The position numbers and the translations under genes were made by a program. Below the pieces are notes generated by a model that saw only the letters and a program-made list of their open reading frames with translations, was not told where the DNA came from and made no database searches. DNA of 52,689 nt from Actinomycetota bacterium (GTDB lineage Bacteria > Actinomycetota > Acidimicrobiia > Acidimicrobiales > Ilumatobacteraceae), in contig SXUP01000045.1 of the NCBI GenBank assembly GCA_005790505.1, positions 1 to 52,689 of the forward strand, in the 5' to 3' direction. Positions 1 through 52,689 of the stretch are shown piece by piece. Numbering within the stretch: the stretch's first letter is position 1; every line of letters begins with the position of its first letter.

Positions 1-37
1 ACACACCAGCCTCATCAAGCAGACCTTGCGAATTGAC

Positions 38-1585
38 CTAGCCAGCAGGTACATCGGTTGTACTGTCAACTGCTTGTATCACCGAGATTGAAATGTCTGA
101 CACCATGCGAGTTGCATCAAGCAACCAGCCGGGGTACACGCCGACGGCGACTGTGAACACTGAGGCAAAGGCAATAGCAATACCAGCGCCAACTGGAACA
201 AACAGTTCTGCATCATTGGTTGAGTCGGCAAGCCACATACTGACCATGATTCGCAAATACAAAAACGCTGCAATCACAGCACCCAACATCGCAATGACTG
301 CAATTGAGTACGACTGCACCTCGGCTGCCGCTTTTATTACACCGAACTTGGCAATAAAGCCACTTGTCGCTGGCATTCCTGCCTGGGCCAACAAAAACAC
401 AGTCAGTGCCAGAGCCATTACTGGACGACGTTGCCCCAGCCCGCGGAAATCGTCAAGAGTGGTGTGACTATCCCCCTTGCCCGCCACCACCGTCACCACT
501 GCAAACGACCCGATCACAAGCACCGCATATAACAACAAATAAGTCAAGACAGCAGCCAAAGCATCCTTGTCGCCAGCGTGACCTGCTGCTTCTACGCCCA
601 CCAATAAAAAGCCGGCGTGACTTATCGAAGAAAATGCGAGCATTCGCTTCACATTTGTCTGCATGACAGCAAGGATTGAACCAGCCAACACCGTCAGTGT
701 CGCCAGCACCCAAATTGCTGGCCGCCAATCATCAATGCGGGTTGGGAATGCCACGACCAAGACTCTCAATAGCGCGGTGAAAGCCGCAATTTTCCCAGCC
801 GACGCCATAAAGGCGGTGACCGGCGACGGTGCTCCTTCGTAAACATCGGGTGTCCAGATATGAAACGGGACCGCACTCACTTTGAATGCGAGACCTACCA
901 ACATCAGTCCAATTCCAATCAACAACATTGCGTCGATCTGGCTAAATGGACTATCACCCGATAGCGCAGAGGAAATCTTTGAAAGATTCGTGCTTCCAGT
1001 AGACCCATATGTCAAGGCAATTCCATACAAGAAAAATGCCGAAGAAAATCCACCCAAGACAAAATACTTCAGACCTGCTTCTTGACTCTCTGCTCGCTTT
1101 CGATGACTTGCCGTCAGCAGATATAGGGACAAACTCAGCGTTTCAAGACCCAAAAACAGGACAATCAGATCGTTGGAAGATGCCATGACAACACCGCCAA
1201 TCGCTGCAGTTAGATAAAGCGCATACATCTCTGGGCCGTCATAATCCTCGCGACGCAAGTAGTCATCCGTAATAAGCGAAACCAGGGCGATTGAAATTGA
1301 AATCGCAATTGTCGCCAGCAGTGCAAAATGGTCAAGAGCAACAGCATCAGCAATCAAATTTCGCGGCCCACTTTTCGTGACATCACGCCACTGCAGCATC
1401 GCCGCCACCGCTGTTGTGAGTGACACTAAGACCGTGAATGCGCAGTATGTACCCTTTGGCAACCGAGGAAATATTGAGCCCACAAGCAGCAGCAGACATG
1501 AACCGCCCAGAAGTACGAGTAGGGGGCTTATTCCCGCCCAATCAATTGATGGACCAACGAGAGTCTCGGCCAACAGAGCGTTCAT
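38..1585 (-). CDS. nuoN: NADH-quinone oxidoreductase subunit N
   Basis: This is a proton-pumping membrane subunit of respiratory complex I, of the antiporter-like family shared with NuoL and NuoM. The 515-residue length is normal. The protein is almost entirely hydrophobic, with about 14 predicted helices. It carries the family stretch around residues 230-260 (KVSAVPFHIWTPDVYEGAP), which includes the conserved Lys and the HxWxPD motif. It is the last gene of the nuoA-N series; its ATG overlaps the nuoM TGA by four bases (ATGA), indicating translational coupling. Only 37 bases of the window lie beyond its stop codon, so I cannot see whether the operon continues. Identification is secure. Confidence 0.96.
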   Translation of the reverse strand: MNALLAETLVGPSIDWAGISPLLVLLGGSCLLLLVGSIFPRLPKGTYCAFTVLVSLTTAVAAMLQWRDVTKSGPRNLIADAVALDHFALLATIAISISIALVSLITDDYLRREDYDGPEMYALYLTAAIGGVVMASSNDLIVLFLGLETLSLSLYLLTASHRKRAESQEAGLKYFVLGGFSSAFFLYGIALTYGSTGSTNLSKISSALSGDSPFSQIDAMLLIGIGLMLVGLAFKVSAVPFHIWTPDVYEGAPSPVTAFMASAGKIAAFTALLRVLVVAFPTRIDDWRPAIWVLATLTVLAGSILAVMQTNVKRMLAFSSISHAGFLLVGVEAAGHAGDKDALAAVLTYLLLYAVLVIGSFAVVTVVAGKGDSHTTLDDFRGLGQRRPVMALALTVFLLAQAGMPATSGFIAKFGVIKAAAEVQSYSIAVIAMLGAVIAAFLYLRIMVSMWLADSTNDAELFVPVGAGIAIAFASVFTVAVGVYPGWLLDATRMVSDISISVIQAVDSTTDVPAG

Positions 1586-3111
1586 TTTTCAGCCTCTATG
1601 ACTGCAGGTGTTTCAAAATCAGTGTGTAAAACCACGTGCTCTATTAATCTGTCAACGCTCGGTTCGATACGTTCAAGCATTGGTTTTGGGTACAAACCAG
1701 TAAACCCAATGATGCCAATAAAAACCAGTAAGACCAGTCCTTCGCGGGCCTTTAGTTCTGCAAATGTCGCGTTTGACTCGTCTGGTTCTCCATGAAATAC
1801 CCGTTGATAAGCCCACAGTAAATACAGGGCTGCCAAAATAACGCCAGTCGTAGCAATGATGGTCCACCAACGAGCAGTCTGAAAAGAGCCAATCAACACC
1901 AAAAACTCTCCGACAAATCCGTTCAAACCCGGAACACCGATTGAGGACAGCATCACCACGGTAAATGCTGCCGCAAATATCGGAGCAACCTTTTGGATTC
2001 CGCGCAATTGAGAAATCTCCCGAGTGTGGCGACGTTCGTAGATCATTCCGACCAACAAGAACAATGCGCCAGTAGAGACACCATGGTTTATCATCTGCAT
2101 CACCCCGCCAGTGATGGCTTGTGATGTCATTGCAAATGTACCAAGCACGATAAAACCAAGGTGCGCGACTGATGAATACGCGACAAGTCGTTTAAGGTCT
2201 GTCTGCATAGTTGCAGCGATGGCACCATATACGATTCCGATTGTCGCCAATGTCAAAAAGAGTGGTCTTGCCCAAACAGCTGCTTCTGGGAACAAATACA
2301 AACCAAATCGTAGAAATCCATAAGTTCCGAGTTTTAGCATTACGCCCGCAAGAATGACCGAGCCACCAGTTGGCGCTTGAGTGTGTGCGTCTGGAAGCCA
2401 TGTATGAAATGGGAATAATGGCACTTTTACGGCGAATGCGATAGCAAACGAGAAAAACAGCCACCGTCCGGTATTGGTCGCAAAGGATGCCTGTTCAGCC
2501 AATACAACCAGGTCAAAAGTGAGATATCCGACATCGCGTCGCGCGAGCGCGGCAGTTGCCACAATCCCCACCAACATAAAAGCAGAACCAAACATCGTGA
2601 ATAAGAAAAACTTTGTTGCAGCGTAGACACGATTGTCATAGCCCCAGCCACCGATTAAGAAATACATTGGAACTAAGACAATTTCAAAGAACAAAAAGAA
2701 CAAAACAAGGTCAAGACTCAAGAAACTTCCCATCACGCCTGCTTCAAGCAACAACATCCAGGCAAAATATCGTTTTTGATCGTGGTGGGGGTCAGTTGCC
2801 AGAATCACAAGTGGGAATAAAATTCCGGTCAACACCACTAGGAATAACGAGATGCCATCAACACCAAGGTGCCATGAAATGCCCCACGCACTTATCCAGT
2901 CGTGTTGGGAAACAAACTGAAAATCATCATTTCCCGTTTTAAATGACGCCATCAACCAAAACGACATTGCCCCATTTCCGACGCTAACCAGGACGGCGCA
3001 GAGTTTCACCCACTCTGGCCGACGATTGCTCAACATCGTCACAAGCAGTGCGCCCATTACAGGCAAAAAAATGATTACCGAGAGAATCGGGAAATTGAGA
3101 TGCTCGTGCAT
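1582..3111 (-). CDS. nuoM: NADH-quinone oxidoreductase subunit M
   Basis: This is a proton-pumping antiporter-like subunit of complex I, about 509 residues, with around 14 membrane helices. Recognisable stretches are the conserved Glu region (FFEIVLVPMYFLIGGWG) and the Lys/HxWLPDAH segment (VPLFPFHTWLPDAHTQAP). The reading frame stays open to a GTG at 3138. I chose the ATG at 3111 because it has a GGGGAG ribosome-binding site eight or nine bases upstream, shares one base with the nuoL stop (TGATG), and gives the usual N-terminus MHEHLNFPIL. It lies between nuoL and nuoN in the standard order. Confidence 0.96.
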   Translation of the reverse strand: MHEHLNFPILSVIIFLPVMGALLVTMLSNRRPEWVKLCAVLVSVGNGAMSFWLMASFKTGNDDFQFVSQHDWISAWGISWHLGVDGISLFLVVLTGILFPLVILATDPHHDQKRYFAWMLLLEAGVMGSFLSLDLVLFFLFFEIVLVPMYFLIGGWGYDNRVYAATKFFLFTMFGSAFMLVGIVATAALARRDVGYLTFDLVVLAEQASFATNTGRWLFFSFAIAFAVKVPLFPFHTWLPDAHTQAPTGGSVILAGVMLKLGTYGFLRFGLYLFPEAAVWARPLFLTLATIGIVYGAIAATMQTDLKRLVAYSSVAHLGFIVLGTFAMTSQAITGGVMQMINHGVSTGALFLLVGMIYERRHTREISQLRGIQKVAPIFAAAFTVVMLSSIGVPGLNGFVGEFLVLIGSFQTARWWTIIATTGVILAALYLLWAYQRVFHGEPDESNATFAELKAREGLVLLVFIGIIGFTGLYPKPMLERIEPSVDRLIEHVVLHTDFETPAVIEAEK

Positions 3112-5021
3112 CAAAGCACTCCCCGCATCAAAAACCACGCCAGCATAACCACGACACCAATTCCAAGAATGGCTGCGTAAAACCGCAGAAATCCAGTTTG
3201 AACTTTGCGCAATGCACTACTCGTTGATGCAATAATTTTTGCTACACCATTTACCGCACCGTCAACGACGCCCGCATCAAATTGAGCAACACCGCTAAAC
3301 ACTGTTCGGCCTGGGCCACCCATCAAGCGGGAAACACTTGAGTCATACTTCCAGCCATCAGCCAAAATAGTGGGTTCAAATACGGGCACCTTTTTCTTTA
3401 CATAAACCATGAGTGCCCCCGCAATACCAAGACACGCAACGACTACTGCCGTGAGCAGGAGCAAATACTTATTGTCATATGCCCATGTTCCCTTGATGTC
3501 GCGTTCACCTATCTCGATGACGGGCTCAAGCCAGTGCCCTAGAAAATGTGTCTTCGAGGAAAATGGAAGTTGCATAAAGCCACCGCCGATTGCCAATCCT
3601 GCCAACACCACAAGCGGTGTCAGCATGATCCACGGACTTTCGCGGGGGACTGAGTCGCCATGAGCACCATGTTCTTGACTGTGGTCATGCCAACGTGCCT
3701 CGCCGTAAAACACCATAATGACTTGTCGAGTCATGTAATACGCCGTCAACAGAGCAGTTACTACACCGACCAAGTAGAGCCCACGATTATTGGCGTAGAC
3801 GTACAATAAAATTTCATCTTTGGACCAAAATCCAGCAAATGGCGGAACTCCTGCAATCGCCAACCAGCCGACAATAAATGTCATCGCAGTGATTGGCATC
3901 ACCTTGCGAAGAGCCCCCATTCGGCGCATGTCTTGTTCGTGATGCATTCCATGAATCACTGCACCAGACCCAAGGAACAACAGTGCCTTGAAAAAAGCGT
4001 GCGTAACCATATGGAAGATTGCCGCGACATAGGCACCTGATCCAATCGCCAGGAACATAAAACCCAGTTGCGAAACTGTGCTGTAAGCCAACACTTTCTT
4101 GATATCTGTTTGAGCAACGGCAACTGTTGCTGCAAACAATGCAGTTGCTGCCCCTACCACTGCGATAGTTGTCATCACCCAGTCATATGACACATGTAGA
4201 ACCGGGTTTATTCGAGTCAGCAAAAAGACACCAGAGGTGACCATCGTTGCGGCATGAATGAGTGCCGAAACAGGAGTCGGCCCTTCCATGGCATCAGGAA
4301 GCCATAAATAAAGCGGCAATTGTGCACTCTTGCCACATGCTCCAACAAACAGCATCAGCGCGATACCTGTTGCAGTTACGGCTGCAAGCGCACCCGACTC
4401 CGCTGCCTCATTAATTCCGGAATACGACAATGTTCCTACGGCTGAAAACGCCATGAACATTGCCACCATTACCCCCCAGTCACCGACCCTGTTCGTGATG
4501 AAAGCCTTCTTGCCTGCCGTAGCAGCCGAATCTCGTGTGTGCCAAAAAGAAATCAGGAAGTAAGAACATGCACCGACTCCCTCCCATCCCAGAAAAGTGA
4601 CCAATAGGTTTTCGCCAAGAACCAAGATCAACATTGAAAATATAAAGAGATTCAGATACATGAAGAACTTTGAGAACTTCGGGTCTCCGTGCATATATCC
4701 GATGGCATACAAATGGATCAGCGCACCTATACCAGTGATAAATAACGCCATCGTGACACTGAGTGGATCAACCAAAAACGCCATATCAATGTTCAGCGAG
4801 CCAACTGGTATCCACGAAAACAGCGTGACTACATGATGGCGATCTTCGTGCGCACGTGATAGCAACGAGAAAAAAACACCAACCGTGACTAGAAACGAAA
4901 ATGCTGTCATCAAGGTTGCCAAGACTCCTGCCTTTGGCTCACCGATACGACGACCAAACACGAGGATGATTACGAACCCAGCAAGTGGTAGTGCTGGAAT
5001 AAGCCATGCATTGTCGAGCAT
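3111..5021 (-). CDS. nuoL: NADH-quinone oxidoreductase subunit L
   Basis: This is the distal, largest antiporter-like proton-pumping subunit of complex I, 636 residues with about 16 helices. It has the typical early stretch FLGWEGVGACSYFLI around residue 145 and the Lys-containing channel segment GKSAQLPLYLWLPDAMEGP around residue 230. The C-terminal part after about residue 480 is less conserved and ends in extra helices, matching the lateral arm known in this subunit. It starts five bases after the nuoK stop and ends in a one-base overlap with nuoM. Nothing appears broken. Confidence 0.97.
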   Translation of the reverse strand: MLDNAWLIPALPLAGFVIILVFGRRIGEPKAGVLATLMTAFSFLVTVGVFFSLLSRAHEDRHHVVTLFSWIPVGSLNIDMAFLVDPLSVTMALFITGIGALIHLYAIGYMHGDPKFSKFFMYLNLFIFSMLILVLGENLLVTFLGWEGVGACSYFLISFWHTRDSAATAGKKAFITNRVGDWGVMVAMFMAFSAVGTLSYSGINEAAESGALAAVTATGIALMLFVGACGKSAQLPLYLWLPDAMEGPTPVSALIHAATMVTSGVFLLTRINPVLHVSYDWVMTTIAVVGAATALFAATVAVAQTDIKKVLAYSTVSQLGFMFLAIGSGAYVAAIFHMVTHAFFKALLFLGSGAVIHGMHHEQDMRRMGALRKVMPITAMTFIVGWLAIAGVPPFAGFWSKDEILLYVYANNRGLYLVGVVTALLTAYYMTRQVIMVFYGEARWHDHSQEHGAHGDSVPRESPWIMLTPLVVLAGLAIGGGFMQLPFSSKTHFLGHWLEPVIEIGERDIKGTWAYDNKYLLLLTAVVVACLGIAGALMVYVKKKVPVFEPTILADGWKYDSSVSRLMGGPGRTVFSGVAQFDAGVVDGAVNGVAKIIASTSSALRKVQTGFLRFYAAILGIGVVVMLAWFLMRGVL

Positions 5022-5026
5022 CAGCC

Positions 5027-5347
5027 TTATCCCTTCAACACTGCAAGATCGTCGGCCGTAGTGTCACTACGTCGGCGCATGATAGAGACAATGATTCCAA
5101 GCCCCACCACAACTTCTGCCGCAGCGACCACAAGCACAAAAAATACAGCGGTTTGTCCGTTGATGTCAGACAACGATGACGAAAGAGCAACAAAAGACAG
5201 GTTCACAGCATTAAGCATCAATTCAACACACATGAACATGACCAGCGGATTTCGACGGACCATCACCCCGATAGTTCCAATCCCAAAAAGAACGGCTGCC
5301 AGAATCAAATACCAACTTGTTGTGGGCTCAACTAAGGCGAGTGTCAT
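5027..5347 (-). CDS. nuoK: NADH-quinone oxidoreductase subunit K
   Basis: This is a small three-helix membrane subunit of complex I, 106 residues, close to the family norm of about 100. The second helix carries the conserved acidic residue in the stretch FMCVELMLNAVNLSFVA, and helix 3 has the second conserved Glu in VVAAAEVVVGLGIIV; both are family hallmarks of the proton path near NuoJ. The ATG overlaps the nuoJ stop by four bases. Its position between nuoJ and nuoL is the standard one. Confidence 0.96.
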   Translation of the reverse strand: MTLALVEPTTSWYLILAAVLFGIGTIGVMVRRNPLVMFMCVELMLNAVNLSFVALSSSLSDINGQTAVFFVLVVAAAEVVVGLGIIVSIMRRRSDTTADDLAVLKG

Positions 5348-5889
5348 ACCGACTCCTCCACGTGCTGACCATGTTGGCGCCTCGACATCACAACGGTGCC
5401 AACAACGGCGATGAGCAAGAGGACCGAAGTTACTTCAAACGCAAAAACATAGTCGGTAAAGATAGACCGAGACAATTGCCGAATATTGGCATCAGCATCC
5501 TGGAGTGTCGCTGAGTCAATGCCTGTGCCACGAGCAAACAGTGCGTCCTGGGATTTCAAGACAGCGGCGATGATCACGCCTGTGACTCCGATACTTACTA
5601 CCAGTGCCAGTGGCCGCTGAACTGTCAGCGGCTCTAGGGACAAATCCTCTGCCTGATCAACGCCTAACAACATGATCACAAATAAAAACAACACAACTAT
5701 TGCGCCGGCATACACAATGACTTGAACTGCGGCAAGAAAATGAGCATTATTGGCCACGAATAGGACAGCAATCCCAAACAGTGTCAACACCAGACTTAAA
5801 GCAGCGTGTACTGGGTTATTACGTGTAACAACCCCCACAGCCCCAACAAGCACCATCGCCGCGGCACAAACAAAAACAAAAAGCCCCAT
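5344..5889 (-). CDS. nuoJ: NADH-quinone oxidoreductase subunit J
   Basis: This is a membrane subunit of complex I with about five helices, 181 residues. The N-terminal part (around residues 20-75) has the typical run RNNPVHAALSLVLTLFG followed by VQVIVYAGAIVVLFLFVIML, which is the helix with the pi-bulge region in the family. The C-terminus is short and hydrophilic. The gene directly abuts nuoI upstream and overlaps nuoK by four bases downstream. Confidence 0.95.
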   Translation of the reverse strand: MGLFVFVCAAAMVLVGAVGVVTRNNPVHAALSLVLTLFGIAVLFVANNAHFLAAVQVIVYAGAIVVLFLFVIMLLGVDQAEDLSLEPLTVQRPLALVVSIGVTGVIIAAVLKSQDALFARGTGIDSATLQDADANIRQLSRSIFTDYVFAFEVTSVLLLIAVVGTVVMSRRQHGQHVEESV

Positions 5890-6573
5890 CTAATGCGGGT
5901 CTCCTGCTATCGCATCATTTCCAAACTCGTCATGGTCGTCATCAACAACTGCTTGTTTTGGTTCTGGGGCCCTAACGCCGTAGCCCAGCTCACCACTCCA
6001 TGCCACAAGGCCTGCAAATTCTGCATTACCTGAAGGCGCCGTGGCGCGCATCCAGCCTGACGTGTTGATGTCTTCTCCCAACCTCCAGTCCTCCCATGGC
6101 AAATGCCGTGGCGCACCCGTGTCGTCAACCAATAATTCTTCCTTTGTGTAAATGGCATCTCGCCGATTGGTGAAAGAAAACTCAAATAGTTTTGTCTCAG
6201 TGATGGCCTCGGTCGGGCACGCCTCCACGCATAGATCGCAGTGGATACAACGCAAGTAATTGATCTCGTATACGAAACCAAATCGCTCTCCGGGCGAGGT
6301 GGGATTGGCAATATCGTTGTCGGCGCCACGAACATAGATGCACCGCGCTGGGCACACGCCAGCACAAAGTTCACAACCAATACATTTTTCCATGCCGTCC
6401 TCGTATCGATTCAAAACATGACGACCATGCAAACGCTCTGGCTTGGCAATTTTTACATCTTTTTTATCGGAATTTTTGCGACGAAATACCCGACCACCGG
6501 AATATTCAGTTGTTACCCGATTGCGACGCCCGTGTTGGCGGAACGTAACTAAAAATCCACCCAAATAACCCAT
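5890..6573 (-). CDS. nuoI: NADH-quinone oxidoreductase subunit I (2x[4Fe-4S])
   Basis: This peripheral-arm subunit carries clusters N6a and N6b and passes electrons to NuoB. It has two ferredoxin motifs: C64-x2-C67-x2-C70-x3-C74 followed by Pro, and C109-x2-C112-x2-C115-x3-C119 followed by Pro. The 227-residue protein has a long C-terminal tail of about 95 residues beyond the second cluster, with repeated Asp/Glu near the end; this is longer than minimal NuoI and typical of some actinobacteria. The start codon shares one base with the nuoH stop. Confidence 0.96.
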
Positions 6574-7799
6574 CAGAACATCACCCCATCCCGTTTTCGT
6601 TCGTTTTCACTTGTGCGCTGTGCCAACGCCAACAGGCTATAACAGACCAACAAAATTAAAACGGTAGCAATGGTAACTACATAGCGATCCCACCCGGCAT
6701 CCTGACCAACCCGTTGTGCTGCCAACAAAATGAACCATCCAAGAGAAGCAGGTATCAACACCTTCCAGCCGAGATCCATGAGTTGGTCGTAACGAAAACG
6801 TGGCAGTGTTGCTCGGAACCAAACATAGATGTATAGGAAAACCAATACCTTGAGCAGCAACCAAATTGTTCCCTCAAACGCATTGCCAATAATCGGGATA
6901 TCGACTGTCAATGAGCCAACCGAAATGGGTTGAGGTCCTCCGAAAAAAAGCGTCACTATCAAGGCTGACATGGTCACCGTGTTCATGAACTCAGCTAGAT
7001 AAAAGAGGGCAAAACGCAGCGACGCATACTCAGTATTGAAACCACCGACAAGTTCTTGTTCGGCTTCAACTAGATCAAACGGCGGTCGATTAAGTTCTGC
7101 CGTTGCAGCAATCATGAAAATAAAAAATGGCACAATTCCGGTGACAATGACATTCCAGTTACCAAGTGAACTCTGTCTAGCGACGATTCCGCTTGTCGAC
7201 AATGTTCCACTCACTAACACTACTGCGGCCACCGATAGTCCGAGTGCCGCCTCATAACTCACCATCTGTGCAGAGGCACGAACAGATCCCAGCAAAGGAT
7301 ACTTCGAGCCACTTGACCAACCCGCCAACATGATGCCGTAAATCGCGATTGAGGAGATTGCAAGGGCAAATAAGATACCAATCGGCGGATCTGCTAGTTG
7401 CACGCGTGTCTGTTGCCCAAACCATGTCACGAGACCATCATTGTCACCCCGAAAATCTCCACCGAGCGGAATAATTGCAAACGTCAAAAATGCCGGAACA
7501 AACGCCAAATATGGCGCAAGTTTAAAAACAAATCGATCGGAGCGTTCTGGGATCAAGTCTTCTTTGAAAAATAGTTTGATTCCGTCAGCCAATGTTTGCA
7601 AGATTCCGAACGGTCCTGCTTTATTTGGACCAATTCGATTTTGCATTCCAGCGATTACTTTGCGCTCAAACCACACCATCAGCATCGTTGCGACCAGACC
7701 AACTGCAAAGACCACGACAACTTTGAGCAGTACTATTAATAGAGGGGTCCACAATACTTTCCCAGTCAAAAGTGGATCAATTGCAAAGTTGTACATCAT
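6573..7799 (-). CDS. nuoH: NADH-quinone oxidoreductase subunit H
   Basis: This membrane subunit forms much of the quinone-binding chamber of complex I. It is 408 residues with about nine helices. It contains the hallmark [20 protein letters not shown] around residue 45 and the acidic loop segment [20 protein letters not shown] around residue 240, both diagnostic for NuoH/ND1. The C-terminal extension after the last helix is hydrophilic. The ATG overlaps the nuoG stop by four bases. Confidence 0.97.
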
Positions 7800-10162
7800 G
7801 AGATGTTGGCAATCTGCACGTCGGTGACTCCGTCGGTCGCCTGCAACAACTCTCGAATATCAACACCCTTTTGATTGAACGGAGCAAAGGCCGTTCCACG
7901 CGTCACAGACATTGACGCATAAACAGGCAATACAACGGACCTCCCAGTGCTGCTGATGCGCACGGAGGAGCCATCTTTTGCTCCGATACGTTCAAGATCA
8001 AGTGGGTGGACATAAACCCCAGCACCTGTCGCAAGCGCGGACAAAGATTGACTCATTGCGGTTGCGACTGCCTCATCATATAATTTTCGGGCAACAACAA
8101 GGCGGTACTCGTATGAATTACGTTTTGTGACTGCTTCGTGGTGGACTTGCAACGGTGATACAGGTGGAACACTGATTAAGACACCATTTTTTCGAACGGC
8201 AACACTCACGCTCAATCCATCAAATCCGACCACGGTTTGGCTTATGCGCGCCTGAATATCTTGAAGTGTCAAAATGCCTAGGTCATTCCCTAACAGGGTG
8301 GCAAGTTCTGCCGCCATCATCCAATCGGGTCGTGACGTGGCGTGCGGTGTAATGCTCTGCACCACATCCGTAACACGACCCTCAAGATTTGTCGTAGTAC
8401 CGTCTTTTTCGCCGTACGCAGCTGCAGGCAACACAATGTCTGCATGCGCTGAAGAGTTCGTCAAGAACGTATCAATTGCAATAATAAATCGGGCACCAGC
8501 AACGCCACGGCGAGCAAGATCTGCATCTGGGACATCACTTAGTGGATCTGCACCAAGCAAAATGAGACAGTCAATTTTGCCGTTGGCCGCTGCCTCAAGA
8601 ATTGCCGCTGCATCATTTGATGCCCGAGGTGCAAGCCCCAAAGACAATGCGCCCCGTACGTTTCCGCGACGCAACACGGGAAGCACGCTGACTTGAGCGA
8701 CGGTCGTGACGATTGAATCAACTGCCGCCATTGTGTTGTGAGCGAGCTCCGCCAAGTTAGATCGTCCGGCAACCAATACCACTCGGCCACGGCCAAGTTG
8801 CTCTTTGATCTCTGGCGCACTCAAGACATCTTGCACTGTTTGGACCTGATTGCCGGGTTCGTGCATGATTGACTTCCATGCATAACGGGTGAGGCCGGAA
8901 TCATGCGTAGCAATCTCAATTATCCGAATTTTTTTCTTTTCTGCTGCTCCCCGTAGACGAAGATACAAAACAGGCAGTTCTTCTTTGAGGTCGGGCGCCA
9001 GCAAAATGACGGTTGCAGCACTACATGCGTCATCAATGGTTGCGCCTGGGTAACCGAAAATTTCAGCAGGTAATCCATCGTCTAGTTGGGCATCACGCAT
9101 CTCCACCCCAAGAACGTCTGCAAGTTGCGCCCATGCCCAAGCGTCTTCGTTGGTGCCACGAGCGCCACCGAGGATGGCGATTGAGCCGGGCTGAGCATGG
9201 CGTAATGCTCGGGCTGTTTCGTCAAGAGCGGCCGTCCACGATGCTGGCTTAAGACCGTCATCACTTTTTATGAGCGGTGTTGCTAGACGATTCTGGGAGT
9301 TTGTTGATTGAAAATTGAATCTGCCTCGGTCACATAGCCATCCCCAATTCACTGGATCGCTGTCAACACCTTGATAACGCAGTATTTCATTGCGGCTTGA
9401 CTGCACAACAGTGCGACATCCGACCGAGCATGTTGTACACGTACTTTCTTGTTGCTGCAGGTCCCAAGGGCGCGCCTTGAATCGGTACGGTTCCGCAGTA
9501 AGAGCGCCAACGGGACAAATCTGTACGGTGTTGCCCGAAAAGTACGAGGCAAATGGCTCGTCAGGAAATGTCATGACTTGAGTGTTGTTGCCACGATGGA
9601 TAAAAGTGATCAAAGGATCGCCAGCAACCTCATCTGCAAAGCGCGTACACCTATCACACAAAATACACCTCTCGCGGTCAAGAAAAACCAGACCACTGAT
9701 TGGAATTGGTTTTTCATAGTGGCGTTTTTCTTCGATATAACGGCTTTCACCTGGTCCGTGACTAAATGCCTGATCTTGTAATGGACACTCCCCACCTTTG
9801 TCGCAGACAGGACAGTCAAGAGGATGATTTGCCAACAACAACTCAATCATCCCCTCCTGAGCGCGCTTGACAATATCTGTATCGGTGCGAACCACTTGCC
9901 CTTGGGCTACCGGGGTCATGCAACTCACCACCATCATCGGACCACGGGGACCCTCAACTTCAACAAGACATTGGCGACACACACCCACAGATTCCATGCG
10001 AGGGTGATAGCAAAACCGTGGAATAAAATCCTCCGTACGGTCGGCCGCAGCAATTATCCATTCGCCTTTACGTGCCAATACGGCTTTGCCGTTAATGGTC
10101 ATTGATACAACGTTTGGATCCAGTTGGGAAGCAGGTTCAATATTTGATTCTGTCGTACTCAT
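7796..10162 (-). CDS. nuoG: NADH-quinone oxidoreductase subunit G
   Basis: This is the large Fe-S subunit of the NADH arm, 788 residues. The N-terminal ferredoxin-like domain has a [2Fe-2S] pattern (CYHPRMESVGVCRQC), followed by the His-Cys-ligated cluster region around HPLDCPVCDKGGECPLQD, then a double [4Fe-4S] segment (CILCDRCTRF and later QICPVGALT). From about residue 240 comes the molybdopterin-oxidoreductase-like domain with CTTCSVGCRT, which supports an N7-type cluster site. It overlaps nuoH and nuoF by four bases each. The C-terminal half is the usual degenerate, cofactor-free molybdopterin fold. Confidence 0.96.
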   Translation of the reverse strand: MSTTESNIEPASQLDPNVVSMTINGKAVLARKGEWIIAAADRTEDFIPRFCYHPRMESVGVCRQCLVEVEGPRGPMMVVSCMTPVAQGQVVRTDTDIVKRAQEGMIELLLANHPLDCPVCDKGGECPLQDQAFSHGPGESRYIEEKRHYEKPIPISGLVFLDRERCILCDRCTRFADEVAGDPLITFIHRGNNTQVMTFPDEPFASYFSGNTVQICPVGALTAEPYRFKARPWDLQQQESTCTTCSVGCRTVVQSSRNEILRYQGVDSDPVNWGWLCDRGRFNFQSTNSQNRLATPLIKSDDGLKPASWTAALDETARALRHAQPGSIAILGGARGTNEDAWAWAQLADVLGVEMRDAQLDDGLPAEIFGYPGATIDDACSAATVILLAPDLKEELPVLYLRLRGAAEKKKIRIIEIATHDSGLTRYAWKSIMHEPGNQVQTVQDVLSAPEIKEQLGRGRVVLVAGRSNLAELAHNTMAAVDSIVTTVAQVSVLPVLRRGNVRGALSLGLAPRASNDAAAILEAAANGKIDCLILLGADPLSDVPDADLARRGVAGARFIIAIDTFLTNSSAHADIVLPAAAYGEKDGTTTNLEGRVTDVVQSITPHATSRPDWMMAAELATLLGNDLGILTLQDIQARISQTVVGFDGLSVSVAVRKNGVLISVPPVSPLQVHHEAVTKRNSYEYRLVVARKLYDEAVATAMSQSLSALATGAGVYVHPLDLERIGAKDGSSVRISSTGRSVVLPVYASMSVTRGTAFAPFNQKGVDIRELLQATDGVTDVQIANIS

Positions 10163-11559
10163 GCCGGCACACTGACAGCCGTCACGTTGATCATTGTTCT
10201 TTTTGTGATTCGGGCTTCAAACTCTGAACGAAACAATGTCAGCGCAGAGTGCACAGGAACGTAGGCCGATGGACCGACAAAACAAATCGTGGTCATCTTG
10301 TAGGGGAAAGGCACCGCCGAAAGCCCGAGTGCCTCGTTGGACGCGTGTGGAAAATCTCCAGGACAAATAGATTCACCAACTTCAATAAGTTGGGCCAAGT
10401 CAGTCTCAGTTCCTTTGCCGTCAACAACACGACTCAAAATACGCTCCAGCCACGTTACACCTTCGCGACACGGAGTGCATTTTCCGCATGACTCATGAGC
10501 ATAAAACCGCGTAAGAGTCAAAGCGGCGGCGGGAATATCAGTTGTCTCATCCATCACGATGATGGCTCCAGAACCCAACATTGAACCCGCTGCTCCAACT
10601 TGGCTCGCCTCGAAAGGTAGATCCAGTTGATCTGACGTAAACCAGGGCGCCGACCCACCACCCGGAACAAAAGCCTTGAGTGCGTTATTGCCGCGAATAC
10701 CTCCGCAAAATTCTTCACCATATATAAGGTCACGAAATGTAGTTGTTCCATTGACTATCTCAAACACTCCCGGACGCACGACATGTCCAGACACTGCAAC
10801 CATGCGAGTACCAGGAGATGTCTTTGTACCGATTGCTGTATATGCGTCGACACCATTGGTCATCAGCCACGGCAAGTTAGCCAAGGTCTCAACATTGTTG
10901 ACGATTGTTGGCTGTCCGTACAAACCGTTCGCAGCAGGAAAATATGGTGGCTTCAGGCGGGGCATCCCGCGGTTTCCTTCAAGACTCTCAATGAGCGCAG
11001 TTTCTTCACCAACGACATAGGCGCCTGCCCCCCAATGCAAAACAATGTCTAAAGAAAAATCCGAGCCAAGAATATTTTTACCGACATAGCCAGCGGCATA
11101 GGCTTCATTGAGGGCCTCCGCAATGCGTTCTTGGGCGACAGCCATTTCCCCACGAACATACAAAAAACAATGCGAAAGACCTGCTGCATAGCAGGCAATC
11201 AGACAACCCTCAATTAATTGATGGGGATCGCGTTCCATTAATAATCGATCCTTATATGTGCCTGGTTCGCTTTCGTCACCATTGACAACCAAATAGCGCG
11301 GCCAAACACCCTGTGGCGTTAACCCCCACTTCACACCTGCTGGAAAACCTGCACCTCCACGACCCAACACCGTGGCACTCTTGACATCGTCGTGCACTGA
11401 TTGCGCAGGACGTGAAAGTGCGGCGCGGAGCCCAAGGTAACCGCCAGTAGCAACAAATCTCTCAAGCGTGTGAGAGTCGGCATGTTCAAAACGTGATGTA
11501 ACAATTTTGGGTCGGTCACCTGCAATGAAGCCCGGAGCGTGTGAATATGTGCTGGTCAT
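10159..11559 (-). CDS. nuoF: NADH-quinone oxidoreductase subunit F (NADH/FMN binding)
   Basis: This subunit oxidises NADH using FMN and passes electrons to cluster N3. The nucleotide-binding segment GRGGAGFPAG lies at about residues 66-75 and the N3 ligands in ESCGKCTPCREG at about 356-367, with a fourth Cys in the later SICPGDFPHA. The frame stays open eight codons upstream, but I chose the ATG at 11559: it forms an ATGA overlap with the nuoE stop and has AAGGCGG just upstream, giving 466 residues. The gene follows nuoE and overlaps nuoG. Confidence 0.96.
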   Translation of the reverse strand: MTSTYSHAPGFIAGDRPKIVTSRFEHADSHTLERFVATGGYLGLRAALSRPAQSVHDDVKSATVLGRGGAGFPAGVKWGLTPQGVWPRYLVVNGDESEPGTYKDRLLMERDPHQLIEGCLIACYAAGLSHCFLYVRGEMAVAQERIAEALNEAYAAGYVGKNILGSDFSLDIVLHWGAGAYVVGEETALIESLEGNRGMPRLKPPYFPAANGLYGQPTIVNNVETLANLPWLMTNGVDAYTAIGTKTSPGTRMVAVSGHVVRPGVFEIVNGTTTFRDLIYGEEFCGGIRGNNALKAFVPGGGSAPWFTSDQLDLPFEASQVGAAGSMLGSGAIIVMDETTDIPAAALTLTRFYAHESCGKCTPCREGVTWLERILSRVVDGKGTETDLAQLIEVGESICPGDFPHASNEALGLSAVPFPYKMTTICFVGPSAYVPVHSALTLFRSEFEARITKRTMINVTAVSVPA

Positions 11560-12170
11560 AATGCCGCCTTTGAATCGAGCCATACGGGTGACTCGGTAAC
11601 AAGTTCTGGTTCAACGGCACCCACCCCGAGGTGGGGCGGAATATGTTGGCGTACTTTAGCGACTGTTCCGTGAGGGGGAATCTCGTGCGTCAAACGCTCA
11701 GACGACAGATCATCAATTAATTGATCAAGATCTGCAGGTGTTAATCGATAGCGATAGCGATAGTTCACCTGCAAGCACGGGGCTTCAGTACATGCGGCTT
11801 GGCATTCGGCGTGTTCAAGGGTGAACATGCCGTCCGCCGTTGTTCCACCAGCCTTTATGCCAAGCCGTTTTTCTGCGTGATGCATTAATTCTTCGGAGCC
11901 CATCAGCGCACATGACATAGTGCCACAGATATTGACAACGTACTTTCCTACAGGTTCAAACTTAAACATCTCATAAAAAGTTGCCGTGCCGTAGACCTCT
12001 GCCGAGGTGACACCAACGAGTTGCCCGATATGTACCATGGCATCACGAGTTATATAGCCATCTTGTTCTTGTGCCAGGTGCAATAACGGCACAAGAGCTG
12101 ACTTTGGTCGCGGATATCTGCCAATTATCTCTTTGGCAAGAGTCACGTGTGCGTCTGTCAAACGACTCAT
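11556..12170 (-). CDS. nuoE: NADH-quinone oxidoreductase subunit E ([2Fe-2S])
   Basis: This thioredoxin-like [2Fe-2S] subunit holds cluster N1a. The ligands are C82 and C87 (NICGTMSCALMG) and C123 and C127 (ECQAACTEAPC), which is the normal C-x4-C...C-x3-C arrangement. The 204-residue length is typical. The last 40 residues form a variable tail rich in Pro and Glu. It overlaps nuoD upstream and nuoF downstream by four bases each. Confidence 0.96.
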   Translation of the reverse strand: MSRLTDAHVTLAKEIIGRYPRPKSALVPLLHLAQEQDGYITRDAMVHIGQLVGVTSAEVYGTATFYEMFKFEPVGKYVVNICGTMSCALMGSEELMHHAEKRLGIKAGGTTADGMFTLEHAECQAACTEAPCLQVNYRYRYRLTPADLDQLIDDLSSERLTHEIPPHGTVAKVRQHIPPHLGVGAVEPELVTESPVWLDSKAAL

Positions 12171-13510
12171 CTGTCAACTTCTCCCAGTACTGGATCAACT
12201 GATGAAATGACGGCAACTGCGTCAGCGACAAGTCCACCTCGCATCATGTGTGGCAGAGTCTGCAAGTTAATAAACGACGGTGGGCGGATTCGCATTCGAT
12301 ACGGCTTGGATGATCCGTCGCTCACTAGGTAGCAACCTATCTCTCCACGTGGACTTTCAATGCCGACATATACTTCGCCTTCTGGCACCTTGAAGCCCTC
12401 GGTAAAGATCTTGAAATGGTGGATAAGCGCTTCCATTGATTCATCAATCCGAGCTCGCGGTGGTGGTGTAACTTTTTTATCCTGAATTCGATAGTCACCA
12501 CTTGGCATCTTGTCCACTATTTGATGCACGATGCGCATTGACTCGCGAATCTCATTCAGACGAATCGCGTAACGATCAAAAGCATCTCCATATGAGCCAA
12601 CTACAACATCAAAATCTAAATCGGCATATTTCAAGTAGGGCATATCTCGACGTAAGTCCCACGCAACACCGGTTGACCGCAAGATTGGACCTGTGGCACC
12701 AAGCGCAATTGCCTCGCCTGCCGTAATAACACCGACCCCCTGCAAGCGCTCGCGCCAAATTGGCTGCCCCGTCATTAGCGTGTCGTACTCCTGCAGTCGC
12801 GGCTCAATTTTTTCAAGGATGTCCAAGACATCATCTCGCCAACCTGCGGGCAAGTCTGCTGCAAGGCCACCAGGCCTGATGAAGTTATGGTTCATTCGCA
12901 AGCCCGTTACCTTTTGAAAAAACCGCAGCACTTCTTCACGCTCACGCCACCCATAGAGCATCATTGAAACAGCCCCTAGATCCATTCCGTTTGAAGCCAT
13001 AAATAACAAATGGCTGCTCATTCGGTTGAGTTCAGAGAGGAGCATCCGCATCCAAACCGCGCGCTCCGGAATATCTCCGTCAATTCCGAGGAGTTTTTCT
13101 ACAGCAAGTGAAAACACAAGTTCGTTGTTTAAAGGCGACGCATAGTCCATGCGCGTTACATTTGTCCCGCCCTGCATGTAAGTCAGTTGCTCACCAGTCT
13201 TTTCCATGCCGGTGTGCAAATACCCGACGATTGGTTTGCATCGCAAGACAGTCTCGCCCTGCAATTCAAGCATCAGACGCAAAACACCGTGAGTGCTGGG
13301 GTGTTGTGGACCCATGTTGATAATCATGGTTTGATCTTCGCCACCATCATGTTCTATTTCAGCCAAGGCAGCTGCCTGCGCCTCGCTCATACGCAACACT
13401 GCACCGACTTCACGCAAAACTTCTTTGGCAGTCAGTTGACTGCGGGACCGAAGTTCTTGTGGGCCCTCGTCGGTGTTTGCTGCCGCAAAGCGATCATCAA
13501 CGACGGTCAT
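12167..13510 (-). CDS. nuoD: NADH-quinone oxidoreductase subunit D
   Basis: This 49-kDa-type subunit, related to the large subunit of NiFe hydrogenases, forms the quinone site with NuoB and NuoH. It contains NMGPQHPSTHGVLRL with the quinone-site His, and the later RIRPPSFINLQTLPHMM near the C-terminus. The frame stays open to 13582, but I chose the ATG at 13510 because it makes an ATGA overlap with the nuoC stop and gives 447 residues beginning MTVVDDRF. The nuoC and nuoD genes are separate here, not fused as in enterobacteria. Confidence 0.96.
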   Translation of the reverse strand: MTVVDDRFAAANTDEGPQELRSRSQLTAKEVLREVGAVLRMSEAQAAALAEIEHDGGEDQTMIINMGPQHPSTHGVLRLMLELQGETVLRCKPIVGYLHTGMEKTGEQLTYMQGGTNVTRMDYASPLNNELVFSLAVEKLLGIDGDIPERAVWMRMLLSELNRMSSHLLFMASNGMDLGAVSMMLYGWREREEVLRFFQKVTGLRMNHNFIRPGGLAADLPAGWRDDVLDILEKIEPRLQEYDTLMTGQPIWRERLQGVGVITAGEAIALGATGPILRSTGVAWDLRRDMPYLKYADLDFDVVVGSYGDAFDRYAIRLNEIRESMRIVHQIVDKMPSGDYRIQDKKVTPPPRARIDESMEALIHHFKIFTEGFKVPEGEVYVGIESPRGEIGCYLVSDGSSKPYRMRIRPPSFINLQTLPHMMRGGLVADAVAVISSVDPVLGEVDR

Positions 13511-14010
13511 GCTGGTGACCCTTTGAATTGAACTGGTATGCGACCATAGTCGTAGTCCTTGCGCAATGGATAACCATCCCAATCCTCAGGCATCAAAATG
13601 CGGGTTGGGTCTGGATGACCATTGAAGATGATCCCGAACATGTCAAACACTTCTCGTTCAAGTGCTTCTGTTCCCGGGTGAACATCAAATAACGTATCGA
13701 GTGTTGCGTCATCTGCAGGCACTTGCACCCGTAATCGCAACCGCTCATGCTTTTGCATTGACATGACACTTACTACGACTTCAAAACGTTCTGGTTTGAT
13801 TCCTGCGCCTACAACTCTCGTTGGCATCAGCAAGTAGTCGACTGCCGTCAAGTCAACACATAGATCAAACGTATCATCAAGAAGAGCCTTCATTACTGCG
13901 ACATATTTGTCGCGTGCAACGAGCAAGACTCGTTGATTAAGCGAAATTATCATGGGACACCCGTATAGTTCTGTTGGAACTGCTTGAGTCTCGGCCACAT
14001 TGTCAGACAT
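13507..14010 (-). CDS. nuoC: NADH-quinone oxidoreductase subunit C
   Basis: This is the 30-kDa-type peripheral subunit with no cofactor. The diagnostic C-terminal motif is present as EREVFDMFGIIFNGHPD followed by RILMPEDWDGYPLRKDY. At 167 residues it is a compact version of the family. It lies two bases after nuoB and overlaps nuoD by four bases. The protein ends shortly after the motif. Confidence 0.95.
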   Translation of the reverse strand: MSDNVAETQAVPTELYGCPMIISLNQRVLLVARDKYVAVMKALLDDTFDLCVDLTAVDYLLMPTRVVGAGIKPERFEVVVSVMSMQKHERLRLRVQVPADDATLDTLFDVHPGTEALEREVFDMFGIIFNGHPDPTRILMPEDWDGYPLRKDYDYGRIPVQFKGSPA

Positions 14011-14012
14011 TT

Positions 14013-14600
14013 TTACTTCACCCCTAAATTAATTGACACGCCATTTGCGCCTGCAGGGACTTCAAGAATGTGTACGTTTGCACCACCACCCTGTTCTTTT
14101 CGACGACGCAAAATGCTCTTGTCTTCAATCAATTGATGCAACGTTTCAATCGCATGAATCAGTGTTTCTGGTGTTGGTGGGCAACCAGGCGCGTAAACAT
14201 CTACAGGAACAATCTGATCTACACCTTGAACGATGGCGTAGTTGTTAAACATTCCACCACTTGACGCGCACACGCCCATTGAGATTACCCACTTGGGTTC
14301 CATCATCTGGTCGTACACCTGTCGTAAAACTGGTGCCATCTTTTGACTGACACGACCGGCGACGATCATGATGTCGGCCTGTCGCGGTGAGGCACGAAAC
14401 ACTTCCATTCCAAATCTTGCCAAGTCATAATGAGATGCGCCGGTGGCCATCATCTCAATCGCACAACATGCCAGACCAAATGTTGCTCCCCAACTTGACC
14501 GAGACCGAGACCAGTTGACGAGATCCTCAACCCGAGCCGTCAAAAAATTGTGCTCAAGTCCACCTAGGCCATCATCAAGAACATTGCGCACTACTCCCAT
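14013..14600 (-). CDS. nuoB: NADH-quinone oxidoreductase subunit B (cluster N2)
   Basis: This subunit holds the terminal [4Fe-4S] cluster N2 that reduces quinone. The tandem cysteines C45-C46 (LACCAIEMM), C111 ([10 protein letters not shown]) and C140 ([10 protein letters not shown]) form the typical ligand set. The 195-residue length is normal. The ATG shares one base with the nuoA stop. The protein has a short basic C-terminal tail typical of actinobacterial NuoB. Confidence 0.96.
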
Positions 14601-15073
14601 CAGGCAGCAACAGTCTCGTCACGGCCTTCATTACCGACACGCTTAATCGTTGAAGTACTTGTGCGAGTACTTGAAATTGCTCCCTCAAGCGACGTATCAA
14701 GAGGTCGTTGTTTATGGATTGGCCCCCACTCAAGGGCCCCGCGCGCAATCATGTAGACAAAAGCGACAAAGAATACTGCACTAAATGCGACCATCTCGAA
14801 AAATCCGTAGGTACCGAGAAATTCTCTGTCAACTGCATACGGATAGGTAAAGATGATTTCGATGTCGAACATAATGAACAACATCGCCACTACATAAAAA
14901 CTCACAGGAAATCTTTGGGGCGGCTCTTGACTCGCCAAAATACCGCATTCATACGGGGCTTCCTTGGCCGAACTTGGTCGCCGAGGCGCAAATAATCCTG
15001 ATGCAACAAAACTGATTGCACCGAACAAGATTGCAACAATCATGAGCGCAATGATCGGAAGATATTGACCCAT
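14600..15073 (-). CDS. nuoA: NADH-quinone oxidoreductase subunit A
   Basis: This small membrane subunit has three helices, with the conserved Cys-containing loop next to the quinone site (KEAPYECGI; Cys43). At 157 residues it is longer than the usual 120-130 because of a hydrophilic C-terminal tail of about 40 residues. It begins only nine bases after an unknown membrane-protein gene that itself overlaps the cytochrome c gene. I therefore see no room for a separate nuo promoter in the gap, and complex I is probably co-transcribed with the bc complex. Confidence 0.94.
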
Positions 15074-15082
15074 TTTTGCGAC

Positions 15083-15907
15083 CTAAATATCAGCCGGATT
15101 TAGCGCAGCACGATTGATGCGGGACAATTGGTCACGACGATGCAATAACCAGCACATCAGGGCAAAAATAAGGCCAGAACCAAAAGTTAGAAAAATTGCA
15201 GGCTGCCGTTGAGTTCCCAAGTCCCGAATCATAACGACATAACTGTGAGGTTGTCTCGAATCAATAATTGGTCGGGCTGGCGCACGACCAGGTTCCGTGC
15301 GCTGAGGAATTACTGGTGCGACTTCCACGACTGAGTAATGAGGCTTATGAAAAAATGCCAGAAAATCTAACGAATCATTGATCTTTGGGAACCGATCACC
15401 CCCGCGGTCATAAACTGCGACCGTCGCATACTCACCCGCGGAAAATTCTTTAGTGAGATTTTGGAGAATGTCGTCAGAGGCGGCCGAGGCTTGGCCACGG
15501 CGAGGGTCTGCTTCCTCCAAGCTAATCCACTTCTGATCAAGAAGAACGCTGCGGATTGTTGCCGCCGCTTGCATTGGCGCTTGACCATCGATATCGATGA
15601 CACCATCAACCACTTCAGAACTACTGAGCAACGCTCCATCGCGCACGATAGTTATGGGCGCCGCAGGCTTCCATGAGGCCACATCACCTTTAAGACCGAT
15701 TCCGTAGACCCACCAAACTACGGCCATCATCAGCATCCATCCCGCCAGACCAGCAATCGTGATCATCAATCCAAGACGAGCTCCGACATTAGTAGACAGT
15801 AGAAGATATGTCCCTCCGATTAGACATATCGCCATGATGAGTACGACAAGAATTCCACGAATCCCAGGTTCCCAGCTCACTGCCAGCAACAACAATGACG
15901 ACGACAT
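15083..15907 (-). CDS. membrane protein of the complex III/I block, function unknown
   Basis: I do not recognise a named family. The 274-residue protein has two N-terminal hydrophobic segments (about residues 17-37 and 45-68), a soluble region of about 150 residues with no Cys, and a final helix near residues 233-252 followed by a short basic tail. The topology suggests an anchored domain facing one side of the membrane. It sits between the diheme cytochrome c (one-base overlap, TAATG) and nuoA (nine-base gap). That position makes it a candidate accessory or assembly subunit of the respiratory complexes; this is inference from context only. Confidence 0.8.
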   Translation of the reverse strand: MSSSLLLLAVSWEPGIRGILVVLIMAICLIGGTYLLLSTNVGARLGLMITIAGLAGWMLMMAVVWWVYGIGLKGDVASWKPAAPITIVRDGALLSSSEVVDGVIDIDGQAPMQAAATIRSVLLDQKWISLEEADPRRGQASAASDDILQNLTKEFSAGEYATVAVYDRGGDRFPKINDSLDFLAFFHKPHYSVVEVAPVIPQRTEPGRAPARPIIDSRQPHSYVVMIRDLGTQRQPAIFLTFGSGLIFALMCWLLHRRDQLSRINRAALNPADI

Positions 15908-16968
15908 TAGAGCCCTCGCACGTATTCAATAATTGCGGTTAGTTGAGCATCTGTGTAAAGCCCCCCAAACGCAGGCATGCGACCACTGCCCTGACCTTGC
16001 TCCCCGTACCGTTTACCTAACTCTGATCCACTCTTCAAGAAATCCAACATGTCTGCTTGATTTGAAAACTGTCGAACAGTTGACCCGCCTGTGAGGTTTG
16101 GCCCGAATGCTCCGCCACCTGTCACCTGAGGATCTCCGTATGAGTATCCCTTTGTGTGGCATCGCGCGCATGAATAGCCACCACCATAAAGATTGAGATT
16201 GAAAAATGCCTCCCCAACCGAGCCATAAGTTCCAGCAGCGACAAGCCTCTCTGCCTCTGCTTGGAGTTCGGCATTTTTGTCTGCAGGCAGTTTCCCACCC
16301 GAACACGTCAGGGCGTTATCTTTGAGGTTGTCGCAATCTTCCCGCGAAATCTGAATGCTCTTCATGTAAGAAATCAGTGTCGTGATTTGTTGGTCGTTCA
16401 ACGGTCCACCGCCGATTGTCCCCCACGCCGACATTGGCGAGAATGGACGCCCGTAATTCAAGACAAACCTGATTTCTTCTTCGCTATACCGATACAACAC
16501 GGTGTTCAAAGCTGGTGCTTTCCAATTCACTGATTTAACTTCACCTGTTTTTGGATCTGTTATCGCGTAGGGAGCAACTCCACCTGTTGCTTTCATTCCA
16601 CCATGGCATCCTGCACAGTTGAAGCCACCATCGGCCGTCGTTTGGAAAAGGCCAGAGCCCCAATTAACAAATCTCTTATCAAATCCGACTATTGCGCCAG
16701 CCTGACGACCTGGCTCGAGAACCCAGTAAAGCGGCAACGCCACCGTGACAATCGCCAGAAAAATAATTCCGAGAAGTTGTGTCCGTTCAATTTTTTTACC
16801 TTCAAGAACTTCGTCGTCGTAATACACTTTACGGTTGGCCGCAAGTTCAATCTCTGAGCCGACTTCTGGGCGTGTTGCACGAGCATTAAAGATTGCATAC
16901 AAAATCCACCCGCCTACGGCAATCAGCAAAATAATTGTTGCGATAGACGTGCTTACTGACGACAGCAT
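15907..16968 (-). CDS. membrane-anchored diheme cytochrome c of the bc complex (QcrC-like)
   Basis: This 353-residue protein has two N-terminal helices (about residues 8-26 and 63-83) and two c-type haem sites, CAGCH at 118-122 and CARCH at 267-271, each followed by a Met-containing segment (M179 in SPMSAW, M331 in GRMPAFGG) that could supply the second axial ligand. It probably accepts electrons from the Rieske protein, replacing cytochrome c1 and a soluble cytochrome c as QcrC does in actinobacteria. The fold order differs from mycobacterial QcrC in having two leading helices, so I leave the symbol blank. It overlaps both neighbours by one base. Confidence 0.88.
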   Translation of the reverse strand: MLSSVSTSIATIILLIAVGGWILYAIFNARATRPEVGSEIELAANRKVYYDDEVLEGKKIERTQLLGIIFLAIVTVALPLYWVLEPGRQAGAIVGFDKRFVNWGSGLFQTTADGGFNCAGCHGGMKATGGVAPYAITDPKTGEVKSVNWKAPALNTVLYRYSEEEIRFVLNYGRPFSPMSAWGTIGGGPLNDQQITTLISYMKSIQISREDCDNLKDNALTCSGGKLPADKNAELQAEAERLVAAGTYGSVGEAFFNLNLYGGGYSCARCHTKGYSYGDPQVTGGGAFGPNLTGGSTVRQFSNQADMLDFLKSGSELGKRYGEQGQGSGRMPAFGGLYTDAQLTAIIEYVRGL

Positions 16969-17828
16969 CAGTGGCCACCCTCTGCCAAGCCGATGCAGTG
17001 TGGGCCTTCAGCCTCTTGCCCCGTCGTATTTATTCCGATTGCCGGACCAGCAAAAACTGCACCTGTGTCAATCACGAGCACGCCATTGGTAACGGAGACA
17101 GCAAAGCGATCCATACCACGTGGCGCAGGACCACCCTTTTTTTCTCCTACTCGATTGTATTGCGAACCGTGACAAGGACATTCAAACCATTGAGAACTCT
17201 TGCATTCGGGTACTCGGCAGCCAAGATGAGGACACTTTTGGTAGAGAGCCACTATCCCAGCCTCCATCCCTGAATAAACGGGGGCCTGTGAGCCATACAC
17301 AATTTTTGCTTTTCCGATTGAATCTTTGGGATATTCAGTCACCCATGAACGAGCTTCGGACAAGTACAGAAAACCCTTGTTGGTGCGGATCGACTGAATG
17401 ACTTCGTCAATTTTGCCAGCCGAAATCTTGGAACCAAATCCACCCGAGGCACCTTTCCATAAAAACCCGAGACTTGCGGCACCAAATCCAGCCAGACTTG
17501 CAGTCATCAAAGTAACTGTGGCGCGATTAAAGAATTGACGACGGGACACCCCAAGCGTCTCCAAGTCTGGCGGCGTCCACTCTTGAAGTTCCGTGGTAGG
17601 TGCTTTTACTATCTCACCACCGCGATTTACATTCGCCAAACGTTCAATATCTCTGCCAGAAGATTCAGTTTTAGCCGTACTTTTTGATGCACGATCGCGT
17701 TGACGGGTCTCGCGCGACAACGCTCCTGCGCCACGCTCTCCACCGCGACGAGCGGAGGTCAACAACACCAAGGCGCCCAGTATTAGTACTGCGCCGATGA
17801 CCAATGTGATGATGACCAATGTGCTCAT
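16968..17828 (-). CDS. qcrA: Rieske [2Fe-2S] subunit of menaquinol-cytochrome c reductase
   Basis: This subunit transfers electrons from menaquinol to cytochrome c. Box I is C199-P-H201-L-G-C204 and box II is C217-P-C219-H220-G-S; by family rules the ligands are C199, H201, C217 and H220, with a C204-C219 disulphide. There is an N-terminal helix at 4-24, a charged linker, then a twin-arginine sequence SRRQFFNRA (95-103) before a second hydrophobic segment, consistent with Tat insertion of the Rieske domain. The total is 286 residues. It lies between cytochrome b and the diheme cytochrome c. Confidence 0.93.
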   Translation of the reverse strand: MSTLVIITLVIGAVLILGALVLLTSARRGGERGAGALSRETRQRDRASKSTAKTESSGRDIERLANVNRGGEIVKAPTTELQEWTPPDLETLGVSRRQFFNRATVTLMTASLAGFGAASLGFLWKGASGGFGSKISAGKIDEVIQSIRTNKGFLYLSEARSWVTEYPKDSIGKAKIVYGSQAPVYSGMEAGIVALYQKCPHLGCRVPECKSSQWFECPCHGSQYNRVGEKKGGPAPRGMDRFAVSVTNGVLVIDTGAVFAGPAIGINTTGQEAEGPHCIGLAEGGH

Positions 17829-17865
17829 TGTTTAATGCCTTAGTTCCGCTCTGTTTCGTACTTTT

Positions 17866-18603
17866 TTAAAACTCAAAGAAAATTCCGTCACGCCACGGAA
17901 AGGTAAAGTTGAACCCCGGTCCACGGAAGAAGGATCCAATAATGACTAAAACCGCCCAGAACATAAGGTGAACCGTCATCAGAGAGGTCATAAATTTACG
18001 ATCTTCTGGTTTGTTCGAAGGATTTTTATCCATGTAGGCCGCCAAGATGAGCGCAACAAGCCCGATTCCTGGCAAGGTCACACCCGCAATCATTGGGTGG
18101 AACATGGTGAGAAGTTCCTGTAGACCCAAGAAATACCATGGGGCTTTAGACGGATTGGGCGTCTGATTGAAGTTGGCTGCTTGCAACAAAGGTGCGTTTA
18201 CAACCCAAGAGAAAATAAAAAGAAACGCCGTACAAGCCAAAGAAGCGACGAACTCGATCGCTAATAGGTGCGGCCACGTATGAACTTTGTCCACTGGCAG
18301 TGCTTTGACGTCTTGAATCGAACCAGACTTAACAACGGTTAAAAGGCGCTGAGTGTGCCCACCTGGCCCTGCGGCCAGCGGCAAGCCGCCACTTGCGGGA
18401 ACACTCGCTACTAAGACATCGGGTTTTTCTGCCACAGCAACCGCACCTCCAGCCCGAGCTGCACGAGTGCGGTCCAGCAGGTGCTGCGGGATACGAGAGT
18501 CTTCAGATGGCGTCTCCGAGGAAGCACCTGCCCCGGCAGCGGCAGCGGCTTTGTCTCGCGCTTCTTGGGCACGCTTCAAAAGATGTTCTGGGATTTCAGT
18601 CAT
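17866..18603 (-). CDS. cytochrome b C-terminal half (subunit IV-like)
   Basis: This corresponds to the C-terminal half of cytochrome b, encoded separately as in b6f and some menaquinol complexes. Three helices follow a long hydrophilic N-terminus. The quinol-site motif, usually PEWY, appears as APWYFL at 154-159, a variant known in other split menaquinol-type complexes. I chose the ATG at 18603 (245 residues), which clears the upstream gene's stop; the frame stays open to 18657. The N-terminal 100 residues are unusual: EIPEHLLKR at 3-11 and RIPQHLLDR at 37-45 form a repeat, within Ala-rich sequence. The divergent cytochrome c at 20562 starts with the same motif. Confidence 0.88.
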   Translation of the reverse strand: MTEIPEHLLKRAQEARDKAAAAAGAGASSETPSEDSRIPQHLLDRTRAARAGGAVAVAEKPDVLVASVPASGGLPLAAGPGGHTQRLLTVVKSGSIQDVKALPVDKVHTWPHLLAIEFVASLACTAFLFIFSWVVNAPLLQAANFNQTPNPSKAPWYFLGLQELLTMFHPMIAGVTLPGIGLVALILAAYMDKNPSNKPEDRKFMTSLMTVHLMFWAVLVIIGSFFRGPGFNFTFPWRDGIFFEF

Positions 18604-18619
18604 CGTGTCATCAACTCTC

Positions 18620-19402
18620 TCATAGAGGTCCCGAGATACCGCCATCTTTGCGGACACGCCAGAAATGCACGGCCATAAAAATCACGATAATAAATGGGAA
18701 CAATAAAACGTGCAATACATACCAACGCAAGAGAGTTTCTGAACCAATCTCGACGCCTCCCAACAACACGAATCTGACTTGGTTTCCGATCACTGGCGAG
18801 TAACCCATCATGTTGGTTCCAACGGTCACGGCCCACAGCGCGAGTTGATCCCACGGCAACAGATATCCAGTGAAGGACAAGAGCAAAGTGAGCACCAAAA
18901 GCACAACGCCGATCACCCAATTGAACTCGCGAGGAGGCTTGTAAGCGCCATGATAAAAAACACGCGACATGTGAAGAAAGGTCGTCAAAACCATCAAATG
19001 TGCGCCCCATCGATGCATGTTGCGGACCATCAAACCAAACGTCACCGAAGTCTGCAGAGTCTGAATATCTTCCCAAGCATTTGTCGCCGTCGGACGATAG
19101 AAAAACATCAAGAAAATACCCGTAACCGTCAGCAAGATAAACAAAAAGAAGCTCAAACCACCGAGGCACAACGTGTAACTGACTTTGACTGCGTGACGCT
19201 TCACTTTCACTGGGTGCAAGTGATACAAGACCGAGTTCATAATGACATACGAACGATTTCGAGGACTGTCTGAGTAGCCCTTGCGAAAGATTGATCCGGG
19301 ACGAAAAATTGACGTCCATGCTTGGCTTGACAATGTGGCCTGACCCAGTTTTGCCGCACGCTCTTTCAGAGTTGGATTGGGACTATCGATTACTTTTGCC
19401 AT
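18620..19402 (-). CDS. cytochrome b N-terminal half (b6-type)
   Basis: This 260-residue, four-helix protein binds the two b haems. The ligand pairs are H130/H144 in helix B (MHRWGAH...FLHMSR) and H231/H246 in helix D. Fourteen residues separate the helix D histidines, as in cytochrome b6, not thirteen as in mitochondrial cytochrome b. The end KDGGISGPL also matches b6-type proteins. It starts 17 bases after the ferredoxin stop and is followed by the separate C-terminal half. Most Actinobacteria have a single fused QcrB, so the split form is noteworthy. Confidence 0.92.
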   Translation of the reverse strand: MAKVIDSPNPTLKERAAKLGQATLSSQAWTSIFRPGSIFRKGYSDSPRNRSYVIMNSVLYHLHPVKVKRHAVKVSYTLCLGGLSFFLFILLTVTGIFLMFFYRPTATNAWEDIQTLQTSVTFGLMVRNMHRWGAHLMVLTTFLHMSRVFYHGAYKPPREFNWVIGVVLLVLTLLLSFTGYLLPWDQLALWAVTVGTNMMGYSPVIGNQVRFVLLGGVEIGSETLLRWYVLHVLLFPFIIVIFMAVHFWRVRKDGGISGPL

Positions 19403-19419
19403 GATGTTTTCCGATTACC

Positions 19420-19833
19420 TTAGTGGCGCACGCCATAGGCGTAGCCGTGAGCATTTGTTCGAGTGTGACTATCTCCGGTAGCGGCAGGCTCTCCTACCTT
19501 GCCCATAATTATGACTCCGGTTGGGCAACGATCGACGCAGAGCGCGCACCGCGTGCACACATCATCATCGATAATAAACAGAACATGATCCATTGGATCT
19601 GTACCGGGCATTTCAATACCCGTTGACTCTGCAATTGCATTCGTAGAGACCATATGAATACATTTCCATGGACAAATATCCACACATCCCTCGCACATGA
19701 TGCACTCACTCTGATCGATGTGGATAAATTGCTTTGGCTTCACGGCCTTACCTAGATAGGCAGCATCCACCTCAGCAAGTTGATACTCATCAGACCACTC
19801 TGGCATTGGGGGGTTGGCGTCAGTGCGAGTCAT
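19420..19833 (-). CDS. 2x[4Fe-4S] ferredoxin in the bc cluster
   Basis: This 137-residue protein has two ferredoxin motifs: C44-x2-C47-x2-C50-x3-C54-P, and C93-x2-C96-x2-C99-x3-C103-P. About 40 residues separate them, an arrangement resembling NuoI without its membrane-facing tails. There is no signal peptide, so it is probably cytoplasmic. It sits between an unknown membrane protein and cytochrome b within one tightly spaced gene run. Its partner is unknown: it might feed electrons to the b-type complex from the cytoplasmic side or serve assembly. A role in the complex is inferred from position alone. Confidence 0.88.
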   Translation of the reverse strand: MTRTDANPPMPEWSDEYQLAEVDAAYLGKAVKPKQFIHIDQSECIMCEGCVDICPWKCIHMVSTNAIAESTGIEMPGTDPMDHVLFIIDDDVCTRCALCVDRCPTGVIIMGKVGEPAATGDSHTRTNAHGYAYGVRH

Positions 19834-19845
19834 GCTTAAATCCTG

Positions 19846-20421
19846 CTACGCCTTCTTCACTAGTGGGCGACCGTAGGGCGAAGTTTCTATTTCTTTTGTC
19901 ACAGCCTGCCCACGCTTCTGCCACCACGCACCCAGCCAGATTAAAACACCAATAAAAATCACATGAATAACCACAACGACGATGTCCCTCAACGCCTCAT
20001 AACTCACCGTGAACGGAAAATTGCCCCCATAGGCTTTGGCCTGCAAAATGTCGAAAGGACCCATCAGCATTTTGTCTTTGCGCCATCCGAGTTCCTTGTC
20101 GGCGTGATCAATCCATTGGTGAGGGACGACACCAAACGCCATGAATAGAACGAAAAAAACATATACCGACCCGAACATTGCCTCGCCCCAGGACACTGGT
20201 GCTTGCGGGTGGCGTCGCTTTGCGTAAAACACCATGGCGTAAATCATCCCGAACGTGACGATTGAAGAGAAAATGAAGGCCTGATTTACTCCTGGCCATT
20301 TTAAAATATCGATAGCAAGCATGGTGGCAACTGGATCTCCGAAATTGGGAACATTTAGATGGGTGTTTTTGTCATTAGAGGCACTTAGAACACTAGTCAG
20401 AATAATAGGCAAAACCGTCAT
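19846..20421 (-). CDS. membrane protein leading the complex III block, function unknown
   Basis: I do not recognise the family. Starting at the ATG at 20421, with AAGAA just upstream, the protein is 191 residues; the frame is open to 20487, but that would run into the divergent gene's upstream region. There are three hydrophobic helices (roughly residues 44-62, 78-98 and 145-168), a conserved-looking loop with His and Trp (VVPHQWIDHADKE) between helices 2 and 3, and a basic C-terminus. It is the first gene of the respiratory run, 12 bases before the ferredoxin gene. A role as an accessory subunit of the bc complex is inference. Confidence 0.8.
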   Translation of the reverse strand: MTVLPIILTSVLSASNDKNTHLNVPNFGDPVATMLAIDILKWPGVNQAFIFSSIVTFGMIYAMVFYAKRRHPQAPVSWGEAMFGSVYVFFVLFMAFGVVPHQWIDHADKELGWRKDKMLMGPFDILQAKAYGGNFPFTVSYEALRDIVVVVIHVIFIGVLIWLGAWWQKRGQAVTKEIETSPYGRPLVKKA

Positions 20422-20561
20422 TTCTTGGCATGTCGTAAAAGTCACCAAACCACCCCGAACACCATAGGCGGTTGTGCTTTTGTGCAAAATGCAGGAAAGT
20501 CAGCGACGCCGTTTTGGGGCATGATTCCCCAAGTGGGTTGCCGATTGTCTATCGTAAAAGC
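20422..20561. promoter_or_regulatory. divergent promoter region between the respiratory operon and cytochrome c
   Basis: These 140 bases separate two divergent starts and must hold the promoters for the complex III/I run and for the monoheme cytochrome c. Two symmetric elements are visible: TTGGGG-N7-CCCCAA at 20514-20532, and TTTTG-TG-CAAAA at 20479-20490. A TATCGT hexamer at 20550-20555, six bases before the GTG at 20562, is a good extended TANNNT -10 candidate. No regulator can be named from these elements. Confidence 0.5.
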
Positions 20562-21377
20562 GTGACAGAAATTCCTGAACATCTTCTGAAGCGTTCTAAA
20601 GACCGCCGAGCGGCCGCTGGCGAATCTTCGTCCGAACAATCCACCTCTAGCCCTGCCACCACAAGTAGCGCACCAGCCGTCGCCCCAAAGCCAGTTGTCC
20701 CAGAGGTAGCTCCTCCACCCAAGCCTGTTGCTCCGTACGTCGCTGCAGCAAATAATCGCAAAAAAATTCCGTATTGGGCGATGACCACTCTTAGTCTGCT
20801 TCCCTTGTGGGCGTTTTTGTATTTCATCGCCGTCAAGCCTGCAGAAGTAGTTGAATCTGGACCTCTCAGTCTTGGTGCCGAGGTTTATGGTGGTTGTGCA
20901 GGTTGCCACGGTGCTCAAGGTGCTGGCGGTGCGGGACGGGCGCTCTATCAAGGTGAAGTTCTAAAGACCTTCCCCAAGATGGAAGACATGCTGAACTTTG
21001 TTTACACCGGAAGCCAAAAGTATGTTGCGAGTGGCCTTGCTGTTTACGGTGATCCCAATCGAGAAGGTGGCGCCCACGCACCACTTTCTTACAACGGAAA
21101 CCCAATGCCGATGCAGGGAGAAAAAGCTGGTGGTGGTCTAACCGATGAAGAAATTCTCGCCGTGGTGTGTCACGAGCGATACACGATTGGTGGCGCAGAT
21201 CCAAAAAGTGAGAAGTGGAAAGAAGAATACGAAACATGGTGCTCACCAGAGTCGGAAATTTTCCGAGGCCTTGAGGCTGGAGCAACAAGTTTTGACACGA
21301 TTGACAAAGACTTCGCCAGTCTGCCCAAGAAGCCAGGATTCGTTGGCTCAGAGGCTCGTGCATCAATCGCTGGCTAA
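20562..21377 (+). CDS. membrane-anchored monoheme cytochrome c
   Basis: From the GTG at 20562 the protein has 271 residues: an N-terminal motif EIPEHLLKR (3-11), a Ser/Ala/Pro-rich linker to about residue 68, one helix at 73-91, then a cytochrome c domain with CAGCH at 112-116 and a likely Met ligand in the NGNPMPMQGE segment. The long Pro-rich cytoplasmic N-terminus is unusual for a cytochrome c. The upstream-most possible start at 20472 lies in the divergent promoter and would add Cys-rich sequence unlike the family; the GTG gives the shared motif at residue 3. It probably carries electrons between the bc complex and a terminal oxidase not in this window. Confidence 0.87.
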   Translation: MTEIPEHLLKRSKDRRAAAGESSSEQSTSSPATTSSAPAVAPKPVVPEVAPPPKPVAPYVAAANNRKKIPYWAMTTLSLLPLWAFLYFIAVKPAEVVESGPLSLGAEVYGGCAGCHGAQGAGGAGRALYQGEVLKTFPKMEDMLNFVYTGSQKYVASGLAVYGDPNREGGAHAPLSYNGNPMPMQGEKAGGGLTDEEILAVVCHERYTIGGADPKSEKWKEEYETWCSPESEIFRGLEAGATSFDTIDKDFASLPKKPGFVGSEARASIAG

Positions 21378-21419
21378 ATAACACAAAATCATCATTAGTG
21401 CGATTGACTTAGCATTGTT

Positions 21420-22706
21420 ATGACTGACATCGATCTTGCCCCTGTATCGCTAAATGCGCCTGCGCGTGAGACCGAAGTTCTTGTAGTTGGCGGTGGACCG
21501 GCAGGTTCCGCTGCCGGATATTGGCTCGCTCAACTCGGTCACGATGTCACGGTTGTTGAGAAGAAGTCTTTCCCTCGCGAGAAAACCTGTGGTGACGGCT
21601 TAACTCCTCGCGCCGTCAAACAACTCCATGACATGGGACTCGGTGATCGACTATCACAATTCCATCGTTACGAGGGCTTGCGCGCGACAGCACACGGCAA
21701 GGCACTCGAGATGCAATGGCCGGAGCACCCGATTTATCCCCAACATGGTTATGTTGTGCGACGCCGTGAACTCGACATGATGGTCGCAAAGAATGCGGAG
21801 TCCAACGGCGCTCATCTATTGGAGGAACACGAAGCAGTCTCGCCAATTATTGATCGTGGATTCGTTCGTGGTGCAGTGATCACCTCGAAAGTTGATGACA
21901 AAACGTTTGAAATACACGCGAAATACGTGATCGTTGCCGACGGGGCAAACTCACGTTTCGGTCGTGCACTCGGAACAACGCGGACTAAAAAATGGCCCTA
22001 TGGCACCGCAATACGCACCTATTGGGAAAGTCCTCGTCATGACGAACCGTGGATTGAATCCGCGCTCGACGTCAAGGATCGCAACGGTAACTCAATGCCG
22101 GGATATGGCTGGATATTTCCAGTTGGCGATGGAACTGTAAATATTGGCGTCGGACTGCTTTCTACTTTTCGTGATTTTAAGAGTGTCAATACAACCCACA
22201 TGCTTGACTCTTATGCACACATGATCGCTGACAAATGGGGCATCAATCCAGACCTACCGACATGTAAAGCAACGAGTGGTCGCATCCCCATGGGTGGCTC
22301 AGTGGGTCCCAAGATAGGACCAACTCACATAGTCATTGGTGATGCGGCTGGCAGCGTGAACCCGTTTAATGGTGAAGGAATTGATTACGCCTACGAAACT
22401 GCCCACATGGCTGCAGATTGCCTACACGATGCACTCGTTAGCGGGGATCCGATTGCATTGCAGCGATATTCAACGATGATTGACGATGAATACGGTGAAT
22501 ACTTCAAAGTAGCGAGGCTTTTCGCTCGCATCATCGGTCGACCAGTTTTGATGCGCGAACTCTCTCGCGTCGGATTGCAATCGCGCACACTCATGGAATG
22601 GGTGTTGCGAATAATGGCAAATCTCTTACGGCCAGACGAAATCGGTACGGCAGAAGTCGCGTACAAAGCAGCAGCAAAAATCGTACGCTTGTTTCCTAAC
22701 GCTTAA
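21420..22706 (+). CDS. geranylgeranyl reductase family FAD-dependent oxidoreductase (possible menaquinone reductase MenJ)
   Basis: This 428-residue flavoprotein has an N-terminal Rossmann motif GGGPAG at 24-29, the family sequence EKKSFPREKTCGDGLTPRAV at about 47-66, and the second FAD motif GDAAGSVNPFNGEGIDYA around residue 305. The family reduces double bonds in polyprenyl chains; in mycobacteria a member (MenJ) saturates one isoprene unit of menaquinone. Its place beside complexes I and III fits a quinone-tailoring job, but archaeal-type lipid or chlorophyll-type substrates are used by other members, so the substrate is inferred. Its stop shares the palindrome TTAA with the convergent gene. 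Confidence 0.88.
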   Translation: MTDIDLAPVSLNAPARETEVLVVGGGPAGSAAGYWLAQLGHDVTVVEKKSFPREKTCGDGLTPRAVKQLHDMGLGDRLSQFHRYEGLRATAHGKALEMQWPEHPIYPQHGYVVRRRELDMMVAKNAESNGAHLLEEHEAVSPIIDRGFVRGAVITSKVDDKTFEIHAKYVIVADGANSRFGRALGTTRTKKWPYGTAIRTYWESPRHDEPWIESALDVKDRNGNSMPGYGWIFPVGDGTVNIGVGLLSTFRDFKSVNTTHMLDSYAHMIADKWGINPDLPTCKATSGRIPMGGSVGPKIGPTHIVIGDAAGSVNPFNGEGIDYAYETAHMAADCLHDALVSGDPIALQRYSTMIDDEYGEYFKVARLFARIIGRPVLMRELSRVGLQSRTLMEWVLRIMANLLRPDEIGTAEVAYKAAAKIVRLFPNA

Positions 22707-23320
22707 ACACACGAGACCTGCACCACAACATCTTGCTCTAAATCAACAATTGAGACAGCCAAAGAGCCGGCAAACCGTGTGATGAAATCGCGCAACGAAG
22801 TGGTCTCTGACCCGGGACAAATGCGCTTTACCCCGACGCCCAGACCGATAACCCAACCGTTGCCCAGGACACCTTCATTTCCGTTGCTCTGCATGTCAAC
22901 AAGACCCGGCAACCTGAGTTGCTTAGTTCCGTTTGTCGAGTCAGCCTGTAAAAGAGCAAACCACACCACTGCATCACCGAGCATGTCCGCAACAAGGACA
23001 CATGCTGATTTTTTTTCAAAGTTGGTGCACGCTGTCACGGATTCGTAATCATCAACATATGTTCCTTCGGCAATGGTGATTACTCGGTCGTCAGCAAGTG
23101 TTAGTTGCATTTTCCCTACAGTTTGGCTTTCAAGCACCGACCAGCCAGGCTCTGCTGTCACAGAGGTTGCCAAAGCAAACATGTCAATTCGCCGCTTTAT
23201 TGAGTTGCCAACAACAGACTCCGAGTCTGACCCACGACCAAATAGAAATAGAGCAGTTGAAGCCATGACGGCAAGCAGAACAAAAATTAAAAAGACCTTT
23301 CGGTCTAGTGATTGTTCCAT
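22703..23320 (-). CDS. anchored protein of unknown function after hemL
   Basis: I do not recognise the family. The 205-residue protein has one N-terminal helix (about residues 9-27) after a short charged start, then a soluble domain of about 175 residues with five Cys scattered through it (TACTNFEKKSACVLV, RICPGSE, and the penultimate Cys of the C-terminus), which could form disulphides outside the membrane. Its ATG, preceded by GAGGCG, lies 16 bases inside the hemL 3' end, so it is the last gene of the haem operon as seen. It ends tail-to-tail with the flavoprotein gene, sharing four bases. Confidence 0.75.
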   Translation of the reverse strand: MEQSLDRKVFLIFVLLAVMASTALFLFGRGSDSESVVGNSIKRRIDMFALATSVTAEPGWSVLESQTVGKMQLTLADDRVITIAEGTYVDDYESVTACTNFEKKSACVLVADMLGDAVVWFALLQADSTNGTKQLRLPGLVDMQSNGNEGVLGNGWVIGLGVGVKRICPGSETTSLRDFITRFAGSLAVSIVDLEQDVVVQVSCV

Positions 23321-24576
23321 TGCAACGCCTCGTGTGCAATCTCGCCAATCCGATTAATCACCGCATCGTCATGGCCAAGTCCGACAAACAACGTTTCATA
23401 TGCGCCAGGTGGAATCGCCACACCGGCAGATAGCAACGCGTGAAAAAATTTAGCGTACAATACTTCGTCAGTTGTTTTTGCATCAACGAAGTTTTGTGGG
23501 GTTTTATTTTGTAGCCCAGAGCCAAAGTGCATCCCCACCAAAGTGCCCACAACTGGAAACTGAGACCTGATCCCATTGCTCGCACATGCGTCGCGAAGTA
23601 ATGCACTCAATTGACGTGCCCTTGCTGACAGTTCCATGTATGTATCAGCAACAAGTTCATTGAGTGCCGCCAAACCGGCTGCAGTTGCAAGCGGATTACC
23701 AGCCAAAGTTCCGGCATGAAACACGGGACCAAGGGGCGATAAATTATTCATTACATCAGCAGATCCGCCAACCGCACCAATTGGTAAACCTCCACCGATA
23801 ACTTTTCCAAAGCAGGTGATGTCTGGTCGAACGTCATATTTGGCTTGGGCCCCACCAAGGCCGAGTCGAAAACCAGTTATGACCTCATCAAAAATCAAAA
23901 GTGCACCAACGCGATCACATTCGGCACGAAGACCTTCCAAAAACCCTGGTGCCGGCGCAATTACTCCCATGTTTGCGGCCACGGGCTCAACGATGACAGC
24001 TGCGATGTCAGCATCTAAATGTGGAACAACGTTGTACGGAACCACCCATGTGTTGGCGACTGTTTCTTCTGGCACACCAGCAGTGCCGGGCAAACCAAGT
24101 GTGGCGACACCGCTACCTCCCGCCACCAATAACGCATCAGTCGCGCCATGAAAATTACCGTGAAATGTCACGATACGTTTGCGTCCAGTAGCACCACGAG
24201 CCAAACGAATAGCCGTGCTCGTCGCTTCTGTTCCACTATTCATCAGGCGCACGCGCTCACAACTTGGTACCCGTTCAGAGATTGCCTCGGCTAATTTCAT
24301 TTCTCGTGGCGTTGGCGCACCATACGATGTTCCATCAACAGCGGCAGCAGCGATAGCTGCAGTTACTGCTGGATGAGCATGACCCAAAATAATTGCACCA
24401 TAACTTTGGACAAGATCAATCATTTCTCGACCTTGGACATCGTAGATGTAGGCACCACAACCACGAGCTACCAAAAATGGCGTACCACCAACTGCGCGAA
24501 ATGCCCGAATTGAAGAATTAACACCGCCTGGAATGACTGCTGCTGATCGTTCGAACAACTGTTGATTTGAGGGCAC
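23305..24576 (-). CDS. hemL: glutamate-1-semialdehyde 2,1-aminomutase
   Basis: This PLP enzyme converts glutamate-1-semialdehyde to 5-aminolevulinate, the second step of the C5 tetrapyrrole route begun by HemA. The family start (FERSAAVIPGGVNSSIRAF) and the PLP-lysine segment CFGKVIGGGLPIGAVGG are clear. I chose the GTG at 24576 (423 residues) because it has AAGGG seven bases upstream and matches the usual family N-terminus. An ATG at 24651, overlapping the hemB stop (TAATG), is the main alternative and would add 25 residues with four Cys spaced exactly five apart. The C-terminal region is complete. Confidence 0.94.
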   Translation of the reverse strand: MPSNQQLFERSAAVIPGGVNSSIRAFRAVGGTPFLVARGCGAYIYDVQGREMIDLVQSYGAIILGHAHPAVTAAIAAAAVDGTSYGAPTPREMKLAEAISERVPSCERVRLMNSGTEATSTAIRLARGATGRKRIVTFHGNFHGATDALLVAGGSGVATLGLPGTAGVPEETVANTWVVPYNVVPHLDADIAAVIVEPVAANMGVIAPAPGFLEGLRAECDRVGALLIFDEVITGFRLGLGGAQAKYDVRPDITCFGKVIGGGLPIGAVGGSADVMNNLSPLGPVFHAGTLAGNPLATAAGLAALNELVADTYMELSARARQLSALLRDACASNGIRSQFPVVGTLVGMHFGSGLQNKTPQNFVDAKTTDEVLYAKFFHALLSAGVAIPPGAYETLFVGLGHDDAVINRIGEIAHEALQWNNH

Positions 24577-24650
24577 TCCGGCACCCTTGCAGATAGTTGC
24601 CACACATCCCGCTTGCACACACCGCACAGGGTCACATAGCGCAATGCTCA

Positions 24651-25631
24651 TTATTCGTTCACCGATTCGGCAAACCATCGTGCAAAATAGGTGAGAATAA
24701 TATCTGCGCCTGCTCGCTTGATTGCGGTGAGATGCTCCATTGCAGTTGCATCATGATCAATCCAACCATTTTGAGCAGCGGCCTTAATCATGGAGTATTC
24801 GCCGCTCACGTGATAGGCCGCCACAGGCACATTTACTGATCTTCGCACTGCACTAATGACATCAAGATATGCGAGTGCAGGCTTGATCATGACAATGTCG
24901 GCTCCTTGAGCAATGTCTTCGTGTACCTCGCGCAATGCCTCGCCACGATTACGCCAATCTTGTTGGTATCCCCGGCGATTTCCGCCTTCGGTGATGTGCA
25001 CGTCAACAGCCTCACGAAAAGGTCCGTATAGAGCAGATGAATACTTTGCTGAATAAGCCATAATCGCGACATCTGAATGTCCCGCGCCATCTAATGCTGC
25101 ACGAATAGCACCGACTTGACCATCCATCATTCCGCTCGGCGCCACCATGTGCGCGCCGGCATTTGCCTGAGCAACCGCAATCTTGCAATACACCTCAAGT
25201 GTCTTATCGTTGTCAACCAAGCCGCGACCATCAACTATGCCGCAATGACCGTGCGATGTATATTCGTCAATGCACAAATCGGCAACTATCACCATTTCGT
25301 CGCCAACTTCTGCTCGTACTTTGGCAAGCGCAACCTGTGCAATTCCCTGCGGATTAAAAGCCCCCGACCCAACTTCATCTTTTGATGCAGGAACTCCAAA
25401 TAAAATCAGCCCGCGAATGCCTACGTCGCGCAACTCCGCCGCCTCGCGCACAAGTGAGTCAATACTGTGTTGGACGACTCCTGGAAGCGACACAATCGGA
25501 TGAGGTGCTGAAATTCCCTCTCGCACGAAAAGAGGTGCGACCAGATCAGAAGTGTGCAGACGAGTCTGGGCGACCAAGTCGCGCATGGCCTCTGTGGCGC
25601 GTAGTCGTCGGGGGCGAGATGTGGGGAACAC
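24651..25631 (-). CDS. hemB: delta-aminolevulinic acid dehydratase (porphobilinogen synthase)
   Basis: This enzyme condenses two 5-aminolevulinate molecules to porphobilinogen. The Schiff-base lysines are K196 (AYSAKYSS) and K250 (MIKPALAYLD). The metal segment reads DLC120-x-D122-EYTSHGHC130: two of the three cysteines of the zinc-type site are kept and the middle one is Asp, a hybrid between zinc and magnesium types. The 326-residue length is normal. The start is a GTG at 25631, 20 bases after the hemD stop, without a strong Shine-Dalgarno sequence. Confidence 0.96.
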   Translation of the reverse strand: MFPTSRPRRLRATEAMRDLVAQTRLHTSDLVAPLFVREGISAPHPIVSLPGVVQHSIDSLVREAAELRDVGIRGLILFGVPASKDEVGSGAFNPQGIAQVALAKVRAEVGDEMVIVADLCIDEYTSHGHCGIVDGRGLVDNDKTLEVYCKIAVAQANAGAHMVAPSGMMDGQVGAIRAALDGAGHSDVAIMAYSAKYSSALYGPFREAVDVHITEGGNRRGYQQDWRNRGEALREVHEDIAQGADIVMIKPALAYLDVISAVRRSVNVPVAAYHVSGEYSMIKAAAQNGWIDHDATAMEHLTAIKRAGADIILTYFARWFAESVNE

Positions 25632-25651
25632 TTGTCTTTATGCTATTGGCG

Positions 25652-26419
25652 TTATTGACAAGCCTCAACCACGGCCCTTACAAATGCTTTCATGTTCGGC
25701 TCAGAAGCCGTTGCCGTCACACTTAGACCACGTGCCAAAGCAGCACTTGAAGTAGGAGCCCCCAAACAAATAACTATTGGCGGCGTTGATGCGCCAAAAA
25801 CATCGAACCACGCAAGGACAGCGCTTGATGATGCTAATAACAAAATGTCAGCAGCAAGAGCTGGCAGCATCTTGTCGGGACTTGGTCGCACATGCGTTGT
25901 GCGATATGCGACAACAGATGTGACATGCCAACCAAGATTTGTGAGTCCATCAGCAACTTCTGTGTTAGCGAGATCTCCTTGCACAAGAAGCACGCTCCCA
26001 GATCCTGCCGGAAATTGGTGAACAAGTTGTGTTGCGCGTGCAGGAGATGCAACTAGGTCAGATTCGTGACCCAGAGTTCGCGCAGTTGCCTCACCAACCA
26101 CTGCAATTTTGGTGACACCGTTGCGATTATTTGGCGCAGATGAACGAGTGAGAAATGGGGAGACACGTTCAGCACCGTTTGGCGATGTCACGACAAGCCA
26201 ATCAAACTCATTGAGACGCTGTAGTAGTTCATCGCGTCGTCGGCCATTATCAAGTGGCTCTGCGATGGCGATGAGTGGCAACTCGACTACTTTGGCACCT
26301 TGCGCCAGCAATAGTTCGGTGAGTTCTTTGTTTTGAGTGGCTGCTCTCGTGACAACAACAGTGCGACCAAGTAGTGCGTCACTCAACTGCGCTGCCCTTT
26401 TCGTAATTGTCTCTGACAT
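25652..26419 (-). CDS. hemD: uroporphyrinogen-III synthase
   Basis: This enzyme closes hydroxymethylbilane to uroporphyrinogen III. The family is poorly conserved in sequence; the call rests on the N-terminal GRTVVVTRAATQNKEL followed by GAKVVELPLIAI, the middle WLVVTSPNGAERV, the late SSSAVLAWFDVF stretch, the size (255 residues), and its place directly after hemC. The ATG at 26419 overlaps hemC by 37 bases. A TTG at 26386, forming a TTGA overlap with the hemC stop and preceded by AAAGGG, is an alternative start that would remove 11 residues of weak homology. Confidence 0.88.
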   Translation of the reverse strand: MSETITKRAAQLSDALLGRTVVVTRAATQNKELTELLLAQGAKVVELPLIAIAEPLDNGRRRDELLQRLNEFDWLVVTSPNGAERVSPFLTRSSAPNNRNGVTKIAVVGEATARTLGHESDLVASPARATQLVHQFPAGSGSVLLVQGDLANTEVADGLTNLGWHVTSVVAYRTTHVRPSPDKMLPALAADILLLASSSAVLAWFDVFGASTPPIVICLGAPTSSAALARGLSVTATASEPNMKAFVRAVVEACQ

Positions 26420-27264
26420 TCCCTAGCAATTTCTCTTCCAACCTCAAGATGATCATGAATTCCAGCGATTGATCCAGTTAGTTGCACTGACGTGATGTCG
26501 TTGGCCATAAACGCGCGAAGCATGTGGTCTGGTGACACATGTGCAGCAATAGGTGCGGTGCAACCAGCACCGAGTTCGCTGAGAAATGCACGTTCTGTTT
26601 CGACAGCACGCCGTGTTAATGGATGATCGATGATCTGCAGCAGTTTGTGGACCGCATCATCATGCACACGTGATTCAACTGCGACGCAACCTTGTCCAAC
26701 CATTGGAACTGCATCATCAAGGGACAGCACCTGCGTAATTTGATCTTGAAGATCTAAAACCTCGAGTGCGGCAACTGCCATCACAATTGCTCCATTACTC
26801 GGTATTTTTTCAAGACGCGTATTGATATTGCCACGTAGGTCAATGAACTTTAGATCTGGTCGCAGTCGTGCAAGTTGTGCGCGACGACGAACTGACCCCG
26901 TGGCAATGGTTGCTCCACTAGCAAGACCATCAAGCGTTGCGCCAACGAGTGCGTCATTAGCAGTGCGTCGTTCACTAAACGCAGCAATCACTAATCCAGC
27001 CTGTTGTTCGGAGGGCAGATCTTTTGCTGAGTGCACTGCGATATCAGCGTGTCCGTCTAATACTGCTCGCTGTACTTCTTTGACGAAAACACCCTGACCG
27101 CCAATTTCATGCAGCGGTGTATCTGCTTTTTTATCACCAAGTGTTTCGACAAAAACAAGTTCAACTACCAGATCGGAATCCGCCGCAATCAGTTGCTGAG
27201 CCAAAAACTCACTCTGTCTTTTTGCTTGAGCGCTGCTCCGCGTGGCGAGGCGGATTGTTGTCAT
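26383..27264 (-). CDS. hemC: porphobilinogen deaminase (hydroxymethylbilane synthase)
   Basis: This enzyme polymerises four porphobilinogens into hydroxymethylbilane on a dipyrromethane cofactor. The cofactor cysteine is C235 in LGAGCTAPIAAH, and the catalytic Asp lies in HSAKDLP (Asp82). The N-terminal IRLATRSSAQAKRQS and SVRRRAQLARLRPDL around 124-138 are typical. At 293 residues it is full length. It follows hemA after 29 bases and overlaps hemD. Confidence 0.95.
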   Translation of the reverse strand: MTTIRLATRSSAQAKRQSEFLAQQLIAADSDLVVELVFVETLGDKKADTPLHEIGGQGVFVKEVQRAVLDGHADIAVHSAKDLPSEQQAGLVIAAFSERRTANDALVGATLDGLASGATIATGSVRRRAQLARLRPDLKFIDLRGNINTRLEKIPSNGAIVMAVAALEVLDLQDQITQVLSLDDAVPMVGQGCVAVESRVHDDAVHKLLQIIDHPLTRRAVETERAFLSELGAGCTAPIAAHVSPDHMLRAFMANDITSVQLTGSIAGIHDHLEVGREIARECQRQLRKGQRS

Positions 27265-27293
27265 GCCCCTAGCGTACGAAATCCGCCGACAAA

Positions 27294-28553
27294 CTACTGC
27301 AATCCAAAGAGTTCTCTTACAGCGGCAGACAAACGGTCTCCCTGTGGAGTGCCGGCAGCATCTTTAAGTTGAATTGAAGGCGAATGCAACAGTTTGGCAA
27401 TAATGCCACGGGTCATTGAATCGACAAGTGCTTGCTGATCGGGGGTGAAATCTTCCAAACGATGGGCATAGCGATTGAGTTCTTCTTGACGCGCGCGCTC
27501 AGCAACTTCGCGAAGTTGAGATATCAGGGGTGCCGCTTGGCGAGCAACGGAGTCGACGATAAAACGTTCGACCTCTTGACCCACGATGTCTCGCACTTTT
27601 GCCGCCTCACCAGCTCGCAGTTCGACCCCGCGAGAAGCCCAATCGTTCAGGTCTCCAAGATCTCTTAGAGTGACTCCGTCAAGATGTGCAGATGCGGGCT
27701 CAACATCTCGCGGAAGTGCGACGTCAACAATTAACAATGGGGATATGACTGCTTCTCGAGCACGAGCAAGTGTTGCGGCAGTTATTACTGCTTGACCAGC
27801 ACCGGTGCAAGCCAGCACAACGTCGGCCCGCGACAACTCATATTCGAGGTCGTCCATTGGCACAACCTCGGCATCAATGCGTTGGGCTAAATCAACCGCT
27901 CGCACCTCGGTGCGATTCATTACCGTGATGCTTGACACACCGGCTCTCGATAGCGCACTTGCGACACCTTCACCCATTGCTCCGGCACCCACGACAAGAA
28001 CCCGTCGTTCGGACAGCGACCCTAAAATCTCGCGAGCCATTTCAACTGCTGCGTGCGACAACGAAGTCGTGGCGCGACTGATGCCAGTTTCGTTTCGGGC
28101 TCGCTTGCCGACTTCTAGAGAATGTCTGAACAACGCATTCAGAGATGTTCGCGCAACGCCTTCTGTGCGGGCGATTTCCCATGCATCTCCAACTTGACCA
28201 AGAATTTCTGTTTCACCCACAACTGCAGAGTCAAGACCCGACGCAACTTCGAATAGGTGTGCTATCGCTGCTTCATCGTGTTGACTGTAAAGGTGGGGTT
28301 GTAGTTCTTCGGGGGTCAGACCACTTGTCTCACAAAAAAAGTCCCGAATATCAGCGTAGGCCGCATGAAAACGTTCTGTTATGGCATACACCTCGATGCG
28401 GCTGCATGTCGACAAAAGAACAACTTCGCGCACATCATCACGCACTGACAAACTGTGCAAGGCTTTTGGCAGAGCCTCTTGAGTGATAGTGACTTTTTCA
28501 AGTAATTCAAGTGGACTTGTGCGGTGATTTATTCCGATTACAACAATACTCAT
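27294..28553 (-). CDS. hemA: glutamyl-tRNA reductase
   Basis: This enzyme reduces glutamyl-tRNA to glutamate-1-semialdehyde with NADPH, the first and usually controlled step of C5 haem synthesis. The N-terminus MSIVVIGINHRTSPLELLEK and the nucleophile Cys50 in STCSRIEVYA are diagnostic, with the NADPH motif GAGAMGEGVASAL near residue 185. I chose the ATG at 28553 (419 residues), seven bases after the rex stop; a TTG five codons upstream would overlap rex. The gene order rex-hemA-hemC-hemD matches Streptomyces. Confidence 0.95.
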   Translation of the reverse strand: MSIVVIGINHRTSPLELLEKVTITQEALPKALHSLSVRDDVREVVLLSTCSRIEVYAITERFHAAYADIRDFFCETSGLTPEELQPHLYSQHDEAAIAHLFEVASGLDSAVVGETEILGQVGDAWEIARTEGVARTSLNALFRHSLEVGKRARNETGISRATTSLSHAAVEMAREILGSLSERRVLVVGAGAMGEGVASALSRAGVSSITVMNRTEVRAVDLAQRIDAEVVPMDDLEYELSRADVVLACTGAGQAVITAATLARAREAVISPLLIVDVALPRDVEPASAHLDGVTLRDLGDLNDWASRGVELRAGEAAKVRDIVGQEVERFIVDSVARQAAPLISQLREVAERARQEELNRYAHRLEDFTPDQQALVDSMTRGIIAKLLHSPSIQLKDAAGTPQGDRLSAAVRELFGLQ

Positions 28554-28560
28554 GGGATGT

Positions 28561-29277
28561 CTAAGCAATCACTGATTCGGGGGCTGAGACCACGGCTACT
28601 TCAAGCGCATCAATGCGACACTGCTCATAAAAACTCAAAATTTGCAGTTCCAGTGCCATGTCCACAATTCGCACATTAATTTCTGGAGGTAAATTTAAAA
28701 TAACAGGAGCAAAATTAAGAATAGATCCGACTCCAGCCCGAATGAGAAGATCTGCTGCCGACTGGGCGTGTTGCGCCGGCACCGCGATGATGCCAATACT
28801 CACGGATTTTGATTGAACGATTTGGGGCAGTTCATCAACATGGGCAACCTTCACTCCGCCGACGACGCTGCCAACTTTTGAGGAATCAGTATCTACTACC
28901 GCAGCAACAACAAAACCACGATTGCTGAGACCTCCGTAGTTGCCAAGAGCCTGCCCTAAATTGCCGGCGCCGACAATTACGACTGGCCATGCCTTATTCA
29001 ATCCAAGTTCACGTTTAATTTGGTATAGCAAATATGAAACGTCGTAACCGACACCTCTGGTTCCGTAACTCCCTAAATACGATAAATCTTTTCGAACCTT
29101 GGCCGCATTCTGACCAGATAACGCTGCAAGTTGCTCACTCGAGATTTGTGTGCAATTGTCTGCAATGAGGTCATTGAGGATGCGCAGGTACAAGGGCAGA
29201 CGAACTACTGCAGCTTCGGGGATTTGTCGTCCGGAGGCGGGAGGCATATTGCATAGGCTATTACTTAGTGCATTCAT
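28561..29277 (-). CDS. rex: redox-sensing transcriptional repressor Rex
   Basis: Rex represses respiratory and haem genes when NADH is low and leaves DNA when NADH rises. The N-terminal winged helix (about residues 20-85) has RLPLYLRIL and the helix QNAAKVRKDLSYLGSYGTRG; the Rossmann domain has GAGNLGQAL at 103-111. Length from the ATG at 29277 is 238 residues. An in-frame stop lies immediately upstream, so translation begins there or at Met11 (29247), which aligns better with known Rex starts. A short ORF with a strong ribosome-binding site overlaps the first start. No classical Rex operator is visible in the 45-base gap upstream. Confidence 0.95.
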   Translation of the reverse strand: MNALSNSLCNMPPASGRQIPEAAVVRLPLYLRILNDLIADNCTQISSEQLAALSGQNAAKVRKDLSYLGSYGTRGVGYDVSYLLYQIKRELGLNKAWPVVIVGAGNLGQALGNYGGLSNRGFVVAAVVDTDSSKVGSVVGGVKVAHVDELPQIVQSKSVSIGIIAVPAQHAQSAADLLIRAGVGSILNFAPVILNLPPEINVRIVDMALELQILSFYEQCRIDALEVAVVSAPESVIA

Positions 29278-29290
29278 TCACGAAGTCCAT
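29261..29290 (-). other. possible nine-codon leader ORF overlapping the rex start
   Basis: An ATG at 29290 has the best ribosome-binding site in this region, GAGGAG five bases upstream (29296-29301), but its frame encodes only nine residues (MDFVNECTK) before TAA. It covers the rex ATG at 29277 in another frame and ends 14 bases before the rex Met11 codon. It could be a leader peptide coupling rex translation by re-initiation; it could also be chance. Confidence 0.3.
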
Positions 29291-29322
29291 GAGCACTCCT
29301 CTAGGCTTAAAGCCGTGACGTT

Positions 29323-30099
29323 TTGCACTCAAAGTCGTTCCTTGAGTGGCAAGGCCTAGTTATCAACACCGCCCTAGCTGCCACATCTGCCCTTGTTGCA
29401 CTCGCCTTTGGACTGAGCACGCTTGACCGTTGGTTGCGCCGTGGCCGTCGTCAAGACTTTGCCTGGACAGTGGCGATGGCACTATTTGGCTTTGCGTCAT
29501 TGGCCCTGTGGTGGGCTCAGGCTCGTGGCTGGAGCGATGCTTCGTTTCGTATTTTTTTTGCTTTGGGAGCAGTAATCAATGTTCCTTGGTTGGCATTGGG
29601 AACCGTCTATCTCCTGCTCGGAACACGCATTGGTGACATCGTCGGGCGATGGCTTTTGGGATTGACTGGTTTTTCATTAGGAGTCATTTTGGTGGCGCCA
29701 TTAAAAGGACCAGTGTTGTCTGATGAATTCCCCACCGCTCGCAATCTTTTTGGTGTCCTTCCTCGAATACTTGCAGCCGTTGGCTCTGGAGTTCCGGCTC
29801 TGATCATTTTTATTGGGGCAATGTGGTCGGCGGTCAGCCTATGGCGCGGGAAATCTCCCACAATTACCACCGAAGCCACACGAGAGGTGAGGTCACCTCG
29901 TGCATTGGCGACTGGGAATATTTTAATTGCGCTCGGAACTGTGGTCTTGTCTGCAAGCGGAACAATGGCAGGACGCCTCGGCAAAGACACCGCCTTCGTT
30001 GCCTCATTGTTGGCTGGAATCAGCATCTTATTTTTAGGATTCTTGGTGGCAACTTACGCCACTGGAGTGCGCCCAACGCGCCAAAATTTGATTATTTGA
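29323..30099 (+). CDS. multi-pass membrane protein, function unknown
   Basis: I do not recognise the family. The 258-residue protein has about seven hydrophobic helices and short basic loops (DRWLRRGRRQDF after helix 1, TIGEV-like loops absent), with two loops rich in Arg/Thr around residues 175-195. No cofactor or catalytic motif is visible. The start is uncertain: a TTG at 29323 follows an in-frame TAA and has no clear Shine-Dalgarno sequence, so initiation may be leaderless or at a non-standard codon. It diverges from rex across 45 bases. Its 3' end overlaps a small minus-strand ORF by eight bases. Confidence 0.75.
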   Translation: MHSKSFLEWQGLVINTALAATSALVALAFGLSTLDRWLRRGRRQDFAWTVAMALFGFASLALWWAQARGWSDASFRIFFALGAVINVPWLALGTVYLLLGTRIGDIVGRWLLGLTGFSLGVILVAPLKGPVLSDEFPTARNLFGVLPRILAAVGSGVPALIIFIGAMWSAVSLWRGKSPTITTEATREVRSPRALATGNILIALGTVVLSASGTMAGRLGKDTAFVASLLAGISILFLGFLVATYATGVRPTRQNLII

Positions 30100-30178
30100 G
30101 CATCAACAAATTTACAATGCCAGCACCAAAGATGACCATGATTAAAAGCACAACAGTAAGAGTCGTAGAGGGTCGCAT
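30092..30178 (-). CDS. possible 28-residue single-pass membrane peptide
   Basis: An ATG at 30178 opens a 28-codon frame encoding a basic start (MRPST), one hydrophobic segment of about 20 residues, and a final Lys, which is the usual layout of small membrane proteins. It lies 22 bases after the SAM hydrolase stop in the same direction, in a stretch otherwise without a gene. TTAGGA precedes the ATG but is only one to two bases away, a poor spacing. It is too short for coding statistics; conservation in relatives would decide. Confidence 0.35.
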   Translation of the reverse strand: MRPSTTLTVVLLIMVIFGAGIVNLLMLK

Positions 30179-30200
30179 GTCCTAACCGTAGTGCGTGGGG

Positions 30201-31067
30201 CTACTTGTGGCGGATTGAGACTGAAGAAGTCGCCGTTCCTGCGTCACTTTCTCCAGCAAACAATGACACCCTGTCTCCCGTTCCTACCTTTAGGGTGCTT
30301 GCTGCAGATTCACGATCGCAAGCAAGTGCCAACATTCCATAGGAATCGATGACGAGCCCAACGCCCCCCGTTGGAATGGCTGCAAAATTACTCAGGACTC
30401 GCATGCTACGAATATCTTCACCGACCAACACTCGCAATTGTGCGGGCAGGTGCGCAACATCATCAACACCAACATTGAGTTGACAATTTCCAAATGAATC
30501 AATCCAAGTAATTTCACAACGCAGACCCACACCATAAGTGTCATGGGTTTCTTCTTGGGATAATGGAACGACACCAGGAACAAGAAGGTCGGCATCCACT
30601 TCTTCACCGACTTCAAAAAGACTGCCACCGTTACAGAGAAACGCAGCAACAGGGGCAAAGATATCGCGTCCAGCAAAGGTGTTGCCAGCAGCCAACAGAT
30701 GCAAGTCGGTATTAGTGAGAGCAAATGCTCGTTGTGCACCGCCAGCCATTGCAACGGCCGGTGCAAGCAAGCCATTATCTGGTCCGAGCAAAATGCCATC
30801 TCCGCTGGAAACTTCTACGGCAATTGCACGACGATTTGTCCCGACACCAGGGTCGACAACTGCAACCACGAGTCCTTTTGGCACATATTGAATTGCTCTA
30901 GCAAGTGTGAGACTGCCGGAGCGAATATCAAATGCCGGCACACCGTGAGTGATGTCGGTGATCGTCACATGTGGCGCCATGTCGATCATCACAGATTTCA
31001 TCACGCCAACAAATTCATCCTGGGTTCCGTAATCAGTGAGTAACGAAATGTGTGAGTACTTCATCAT
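30201..31067 (-). CDS. SAM hydroxide adenosyltransferase / SAM hydrolase (DUF62 family)
   Basis: This family cleaves S-adenosylmethionine with water to adenosine and methionine, and is related to fluorinase and chlorinase. The motifs LLTDYGTQDEFVGVMK (9-24) and VDPGVGTNRR (71-80) are diagnostic, along with GPDNGLLAPA near residue 96. At 288 residues it matches the hydrolase size, and the halogenase-specific loop insertion is not evident, so a halogenating role is unlikely. There are two adjacent ATGs at 31067 and 31064. It lies downstream of proC after a 216-base gap with strong secondary structure. Confidence 0.9.
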   Translation of the reverse strand: MMKYSHISLLTDYGTQDEFVGVMKSVMIDMAPHVTITDITHGVPAFDIRSGSLTLARAIQYVPKGLVVAVVDPGVGTNRRAIAVEVSSGDGILLGPDNGLLAPAVAMAGGAQRAFALTNTDLHLLAAGNTFAGRDIFAPVAAFLCNGGSLFEVGEEVDADLLVPGVVPLSQEETHDTYGVGLRCEITWIDSFGNCQLNVGVDDVAHLPAQLRVLVGEDIRSMRVLSNFAAIPTGGVGLVIDSYGMLALACDRESAASTLKVGTGDRVSLFAGESDAGTATSSVSIRHK

Positions 31068-31283
31068 TGCTTCACCAATGAGGGGTGATTGACGGAGCGA
31101 CTAAACGACAGGGCCGATGCCAACCCCCCGATGGCATCGGCCCTGTCGGCGCAGTCCCCGAGGGAACGCGACTCTCGAACAAGGCGAACCCTGCCCGGCG
31201 ACTTCGTACCTTTGTACCATACGCCCAAACGGGTCGTTATGAAAAATGTCACGCTAATTATTTCCTAGCGACCCGGCCAAGCC
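31068..31283. other. structured intergenic region between proC and the SAM hydrolase
   Basis: This 216-base gap is long for this window and looks more GC-rich than its neighbours. It contains a perfect 16-bp stem (31107-31122 with 31132-31147) around a nine-base loop. Next to the proC stop lie two mutually exclusive stems: GGGTCG/CGACCC (31231-31236 with 31269-31274) and CGCTA/TAGCG (31252-31256 with 31266-31270). A minus-strand ORF of 62 codons spans it but has no recognisable protein character. It may hold a terminator, a 5' regulatory RNA or a small RNA; none of the riboswitch cores I know is apparent. Confidence 0.5.
31107..31147. repeat. perfect 16-bp inverted repeat (stem-loop)
   Basis: The arms GACAGGGCCGATGCCA and TGGCATCGGCCCTGTC are exact reverse complements separated by nine bases (a run of six C on the plus strand). 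On the minus strand, in which the flanking genes are read, only GTTTAG follows, so this is not a classic U-tailed terminator. The stem sits 40 bases before the SAM hydrolase start, where it could influence initiation or act as a factor-assisted terminator. Confidence 0.8.
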
Positions 31284-32096
31284 CTAGGCGCCCATCTGCC
31301 GACTGCGGGCAGCAGCAGCGGCTACTGCTTGGTCAATGATCTGACGAATTTGGGCATTTTCAAGCACTGCTAGTCCTGCAGCCGTTGTGCCATTGGGGGA
31401 TGTCACCCTCTGGCGCAACATGGATGCAGTTTCTGGAGACTGTGCCAGCAATATTCCTGAGCCCCTGAAAAGTTGCCTGACTAGTTTTTGAGCCACATCT
31501 TGAGACAACCCCTGCGTCACCCCTGCGTCAATCAAGGCCTCAGCAATCAAGAACAAGTACCCAGGTCCAGAACCTGCAACTGCCGTAACGGCATCAATCT
31601 GCTCTTCTGGTACCCGCACCACAAGACCGACTGCACTCAGAATTGATTCTGCCCAATCCATGTCCGATGGCGAACACTTTGTACTGAAGGCAAGTCCAGT
31701 GACACCCTCTGTCACCAGTGCGGGAGTGTTGGGCATTGCGCGCATCACGGCAATCTCAGAACCCAATGCATGTTCGAGAGTTGCCAAGGAGATACCAGCG
31801 GCAATCGAGACAACACGCTTTACTCCAACTTGGCGAAGTTCAAGGCACACGTCGACAACTGTTTGGGGTTTGACGGCGACGATTGCACCATCACATGAAA
31901 CGATTGATTCCGAAGTACGCACACCAAATTGTTTTGCTGCTGCGTTGCGCTTATCTTCATCAATCTCAACGACCACTATAGATTCAGCAGAAACACCCCC
32001 GGCGAGAAGACCAGCGATCAGGGCGGTTCCCATGTTGCCCCCGCCCACGACAGCCAGCAAAGACGAAGAGATGGAAGAAGACATGGTCGAAGTCAT
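31284..32096 (-). CDS. proC: pyrroline-5-carboxylate reductase
   Basis: This NAD(P)H enzyme makes the last step of proline synthesis. It has the nucleotide motif GGGNMGTALIAG at about 18-29, the middle AVMRAMPNTPALVTEG, and the C-terminal family block AGSGPGYLFLIAEALIDAGV followed by VTSPNGTTAAGL. At 270 residues it is complete. The N-terminal Ser-rich dozen residues are probably unstructured. It overlaps the YbjN-type gene by four bases and is followed by the structured intergenic region. Confidence 0.94.
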   Translation of the reverse strand: MTSTMSSSISSSLLAVVGGGNMGTALIAGLLAGGVSAESIVVVEIDEDKRNAAAKQFGVRTSESIVSCDGAIVAVKPQTVVDVCLELRQVGVKRVVSIAAGISLATLEHALGSEIAVMRAMPNTPALVTEGVTGLAFSTKCSPSDMDWAESILSAVGLVVRVPEEQIDAVTAVAGSGPGYLFLIAEALIDAGVTQGLSQDVAQKLVRQLFRGSGILLAQSPETASMLRQRVTSPNGTTAAGLAVLENAQIRQIIDQAVAAAAARSRQMGA

Positions 32097-32581
32097 TTTT
32101 CAGAGGCTAACGGCACATCAGTGCGCGCAAAACGCGTGGCAAATCCCGTGCGAATCAGCATCGGAAAGAAACGCTCTACCGTGGCGTACACCGTGCCGAT
32201 AACGCGGTCTAGTTCTGACTCGTTGAGCACACCGAGTGGTAATTCGCCCCGCAGAAAAAGTGCATCTTCGATCCCAATTGAAAAATGGGCGCCTGTAATG
32301 CGTTCGTTTTGCCGTAAAGCAAACTCATATAACTCTCGGGCATTTTCTTCGGGTGCAGGCATGACATAGGTTTCATAACGAAGCGTGCGTTGTCCCAGCA
32401 ATAGCCAGATTGTCGTGAATTCTTTTTCTTCTCCACGCATGCGCACAAACCATCGTCGTTCATCAGTATCACCACGATCAACTGCAACAATTGAGCTATT
32501 CTTTGCCGACAAATTCAGTAGCCACTGATCGATCTGTTTCTCAAAGTCATGGATAAATGAATCCGCAAACAACTCACTCAT
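32093..32581 (-). CDS. YbjN-domain protein
   Basis: This 162-residue soluble protein resembles the YbjN/tir-chaperone-like fold of actinobacteria: RRWFVRMRGEEKEFTTIWLLLGQRTLRYETYVMPAPEE is split in the typical way between two beta-rich parts, then an alpha segment LYEFALRQNE and the GAHFSIGIEDALFLRGELP block. The molecular role is not established. The neighbouring mshA supports the call, since mycobacteria also place a YbjN-domain gene next to mshA. It starts 21 bases after mshA and overlaps proC. Confidence 0.8.
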   Translation of the reverse strand: MSELFADSFIHDFEKQIDQWLLNLSAKNSSIVAVDRGDTDERRWFVRMRGEEKEFTTIWLLLGQRTLRYETYVMPAPEENARELYEFALRQNERITGAHFSIGIEDALFLRGELPLGVLNESELDRVIGTVYATVERFFPMLIRTGFATRFARTDVPLASEK

Positions 32582-32602
32582 ATCAACAACTGCTTCATTT
32601 TC

Positions 32603-33814
32603 TTAAACACAAATCACACGATCGCGCACTGATAGATCTGCATACACACGCCGCAAACGAGCGGCGGCAAAACCCCATGTATATCGGGTGGCGTGTTCTG
32701 CCGTAGCGACAGACATCGCCGATGCCATACCGCGATTATCTAGTATTTCAGCAATATGTTTGGCGAAGATTTCGGGTTTGCGGTCGGCAACTAAAAAGCC
32801 GGTACGGCCGTGTTCTATTACAGTTAATAGTCCCCCGACGGCATTTGCCACGACTGGGGTTCCGCACGCTCCTGCTTCTAGAGCAACAAGGCCAAAACTC
32901 TCGCTACGACTCGGCACTAGAACCACGTCGGCTGCACGATAATACGTTGACAACAAATGGTGTGGCTGAGGGGCGATAAAATGTACGCGATCGTTTAGAC
33001 GGTGTTTTGAGATGAGTTCTTGCACTGCTGCAAAATAAGTATCTCCGTCAGCACCACTTACTCCCCCGACAATCAACAAATGAGCATCTTTGCGGTCGAG
33101 AGCGATAAGAGCCTCCACGGCAACATCAACGCCTTTGAGTGGTTGAATGCGACCGACAAATAACAGCACAGGGTAATCACCAAGGCCAAGAGCTTTACGC
33201 GCACCATTTTTATCGCCAGGGGCAAAGAACGCGTGCTCTACTCCGGGTGCAACGATTTCAAGTGATCCAGGAGGTGGTCCGTATAGTGAGACAAATTGAC
33301 GCTCTTCTTCAGTGCAACTCACGCAAATCGCATCTGAACAACCGATCACATCAATTTCTGCCTGCTCACGGTAGGCCGACTCATGATCACCGCCTTGAGC
33401 CTTGACGCGGGCAAAAGTATGAAATGTCGAGACCAACGGGACACCAAGTGAATGTTTGAGATTATGTCCAGCAACTCCAGACATCCAGTAATTGGCATGC
33501 AAAACATCGGTGCCACCCGCGGTCGTGATGTGCTGCATCACGTTTTCGGTAAAAACTGGAATCACTTCCGCTAGGGACTCTTTGGGTATGTCAAAATCAC
33601 CTGCTGCAATATGAACCACTTTGTGATTGGGCTCAACATTCACAACAGCCGGAAGATTGGGCTTCCATGCCCTCGTATAAGTGGTGCAATCAACCCCGGC
33701 ATGCGACAGGGCCGATACCAACTCACGAACATAGACGTTCATACCTCCGCCATCACCAACACCTGGCTGCACCAGAGGTGAAGTGTGAAATGAAAGCACA
33801 GCTACGCGTTGCAT
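32603..33814 (-). CDS. mshA: D-inositol-3-phosphate glycosyltransferase (mycothiol synthesis)
   Basis: MshA, a GT4 family enzyme, joins GlcNAc from UDP-GlcNAc to inositol-3-phosphate, the first step to mycothiol. The N-terminus has SFHTSPLVQPGVGDGGGMNV, typical of MshA with its glycine-rich loop, and the C-terminal domain has the donor-site block SRSESFGLVALEAGACGTPV. At 403 residues it is slightly shorter than mycobacterial MshA. A TAGATT hexamer lies eight bases before the ATG on the minus strand, with no Shine-Dalgarno sequence, suggesting a near-leaderless transcript. Mycothiol is restricted to Actinobacteria, so this gene is good evidence for the phylum. Confidence 0.93.
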   Translation of the reverse strand: MQRVAVLSFHTSPLVQPGVGDGGGMNVYVRELVSALSHAGVDCTTYTRAWKPNLPAVVNVEPNHKVVHIAAGDFDIPKESLAEVIPVFTENVMQHITTAGGTDVLHANYWMSGVAGHNLKHSLGVPLVSTFHTFARVKAQGGDHESAYREQAEIDVIGCSDAICVSCTEEERQFVSLYGPPPGSLEIVAPGVEHAFFAPGDKNGARKALGLGDYPVLLFVGRIQPLKGVDVAVEALIALDRKDAHLLIVGGVSGADGDTYFAAVQELISKHRLNDRVHFIAPQPHHLLSTYYRAADVVLVPSRSESFGLVALEAGACGTPVVANAVGGLLTVIEHGRTGFLVADRKPEIFAKHIAEILDNRGMASAMSVATAEHATRYTWGFAAARLRRVYADLSVRDRVICV

Positions 33815-33822
33815 GCAATCTC

Positions 33823-33828
33823 AATCTA
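33823..33828 (-). promoter_or_regulatory. candidate -10 element of mshA
   Basis: TAGATT, read on the minus strand, fits the TANNNT pattern of actinobacterial -10 elements and lies eight bases upstream of the mshA ATG. This would place the transcript start at or next to the start codon, and no ribosome-binding site is seen. The -35 region is not distinctive. Confidence 0.35.
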
Positions 33829-33871
33829 TCTCTGGAGTCCCTAAATAGGCTTGGCTGTGTCGCCATTTTAT

Positions 33872-33902
33872 GACTGAGCAGACCCGGGACTCAGCAGACC
33901 CG
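33872..33902. repeat. short tandem repeat upstream of mshA
   Basis: Two copies of GACT(G/C)AGCAGACCCG, at 33872-33886 and 33888-33902, are spaced 16 bases apart with one mismatch. They lie in the 118-base gap between the rsiG-like stop and the mshA start, about 45-75 bases upstream of the candidate -10 element. The position and the direct-repeat form would suit a regulator binding site; no known operator matches. Confidence 0.6.
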
Positions 33903-33932
33903 AAGCCAAACCGTTGAGCGTGACCTCATTCG

Positions 33933-34415
33933 TTAGTCAGTCAATAAGGATGCCGTGCCACCGTCGCGCAACCGGGTGACGAGTTCTGCCGTGAGCGCAT
34001 CAATTCGCTCAAACATCTCATGGCGTTGTTGTGAACAACTCTGCTCAAACATCGTGAGGGCATCACGAAGTGAAGTGAGATCTGCATCTGTCAATGACTG
34101 CAGATTTTCGAAAGAAAATTCTGCACATATTTCATCAAGTTGCATCAATAAAGGATGATCGGCAGGAACATCCGTCTCGCGCGGTGGTCGCGCGCTTCCA
34201 CCACCGTGCTCTTGCCCAAAAACGTTTGCCAGGCGTTGTGTCAATGTGCTCTCTGAGGCCGGAGTTTTTGTGATGCGGCGACGTTCCTCATCGTGCACGA
34301 GGTCGACACGCCCTTGAGTGAGTCGGCGAACAAATGACACTGCATCTTCTTGGCGTTGCAAAGCATTGCGTTGAGCCCGCAAGTCTGAGAGTGACAAGTG
34401 CGTTGCGTCGCTCAT
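33933..34415 (-). CDS. rsiG: RsiG-like c-di-GMP-binding anti-sigma factor
   Basis: RsiG in Streptomyces holds the sigma factor WhiG inactive when bound to c-di-GMP; its signature is E-x3-S-x2-R-x3-Q-x3-D. This 160-residue protein has an exact copy (E23, S27, R30, Q34, D38) in a predicted helix, within VRRLTQGRVDL, which is characteristic of the family. A second copy in the C-terminal helix reads E124, S128, R131, F135, D139, with Phe replacing Gln. The two helices would pair as in RsiG. An AGGAGG sits six bases before the ATG, formed by the last codons of the upstream MoaD-like gene, whose stop overlaps this start (ATGA). No WhiG gene is in the window. Confidence 0.82.
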   Translation of the reverse strand: MSDATHLSLSDLRAQRNALQRQEDAVSFVRRLTQGRVDLVHDEERRRITKTPASESTLTQRLANVFGQEHGGGSARPPRETDVPADHPLLMQLDEICAEFSFENLQSLTDADLTSLRDALTMFEQSCSQQRHEMFERIDALTAELVTRLRDGGTASLLTD

Positions 34416-34645
34416 AATGATCCTCCTGAAACGGGTGGCAACACGGCCAGTTCGTCGGTCTCAAGTATCGTGCAAGAGGCATCGACTTCTTCACCATTCA
34501 CCCAGATGCGACTCGTTGCCAAAACTGCGGCGAACGTATCCCCGTAACGAGCAACAGCACCAGCCAAGACTTCAGCCACAGTCGCACCAGGCACATTGTC
34601 GGTTGATCTTCCGACAGCCTCGCGTGCCGCCGCAAAAAAACGCAT
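34412..34645 (-). CDS. MoaD/ThiS-family ubiquitin-like protein ending in GGSL
   Basis: This 77-residue beta-grasp protein has the typical start MRFFAAAREAVG, the middle segment IWVNGEEVDASCTILETDEL and the C-terminal LPPVSGGSL. Family members carry sulphur as a thiocarboxylate on a terminal Gly-Gly. Here two residues (Ser-Leu) follow the diglycine, so it would need trimming to be active, as known for QbsE-type proteins with a JAMM peptidase, or may be inactive. No such peptidase or E1-like enzyme is in the window. I chose the ATG at 34645; the frame is open much further, but that sequence is antisense to the phosphatase gene. It is coupled to the rsiG-like gene. Confidence 0.82.
   Translation of the reverse strand: MRFFAAAREAVGRSTDNVPGATVAEVLAGAVARYGDTFAAVLATSRIWVNGEEVDASCTILETDELAVLPPVSGGSL
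34422..34427 (-). promoter_or_regulatory. ribosome-binding site of rsiG inside the moaD-like gene
   Basis: AGGAGG on the minus strand, six bases before the rsiG-like ATG, is the strongest Shine-Dalgarno sequence I found in the window. It is made by the GGA GGA codons of the diglycine motif, so protein function and downstream initiation share the same bases. Confidence 0.8.
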
Positions 34646-34691
34646 CTGAGCCACGGGTTTAAGCGTACTCGCCGCACTACCCTGAGGAGCC

Positions 34692-35306
34692 GTGTCGACA
34701 TCATCCCCAACAACTCGGATTCTGGTTTTGCGCCATGGTGAGAGTGAGTGGAATGTGCTGAGGAAGTGGCAAGGGCAAGCCGACCCCCCGCTCACAGATG
34801 AAGGTCGCCAGCAGGCTTTTCGAGCGATTGAAAAACTCGGAACATTTGATGTCATTGCCTGTAGCGATCTGCAACGAGCACATGAAACGGCCCAGATCAT
34901 CGCCCATGGCGTGGGCATTGGACCACTCATTGTTGACGCGCGACTTCGTGAGACAGATGTTGGTGAATGGCAAGGACTTACACACTCTCAAATAGAACAA
35001 CAGTGGCCGGGCTGGCTAGGCAGCCAACAGAGGCCTCCATCTTTTGAGTCTGACGCCTCATTGATAACCCGCTTCACCGCAGCTCTTGGAGACATCTGCG
35101 AGTTATGTCCAGGAGGTGAGGCACTCGTGGTGGCCCACGCTGGTGTTATCCGAGTTATGCGGCGCGCCTTGGGGGCAACGGATTCACGCATCCCCAATTT
35201 GGGTGGATGTCGTTTTCTTCTCACTCCCGGCGCTGGGGCGAAATCATTGCTAGTTGAAGACATCGTAGAACTGCTCGCACACGGTGCAGTTGGCGAAGAA
35301 CTGTAA
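34692..35306 (+). CDS. histidine phosphatase family protein (phosphoglycerate mutase-like)
   Basis: This 204-residue protein has the catalytic LVLRHGESEWN motif (R14, H15, G16, E17), the later SDLQRAHETAQ and LRETDVGEWQGLT, and the second histidine in VVAHAGVIRVM. These mark the branch 1 histidine phosphatases, which include cofactor-dependent phosphoglycerate mutase, CobC-type phosphatases and broad phosphatases; the size points to a phosphatase, not the glycolytic mutase. The substrate is unknown. The start is a GTG at 34692 with TACCCT eight bases upstream (34678-34683), a possible leaderless promoter. It is followed two bases later by the MFS gene. Confidence 0.88.
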   Translation: MSTSSPTTRILVLRHGESEWNVLRKWQGQADPPLTDEGRQQAFRAIEKLGTFDVIACSDLQRAHETAQIIAHGVGIGPLIVDARLRETDVGEWQGLTHSQIEQQWPGWLGSQQRPPSFESDASLITRFTAALGDICELCPGGEALVVAHAGVIRVMRRALGATDSRIPNLGGCRFLLTPGAGAKSLLVEDIVELLAHGAVGEEL

Positions 35307-35308
35307 CG

Positions 35309-36502
35309 ATGTTTGCTCGCCAACTCGACGAGTCGTACTCACCTATTTTGCGCCACCGATTAGACGCCTTGGTATGGGCGCGTATGACATCAAATGCGTG
35401 CTACAGATTTTCGCCCCCATTCATTGCCACCATTGCGGCTGGGTTTGATGTCAAGGTCAGCACGCTCGGATTGGCACTGATGTTCGGAGAGTTTGCCGGA
35501 TTACTTAGTCGTTTTATCGGACGGGCTGTTGACACGCGAGACCGCAGAATCACAATGACATGGGGAATGCTTGGCGTTGTTGTCGGCGTATTGTGCGCTT
35601 CCGTGGCAATTAATCCAATCATGTTCGGAATGAGTGTTTTTTTGTTGAGCGCCTCCAAAGTTTTGTTTGACACTTCAATGGTGGCTTGGATTAACGAACA
35701 TGTTTCCTACGAACGGCGAGGTCGAGTTATCGGCATAATCGAAACCTCGTGGGCGTTGGGTCTTTTGATTGGTGTTGCAGTAATGGGTCTCATCACGCTG
35801 CTCACATCGTGGCGCATTGGTTTTGCCTGTGGCGCATTTGCTCTCTTGGTTACTGCACTCGTCGTGATGAAGCAACTTCCCAAAGAAACCAAAGTCGTTG
35901 GCGCAGTGAGCGCCCCAAGAATTCGCATTCGCGGCAGGGCTCTATTTATAGTCGGGGCATCTTTCATGCTAATGGGCGCCAGCCAGTGTCTCGGAATAAC
36001 CTTTGGTCCTTGGCTTGAGGATGATTTCGATGGCAAAGGTTGGATTACGGCCGTTGTTGTTGCGCTGGGACTCATAGAACTTATCGCCAGCATCACGAGT
36101 GCTCAACGCACCGACATATGGGGCAAAGAACGAAGCGTCGTCTACGGCGCGCTATTGATGGTGGTTTCAGGCTTGCTTCTTACCATTGGTCAGCAACATT
36201 GGCTTAGCGGGGTGATTTTGTTGGTCTTGTTTATGGGCGGATTTGAGTTTGCGATTGTTAGTCTGTTGCCGATCGCTGCCAACTTGGTTCCTGGAAGCAC
36301 AGGCGCCAGCCTCGGGGCTGTCGTTGGAGCAGGCACGCTGGGGCGGGCAGCGTTTTCTTTTCTCTCTACATGGAGTTATGAGTCGTATGGAATGTGGATG
36401 CCGGCTGTAATCAGCGTTTTTCTTGCAGCAGGCGCAGGCTGTTTCACGCTTCTCTATCGCCCTTCACAATCGCAATCACTAATTACAGATAACGCTGGGT
36501 GA
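35309..36502 (+). CDS. MFS transporter
   Basis: This is a 397-residue integral membrane protein with about 12 helices and the major facilitator loop 2-3 pattern GRAVDTRDRR, plus the motif YERRGRVIGIIETSWALG after helix 4, which is typical of drug- or metabolite-efflux type members. The substrate cannot be told from sequence. The ATG lies two bases after the phosphatase stop, so the two form an operon. Its last 20 bases overlap the 3' end of nadE on the other strand. Confidence 0.88.
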   Translation: MFARQLDESYSPILRHRLDALVWARMTSNACYRFSPPFIATIAAGFDVKVSTLGLALMFGEFAGLLSRFIGRAVDTRDRRITMTWGMLGVVVGVLCASVAINPIMFGMSVFLLSASKVLFDTSMVAWINEHVSYERRGRVIGIIETSWALGLLIGVAVMGLITLLTSWRIGFACGAFALLVTALVVMKQLPKETKVVGAVSAPRIRIRGRALFIVGASFMLMGASQCLGITFGPWLEDDFDGKGWITAVVVALGLIELIASITSAQRTDIWGKERSVVYGALLMVVSGLLLTIGQQHWLSGVILLVLFMGGFEFAIVSLLPIAANLVPGSTGASLGAVVGAGTLGRAAFSFLSTWSYESYGMWMPAVISVFLAAGAGCFTLLYRPSQSQSLITDNAG

Positions 36503-38111
36503 TTGGCACACGCCTATCTCTACCGAAAGCCTTCAAAGAAACACGCACACCAGGCGCAGTTTGGCGTCTCTTGTACTCGCTGAGATCAACAAGCTTTGCT
36601 AGACGCCTGACGAGTATTTCATCAAAACCACGGGCAACGATGTCAGCAACCGTGAGATCTCCGTCTACATACATCTCCAAGATGGGATCGAGCTCGTCAT
36701 AGGGTGGAAGGCTCTGGTCATCACGTTGATCTGGGCGCAACTCTGCCGATGGTGCTTTGTTGATGACGACGTCCGGAATAACTTCACGACCTGCTCGCTC
36801 GTTGTAGCGACGACACAATGCAAACACGTCTGTCTTGAAGATGTCTTTGATGACGGCAAAGCCCCCAGCCGAATCACCGTAAACAGTGAAATATCCAACC
36901 GCAATTTCACTCTTGTTACCCGTGGTAAGCACCATCCATCCAAACTTGTTTGATAGTGCCATGAGAGTCGTCCCACGACAACGACTTTGTAGGTTCTCTT
37001 CTGTGATGTCCTCATTGCGATCAGCAAATGATGCTGTCAGCATTTCAAGGTAAGACGAGAACGCCGGTTCAATGGAAATAACGCGGTAATCGATTCCCAA
37101 GTTATGTGCAAGTGTTGCTGCATCGTCCAACGAACCTTGACTTGAATACCGAGATGGCATCGCAACTCCGTGCACGTGCTCCGCCCCAAGCGCATCAACA
37201 GCAATTGCTGCGACGAGTGTGGAGTCGATGCCCCCTGAAAGTCCAATCACGACATCTGTAAAACCATTTTTTCTTACGTAATCACGAGTACCGAGCACAA
37301 GGGCTTCATGAACGGTGTCTAATTTATTTTGTGGCTGCGCCAGTTCTGCTTGGATACCGATGCCTTCTGGACTGAGCTCGACTACTGAAAAACTCTCGGC
37401 AAAAGACACCATTCTGTAGACCAATTTGCCGCGCGCATCAAACACGACACTTGCGCCATCAAAAACTAACTCGTCTTGACCACCGACTTGATTGACGTAG
37501 ACAATCGCACAATTATTTTTACGGGCACGCTCCGCCAACATTTGTTCACGTTCTGTCTGCTTGCCGACATGAAATGGTGATCCATTGATATTGAGAATTA
37601 TTCGTGCACCAGCCTGCGCCTGTGCGGACACGGGTCCGTAGTCAAACCACACGTCCTCACAGATTGTGATTCCCATCGTGGCTCCTGCGATCTGCACAAC
37701 GCCACTTGGAACAGTCCCGCACATCGCAGCACCGGGTTCGAAATATCGTTCTTCGTCAAAAACGCTGTAGTTGGGAAGCAACTGCTTGTGATACACCGAA
37801 ACGATGAGTCCATCACGACACAAGGCTGCGGCATTGAATAGTCGCCCAGCGACACAATCAACAAACCCCACGACGGCTGCACACGAACCAGTAGTGGCGG
37901 CAAAGGCCCGAACAATCTCAATGTTGTCTCGCACAAAAGCCTGCTTGAGTACAAGATCTTCAGGCGGGTAACCCGTCACCGTTAGTTCGCCGAACACAAC
38001 AACTGCACAGTCAGCCGTGATGGCCTGGCGATATGAATCGCCAATTTTGCGCGAATTGCCTGCCAAGTCACCCACGATTGGGTTGGTCTGGGCTAGCCCA
38101 ATTTTGAGCAT
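36483..38111 (-). CDS. nadE: glutamine-dependent NAD+ synthetase
   Basis: This enzyme amidates nicotinic acid adenine dinucleotide to NAD+ using glutamine. The N-terminal nitrilase-type glutaminase has the triad E42, K109 and C151 (TICEDVWFD); the synthetase domain has the P-loop SGGIDS at 292-297. I chose the ATG at 38111 (542 residues, MLKIGLAQTN), with GGTGA eight bases upstream; an ATG at 38126 lacks any ribosome-binding site. The gene diverges from glnII across about 160 bases and converges with the MFS gene with overlap. Confidence 0.95.
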   Translation of the reverse strand: MLKIGLAQTNPIVGDLAGNSRKIGDSYRQAITADCAVVVFGELTVTGYPPEDLVLKQAFVRDNIEIVRAFAATTGSCAAVVGFVDCVAGRLFNAAALCRDGLIVSVYHKQLLPNYSVFDEERYFEPGAAMCGTVPSGVVQIAGATMGITICEDVWFDYGPVSAQAQAGARIILNINGSPFHVGKQTEREQMLAERARKNNCAIVYVNQVGGQDELVFDGASVVFDARGKLVYRMVSFAESFSVVELSPEGIGIQAELAQPQNKLDTVHEALVLGTRDYVRKNGFTDVVIGLSGGIDSTLVAAIAVDALGAEHVHGVAMPSRYSSQGSLDDAATLAHNLGIDYRVISIEPAFSSYLEMLTASFADRNEDITEENLQSRCRGTTLMALSNKFGWMVLTTGNKSEIAVGYFTVYGDSAGGFAVIKDIFKTDVFALCRRYNERAGREVIPDVVINKAPSAELRPDQRDDQSLPPYDELDPILEMYVDGDLTVADIVARGFDEILVRRLAKLVDLSEYKRRQTAPGVRVSLKAFGRDRRVPITQRYL

Positions 38112-38148
38112 TGACGAATTCACCATCAAGGAAGGCTACCCAAACAAA

Positions 38149-38184
38149 GTGACGGCCTTCTGTGGTATTTCACACAGCCGTAAC
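38149..38184. promoter_or_regulatory. GTnAC palindrome upstream of glnII (candidate GlnR site)
   Basis: GTGACGGC at 38149-38156 faces GCCGTAAC at 38177-38184 (seven of eight paired), with an inner TGTG/CACA pair. The GTnAC arms recall half-sites of GlnR operators in Streptomyces, and an AC-N9-AC pair (38172-38184) lies just upstream of the candidate -35. The glnR-like gene is 2.5 kb downstream in the same cluster. Palindromic arms differ from the usual direct-repeat GlnR box, so the assignment is tentative. Confidence 0.35.
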
Positions 38185-38193
38185 AGTTCGGCA

Positions 38194-38222
38194 TTGGATA
38201 CGCGCTCACAATTTGGCAAGAT
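38194..38222 (+). promoter_or_regulatory. candidate glnII promoter
   Basis: TTGGAT (38194-38199) and CAAGAT (38217-38222) are 17 bases apart, the best sigma-70-type pair in the gap. They leave a leader of about 40 bases before the GTG at 38271, which has AAGGA six bases upstream. The palindrome at 38149-38184 lies just upstream of the -35, where an activator would bind. Confidence 0.4.
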
Positions 38223-38270
38223 AGACCCACTTACTATTCGGGACAACCCGACTCACCCAAAGGAAACGCT

Positions 38271-39284
38271 GTGCCAATTCAGGCTGAATACATCTGGTTA
38301 GACGGAACCGTTCCAACCCCCCTACTCCGATCCAAAACAAAAATCCTTCCCGACTTCTCGGGAGCAGTTTCGGAAATGCCCCTTGACGAGTGGGGCTTTG
38401 ACGGGTCATCCACAAATCAAGCCACGGGTGAAGCCTCGGACTGCATTCTTAAGCCAGTTTTCCAATGTCCAGATCCCATCCGAGGTGGAAAAAATATCTT
38501 GGTCATGTGCGAAGTATTGCTGGCAAAAGATGCATCACCGCATCCCACCAACACTCGTGCAGCACTTGAAATTGTTGCCAAGAAACATGCTGCCCAAGAA
38601 ATGATCTACGGCATCGAACAGGAATACACGATGCTACGCACAGATGGCTCACCACTTGGATTTCCAATTGGTGGTTACCCAGGACCACAAGGTCCTTACT
38701 ACTGCGGTGTCGGTGCAGGGCGAGTCATGGGTCGCGACATCATCGAAGAACACACGCAAGCCTGCATCGATGCTGGTCTAAAAATTGCTGGCACTAACGC
38801 TGAGGTAATGCCTGGTCAATGGGAGTTCCAAATTGGACCAATTGATGCTTTGGCAGTGAGCGATCAGATGTATGTAGCGCATTGGTTGCTGCACCGCATC
38901 GCCGAAGAATACGACGTGGTCATTTCATTTGCTGCGAAGCCAGAAAAGGGTGACTGGAATGGAGCAGGTGCACATACCAACTTCTCCACCAAAGCAATGC
39001 GTGAAGGATATGACGCCGTTATTGCCGCGTGTGAAAAACTCGGAACTCGAGTTCTTGAGCATGTGGAAAACTACGGCCATGACATTCAGAGTCGACTCAC
39101 AGGTAAGCACGAGACTGCCCCATGGAACAAGTATTCCTACGGAGTTTCTAACCGTGGTGCGTCTGTGCGTATTCCATGGCAGGTTGCTCGCGACCAAAAG
39201 GGCTACGCCGAAGACCGTCGCCCCAACGCCAACTGTGACCCATATACGGTGACGCGTCTCATTCTTGAAACGGTGTGTGACTGA
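38271..39284 (+). CDS. glnII: glutamine synthetase type II
   Basis: This enzyme makes glutamine from glutamate and ammonia. The 337-residue length and the motifs EYIWLDGTVPTPLLRSKTK, WGFDGSSTNQA and the ATP/glutamate segment GAGAHTNFSTKAMR identify the GSII (eukaryotic-type) family, which in bacteria is found in actinomycetes and rhizobia. The start is a GTG at 38271 with AAGGA six bases upstream. It is followed 38 bases later by a type I enzyme, so two unrelated glutamine synthetases are probably co-transcribed. Confidence 0.94.
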   Translation: MPIQAEYIWLDGTVPTPLLRSKTKILPDFSGAVSEMPLDEWGFDGSSTNQATGEASDCILKPVFQCPDPIRGGKNILVMCEVLLAKDASPHPTNTRAALEIVAKKHAAQEMIYGIEQEYTMLRTDGSPLGFPIGGYPGPQGPYYCGVGAGRVMGRDIIEEHTQACIDAGLKIAGTNAEVMPGQWEFQIGPIDALAVSDQMYVAHWLLHRIAEEYDVVISFAAKPEKGDWNGAGAHTNFSTKAMREGYDAVIAACEKLGTRVLEHVENYGHDIQSRLTGKHETAPWNKYSYGVSNRGASVRIPWQVARDQKGYAEDRRPNANCDPYTVTRLILETVCD

Positions 39285-39322
39285 TTTTCTGACATTCACG
39301 GCAGAATATAGGGGTGCCCCCG

Positions 39323-40660
39323 ATGCTTGATCAACAGCGCGACTATGTCCTACGCACCGTTGAAGAACGGGGCGTTCGCCTCGTGCGACTTTGGTTTACT
39401 GACGTCCTGGGAAACCTCAAAAGTTTTGCCATCAGTCCGGCAGAACTTGAAAACGCCCTCAACGATGGGATGACCTTTGATGGGTCGTCAATTGATGGTT
39501 TCAGCCGACTACAAGAAAGCGATGTTCTTGCGATCCCTGACCCCAACACATTTGAAGTAATGCCGTGGGTTGATGCCAAAGGTGCAGAAGCCAGAGTGTT
39601 CTGTGACATTCATAATTTGGACGGAACACCTTTTCAAGGAGACCCTCGACAGGTGTTGCGACGCAATCTTGACGCTGCTCGTGCTCAGGGTTTTGAGTTT
39701 CTAGTTGCTCCAGACATGGAGTACTTTTATTTCGAATTACCCGTTGCTGGACAAAAACCTGTGCCCTTGGACGAAGGTGGATTCTTTGATCTCACCAGCA
39801 ATGACGTTTCTTCGTCAATGCGCAAAGAGACCATACGCACGCTCGAGACAATGGGTATTCCAGTTGAATACTCTTTCCATGAAGACGCGCCAAGTCAACA
39901 AGAGATTGATTTGCGACACACCGATGCGTTGTCAATGGCGGACAGTGTGATGACATTTCGTATGGTCGTCAAAGAAATTGCCGCTGCTCACGATGTCCAT
40001 GCAACTTTTATGCCTAAGCCTCTTGAAGGCGTGCAGGGCTCAGGCATGCATCTTCATTTGTCATTATTTTCGGGTGAAAATAATGCTTTCTATGATGAAT
40101 CTGATCCCTATAACTTGTCGCCAGTTGCCAAACAATTTATGGCCGGTCTTTTGCGTCACGCTGCAGAAATAACAGCGGTGACCAATCAAACCGTCAATAG
40201 CTATAAGCGACTTGTCCCTGGATTTGAGGCTCCAATCCACATCTCTTGGGCACGCAACAACCGTAGTGGTCTGATTCGCGTCCCAATTCCAAAACGAGGC
40301 AGTGCAAGTGCGACCCGCATTGAATACCGCTCGCCAGACCCAGCGTGCAACCCGTATTTAGCCTTCTCGGTTATTTTGGCTGCTGGGCTCAAAGGTATCC
40401 GCGACGAATACGAACTTGCCCCCGAAGCCGACGCCAACTTGTTTGAGATGGGTGACGATGTCTTGCTCAAACTTGGCATCGACCAACTTCCGCAATCACT
40501 GTCTGATTCATTGCGAATCATGGAGCAGTCTTCCCTCGTGCTTGAAGCACTTGGTGAACATATTTTTGAGTGGTTCTTGCGTAACAAGCGTTCTGAATGG
40601 CGCGCCTACAAGACCCAAGTGACCCCATACGAAATCACTCGTTATCTGAAATCAATCTGA
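39323..40660 (+). CDS. glnA: glutamine synthetase type I
   Basis: This is a dodecameric-type GSI with the normal motifs DGMTFDGSSIDGFSRLQESD, the glutamate-site NRSGLIRVPIPKRGSASATR and EYRSPDPACNPYLAFS. The region where adenylylated enzymes carry the NLYDLPPEE Tyr reads EYELAPEADANLFEM with no Tyr in place, so it is probably not adenylylated; this is the GSI-alpha or GlnA2/3-like branch. I chose the ATG at 39323 (445 residues), eight bases after AGGGG; a GTG at 39314 is too close to that site. The glnR-like gene follows after four bases. Confidence 0.93.
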   Translation: MLDQQRDYVLRTVEERGVRLVRLWFTDVLGNLKSFAISPAELENALNDGMTFDGSSIDGFSRLQESDVLAIPDPNTFEVMPWVDAKGAEARVFCDIHNLDGTPFQGDPRQVLRRNLDAARAQGFEFLVAPDMEYFYFELPVAGQKPVPLDEGGFFDLTSNDVSSSMRKETIRTLETMGIPVEYSFHEDAPSQQEIDLRHTDALSMADSVMTFRMVVKEIAAAHDVHATFMPKPLEGVQGSGMHLHLSLFSGENNAFYDESDPYNLSPVAKQFMAGLLRHAAEITAVTNQTVNSYKRLVPGFEAPIHISWARNNRSGLIRVPIPKRGSASATRIEYRSPDPACNPYLAFSVILAAGLKGIRDEYELAPEADANLFEMGDDVLLKLGIDQLPQSLSDSLRIMEQSSLVLEALGEHIFEWFLRNKRSEWRAYKTQVTPYEITRYLKSI

Positions 40661-40664
40661 GACT

Positions 40665-41360
40665 ATGGTGGCGATTGCTCTTGAAATGCTCGTGGTCTAC
40701 CCCGATCCACCATCAACTGATTTAGCGCGCATGCTCGACCTCTCTGGCTATCGCTGGAAATCTGTCGGCAACATAGACGAAGCCACCCGCAACGAGCCTG
40801 CCAATGGCTGGTCAGGTGCAATCATCGTCTGTGACCAAGACCCAGAGTCTGCATGGTTGTTTGCCCGCTCACTGCGTAAACGAGACACACCTGTATCACC
40901 TGTTGTAGTGCTGGTTTCGGGGGCACAGCTCGGAGATCTAGAACTGCGAGATGATTTATTTGAAGACTTTTGCCTCACACCATTTCATCCACGCGAACTT
41001 GAAGCACGGTTGCGCCATCTATTGTGGCAATCAGTCGGTGGAACAAAACCCGAATTAATTGAGCATGGTGGTCTGGCTCTCAATCTTGAGACCTACCAAG
41101 CAACATTCAATAATCATCCACTTGATCTCACCTACATGGAATACGAACTTTTGAAGTTCTTAGCGCAAAACCCTGGCAAGGTATTTTCGCGCGAGATGCT
41201 GCTCTCACGAGTGTGGGGTTATGAATACTACGGTGGTGCGCGCACTGTTGACGTTCACGTTCGTCGACTCCGCGCCAAATTAGGTGAAGAACACGCCAAC
41301 CTGATCCAAACTGTTCGCAGCGTCGGATATCGGTTTGGCCAATCGCGCTGGAAGTCCTAG
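40665..41360 (+). CDS. glnR: GlnR-like orphan OmpR-family nitrogen regulator
   Basis: The C-terminal winged helix (about 135-225) has LDLTYMEYELLKFLAQNPGK and WGYEYYGGARTVDVHVRRLR, very close to actinobacterial GlnR. The N-terminal receiver domain is atypical: there is one Asp at the usual site (VCDQD), but the second-strand acidic pair is missing and the conserved Lys is replaced (CLTPFHP). GlnR is known to act without a kinase, which agrees. At 231 residues the length is normal. Its position right after glnII and glnA supports a nitrogen role. It ends in a shared CTAG with the convergent amidohydrolase gene. Confidence 0.82.
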   Translation: MVAIALEMLVVYPDPPSTDLARMLDLSGYRWKSVGNIDEATRNEPANGWSGAIIVCDQDPESAWLFARSLRKRDTPVSPVVVLVSGAQLGDLELRDDLFEDFCLTPFHPRELEARLRHLLWQSVGGTKPELIEHGGLALNLETYQATFNNHPLDLTYMEYELLKFLAQNPGKVFSREMLLSRVWGYEYYGGARTVDVHVRRLRAKLGEEHANLIQTVRSVGYRFGQSRWKS

Positions 41361-42727
41361 TCGACCAGTCGTTGCATTTTTGTAGCGATTCGACGATGGA
41401 CCCCCAACATTTCATCAACTCTGGTACTGACGAGTTCTCCATTTCGCACTATTGCTCGTCCATGAACAATTGTGTCCCGAGCGCTGATTGGTCCACAACG
41501 CATCCAGGCTTCAATCGGATCGGCAATAGCGCCAGCAAATCGCAGTCCCTGCAGTGACCACACTGCGACATCACCGACCGCACCAATTTGCAGACTGCCG
41601 ATTTCACCGAGGCGACCCAAACAACCAGCACCTCCGATGGTGGCACATTCAAGTGCCATGCGAGCATCAGCAGCGGCGGCGCCACTTCGCAACTTTGCCA
41701 ACAACATTGCTTCCCGTGCTTCCATCCACAACGATGCGCAGTCGGCAGAAGACGAACCATCTACTCCGAGTCCCACATGCACGCCGGCGGCACGCAATTC
41801 GATAATCGGTGCGATACCAGAAGAAATAATCATGTTGCTACTTGGGCAATGTGCAGCCCCAATGCCTGCTGCACCCAACTGTCGTATTTCGTCGGTGTTG
41901 GGCATCACACAGTGAGCGACCCAGGTGCGATTACTGAGCCACCCCACCTCACGCAAATATTCAAACGGGCGACAACCAAACATCCGCATCGAAAAATCAT
42001 CATCCTCGACATTTTCTGCAAAATGCGTGTGCAAGCGAACGTCTAGTTTTTCAGCCAGTTCTGCTGAGCGGATCATGAGATCTTTTGTCACGCTAAAAGG
42101 TGAACACGGTGCGAGAGCGATGCGAACCATTGCCCCGTGGTTGCGATCATGGTGTCGCTCAACTGCACTTTGAGACTCTGCCAAAATCTCATCATCTTCT
42201 TGCACCACATTGTCAGGTGGTAGTCCACCATCTTTTTGGGACAACGACATTGAGCCGCGCGTGGGATGAAACCGCACTCCCAAGTCTCGTGCAGCCGAAA
42301 TTTCTGCCGATAGCAAGTCGCCACCGCCACGCGGGTGTAGATACAAATGGTCAGTAGATGTAGTGCAGCCAGAAAGAGCTAGTTCGGCAAGTCCAATCCA
42401 CGCCGAGACATGAGCGCCTTCTTCGTCAAGGACACTCCAGAGTGGGTACAAAGTTTGCAACCATCCAAACAACGAAGCATTCGTCATTGGCGGAAACGCT
42501 CGGGTGAGGTTTTGATACAGGTGATGATGCGTGTTGATAAGGCCCGGAGATACTAAACATCCCGTTGCATCAATGCGTTCCGTCGCCACAGGCACTGGCT
42601 CTGTTGAAGAACCAATCCCAGAAATCAATCCATTTGTGATGGCGACCCAGCCACCGGGTATTTCACGACGCGAGTTGTCGACCGTTGCAACGAGGCTGGC
42701 ATTATGAATAACAAGGTCAGCGGTCAT
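41357..42727 (-). CDS. 8-oxoguanine deaminase-like amidohydrolase
   Basis: This 456-residue enzyme belongs to the TRZ/ATZ cytosine-deaminase-like amidohydrolases. It has the metal site INTHHHLYQNLTRAF, LFGWLQTLYPLWSVLDEE, the ALSGCTTSTDHLYLHP segment, THFAENVED with the second-site His, and the final GLGVDGSSSAD with the catalytic Asp. These match 8-oxoguanine deaminases, which turn 8-oxoguanine into urate; other members act on triazines, so the substrate is inferred. It ends convergently with glnR. Upstream on the same strand, at 24 bases, is a small membrane protein and then a RidA protein. Confidence 0.85.
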   Translation of the reverse strand: MTADLVIHNASLVATVDNSRREIPGGWVAITNGLISGIGSSTEPVPVATERIDATGCLVSPGLINTHHHLYQNLTRAFPPMTNASLFGWLQTLYPLWSVLDEEGAHVSAWIGLAELALSGCTTSTDHLYLHPRGGGDLLSAEISAARDLGVRFHPTRGSMSLSQKDGGLPPDNVVQEDDEILAESQSAVERHHDRNHGAMVRIALAPCSPFSVTKDLMIRSAELAEKLDVRLHTHFAENVEDDDFSMRMFGCRPFEYLREVGWLSNRTWVAHCVMPNTDEIRQLGAAGIGAAHCPSSNMIISSGIAPIIELRAAGVHVGLGVDGSSSADCASLWMEAREAMLLAKLRSGAAAADARMALECATIGGAGCLGRLGEIGSLQIGAVGDVAVWSLQGLRFAGAIADPIEAWMRCGPISARDTIVHGRAIVRNGELVSTRVDEMLGVHRRIATKMQRLVD

Positions 42728-42751
42728 ACGTCGACCTGGAGAAACGAACTA

Positions 42752-42907
42752 CTAGTAGTTCGAGTCGATGAGTTCACTACCCTCGTGGCGAGCCTCGGCG
42801 TCAACATATAAAAAGTGCCCGATTACTGCTGCGAGCGCAGCAGATGATAAACCAACCACTACTGGAAACAAAAGTAGCGCAACGATGATCAGAACGGTGC
42901 CGGGCAT
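42752..42907 (-). CDS. small membrane protein, 51 residues
   Basis: Starting at the ATG at 42907 the protein has one or two hydrophobic stretches (about residues 4-20 and 22-35) and a hydrophilic end with EARHEGSELIDSNY. I do not recognise it. It begins five bases after the RidA stop and ends 24 bases before the amidohydrolase start, so the three may be co-transcribed. The frame extends ten codons further upstream into ridA, but without a better start. Its hydrophobic character and operon spacing support it being real. Confidence 0.6.
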   Translation of the reverse strand: MPGTVLIIVALLLFPVVVGLSSAALAAVIGHFLYVDAEARHEGSELIDSNY

Positions 42908-42912
42908 GGTAA

Positions 42913-43275
42913 TTAGCGTACTGGCTTGTAAGCCCAAGCTTCAATCTCAACATCGCCACCAAATGGCAACGCGGCAACTCCGATAGTGCTTCGGGCAGGT
43001 CGACTCTCGCCAAAGCCAGCGACATACGCTTCGTTGAACGTGGCAAATGTGTCCATGTCAGTAAGAAAACACAATGTCTTGCTGACATCTTTGAGTGTTG
43101 CCCCCATGGTTGCAAGTTGTGCCTTGAGATTCGCTACGGCTTGGGCAGTTTGTGCTGCCACACCGCCAGTAACCAACACACCATCTTTGATGCCTAATTG
43201 CCCCGACACGATTAACCAGTCTCCCGCTCGCACAACCGGGGTGTAGGGACTTGTCGGAAGAACTTGTTTGGCCAT
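42913..43275 (-). CDS. RidA family enamine/imine deaminase
   Basis: RidA proteins hydrolyse reactive enamine or imine intermediates to ammonia and ketoacids. The 120-residue protein has SPYTPVVRAGDWLIVSGQLG, NLKAQLATMGATLKDVSK and the end ARSTIGVAALPFGGDVEIEA, all typical. The conserved catalytic Arg is present in GESRPARSTIG. I chose the ATG at 43275 (MAKQVLP). It leads a small minus-strand operon with a membrane peptide and an amidohydrolase, which suggests a linked role in nitrogen compound turnover. Confidence 0.88.
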   Translation of the reverse strand: MAKQVLPTSPYTPVVRAGDWLIVSGQLGIKDGVLVTGGVAAQTAQAVANLKAQLATMGATLKDVSKTLCFLTDMDTFATFNEAYVAGFGESRPARSTIGVAALPFGGDVEIEAWAYKPVR

Positions 43276-43307
43276 AAGTCTCACTGTAGGTCACCGCCGT
43301 GCTCCCC

Positions 43308-43313
43308 TACGAT
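43308..43313 (+). promoter_or_regulatory. candidate -10 element of the lipoprotein gene
   Basis: TACGAT lies seven bases before the ATG at 43321, which would put the transcript start on or next to the start codon. The GGAG between them is only two bases from the ATG, too close for normal ribosome binding. Confidence 0.35.
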
Positions 43314-43320
43314 TGGAGTT

Positions 43321-44211
43321 ATGTCTTTGCTTGCTCCGTTTTCCCGACGGACCTTTTTAATCTACGCCGGCACGACAACTGTGGGCGCCTTTGCCTTGGG
43401 TGCGTGTGGATCGTCAGGCTCGGCAAATCTGGCCCTCCCCAGTGGCGTTGCACTTGTGCAACGGTTCCCAAATGACGTCTTGGTTCCAGGTTCTGTTCGT
43501 TTACCGATCTCGTTGGCTGTTCAAAAGGGTGTACTCACAGATGAAGATCTTGAACTTCCAGAAACTCTGAGTGCCAAGGTCATTAGTGCTGCTTCGGGTA
43601 AGACCATCGTCCAACAAGTAACTGCAGCAAAACACACTAAGGGTGTTCCCCAACCGTATTGGCCTTTCACGGTAACCATTGATGATCCGGGAATTTATTC
43701 GCTCGTTGTTGATGGCGGTCCAGCAGATGGTGCTGCATTCCAGATATTTGAGCGCAGTGTCGTAAAAATTCCATTGATTGGTGACGCACTGCCGCCATTT
43801 GACACACCAACAAAGGAAAACAACGGCGGAATTGATCCAATCTGCACTCGTGCAGATGGAACCTGTCCATTCCATGCTTTCACAGTGACTGAGGCACTTC
43901 GTTCTGGAAAACCTGTTGTATATCTGATTGGTACACCTGCGTATTGCCAAACCGGAACATGCGCTCCTGCTCTTGACGCACTTATTTCGGTGCAAAAAAG
44001 TGTCGGCGAATCGGCCCTATTTGTTCATGCTGATGTGTATTCGGACTCAACAGCTACGACTACTGCACCAGCAGTACGCGCTTACAACATGTCGTTTGAG
44101 CCCGCACTTTTTATTACCGATGAAAAAGGAATCCTTCAAGCAAGGCTCGACGCCATCTTCAACGAGGAAGAAATTCGCGACGTGCTTTTATTGCAAACGG
44201 GAATCAGCTAA
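43321..44211 (+). CDS. Tat-type lipoprotein with thioredoxin-like CxxxxC segment
   Basis: The 296-residue protein starts with a twin-arginine signal (S8-R9-R10-T-F-L), a hydrophobic run and a lipobox ending at Cys29 (ALGAC), so it is probably exported folded and lipid-anchored outside. A middle beta-rich domain precedes a C-terminal part with KPVVYLIGTPAYCQTGTCAP, where C209 and C214 are spaced four apart, resembling thioredoxin-like proteins of the SCO/TlpA kind but without a CxxC. I cannot name the substrate. I chose the ATG at 43321 over an open frame from 43264 because it gives the intact signal. Its end overlaps erpA by eight bases. Confidence 0.82.
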   Translation: MSLLAPFSRRTFLIYAGTTTVGAFALGACGSSGSANLALPSGVALVQRFPNDVLVPGSVRLPISLAVQKGVLTDEDLELPETLSAKVISAASGKTIVQQVTAAKHTKGVPQPYWPFTVTIDDPGIYSLVVDGGPADGAAFQIFERSVVKIPLIGDALPPFDTPTKENNGGIDPICTRADGTCPFHAFTVTEALRSGKPVVYLIGTPAYCQTGTCAPALDALISVQKSVGESALFVHADVYSDSTATTTAPAVRAYNMSFEPALFITDEKGILQARLDAIFNEEEIRDVLLLQTGIS

Positions 44212-44524
44212 ACGATTTGCCACAACCGCAACTACGTGTGGCGCCTGGATTACTAATCGCAAAACCTTGCTCGTTGAGACCATCTTTGAAATCAAGACTC
44301 GCACCTTCTAGCAATGGAGCCGATGCTGGGTCAACGACAACACGAACAGCGCCAAATGTCATAACGATGTCATCGGCGGCGATGTCGCCGTCAAAGTACA
44401 TGTCGTACTGAAAGCCTGAGCATCCACCAGACTTAACTGCTACACGCAACGCCATTTCGGCGGCGCCTTCGTCTAGGAGCAACTGCTCAACTTTGACTGT
44501 GGCTGCGTCGGTAAGTGTGATCAT
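44204..44524 (-). CDS. erpA: iron-sulphur cluster insertion protein (A-type, ErpA-like)
   Basis: A-type carriers deliver Fe-S clusters to target proteins. The three conserved cysteines are C35 (SGGCSGFQYDM) and C99/C101 (SCGCGKSF) in a 106-residue protein, the normal layout. A GGAGG lies five bases before the ATG. It diverges from mrp, another Fe-S factor, across 76 bases. With complex I, the Rieske protein and the ferredoxin nearby in the genome, a housekeeping role is likely; ErpA and IscA cannot be separated by sequence alone. Confidence 0.92.
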   Translation of the reverse strand: MITLTDAATVKVEQLLLDEGAAEMALRVAVKSGGCSGFQYDMYFDGDIAADDIVMTFGAVRVVVDPASAPLLEGASLDFKDGLNEQGFAISNPGATRSCGCGKSFS

Positions 44525-44588
44525 GGGGGCCTCCGAAAGATTGGTAGAAGATTAGTGTTTTATAACTACCCTTCACCTTACAGCCCCA

Positions 44589-44594
44589 TACACT
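44589..44594 (+). promoter_or_regulatory. candidate -10 element of mrp
   Basis: TACACT lies six bases before the GTG at 44601. No Shine-Dalgarno sequence is seen between them, so the mrp transcript is probably leaderless. The -35 region is not recognisable. Confidence 0.4.
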
Positions 44595-44600
44595 ATTTAT

Positions 44601-45776
44601 GTGAGCCAAACTCAGGCCCCCAGCGTTGACGACATCCGATCCTTGCTCCGCGCCGTAATCGACCCAGAACTTGGAGACAATATTGTCGACCTCGGAATGG
44701 CTGGGGACATTACGTTTGCTGACGGTCTTGTTACCGTAGCAATGAAACTGACGATCAAAGGCTGTCCGCTGCGCGTTCAGATCCGCAATGACATTGAGTC
44801 TCGCCTACTCGCTCACCCTGCTGTCACCAAAGTCACTATTGATTGGGGCGAAATGACCTCCGATGAACGGACTGCGGTCATGACGCGAGCACGCTGGAAC
44901 GCCAAGGAACAAGCAACCGTTACGGCCGTACCTGCCAACACGCGCATCCTGGCAATTGCTAGCGGCAAGGGTGGAGTTGGAAAGAGTTCTGTCACGGTCA
45001 ACTTGGCTGCTGCTTTGGCTCTTGCCGGAAAAACCGTTGGCGTTTTGGATGCCGATATCTGGGGTTTCTCGATTCCACGAATGCTCGGCATGCCTGATCG
45101 GCTGCAGGCACGAGCAGTTGACGGTCGTGACAAGCCAATGATTGTGCCCAATGTTCGGGTTGTCGGGAAGGGTTTACTCAAAGTTGTTTCGACTGGAATG
45201 TTGGTCGAAGATGAAAGTACGGCCTTGATGTGGCGCGGTCTAATGCTTACTAAAGCGGTCGAACAATTTCTTCACGATGTTGAGTGGGGAGAACTGGATT
45301 ACTTGCTCATTGATATGCCGCCCGGAACAGGGGACGTACAGATGGGTCTTGCTCGTATGTTGCCGCGAACTGACTTATTGATTGTCACGACGCCTGCCGT
45401 GTCGGCACAAAAAGTTGCTATTCGTGCCGCAGATATGGCTCGTCGCAGTTTTTTGCGTGTCGCTGGCGTAATCGAAAATATGAGTTCATTTGAATGTGAC
45501 CACGGGACGCAATACGAGTTGTTTGGCGCAGGTGGTGGACAAACATTGGCTGACGAGATAGGTGTTGAACTGCTGGGTCAAGTGCCAATCGAATCGACGG
45601 TTGCCGCTGGAGGAGATTCTGGTGAACCAGTGGTTCTCTCGAATGTCGGCAAAGCTGCGAGTGTCTTTATGGAGATCGCTCGGCACATCATTGACAACAC
45701 TCCTGACATGGCAGAAATGTCTGGATGCTCAGCCCGCACTGAAGACGTAGTGGCAATCAGCGTACGCAGTCGCTAG
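44601..45776 (+). CDS. mrp: Mrp/ApbC family iron-sulphur cluster carrier ATPase
   Basis: The N-terminal MIP18/DUF59 domain (about 8-85) is followed by a P-loop ATPase with GKGGVGKS at 122-129 and the family block IDMPPGTGDVQMGLAR. The protein, 391 residues, belongs to the ApbC/Nbp35 scaffold family. The usual CxxC that binds the bridging cluster is not intact (SSFECDHGTQYELFG), which I think is common in actinobacterial Mrp. The GTG start and upstream TACACT suggest a leaderless transcript. Its stop shares CTAG with the convergent NUDIX gene. Confidence 0.92.
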   Translation: MSQTQAPSVDDIRSLLRAVIDPELGDNIVDLGMAGDITFADGLVTVAMKLTIKGCPLRVQIRNDIESRLLAHPAVTKVTIDWGEMTSDERTAVMTRARWNAKEQATVTAVPANTRILAIASGKGGVGKSSVTVNLAAALALAGKTVGVLDADIWGFSIPRMLGMPDRLQARAVDGRDKPMIVPNVRVVGKGLLKVVSTGMLVEDESTALMWRGLMLTKAVEQFLHDVEWGELDYLLIDMPPGTGDVQMGLARMLPRTDLLIVTTPAVSAQKVAIRAADMARRSFLRVAGVIENMSSFECDHGTQYELFGAGGGQTLADEIGVELLGQVPIESTVAAGGDSGEPVVLSNVGKAASVFMEIARHIIDNTPDMAEMSGCSARTEDVVAISVRSR

Positions 45777-46627
45777 CCAAGTTCTTCGTAGCCCGTTTCG
45801 CCTGGCATGACGATGGCGATAACTTTGCCATCAGAGTTCAGTCGCAAGCGAGGCTCGATCACGGGCGGTACACCAACTTTGCGGGCAGCATCTAAGGCGA
45901 TATCGGCTGTCTCGCAGTCCAGTAAAAATTCAAGATTGCTCGTTGTTGGTGGCAGCATTTGCAAATCGCCTGCGGCAAAACGGCTCAGTGCCTCGTGCGG
46001 TTTCACCCAAAGACTTTCAATTGTCTCCCCATCATCATGTAGCGGATCTTGTGCTTGTGGTGCCCGAGCCACAAAAAAACGCGTATCAAATCGACGTCTT
46101 TCGCCAGCAGGAGTAATCCAATGACTTACATAGTGAATTGCATCTGTTGTAAGACGCAGATTTTCTTGACGGCAGAGTTCCGCTAATGAAAGATGACCAT
46201 CATGAACCAAATGCCGGGCTTCTCCAAACCTTTCTATCAACTCTGGAGTGTCAAAACGCACTACATCTCCCGAGTGGGCATGACGTGCCAAAAGTACGCC
46301 CGCTTCCTCAAAGCATTCACGAATTGCTGCAACCCAATATGACAAACCGTTGCGCGGAATCTGCAAAAGTGCACTCGCGTGTTCATCGTTGAGTCCATCA
46401 CAAATCTCTCCGAGTTCTTCGTGGGAATCTGCATCATCAACTCTTCCGCCTGGAAACACATACATCCCACCTGCAAACGTTGCAGACAATGTCCGCCTGA
46501 GCATAAATACATCCAGGCCCGTTTCGTCGTCTCGAACCAATAACACTGTTGCGGCTGGACTAATCGGAACTGTAAGTGGATCAAACGATTCATCTTTTGA
46601 AGGGCCACCACTGCGCGCTGTATTCAC
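45773..46627 (-). CDS. NUDIX hydrolase (NUDT19-like)
   Basis: The 284-residue protein has a NUDIX box interrupted by a long insert, with GGMYVFPGGRVDDAD first and AAIRECFEEAGVLLARHA about 45 residues later. This arrangement matches the NUDT19 type, which in animals acts on CoA derivatives. The bacterial substrate is unknown. The start is a GTG at 46627 overlapping the fxsA stop (GTGA), so the two are translationally coupled. Confidence 0.86.
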   Translation of the reverse strand: MNTARSGGPSKDESFDPLTVPISPAATVLLVRDDETGLDVFMLRRTLSATFAGGMYVFPGGRVDDADSHEELGEICDGLNDEHASALLQIPRNGLSYWVAAIRECFEEAGVLLARHAHSGDVVRFDTPELIERFGEARHLVHDGHLSLAELCRQENLRLTTDAIHYVSHWITPAGERRRFDTRFFVARAPQAQDPLHDDGETIESLWVKPHEALSRFAAGDLQMLPPTTSNLEFLLDCETADIALDAARKVGVPPVIEPRLRLNSDGKVIAIVMPGETGYEELG

Positions 46628-47079
46628 TGATCTAGTCCTTGCTGTGCATTATCTTGGTCAGCCTGAGGATGCTCTTTTATGTTGATTATGCGTCTGTCAT
46701 AAGTTGCACGAACGACTTCAACTTTGTTCGCCGTGCGGGCACTCACAATTTTTAAGACAACAAGTCGTACTGGTGGCAGTAAAAGCAAAAGCCCCAGCAC
46801 ATCAGTAAAAAACCCCGGAGTCACCAGAAGTGCTCCTGCCAGGAGCAAGCAGACACCTTCAACAAGCTCTTGTGACGGCATCTTGCCACTTCTTACCTGC
46901 TCGTTGAATTTTCGCCAGACTCGCAAGCCCTGATACTTCACAACCCTGGAGCCCACAATTGAGATCGCAAACAGCAAGACGATGGTTGGGATAACACCAA
47001 CAACCGAGCCCATTTTTACGATGAAAAATATCTCAATCAACGGCACTGCAATAACGACGGCAAAAATCAACAGAAACAT
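46624..47079 (-). CDS. FxsA family membrane protein
   Basis: The 151-residue protein starts with a hydrophobic helix (LLIFAVVIAVPLIEIFFIVK), continues with PTIVLLFAISIVGSRVVKYQG and LLAGALLVTPGFFTDVLGLLLLLPP split across two helices, the hallmark of FxsA, and ends in a charged tail. FxsA is a conserved inner-membrane protein whose function is not settled beyond a link to phage exclusion in E. coli. It lies five bases after the NfeD gene and overlaps the NUDIX gene. Confidence 0.9.
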   Translation of the reverse strand: MFLLIFAVVIAVPLIEIFFIVKMGSVVGVIPTIVLLFAISIVGSRVVKYQGLRVWRKFNEQVRSGKMPSQELVEGVCLLLAGALLVTPGFFTDVLGLLLLLPPVRLVVLKIVSARTANKVEVVRATYDRRIINIKEHPQADQDNAQQGLDQ

Positions 47080-47084
47080 AAGTT

Positions 47085-48512
47085 TTATTCTGCAGCAGTC
47101 TCGGGTGGGTCGCTTTTGCGCATCTCCCGATAATCACGGGCGGCTCCTTCGAGAGGCTCAATCAAGAGCGTAATTCCGTCAATTGCCGCCACCCGAACGG
47201 CTTGGCCATCAATTAGGGGTGTAGCACGGTTTGTTCGAGCACGCCATTGTGCGCCATCAACTCGAACCGTACCTTCAGGATCAATTGCCCCAACCGTAAC
47301 ACCTTGGGTTCCAATGAGGTTGTCGCGACCAATTGTCGGTGTGCCGAATCTAGTTCGTGTCATTGATGGCATACCAACGACAAACGTGAGTGACACACCA
47401 CCGATGCAAACCAATAATGTAATCCACGATGGACGCATAGTCAGGCCGTCAACCGAACGAAAGAGCAAGAACGTGGACGCCGAATACATCACTATTCCCA
47501 CACCAGTCCATACACGCGGAACGCCTACCTGCACATCAACTGCACATAGGAGCATTGACAGCAGGAGCAAAAGAAGTCCAACACCGTTGAGCGGCAATGA
47601 ACCGGCTCCAAGTGAGCCAAGAATTAAGCAGGTAGCCCCAACCACTCCCGCAATTCCGATCCCAGCCGTAAAAAACTCAAAAATCAAAAGTGCAAGGCCG
47701 ACTGTTAGTAGCAGCAATGCAGACGGTGGACTAGCCACGGTGTGCAAAAGTCGTGGCATTAGTCCCAGTTTTGAGAATCGAACAGAGGTTGCCTCCCGCA
47801 CGACTTGACCGCTGGCATCCACCGAATCAGAAACCGTGTCAAGGGTCGCTCCCTTCACTGTCACACCATCCAGCACGTACAACATATTGCGCAGGACTGG
47901 AACACCACGGTCATCAGTTGCAAACTTAAGGGCACCTTGCTCGCGAGCCTCCAAAAAACCAAGGGTTTGGGTTCCCAGAACATCGTCTGCTTTACCAAAC
48001 GAAATATTTGTTCCGTTTACCTTGAGCGGTACACCAATGCGACCAATACGTGTACCAGGCGCCATCGCTGTCACATCTGCAACAGCAAGAATCTGCGCTG
48101 GCATTCCGTAGGCGCGCGAACCAGATGGCCCAACCCAAACGGCAACTGGAATTGACGAAGCTTTTATGGTTTCAAGAAGCGCTGTCATTCGGTCCCGACT
48201 CACGACTGCCCCTCGACTATTAAGTTGCAAGATGACTGCTTGAGATCCATTCTTTGAAGCCTTCAAAAGCGAACGCTCAATTGCATCGGCAGAGATCTCA
48301 TCAATAACACCGCTGACTTCTATAACATCTACGAATGCAAGATCAGGCACGGCAGTTGCAGATATGACACCATTGACAACATCAGGTGCAGAAACATTTT
48401 CTACAACTTCGGCGGCACTTGCAACGCTCGACGATGCAAATACACTCGCGATTGGCGACAGCAATGGAATCGCCAGACCCAGCATCATGGTGATGCCCGA
48501 TATTTTGCGCAC
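47085..48512 (-). CDS. NfeD-family membrane protein with degenerate ClpP-class protease domain
   Basis: From the GTG at 48512 (GGAGG five bases upstream) the 475-residue protein has a signal sequence, a ClpP/crotonase-like domain (about 60-250), four or five helices (about 265-385) and a C-terminal NfeD OB-fold domain with RVDGAQWRART. Long NfeD proteins are membrane serine peptidases, but here the site that usually reads ASAGTYI after SGARA is YGMPAQI, so the expected catalytic Ser is missing, although MAPGTRIG is kept. It is probably a scaffold, not a peptidase. It leads an operon with fxsA and the NUDIX gene. Confidence 0.87.
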   Translation of the reverse strand: MRKISGITMMLGLAIPLLSPIASVFASSSVASAAEVVENVSAPDVVNGVISATAVPDLAFVDVIEVSGVIDEISADAIERSLLKASKNGSQAVILQLNSRGAVVSRDRMTALLETIKASSIPVAVWVGPSGSRAYGMPAQILAVADVTAMAPGTRIGRIGVPLKVNGTNISFGKADDVLGTQTLGFLEAREQGALKFATDDRGVPVLRNMLYVLDGVTVKGATLDTVSDSVDASGQVVREATSVRFSKLGLMPRLLHTVASPPSALLLLTVGLALLIFEFFTAGIGIAGVVGATCLILGSLGAGSLPLNGVGLLLLLLSMLLCAVDVQVGVPRVWTGVGIVMYSASTFLLFRSVDGLTMRPSWITLLVCIGGVSLTFVVGMPSMTRTRFGTPTIGRDNLIGTQGVTVGAIDPEGTVRVDGAQWRARTNRATPLIDGQAVRVAAIDGITLLIEPLEGAARDYREMRKSDPPETAAE

Positions 48513-48517
48513 TAGGA

Positions 48518-48522
48518 CCTCC
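48518..48522 (-). promoter_or_regulatory. ribosome-binding site of the NfeD gene, inside the divergent gap
   Basis: GGAGG on the minus strand is five bases before the GTG at 48512 and decides this start over an open frame 62 codons longer. It lies within the 15 bases separating the NfeD and ArsA-like starts. Confidence 0.7.
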
Positions 48523-48527
48523 GACTG

Positions 48528-49376
48528 ATGGATACACGACACTTTCTCAGCACATCGCGTGTACTCATTGTGGCGGGCAAAGGTGGCGTTGGGAAATCGG
48601 TGGTGGCTACAACGCTCGCCAATGCGGCGACAAGTGTCGGACTTCACACCCTTTTGGTTGGAATTGAAGGGAAAAAAGTGGTCTCTGGCCTTGATCAAAG
48701 GGTGGAAAGCCTAGCCATTAGCCCTGGTGCCGCATTGTCAGATTATTTCGACTCCCTCGGACTGGGAAGAATTTCACGCCGGCTATTGGCCGCAGGAATA
48801 GTTGATTTGGTCGCATCCTCGGCACCTGGAATTGATGACCTTCTGATTCTTGGAAAGATCAAGCAACTTGAGCGGTCGGGAGATTGGGATCTCATCATTG
48901 TTGATGGCCCACCTGCCGGACAAGCGATTGGACTATTGCGAGCACCGTTGTCGTTGCGCCAAGCAGTCGGAGGTGGCCCGATTCATAACCAAGCGATTGA
49001 GATTATTGAAATGCTTGCTGATCCAAAGCGGTGTCGGGTGATGATGGTGTCAACGCCGGAACTAACGCCAGTATCGGAACTAATTGATACCGCATTTGAA
49101 ATCGAAGACGAGATCGGCGTGGCACTTGGGCCAGTTGTCCTTAATGGCATTGATGACGAACCACTCCCAAAGAATCTCAAACTAAATAAGAAATCTGAAC
49201 TCGGTTCCGCATTGACGTATCGCCACGACAGACAACAACGACACGCACTCGCCTGCGCACTTCTGAGTCAAGAATTACCACTGCAACAACTTCGACTTCC
49301 ACATCTAATAAATGCCGCAGCAGTGTCAACCGAACTCACACCCGCGATGCTCGCTGCAATCGGGGCCCTACCATGA
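48528..49376 (+). CDS. ArsA/Get3-like ATPase, first of a tandem pair
   Basis: This 282-residue P-loop protein has the deviant Walker A GKGGVGKS (17-24) with the signature Lys, and WDLIIVDGPPAGQAIGLLR as the switch region. It resembles the mycobacterial pair Rv3679/Rv3680, which work as a heteromeric Get3-like complex. No arsenic pump gene is near, so an arsenite role is unlikely. It overlaps the second ATPase by four bases (ATGA), as in mycobacteria. Its start is only 15 bases from the divergent NfeD start, so its promoter must lie inside that gene. Confidence 0.88.
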   Translation: MDTRHFLSTSRVLIVAGKGGVGKSVVATTLANAATSVGLHTLLVGIEGKKVVSGLDQRVESLAISPGAALSDYFDSLGLGRISRRLLAAGIVDLVASSAPGIDDLLILGKIKQLERSGDWDLIIVDGPPAGQAIGLLRAPLSLRQAVGGGPIHNQAIEIIEMLADPKRCRVMMVSTPELTPVSELIDTAFEIEDEIGVALGPVVLNGIDDEPLPKNLKLNKKSELGSALTYRHDRQQRHALACALLSQELPLQQLRLPHLINAAAVSTELTPAMLAAIGALP

Positions 49377-50440
49377 AACTCGAGCAACTTTTACGCACAA
49401 AATCGGTACTGGTGTGTTGCGGCACGGGTGGCGTCGGAAAAACTTCAGTTGCGGCGGCTCTCGCCCTCTCTGCGGCACAAGTTGGCCGGCGCGCCATTGT
49501 CATCACGATTGATCCTGCTCGACGACTTGCTGATGCGATTGGTCTTCGCCACAAGATTGGCAACGAACCAGTTTTAGTCCAACAAATTGGTGATGGCCAG
49601 ATGTGGGCAACCATGCTTGATGTCGGGGAAACATTTGATTCCTTGGTAAAACAATTTGCAAAAAACCAGGAACAAACAGACGAAATACTTCAAAATACTT
49701 TCTACCGCAATGTGTCTCGCTCAATAAGTGGAACCCGCGACTACATCGCCGCCGAGCGGTTACTTGCGCTACACAACGACAGTCGCTTTGATCTTGTTAT
49801 TGTTGACACCCCACCAACCCGATCTGCACTGGCGTTTATTGAGGCACCAGAACGCCTTGCACGTTTCCTGGAAAATCAACTTTTCAAAATGCTCATCTCC
49901 CCCACTCTGACTGGGATGAAACTCATCACAGGTGCGCTTCAGCCGGTAGTGCGCACTGCGGGAAAAATTGTCGGAACCGCTGCTCTTGATGATGCGATTG
50001 CATTTCTAAGGGCTTTCGCTGGAATGGAGGATGGTTTTCGTCAACGTGCCAAGCAAAGTTCGGCACTGCTTCGCGGCCCCTTGACGTCATTTGTTTTAAT
50101 TGCTTCAGCGCGCAGCGACACCCTGGAGGAGGCTTCCTATTTTGCCGACAGTTTGCAACGTAACAACATCGCGATTGATTTAGTCATCGCCAATCGAATG
50201 CCTCCCCGATTTGGCGACACCTCTGCAGAAGTTGCACTCACTCGCTCCCAAGACGCTGATCAAGACCTATGGCGCAACTTGGCCCATCTCCACTCCGAGG
50301 CGGAGGAGGCCGATGCCCAACTCGCCAAATTCATGCTCACCCTGCCTATGACATCGTGTCTTCGTATCTCGGAGAGGTCAAATGACATTGTCGACCTGAA
50401 CGGAATTACCGACCTAACGACTTCGCTACTAGTGCCCTAG
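49373..50440 (+). CDS. ArsA/Get3-like ATPase, second of a tandem pair
   Basis: This 355-residue partner has Walker A as GTGGVGKT (17-24): the signature Lys of deviant Walker A proteins is Thr, while the catalytic P-loop Lys is kept. The block FDLVIVDTPPTRSALAFIEAP is the usual switch II. A middle hydrophobic region (about 165-200) could bind a helix, as in Get3. The unequal Walker motifs in the two subunits suggest one active and one atypical partner in a heterodimer. It ends 26 bases before the receiver-domain gene. Confidence 0.88.
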   Translation: MKLEQLLRTKSVLVCCGTGGVGKTSVAAALALSAAQVGRRAIVITIDPARRLADAIGLRHKIGNEPVLVQQIGDGQMWATMLDVGETFDSLVKQFAKNQEQTDEILQNTFYRNVSRSISGTRDYIAAERLLALHNDSRFDLVIVDTPPTRSALAFIEAPERLARFLENQLFKMLISPTLTGMKLITGALQPVVRTAGKIVGTAALDDAIAFLRAFAGMEDGFRQRAKQSSALLRGPLTSFVLIASARSDTLEEASYFADSLQRNNIAIDLVIANRMPPRFGDTSAEVALTRSQDADQDLWRNLAHLHSEAEEADAQLAKFMLTLPMTSCLRISERSNDIVDLNGITDLTTSLLVP

Positions 50441-50453
50441 CGACACTCAGCAG

Positions 50454-50459
50454 TAGGCT
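50454..50459 (+). promoter_or_regulatory. candidate -10 element of the receiver-domain gene
   Basis: TAGGCT lies seven bases before the GTG at 50467, with no ribosome-binding site between, which fits a leaderless start. Read-through from the ATPase pair 26 bases upstream is the alternative. Confidence 0.3.
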
Positions 50460-50466
50460 TTGAATT

Positions 50467-51903
<1,437 letters not shown>

Positions 51904-52671
51904 CTAACTGCGATGGGCAACCAGCCACCAATGACTTTTATTTCCTATCGGAAACTCATCTTGCAGCACTTGCATTGACCCAATGCTGACCGGTCGTTGC
52001 ATCCGACCACCCCCCAGAAATGCCTTTGGCGTCTCAAGATGAACACCGAGCAACTCGAGATGGGCATACACCTGTCGTGGGCTGAGACGATTGGCCTGCC
52101 ACCCGAGACGCGTTGACCACCGCCACCTAGACAGTGGTTGCCCGATCAATGGTGCATGCCACAACACCCGCATGATTGCACTCAGCGGTATTAAAATGAC
52201 ATCTGAAATAACCCATGTGCGGTAATTCAGAATCAGTCGGCCACCTGGTTTGACGATTCTGCATGCTTCAGCGGTTAGGGCTAGTGCATCCTCTTGTTTG
52301 CAATGCTGAAGCGTGATGTACGAAAACACGACATCAGCGCTGTGAGAAGGAAGATCAATAGTGCGCCCATCGGCAACATGTACGGTGCGCAATGTCGACA
52401 CATTCCCAAACCTGGCGACCGTCTCGCGACAACGTTCAAGAAATGAGGCATCAATATCGGTTGCCACAACAGTTTCAAACTCGCGCGTGAAGGCAGCCGT
52501 CATACGACCAATGCCAGACCCGATTTCCACAATGCTTTTGGTGCTGGCTGTTGCCATTAAGCCAAAACGCCGCAGATACTTATCAGCTTCTTCATTGCCG
52601 GTTTCAACGAATTGCTCAAGTGTCAAAGACTCGCCAGTTTCGTTGTTGAATACCCAACCGGTGTCGCGCAC
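51904..52671 (-). CDS. class I SAM-dependent methyltransferase (5' end uncertain)
   Basis: The protein has the SAM-binding motif IVEIGSGIGRMTAAF, an acidic residue at the end of strand 2 (VVATDIDASF), and VVFSYITLQHCKQED followed by VKPGGRLILNY, typical of Methyltransf_11/25. The substrate is unknown. The first start in the window is a GTG at 52671 (255 residues), but the frame stays open to the window edge, so the true start may lie outside. The last 90 residues form a less conserved lid-like domain. It is six bases upstream of asd on the same strand. Confidence 0.8.
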   Translation of the reverse strand: MRDTGWVFNNETGESLTLEQFVETGNEEADKYLRRFGLMATASTKSIVEIGSGIGRMTAAFTREFETVVATDIDASFLERCRETVARFGNVSTLRTVHVADGRTIDLPSHSADVVFSYITLQHCKQEDALALTAEACRIVKPGGRLILNYRTWVISDVILIPLSAIMRVLWHAPLIGQPLSRWRWSTRLGWQANRLSPRQVYAHLELLGVHLETPKAFLGGGRMQRPVSIGSMQVLQDEFPIGNKSHWWLVAHRS

Positions 52672-52689
52672 GATTTGATCTGCCGTCAG

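Follow-up and report, generated by a model that had tools for sequence, protein, structure and literature searches.

The anti-sigma factor RsiG has been described in two arrangements (PMC8325347): in Streptomyces two c-di-GMP signature motifs are found in one protein, and in Rubrobacter the protein has one motif and forms a homodimer. In the part of that paper available to us, both motifs are strikingly conserved among 130 twin-motif homologues, the sole exception being a change of Gln to His in motif 1; His is able to stack on guanine like Gln, and the specificity for guanine is conferred by Arg and Asp. The same pages describe a loop of S. venezuelae RsiG by which c-di-GMP is shielded, name K57, G61 and R62 as the S. 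venezuelae WhiG residues that touch the nucleotide, and report twin-motif RsiG in three of four Acidimicrobiales species. The accessible portion of PMC13232838 describes direct binding of WhiG by a further Streptomyces protein, the GGDEF-EAL protein RmdB. A literature search for RsiG together with Acidimicrobi gave PMC8325347 as the only relevant paper, and the substitution in motif 2 described below may still stand in its supplementary alignments. The presence of a twin-motif RsiG in Acidimicrobiales has been reported before, and that substitution is a small addition. The background on which the original prediction for this locus drew, two motifs in Streptomyces and one in Rubrobacter, agrees with what we could see of this source.

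The locus lies in a stretch of 52,689 nucleotides (the window). Among named relatives, an Ilumatobacteraceae MAG from Lake Baikal (89%) and an acIV MAG (87%) come closest, and the window therefore probably comes from a freshwater, lake-dwelling Ilumatobacteraceae-like bacterium; the corresponding genome (2.01 Mb, 66 contigs) is 97.4% complete. The features of the locus are collected in Table 1. On the plus strand the reading of 33933-34415 is interrupted by stops; the open frame is on the minus strand, a point to be added to the original prediction, begins with ATG, has an AGGAGG ribosome-binding site directly upstream, and shares the tetranucleotide ATGA with the preceding gene.

Table 1. Features of the rsiG locus in the window.
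Feature	Position	Strand	Description	Basis
rsiG	33933..34415	-	twin-motif c-di-GMP-dependent anti-sigma factor homologue, 160 aa	ORF, Pfam, PDB match, predicted fold
Motif 1	34302..34349	-	residues 23-38, EDAVSFVRRLTQGRVD, exact E-x3-S-x2-R-x3-Q-x3-D, predicted helix 9-49	
Motif 2	33999..34046	-	residues 124-139, EQSCSQQRHEMFERID, E-S-R-F-D, predicted helix 110-159	
Linker	34173..34229	-	residues 63-81 (A..VFGQEHGGGSARPPRET; GQEHGGGSARPPRET) between motif helices	family alignment + model
MoaD/ThiS-like gene	34412..34645	-	sulfur carrier, upstream of rsiG, stop overlapping rsiG start	
MshA-like gene	32603..33814	-	GT4 glycosyltransferase (under curated MshA cut-off), downstream of rsiG	

The Pfam RsiG model PF22802 matches the product over two stretches (82.6 bits; cut-off 27), and in a phmmer search of the PDB the best match is S. 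venezuelae RsiG (6pfj, E = 1.9e-10, residues 7-153), with Rubrobacter RsiG entries matching more weakly through the motif 1 helix (residues 2-75, E = 0.00067); a search of NCBIfam with the product returned no model at E 0.001. As the PF22802 and 6pfj matches indicate, the homology is wider than the motif alone. Judged by the Pfam model, by the match to the solved S. venezuelae protein and by its predicted fold, the 160-residue product is an RsiG homologue, and the original prediction stands in this respect.

An AlphaFold2 model built on a family alignment of 15 rows (pLDDT 84.0, pTM 0.76, with values above 90 in the blocks containing both motifs) places the motifs on two long helices, which are predicted to form an antiparallel two-helix core resembling S. 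venezuelae RsiG. Foldseek found four PDB matches at E ≤ 0.001, all of them S. venezuelae RsiG chains (6pfv/6pfj; TM 0.62-0.64), the next one having an E of 0.49; we regard the non-RsiG neighbours as generic matches between helical proteins. VIA-align gave Z = 12.5 and 12.0 to S. venezuelae RsiG and 8.7 to the next entry, but the tool warns that helical models may reach such Z by chance, and we have therefore relied on the sequence and Foldseek evidence. The linker between the motif helices is nearly fixed, being among the most conserved stretches in the 15 family sequences, and yet is modelled with low confidence: by position it would match the c-di-GMP-shielding loop of S. venezuelae RsiG, and it may fold on WhiG or on c-di-GMP. 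Overall, the protein is similar to the S. venezuelae twin-motif RsiG (6pfj, 6pfv) in its two motif-bearing helices, length, predicted fold and inter-helix linker, and differs from it in motif 2 and in a sequence identity of only about 26-29% (structural alignments). With the single-motif homodimeric RsiG of R. radiotolerans (7lq2-7lq4) it shares the motif 1 helix; unlike that protein, which has one motif helix per chain, it has a motif 2 and carries both helices in a single chain.

Both motifs were found as originally predicted, motif 1 being exact and motif 2 having Phe135 (codon 34011-34013) at the position of Gln, with the E-S-R-D core of the c-di-GMP motif present on both helices. When the product was shuffled 200,000 times, the exact motif arose in 0.058% of the shuffles and two E-S-R-x-D cores in 0.003%; motif 1 is also the sole exact occurrence among the 339 stop-to-stop frames of at least 60 residues in the window. 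Chance occurrence is ruled out by the shuffles, the PF22802 match and the S. venezuelae RsiG match. Phe135 takes the protein outside the strict published consensus, which requires Gln (or His) as the stacking residue in each motif, but Gln or His is also missing from this position of motif 2 in 21 of 38 twin-motif homologues of other lineages, and for this reason we do not treat the stacking residue as defining RsiG.

We have studied the motif-2 position at increasing phylogenetic distances. RsiG was matched in 50 of the 61 relatives searched, and all 50 sequences were read. A phylum-wide Pfam search gave PF22802 matches in 220 of 346 genomes (217 above cut-off), from which we read 70 loci, the best 30 and another 40 picked for their place in the list and a long open frame, a choice that enriches the read set in twin-motif types; the motif counts exclude 12 of these loci, which belong to families whose frames are short and have a single motif. 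RsiG-matching members outside the read set are G091, G126, G179, G208 and G286 in the family, G137, G189, G262, G304 and G376 in the order, and nine in the class. The alignment of motif 2 in relatives, proposed as a check in the original prediction, has Phe in all 36 family sequences read. The combination Gln/Phe (motif 1/motif 2) occurs in 28/28 members of the genus, where none of the 10 motif columns varies, that of Phe included (over the whole protein 61 of 160 columns are invariant), and in 8/8 members of other genera of the family, four of which have Asp for Glu in motif 1. Among 18 sequences from other families of the order we find Gln/His in 13, Gln/Phe in 4 and His/His in 1, two of them with Ala and Asn at the ends of motifs 1 and 2; with the family included, Gln of motif 1 is kept in 53 of 54 order sequences. 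The Streptomyces-like family f53 has Gln/Gln in 16/16, and in the other 38 twin-motif rows the motif-2 position is Leu (15), His (10), Gln (7), Phe (2), Met (2) or Ile (2). The protein is of the same twin-motif type as the Acidimicrobiales RsiG of PMC8325347 and, going by the names of its nearest relatives, belongs with them at the level of the order. The Acidimicrobiia read here reverse the pattern given in the accessible part of that paper, keeping Gln in motif 1 and having the aromatic residue in motif 2.

These residues were also mapped on a tree of 72 rows, with 6 of the 28 genus rows and 4 of the 16 Streptomyces-like rows; L202 and L204, in which motif 1 aligned poorly, were omitted, and the motif column stayed in the alignment. 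All 14 family rows have Phe and group on a single branch (support 100/99). Since the family is a single all-Phe branch and the position varies elsewhere, Phe135 is the family's inherited state at a tolerant position: the Gln of motif 2 varies across the phylum, and the E-S-R-D core is kept. Phe or His in motif 2 could still stack on guanine. The suggestion in the original prediction of an intermediate state does not survive, because a residue fixed in the family, at a position where many other twin-motif proteins have His, Leu, Phe, Met or Ile, does not belong to a half-built or half-lost motif; an intermediate or decaying motif 2 is ruled out by the fixation of Phe and the retention of the core. 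The bacterium carries an ordinary-looking RsiG, and Phe in motif 2 is no sign of a half-evolved switch.

A few other arrangements were encountered in the phylum-wide set. Locus L183 (G168:C2:235700-241900, minus strand) has a 174-residue frame with two motif-1-like copies, EDAISRRRRLLHGRID and EDDISLNRRVLHGQID, which could have arisen by a separate and recent duplication inside RsiG; the other member read from its family has a short single-motif RsiG, and the L183 genome has six PF22802 matches. Genomes G120 and G356 have five and three such matches, which suggests several RsiG paralogues.

Two explanations of Phe135 can be weighed on these data. It is possible, albeit somewhat unlikely in our judgment, that the substitution alters the affinity for c-di-GMP or its discrimination, giving the switch a threshold adjusted to the lineage. 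Residue states do follow clades (at least 11 changes on the tree, against a shuffled mean of 39.6) and Phe is fixed throughout the family, but drift at a tolerant position also yields fixation by clade. Much less probable is a loss by motif 2 of its half of the c-di-GMP dimer, leaving a protein that binds one nucleotide or forms a Rubrobacter-like homodimer via motif 1. The deviation of motif 2 from the published consensus, next to an exact motif 1, agrees with such a loss, but decay would scatter substitutions, while E, S, R and D are all present in motif 2 of 36/36 family sequences, with the substitute fixed as Phe, and of 38/38 twin-motif sequences outside the order and the Streptomyces-like family, whichever residue is at the Gln position.

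The original prediction had named the absence of a WhiG-type sigma factor as evidence against it, and a search of the genome found one. Of the three Sigma70 region-3 matches, that on contig G000:C43 is a 250-residue protein of the FliA/WhiG family (TIGR02479 above cut-off), with S. venezuelae WhiG (6pfv) as its best PDB match (E = 7.1e-69); the WhiG equivalog model NF004935 scores this sigma best, yet at 270.5 it is below the cut-off of 343. It has Lys38, Gly42 and Arg43, equivalent to S. venezuelae K57, G61 and R62 and kept in 29/29 relatives read, and is the WhiG that matches RsiG, as in S. venezuelae. The whiG gene overlaps a tyrosine-recombinase gene, and the genes after it are an M23-like one (scoring slightly short of its cut-off) and rpsB; in Streptomyces, too, whiG lies near rpsB. 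The remaining two sigmas look principal-type from their sequences. The genome also encodes two GGDEF-EAL proteins with intact signature motifs (SGDEF/GGDEF and EAL); searches of it for a PilZ protein and for flagellar FlhA found neither.

RsiG and WhiG tend to occur jointly, in counts that treat partial WhiG matches in G026, G030 and G060 as present and that come from related, and hence not independent, genomes. In other families of the order (24 genomes) both are present in 17 and neither in 7, with no genome having RsiG only or WhiG only (Fisher p = 2.9e-6). Within the family there is no association (29 both, 4 RsiG only, 3 WhiG only, 1 neither; p = 0.46), and the values for all 61 relatives are 46, 4, 3 and 8, respectively. 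The exceptions are mostly incomplete genomes, but two have a completeness of 92% and 96%.

MoaD-like upstream and MshA-like downstream genes on the same strand as rsiG occur in 28/28 and 27/28 members of the genus (the one miss being a contig end), in 5/5 and 5/5 of other genera of the family, and in 11/17 and 16/17 in the order; at L087 rsiG is inverted relative to both. We had presumed that mshA adjoins rsiG in Streptomyces, but this was not borne out in three 12-kb Streptomyces-like loci, which share no gene neighbours with the rsiG of the window. Elsewhere in the window, genes for GlnII and GlnA glutamine synthetases are adjacent (38271-40660), and the gene for the redox repressor Rex adjoins hemA (27294-29277).

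According to the part of PMC8325347 available to us, the targets of WhiG in Rubrobacter are type IV pili and cyclase genes, which makes pilus and cyclase genes the obvious candidates for a regulon. The only two type II/IV secretion ATPase matches of the genome are inside two pilus clusters that appear to be Tad-like. WhiG-type promoters did not stand out: TAAA-N15-GCCGATAA with up to 2 mismatches has 149 sites in the whole genome against 187 for the reversed control, the exact TAAA-N14-16-GCCGATAA has 16 sites in the 61 relatives against 17 for the control, and neither the ten one-mismatch sites nor the exact sites have a convincing gene start. In 15 upstream regions (rsiG, whiG, cyclase and Tad-like genes, and neighbours) the best sites were no better than in shuffles (lowest fraction 0.19), and a flagellar-type site was not found upstream of one cyclase gene across the genus. 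A GTAGTA element, not of the flagellar type, is present in 11 of 17 aligned rows upstream of the cyclase orthologues of G000:C47:37012 (L233-L249), and is missing in the window's own genome. The original prediction had raised a different sigma target, and the failure of WhiG-type promoters to stand out, in a lineage with no known sporulation or flagellum, leans that way; restraint of a sigma factor other than WhiG is nonetheless very unlikely, because the encoded WhiG keeps its c-di-GMP contact residues and is present or absent jointly with RsiG in the order, and the other two sigmas look principal-type.

Taken together, the rsiG product very probably works in an RsiG-(c-di-GMP)2-WhiG switch of the twin-motif type. 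We infer c-di-GMP binding, the direction of control and the stacking of Phe from the S. venezuelae and R. radiotolerans complexes. The two long helices would fold into an antiparallel coiled coil, as in the model, with one E-S-R-(Q/F)-D motif each; at high c-di-GMP a dimer of the nucleotide would span both motifs and bridge RsiG to the sigma2 domain of WhiG, keeping it off RNA polymerase, and a drop in c-di-GMP would free WhiG. Phe135 would take the stacking place of the second Gln, with specificity still read by Arg and Asp of each motif. The switch is supported by homology, fold, motif conservation, a WhiG with its contact residues, two GGDEF-EAL proteins and co-occurrence in the order. Against it are the NF004935 score below cut-off, the RsiG/WhiG exceptions, the lack of association within the family and of WhiG-type promoter enrichment, and the fact that Phe is unable to make the polar contacts open to Gln. 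More speculatively, and we think this quite doubtful, motif 2 of the Acidimicrobiia may have been rebuilt on an aromatic stacker (His, then Phe in one family), with one polar and one aromatic stack, a shifted threshold and a non-sporulation WhiG regulon in non-flagellated lake bacteria that have only two c-di-GMP enzymes.

The accepted working of the switch is unchanged by these results. They correct the view of motif 2 as near-invariant, an impression from a Streptomyces-rich sample: the stacking Gln can be replaced and the E-S-R-D core cannot, a difference that makes a simple mutational test possible. The c-di-GMP/sigma switch of soil Streptomyces and Rubrobacter would extend to small-genome lake actinobacteria.
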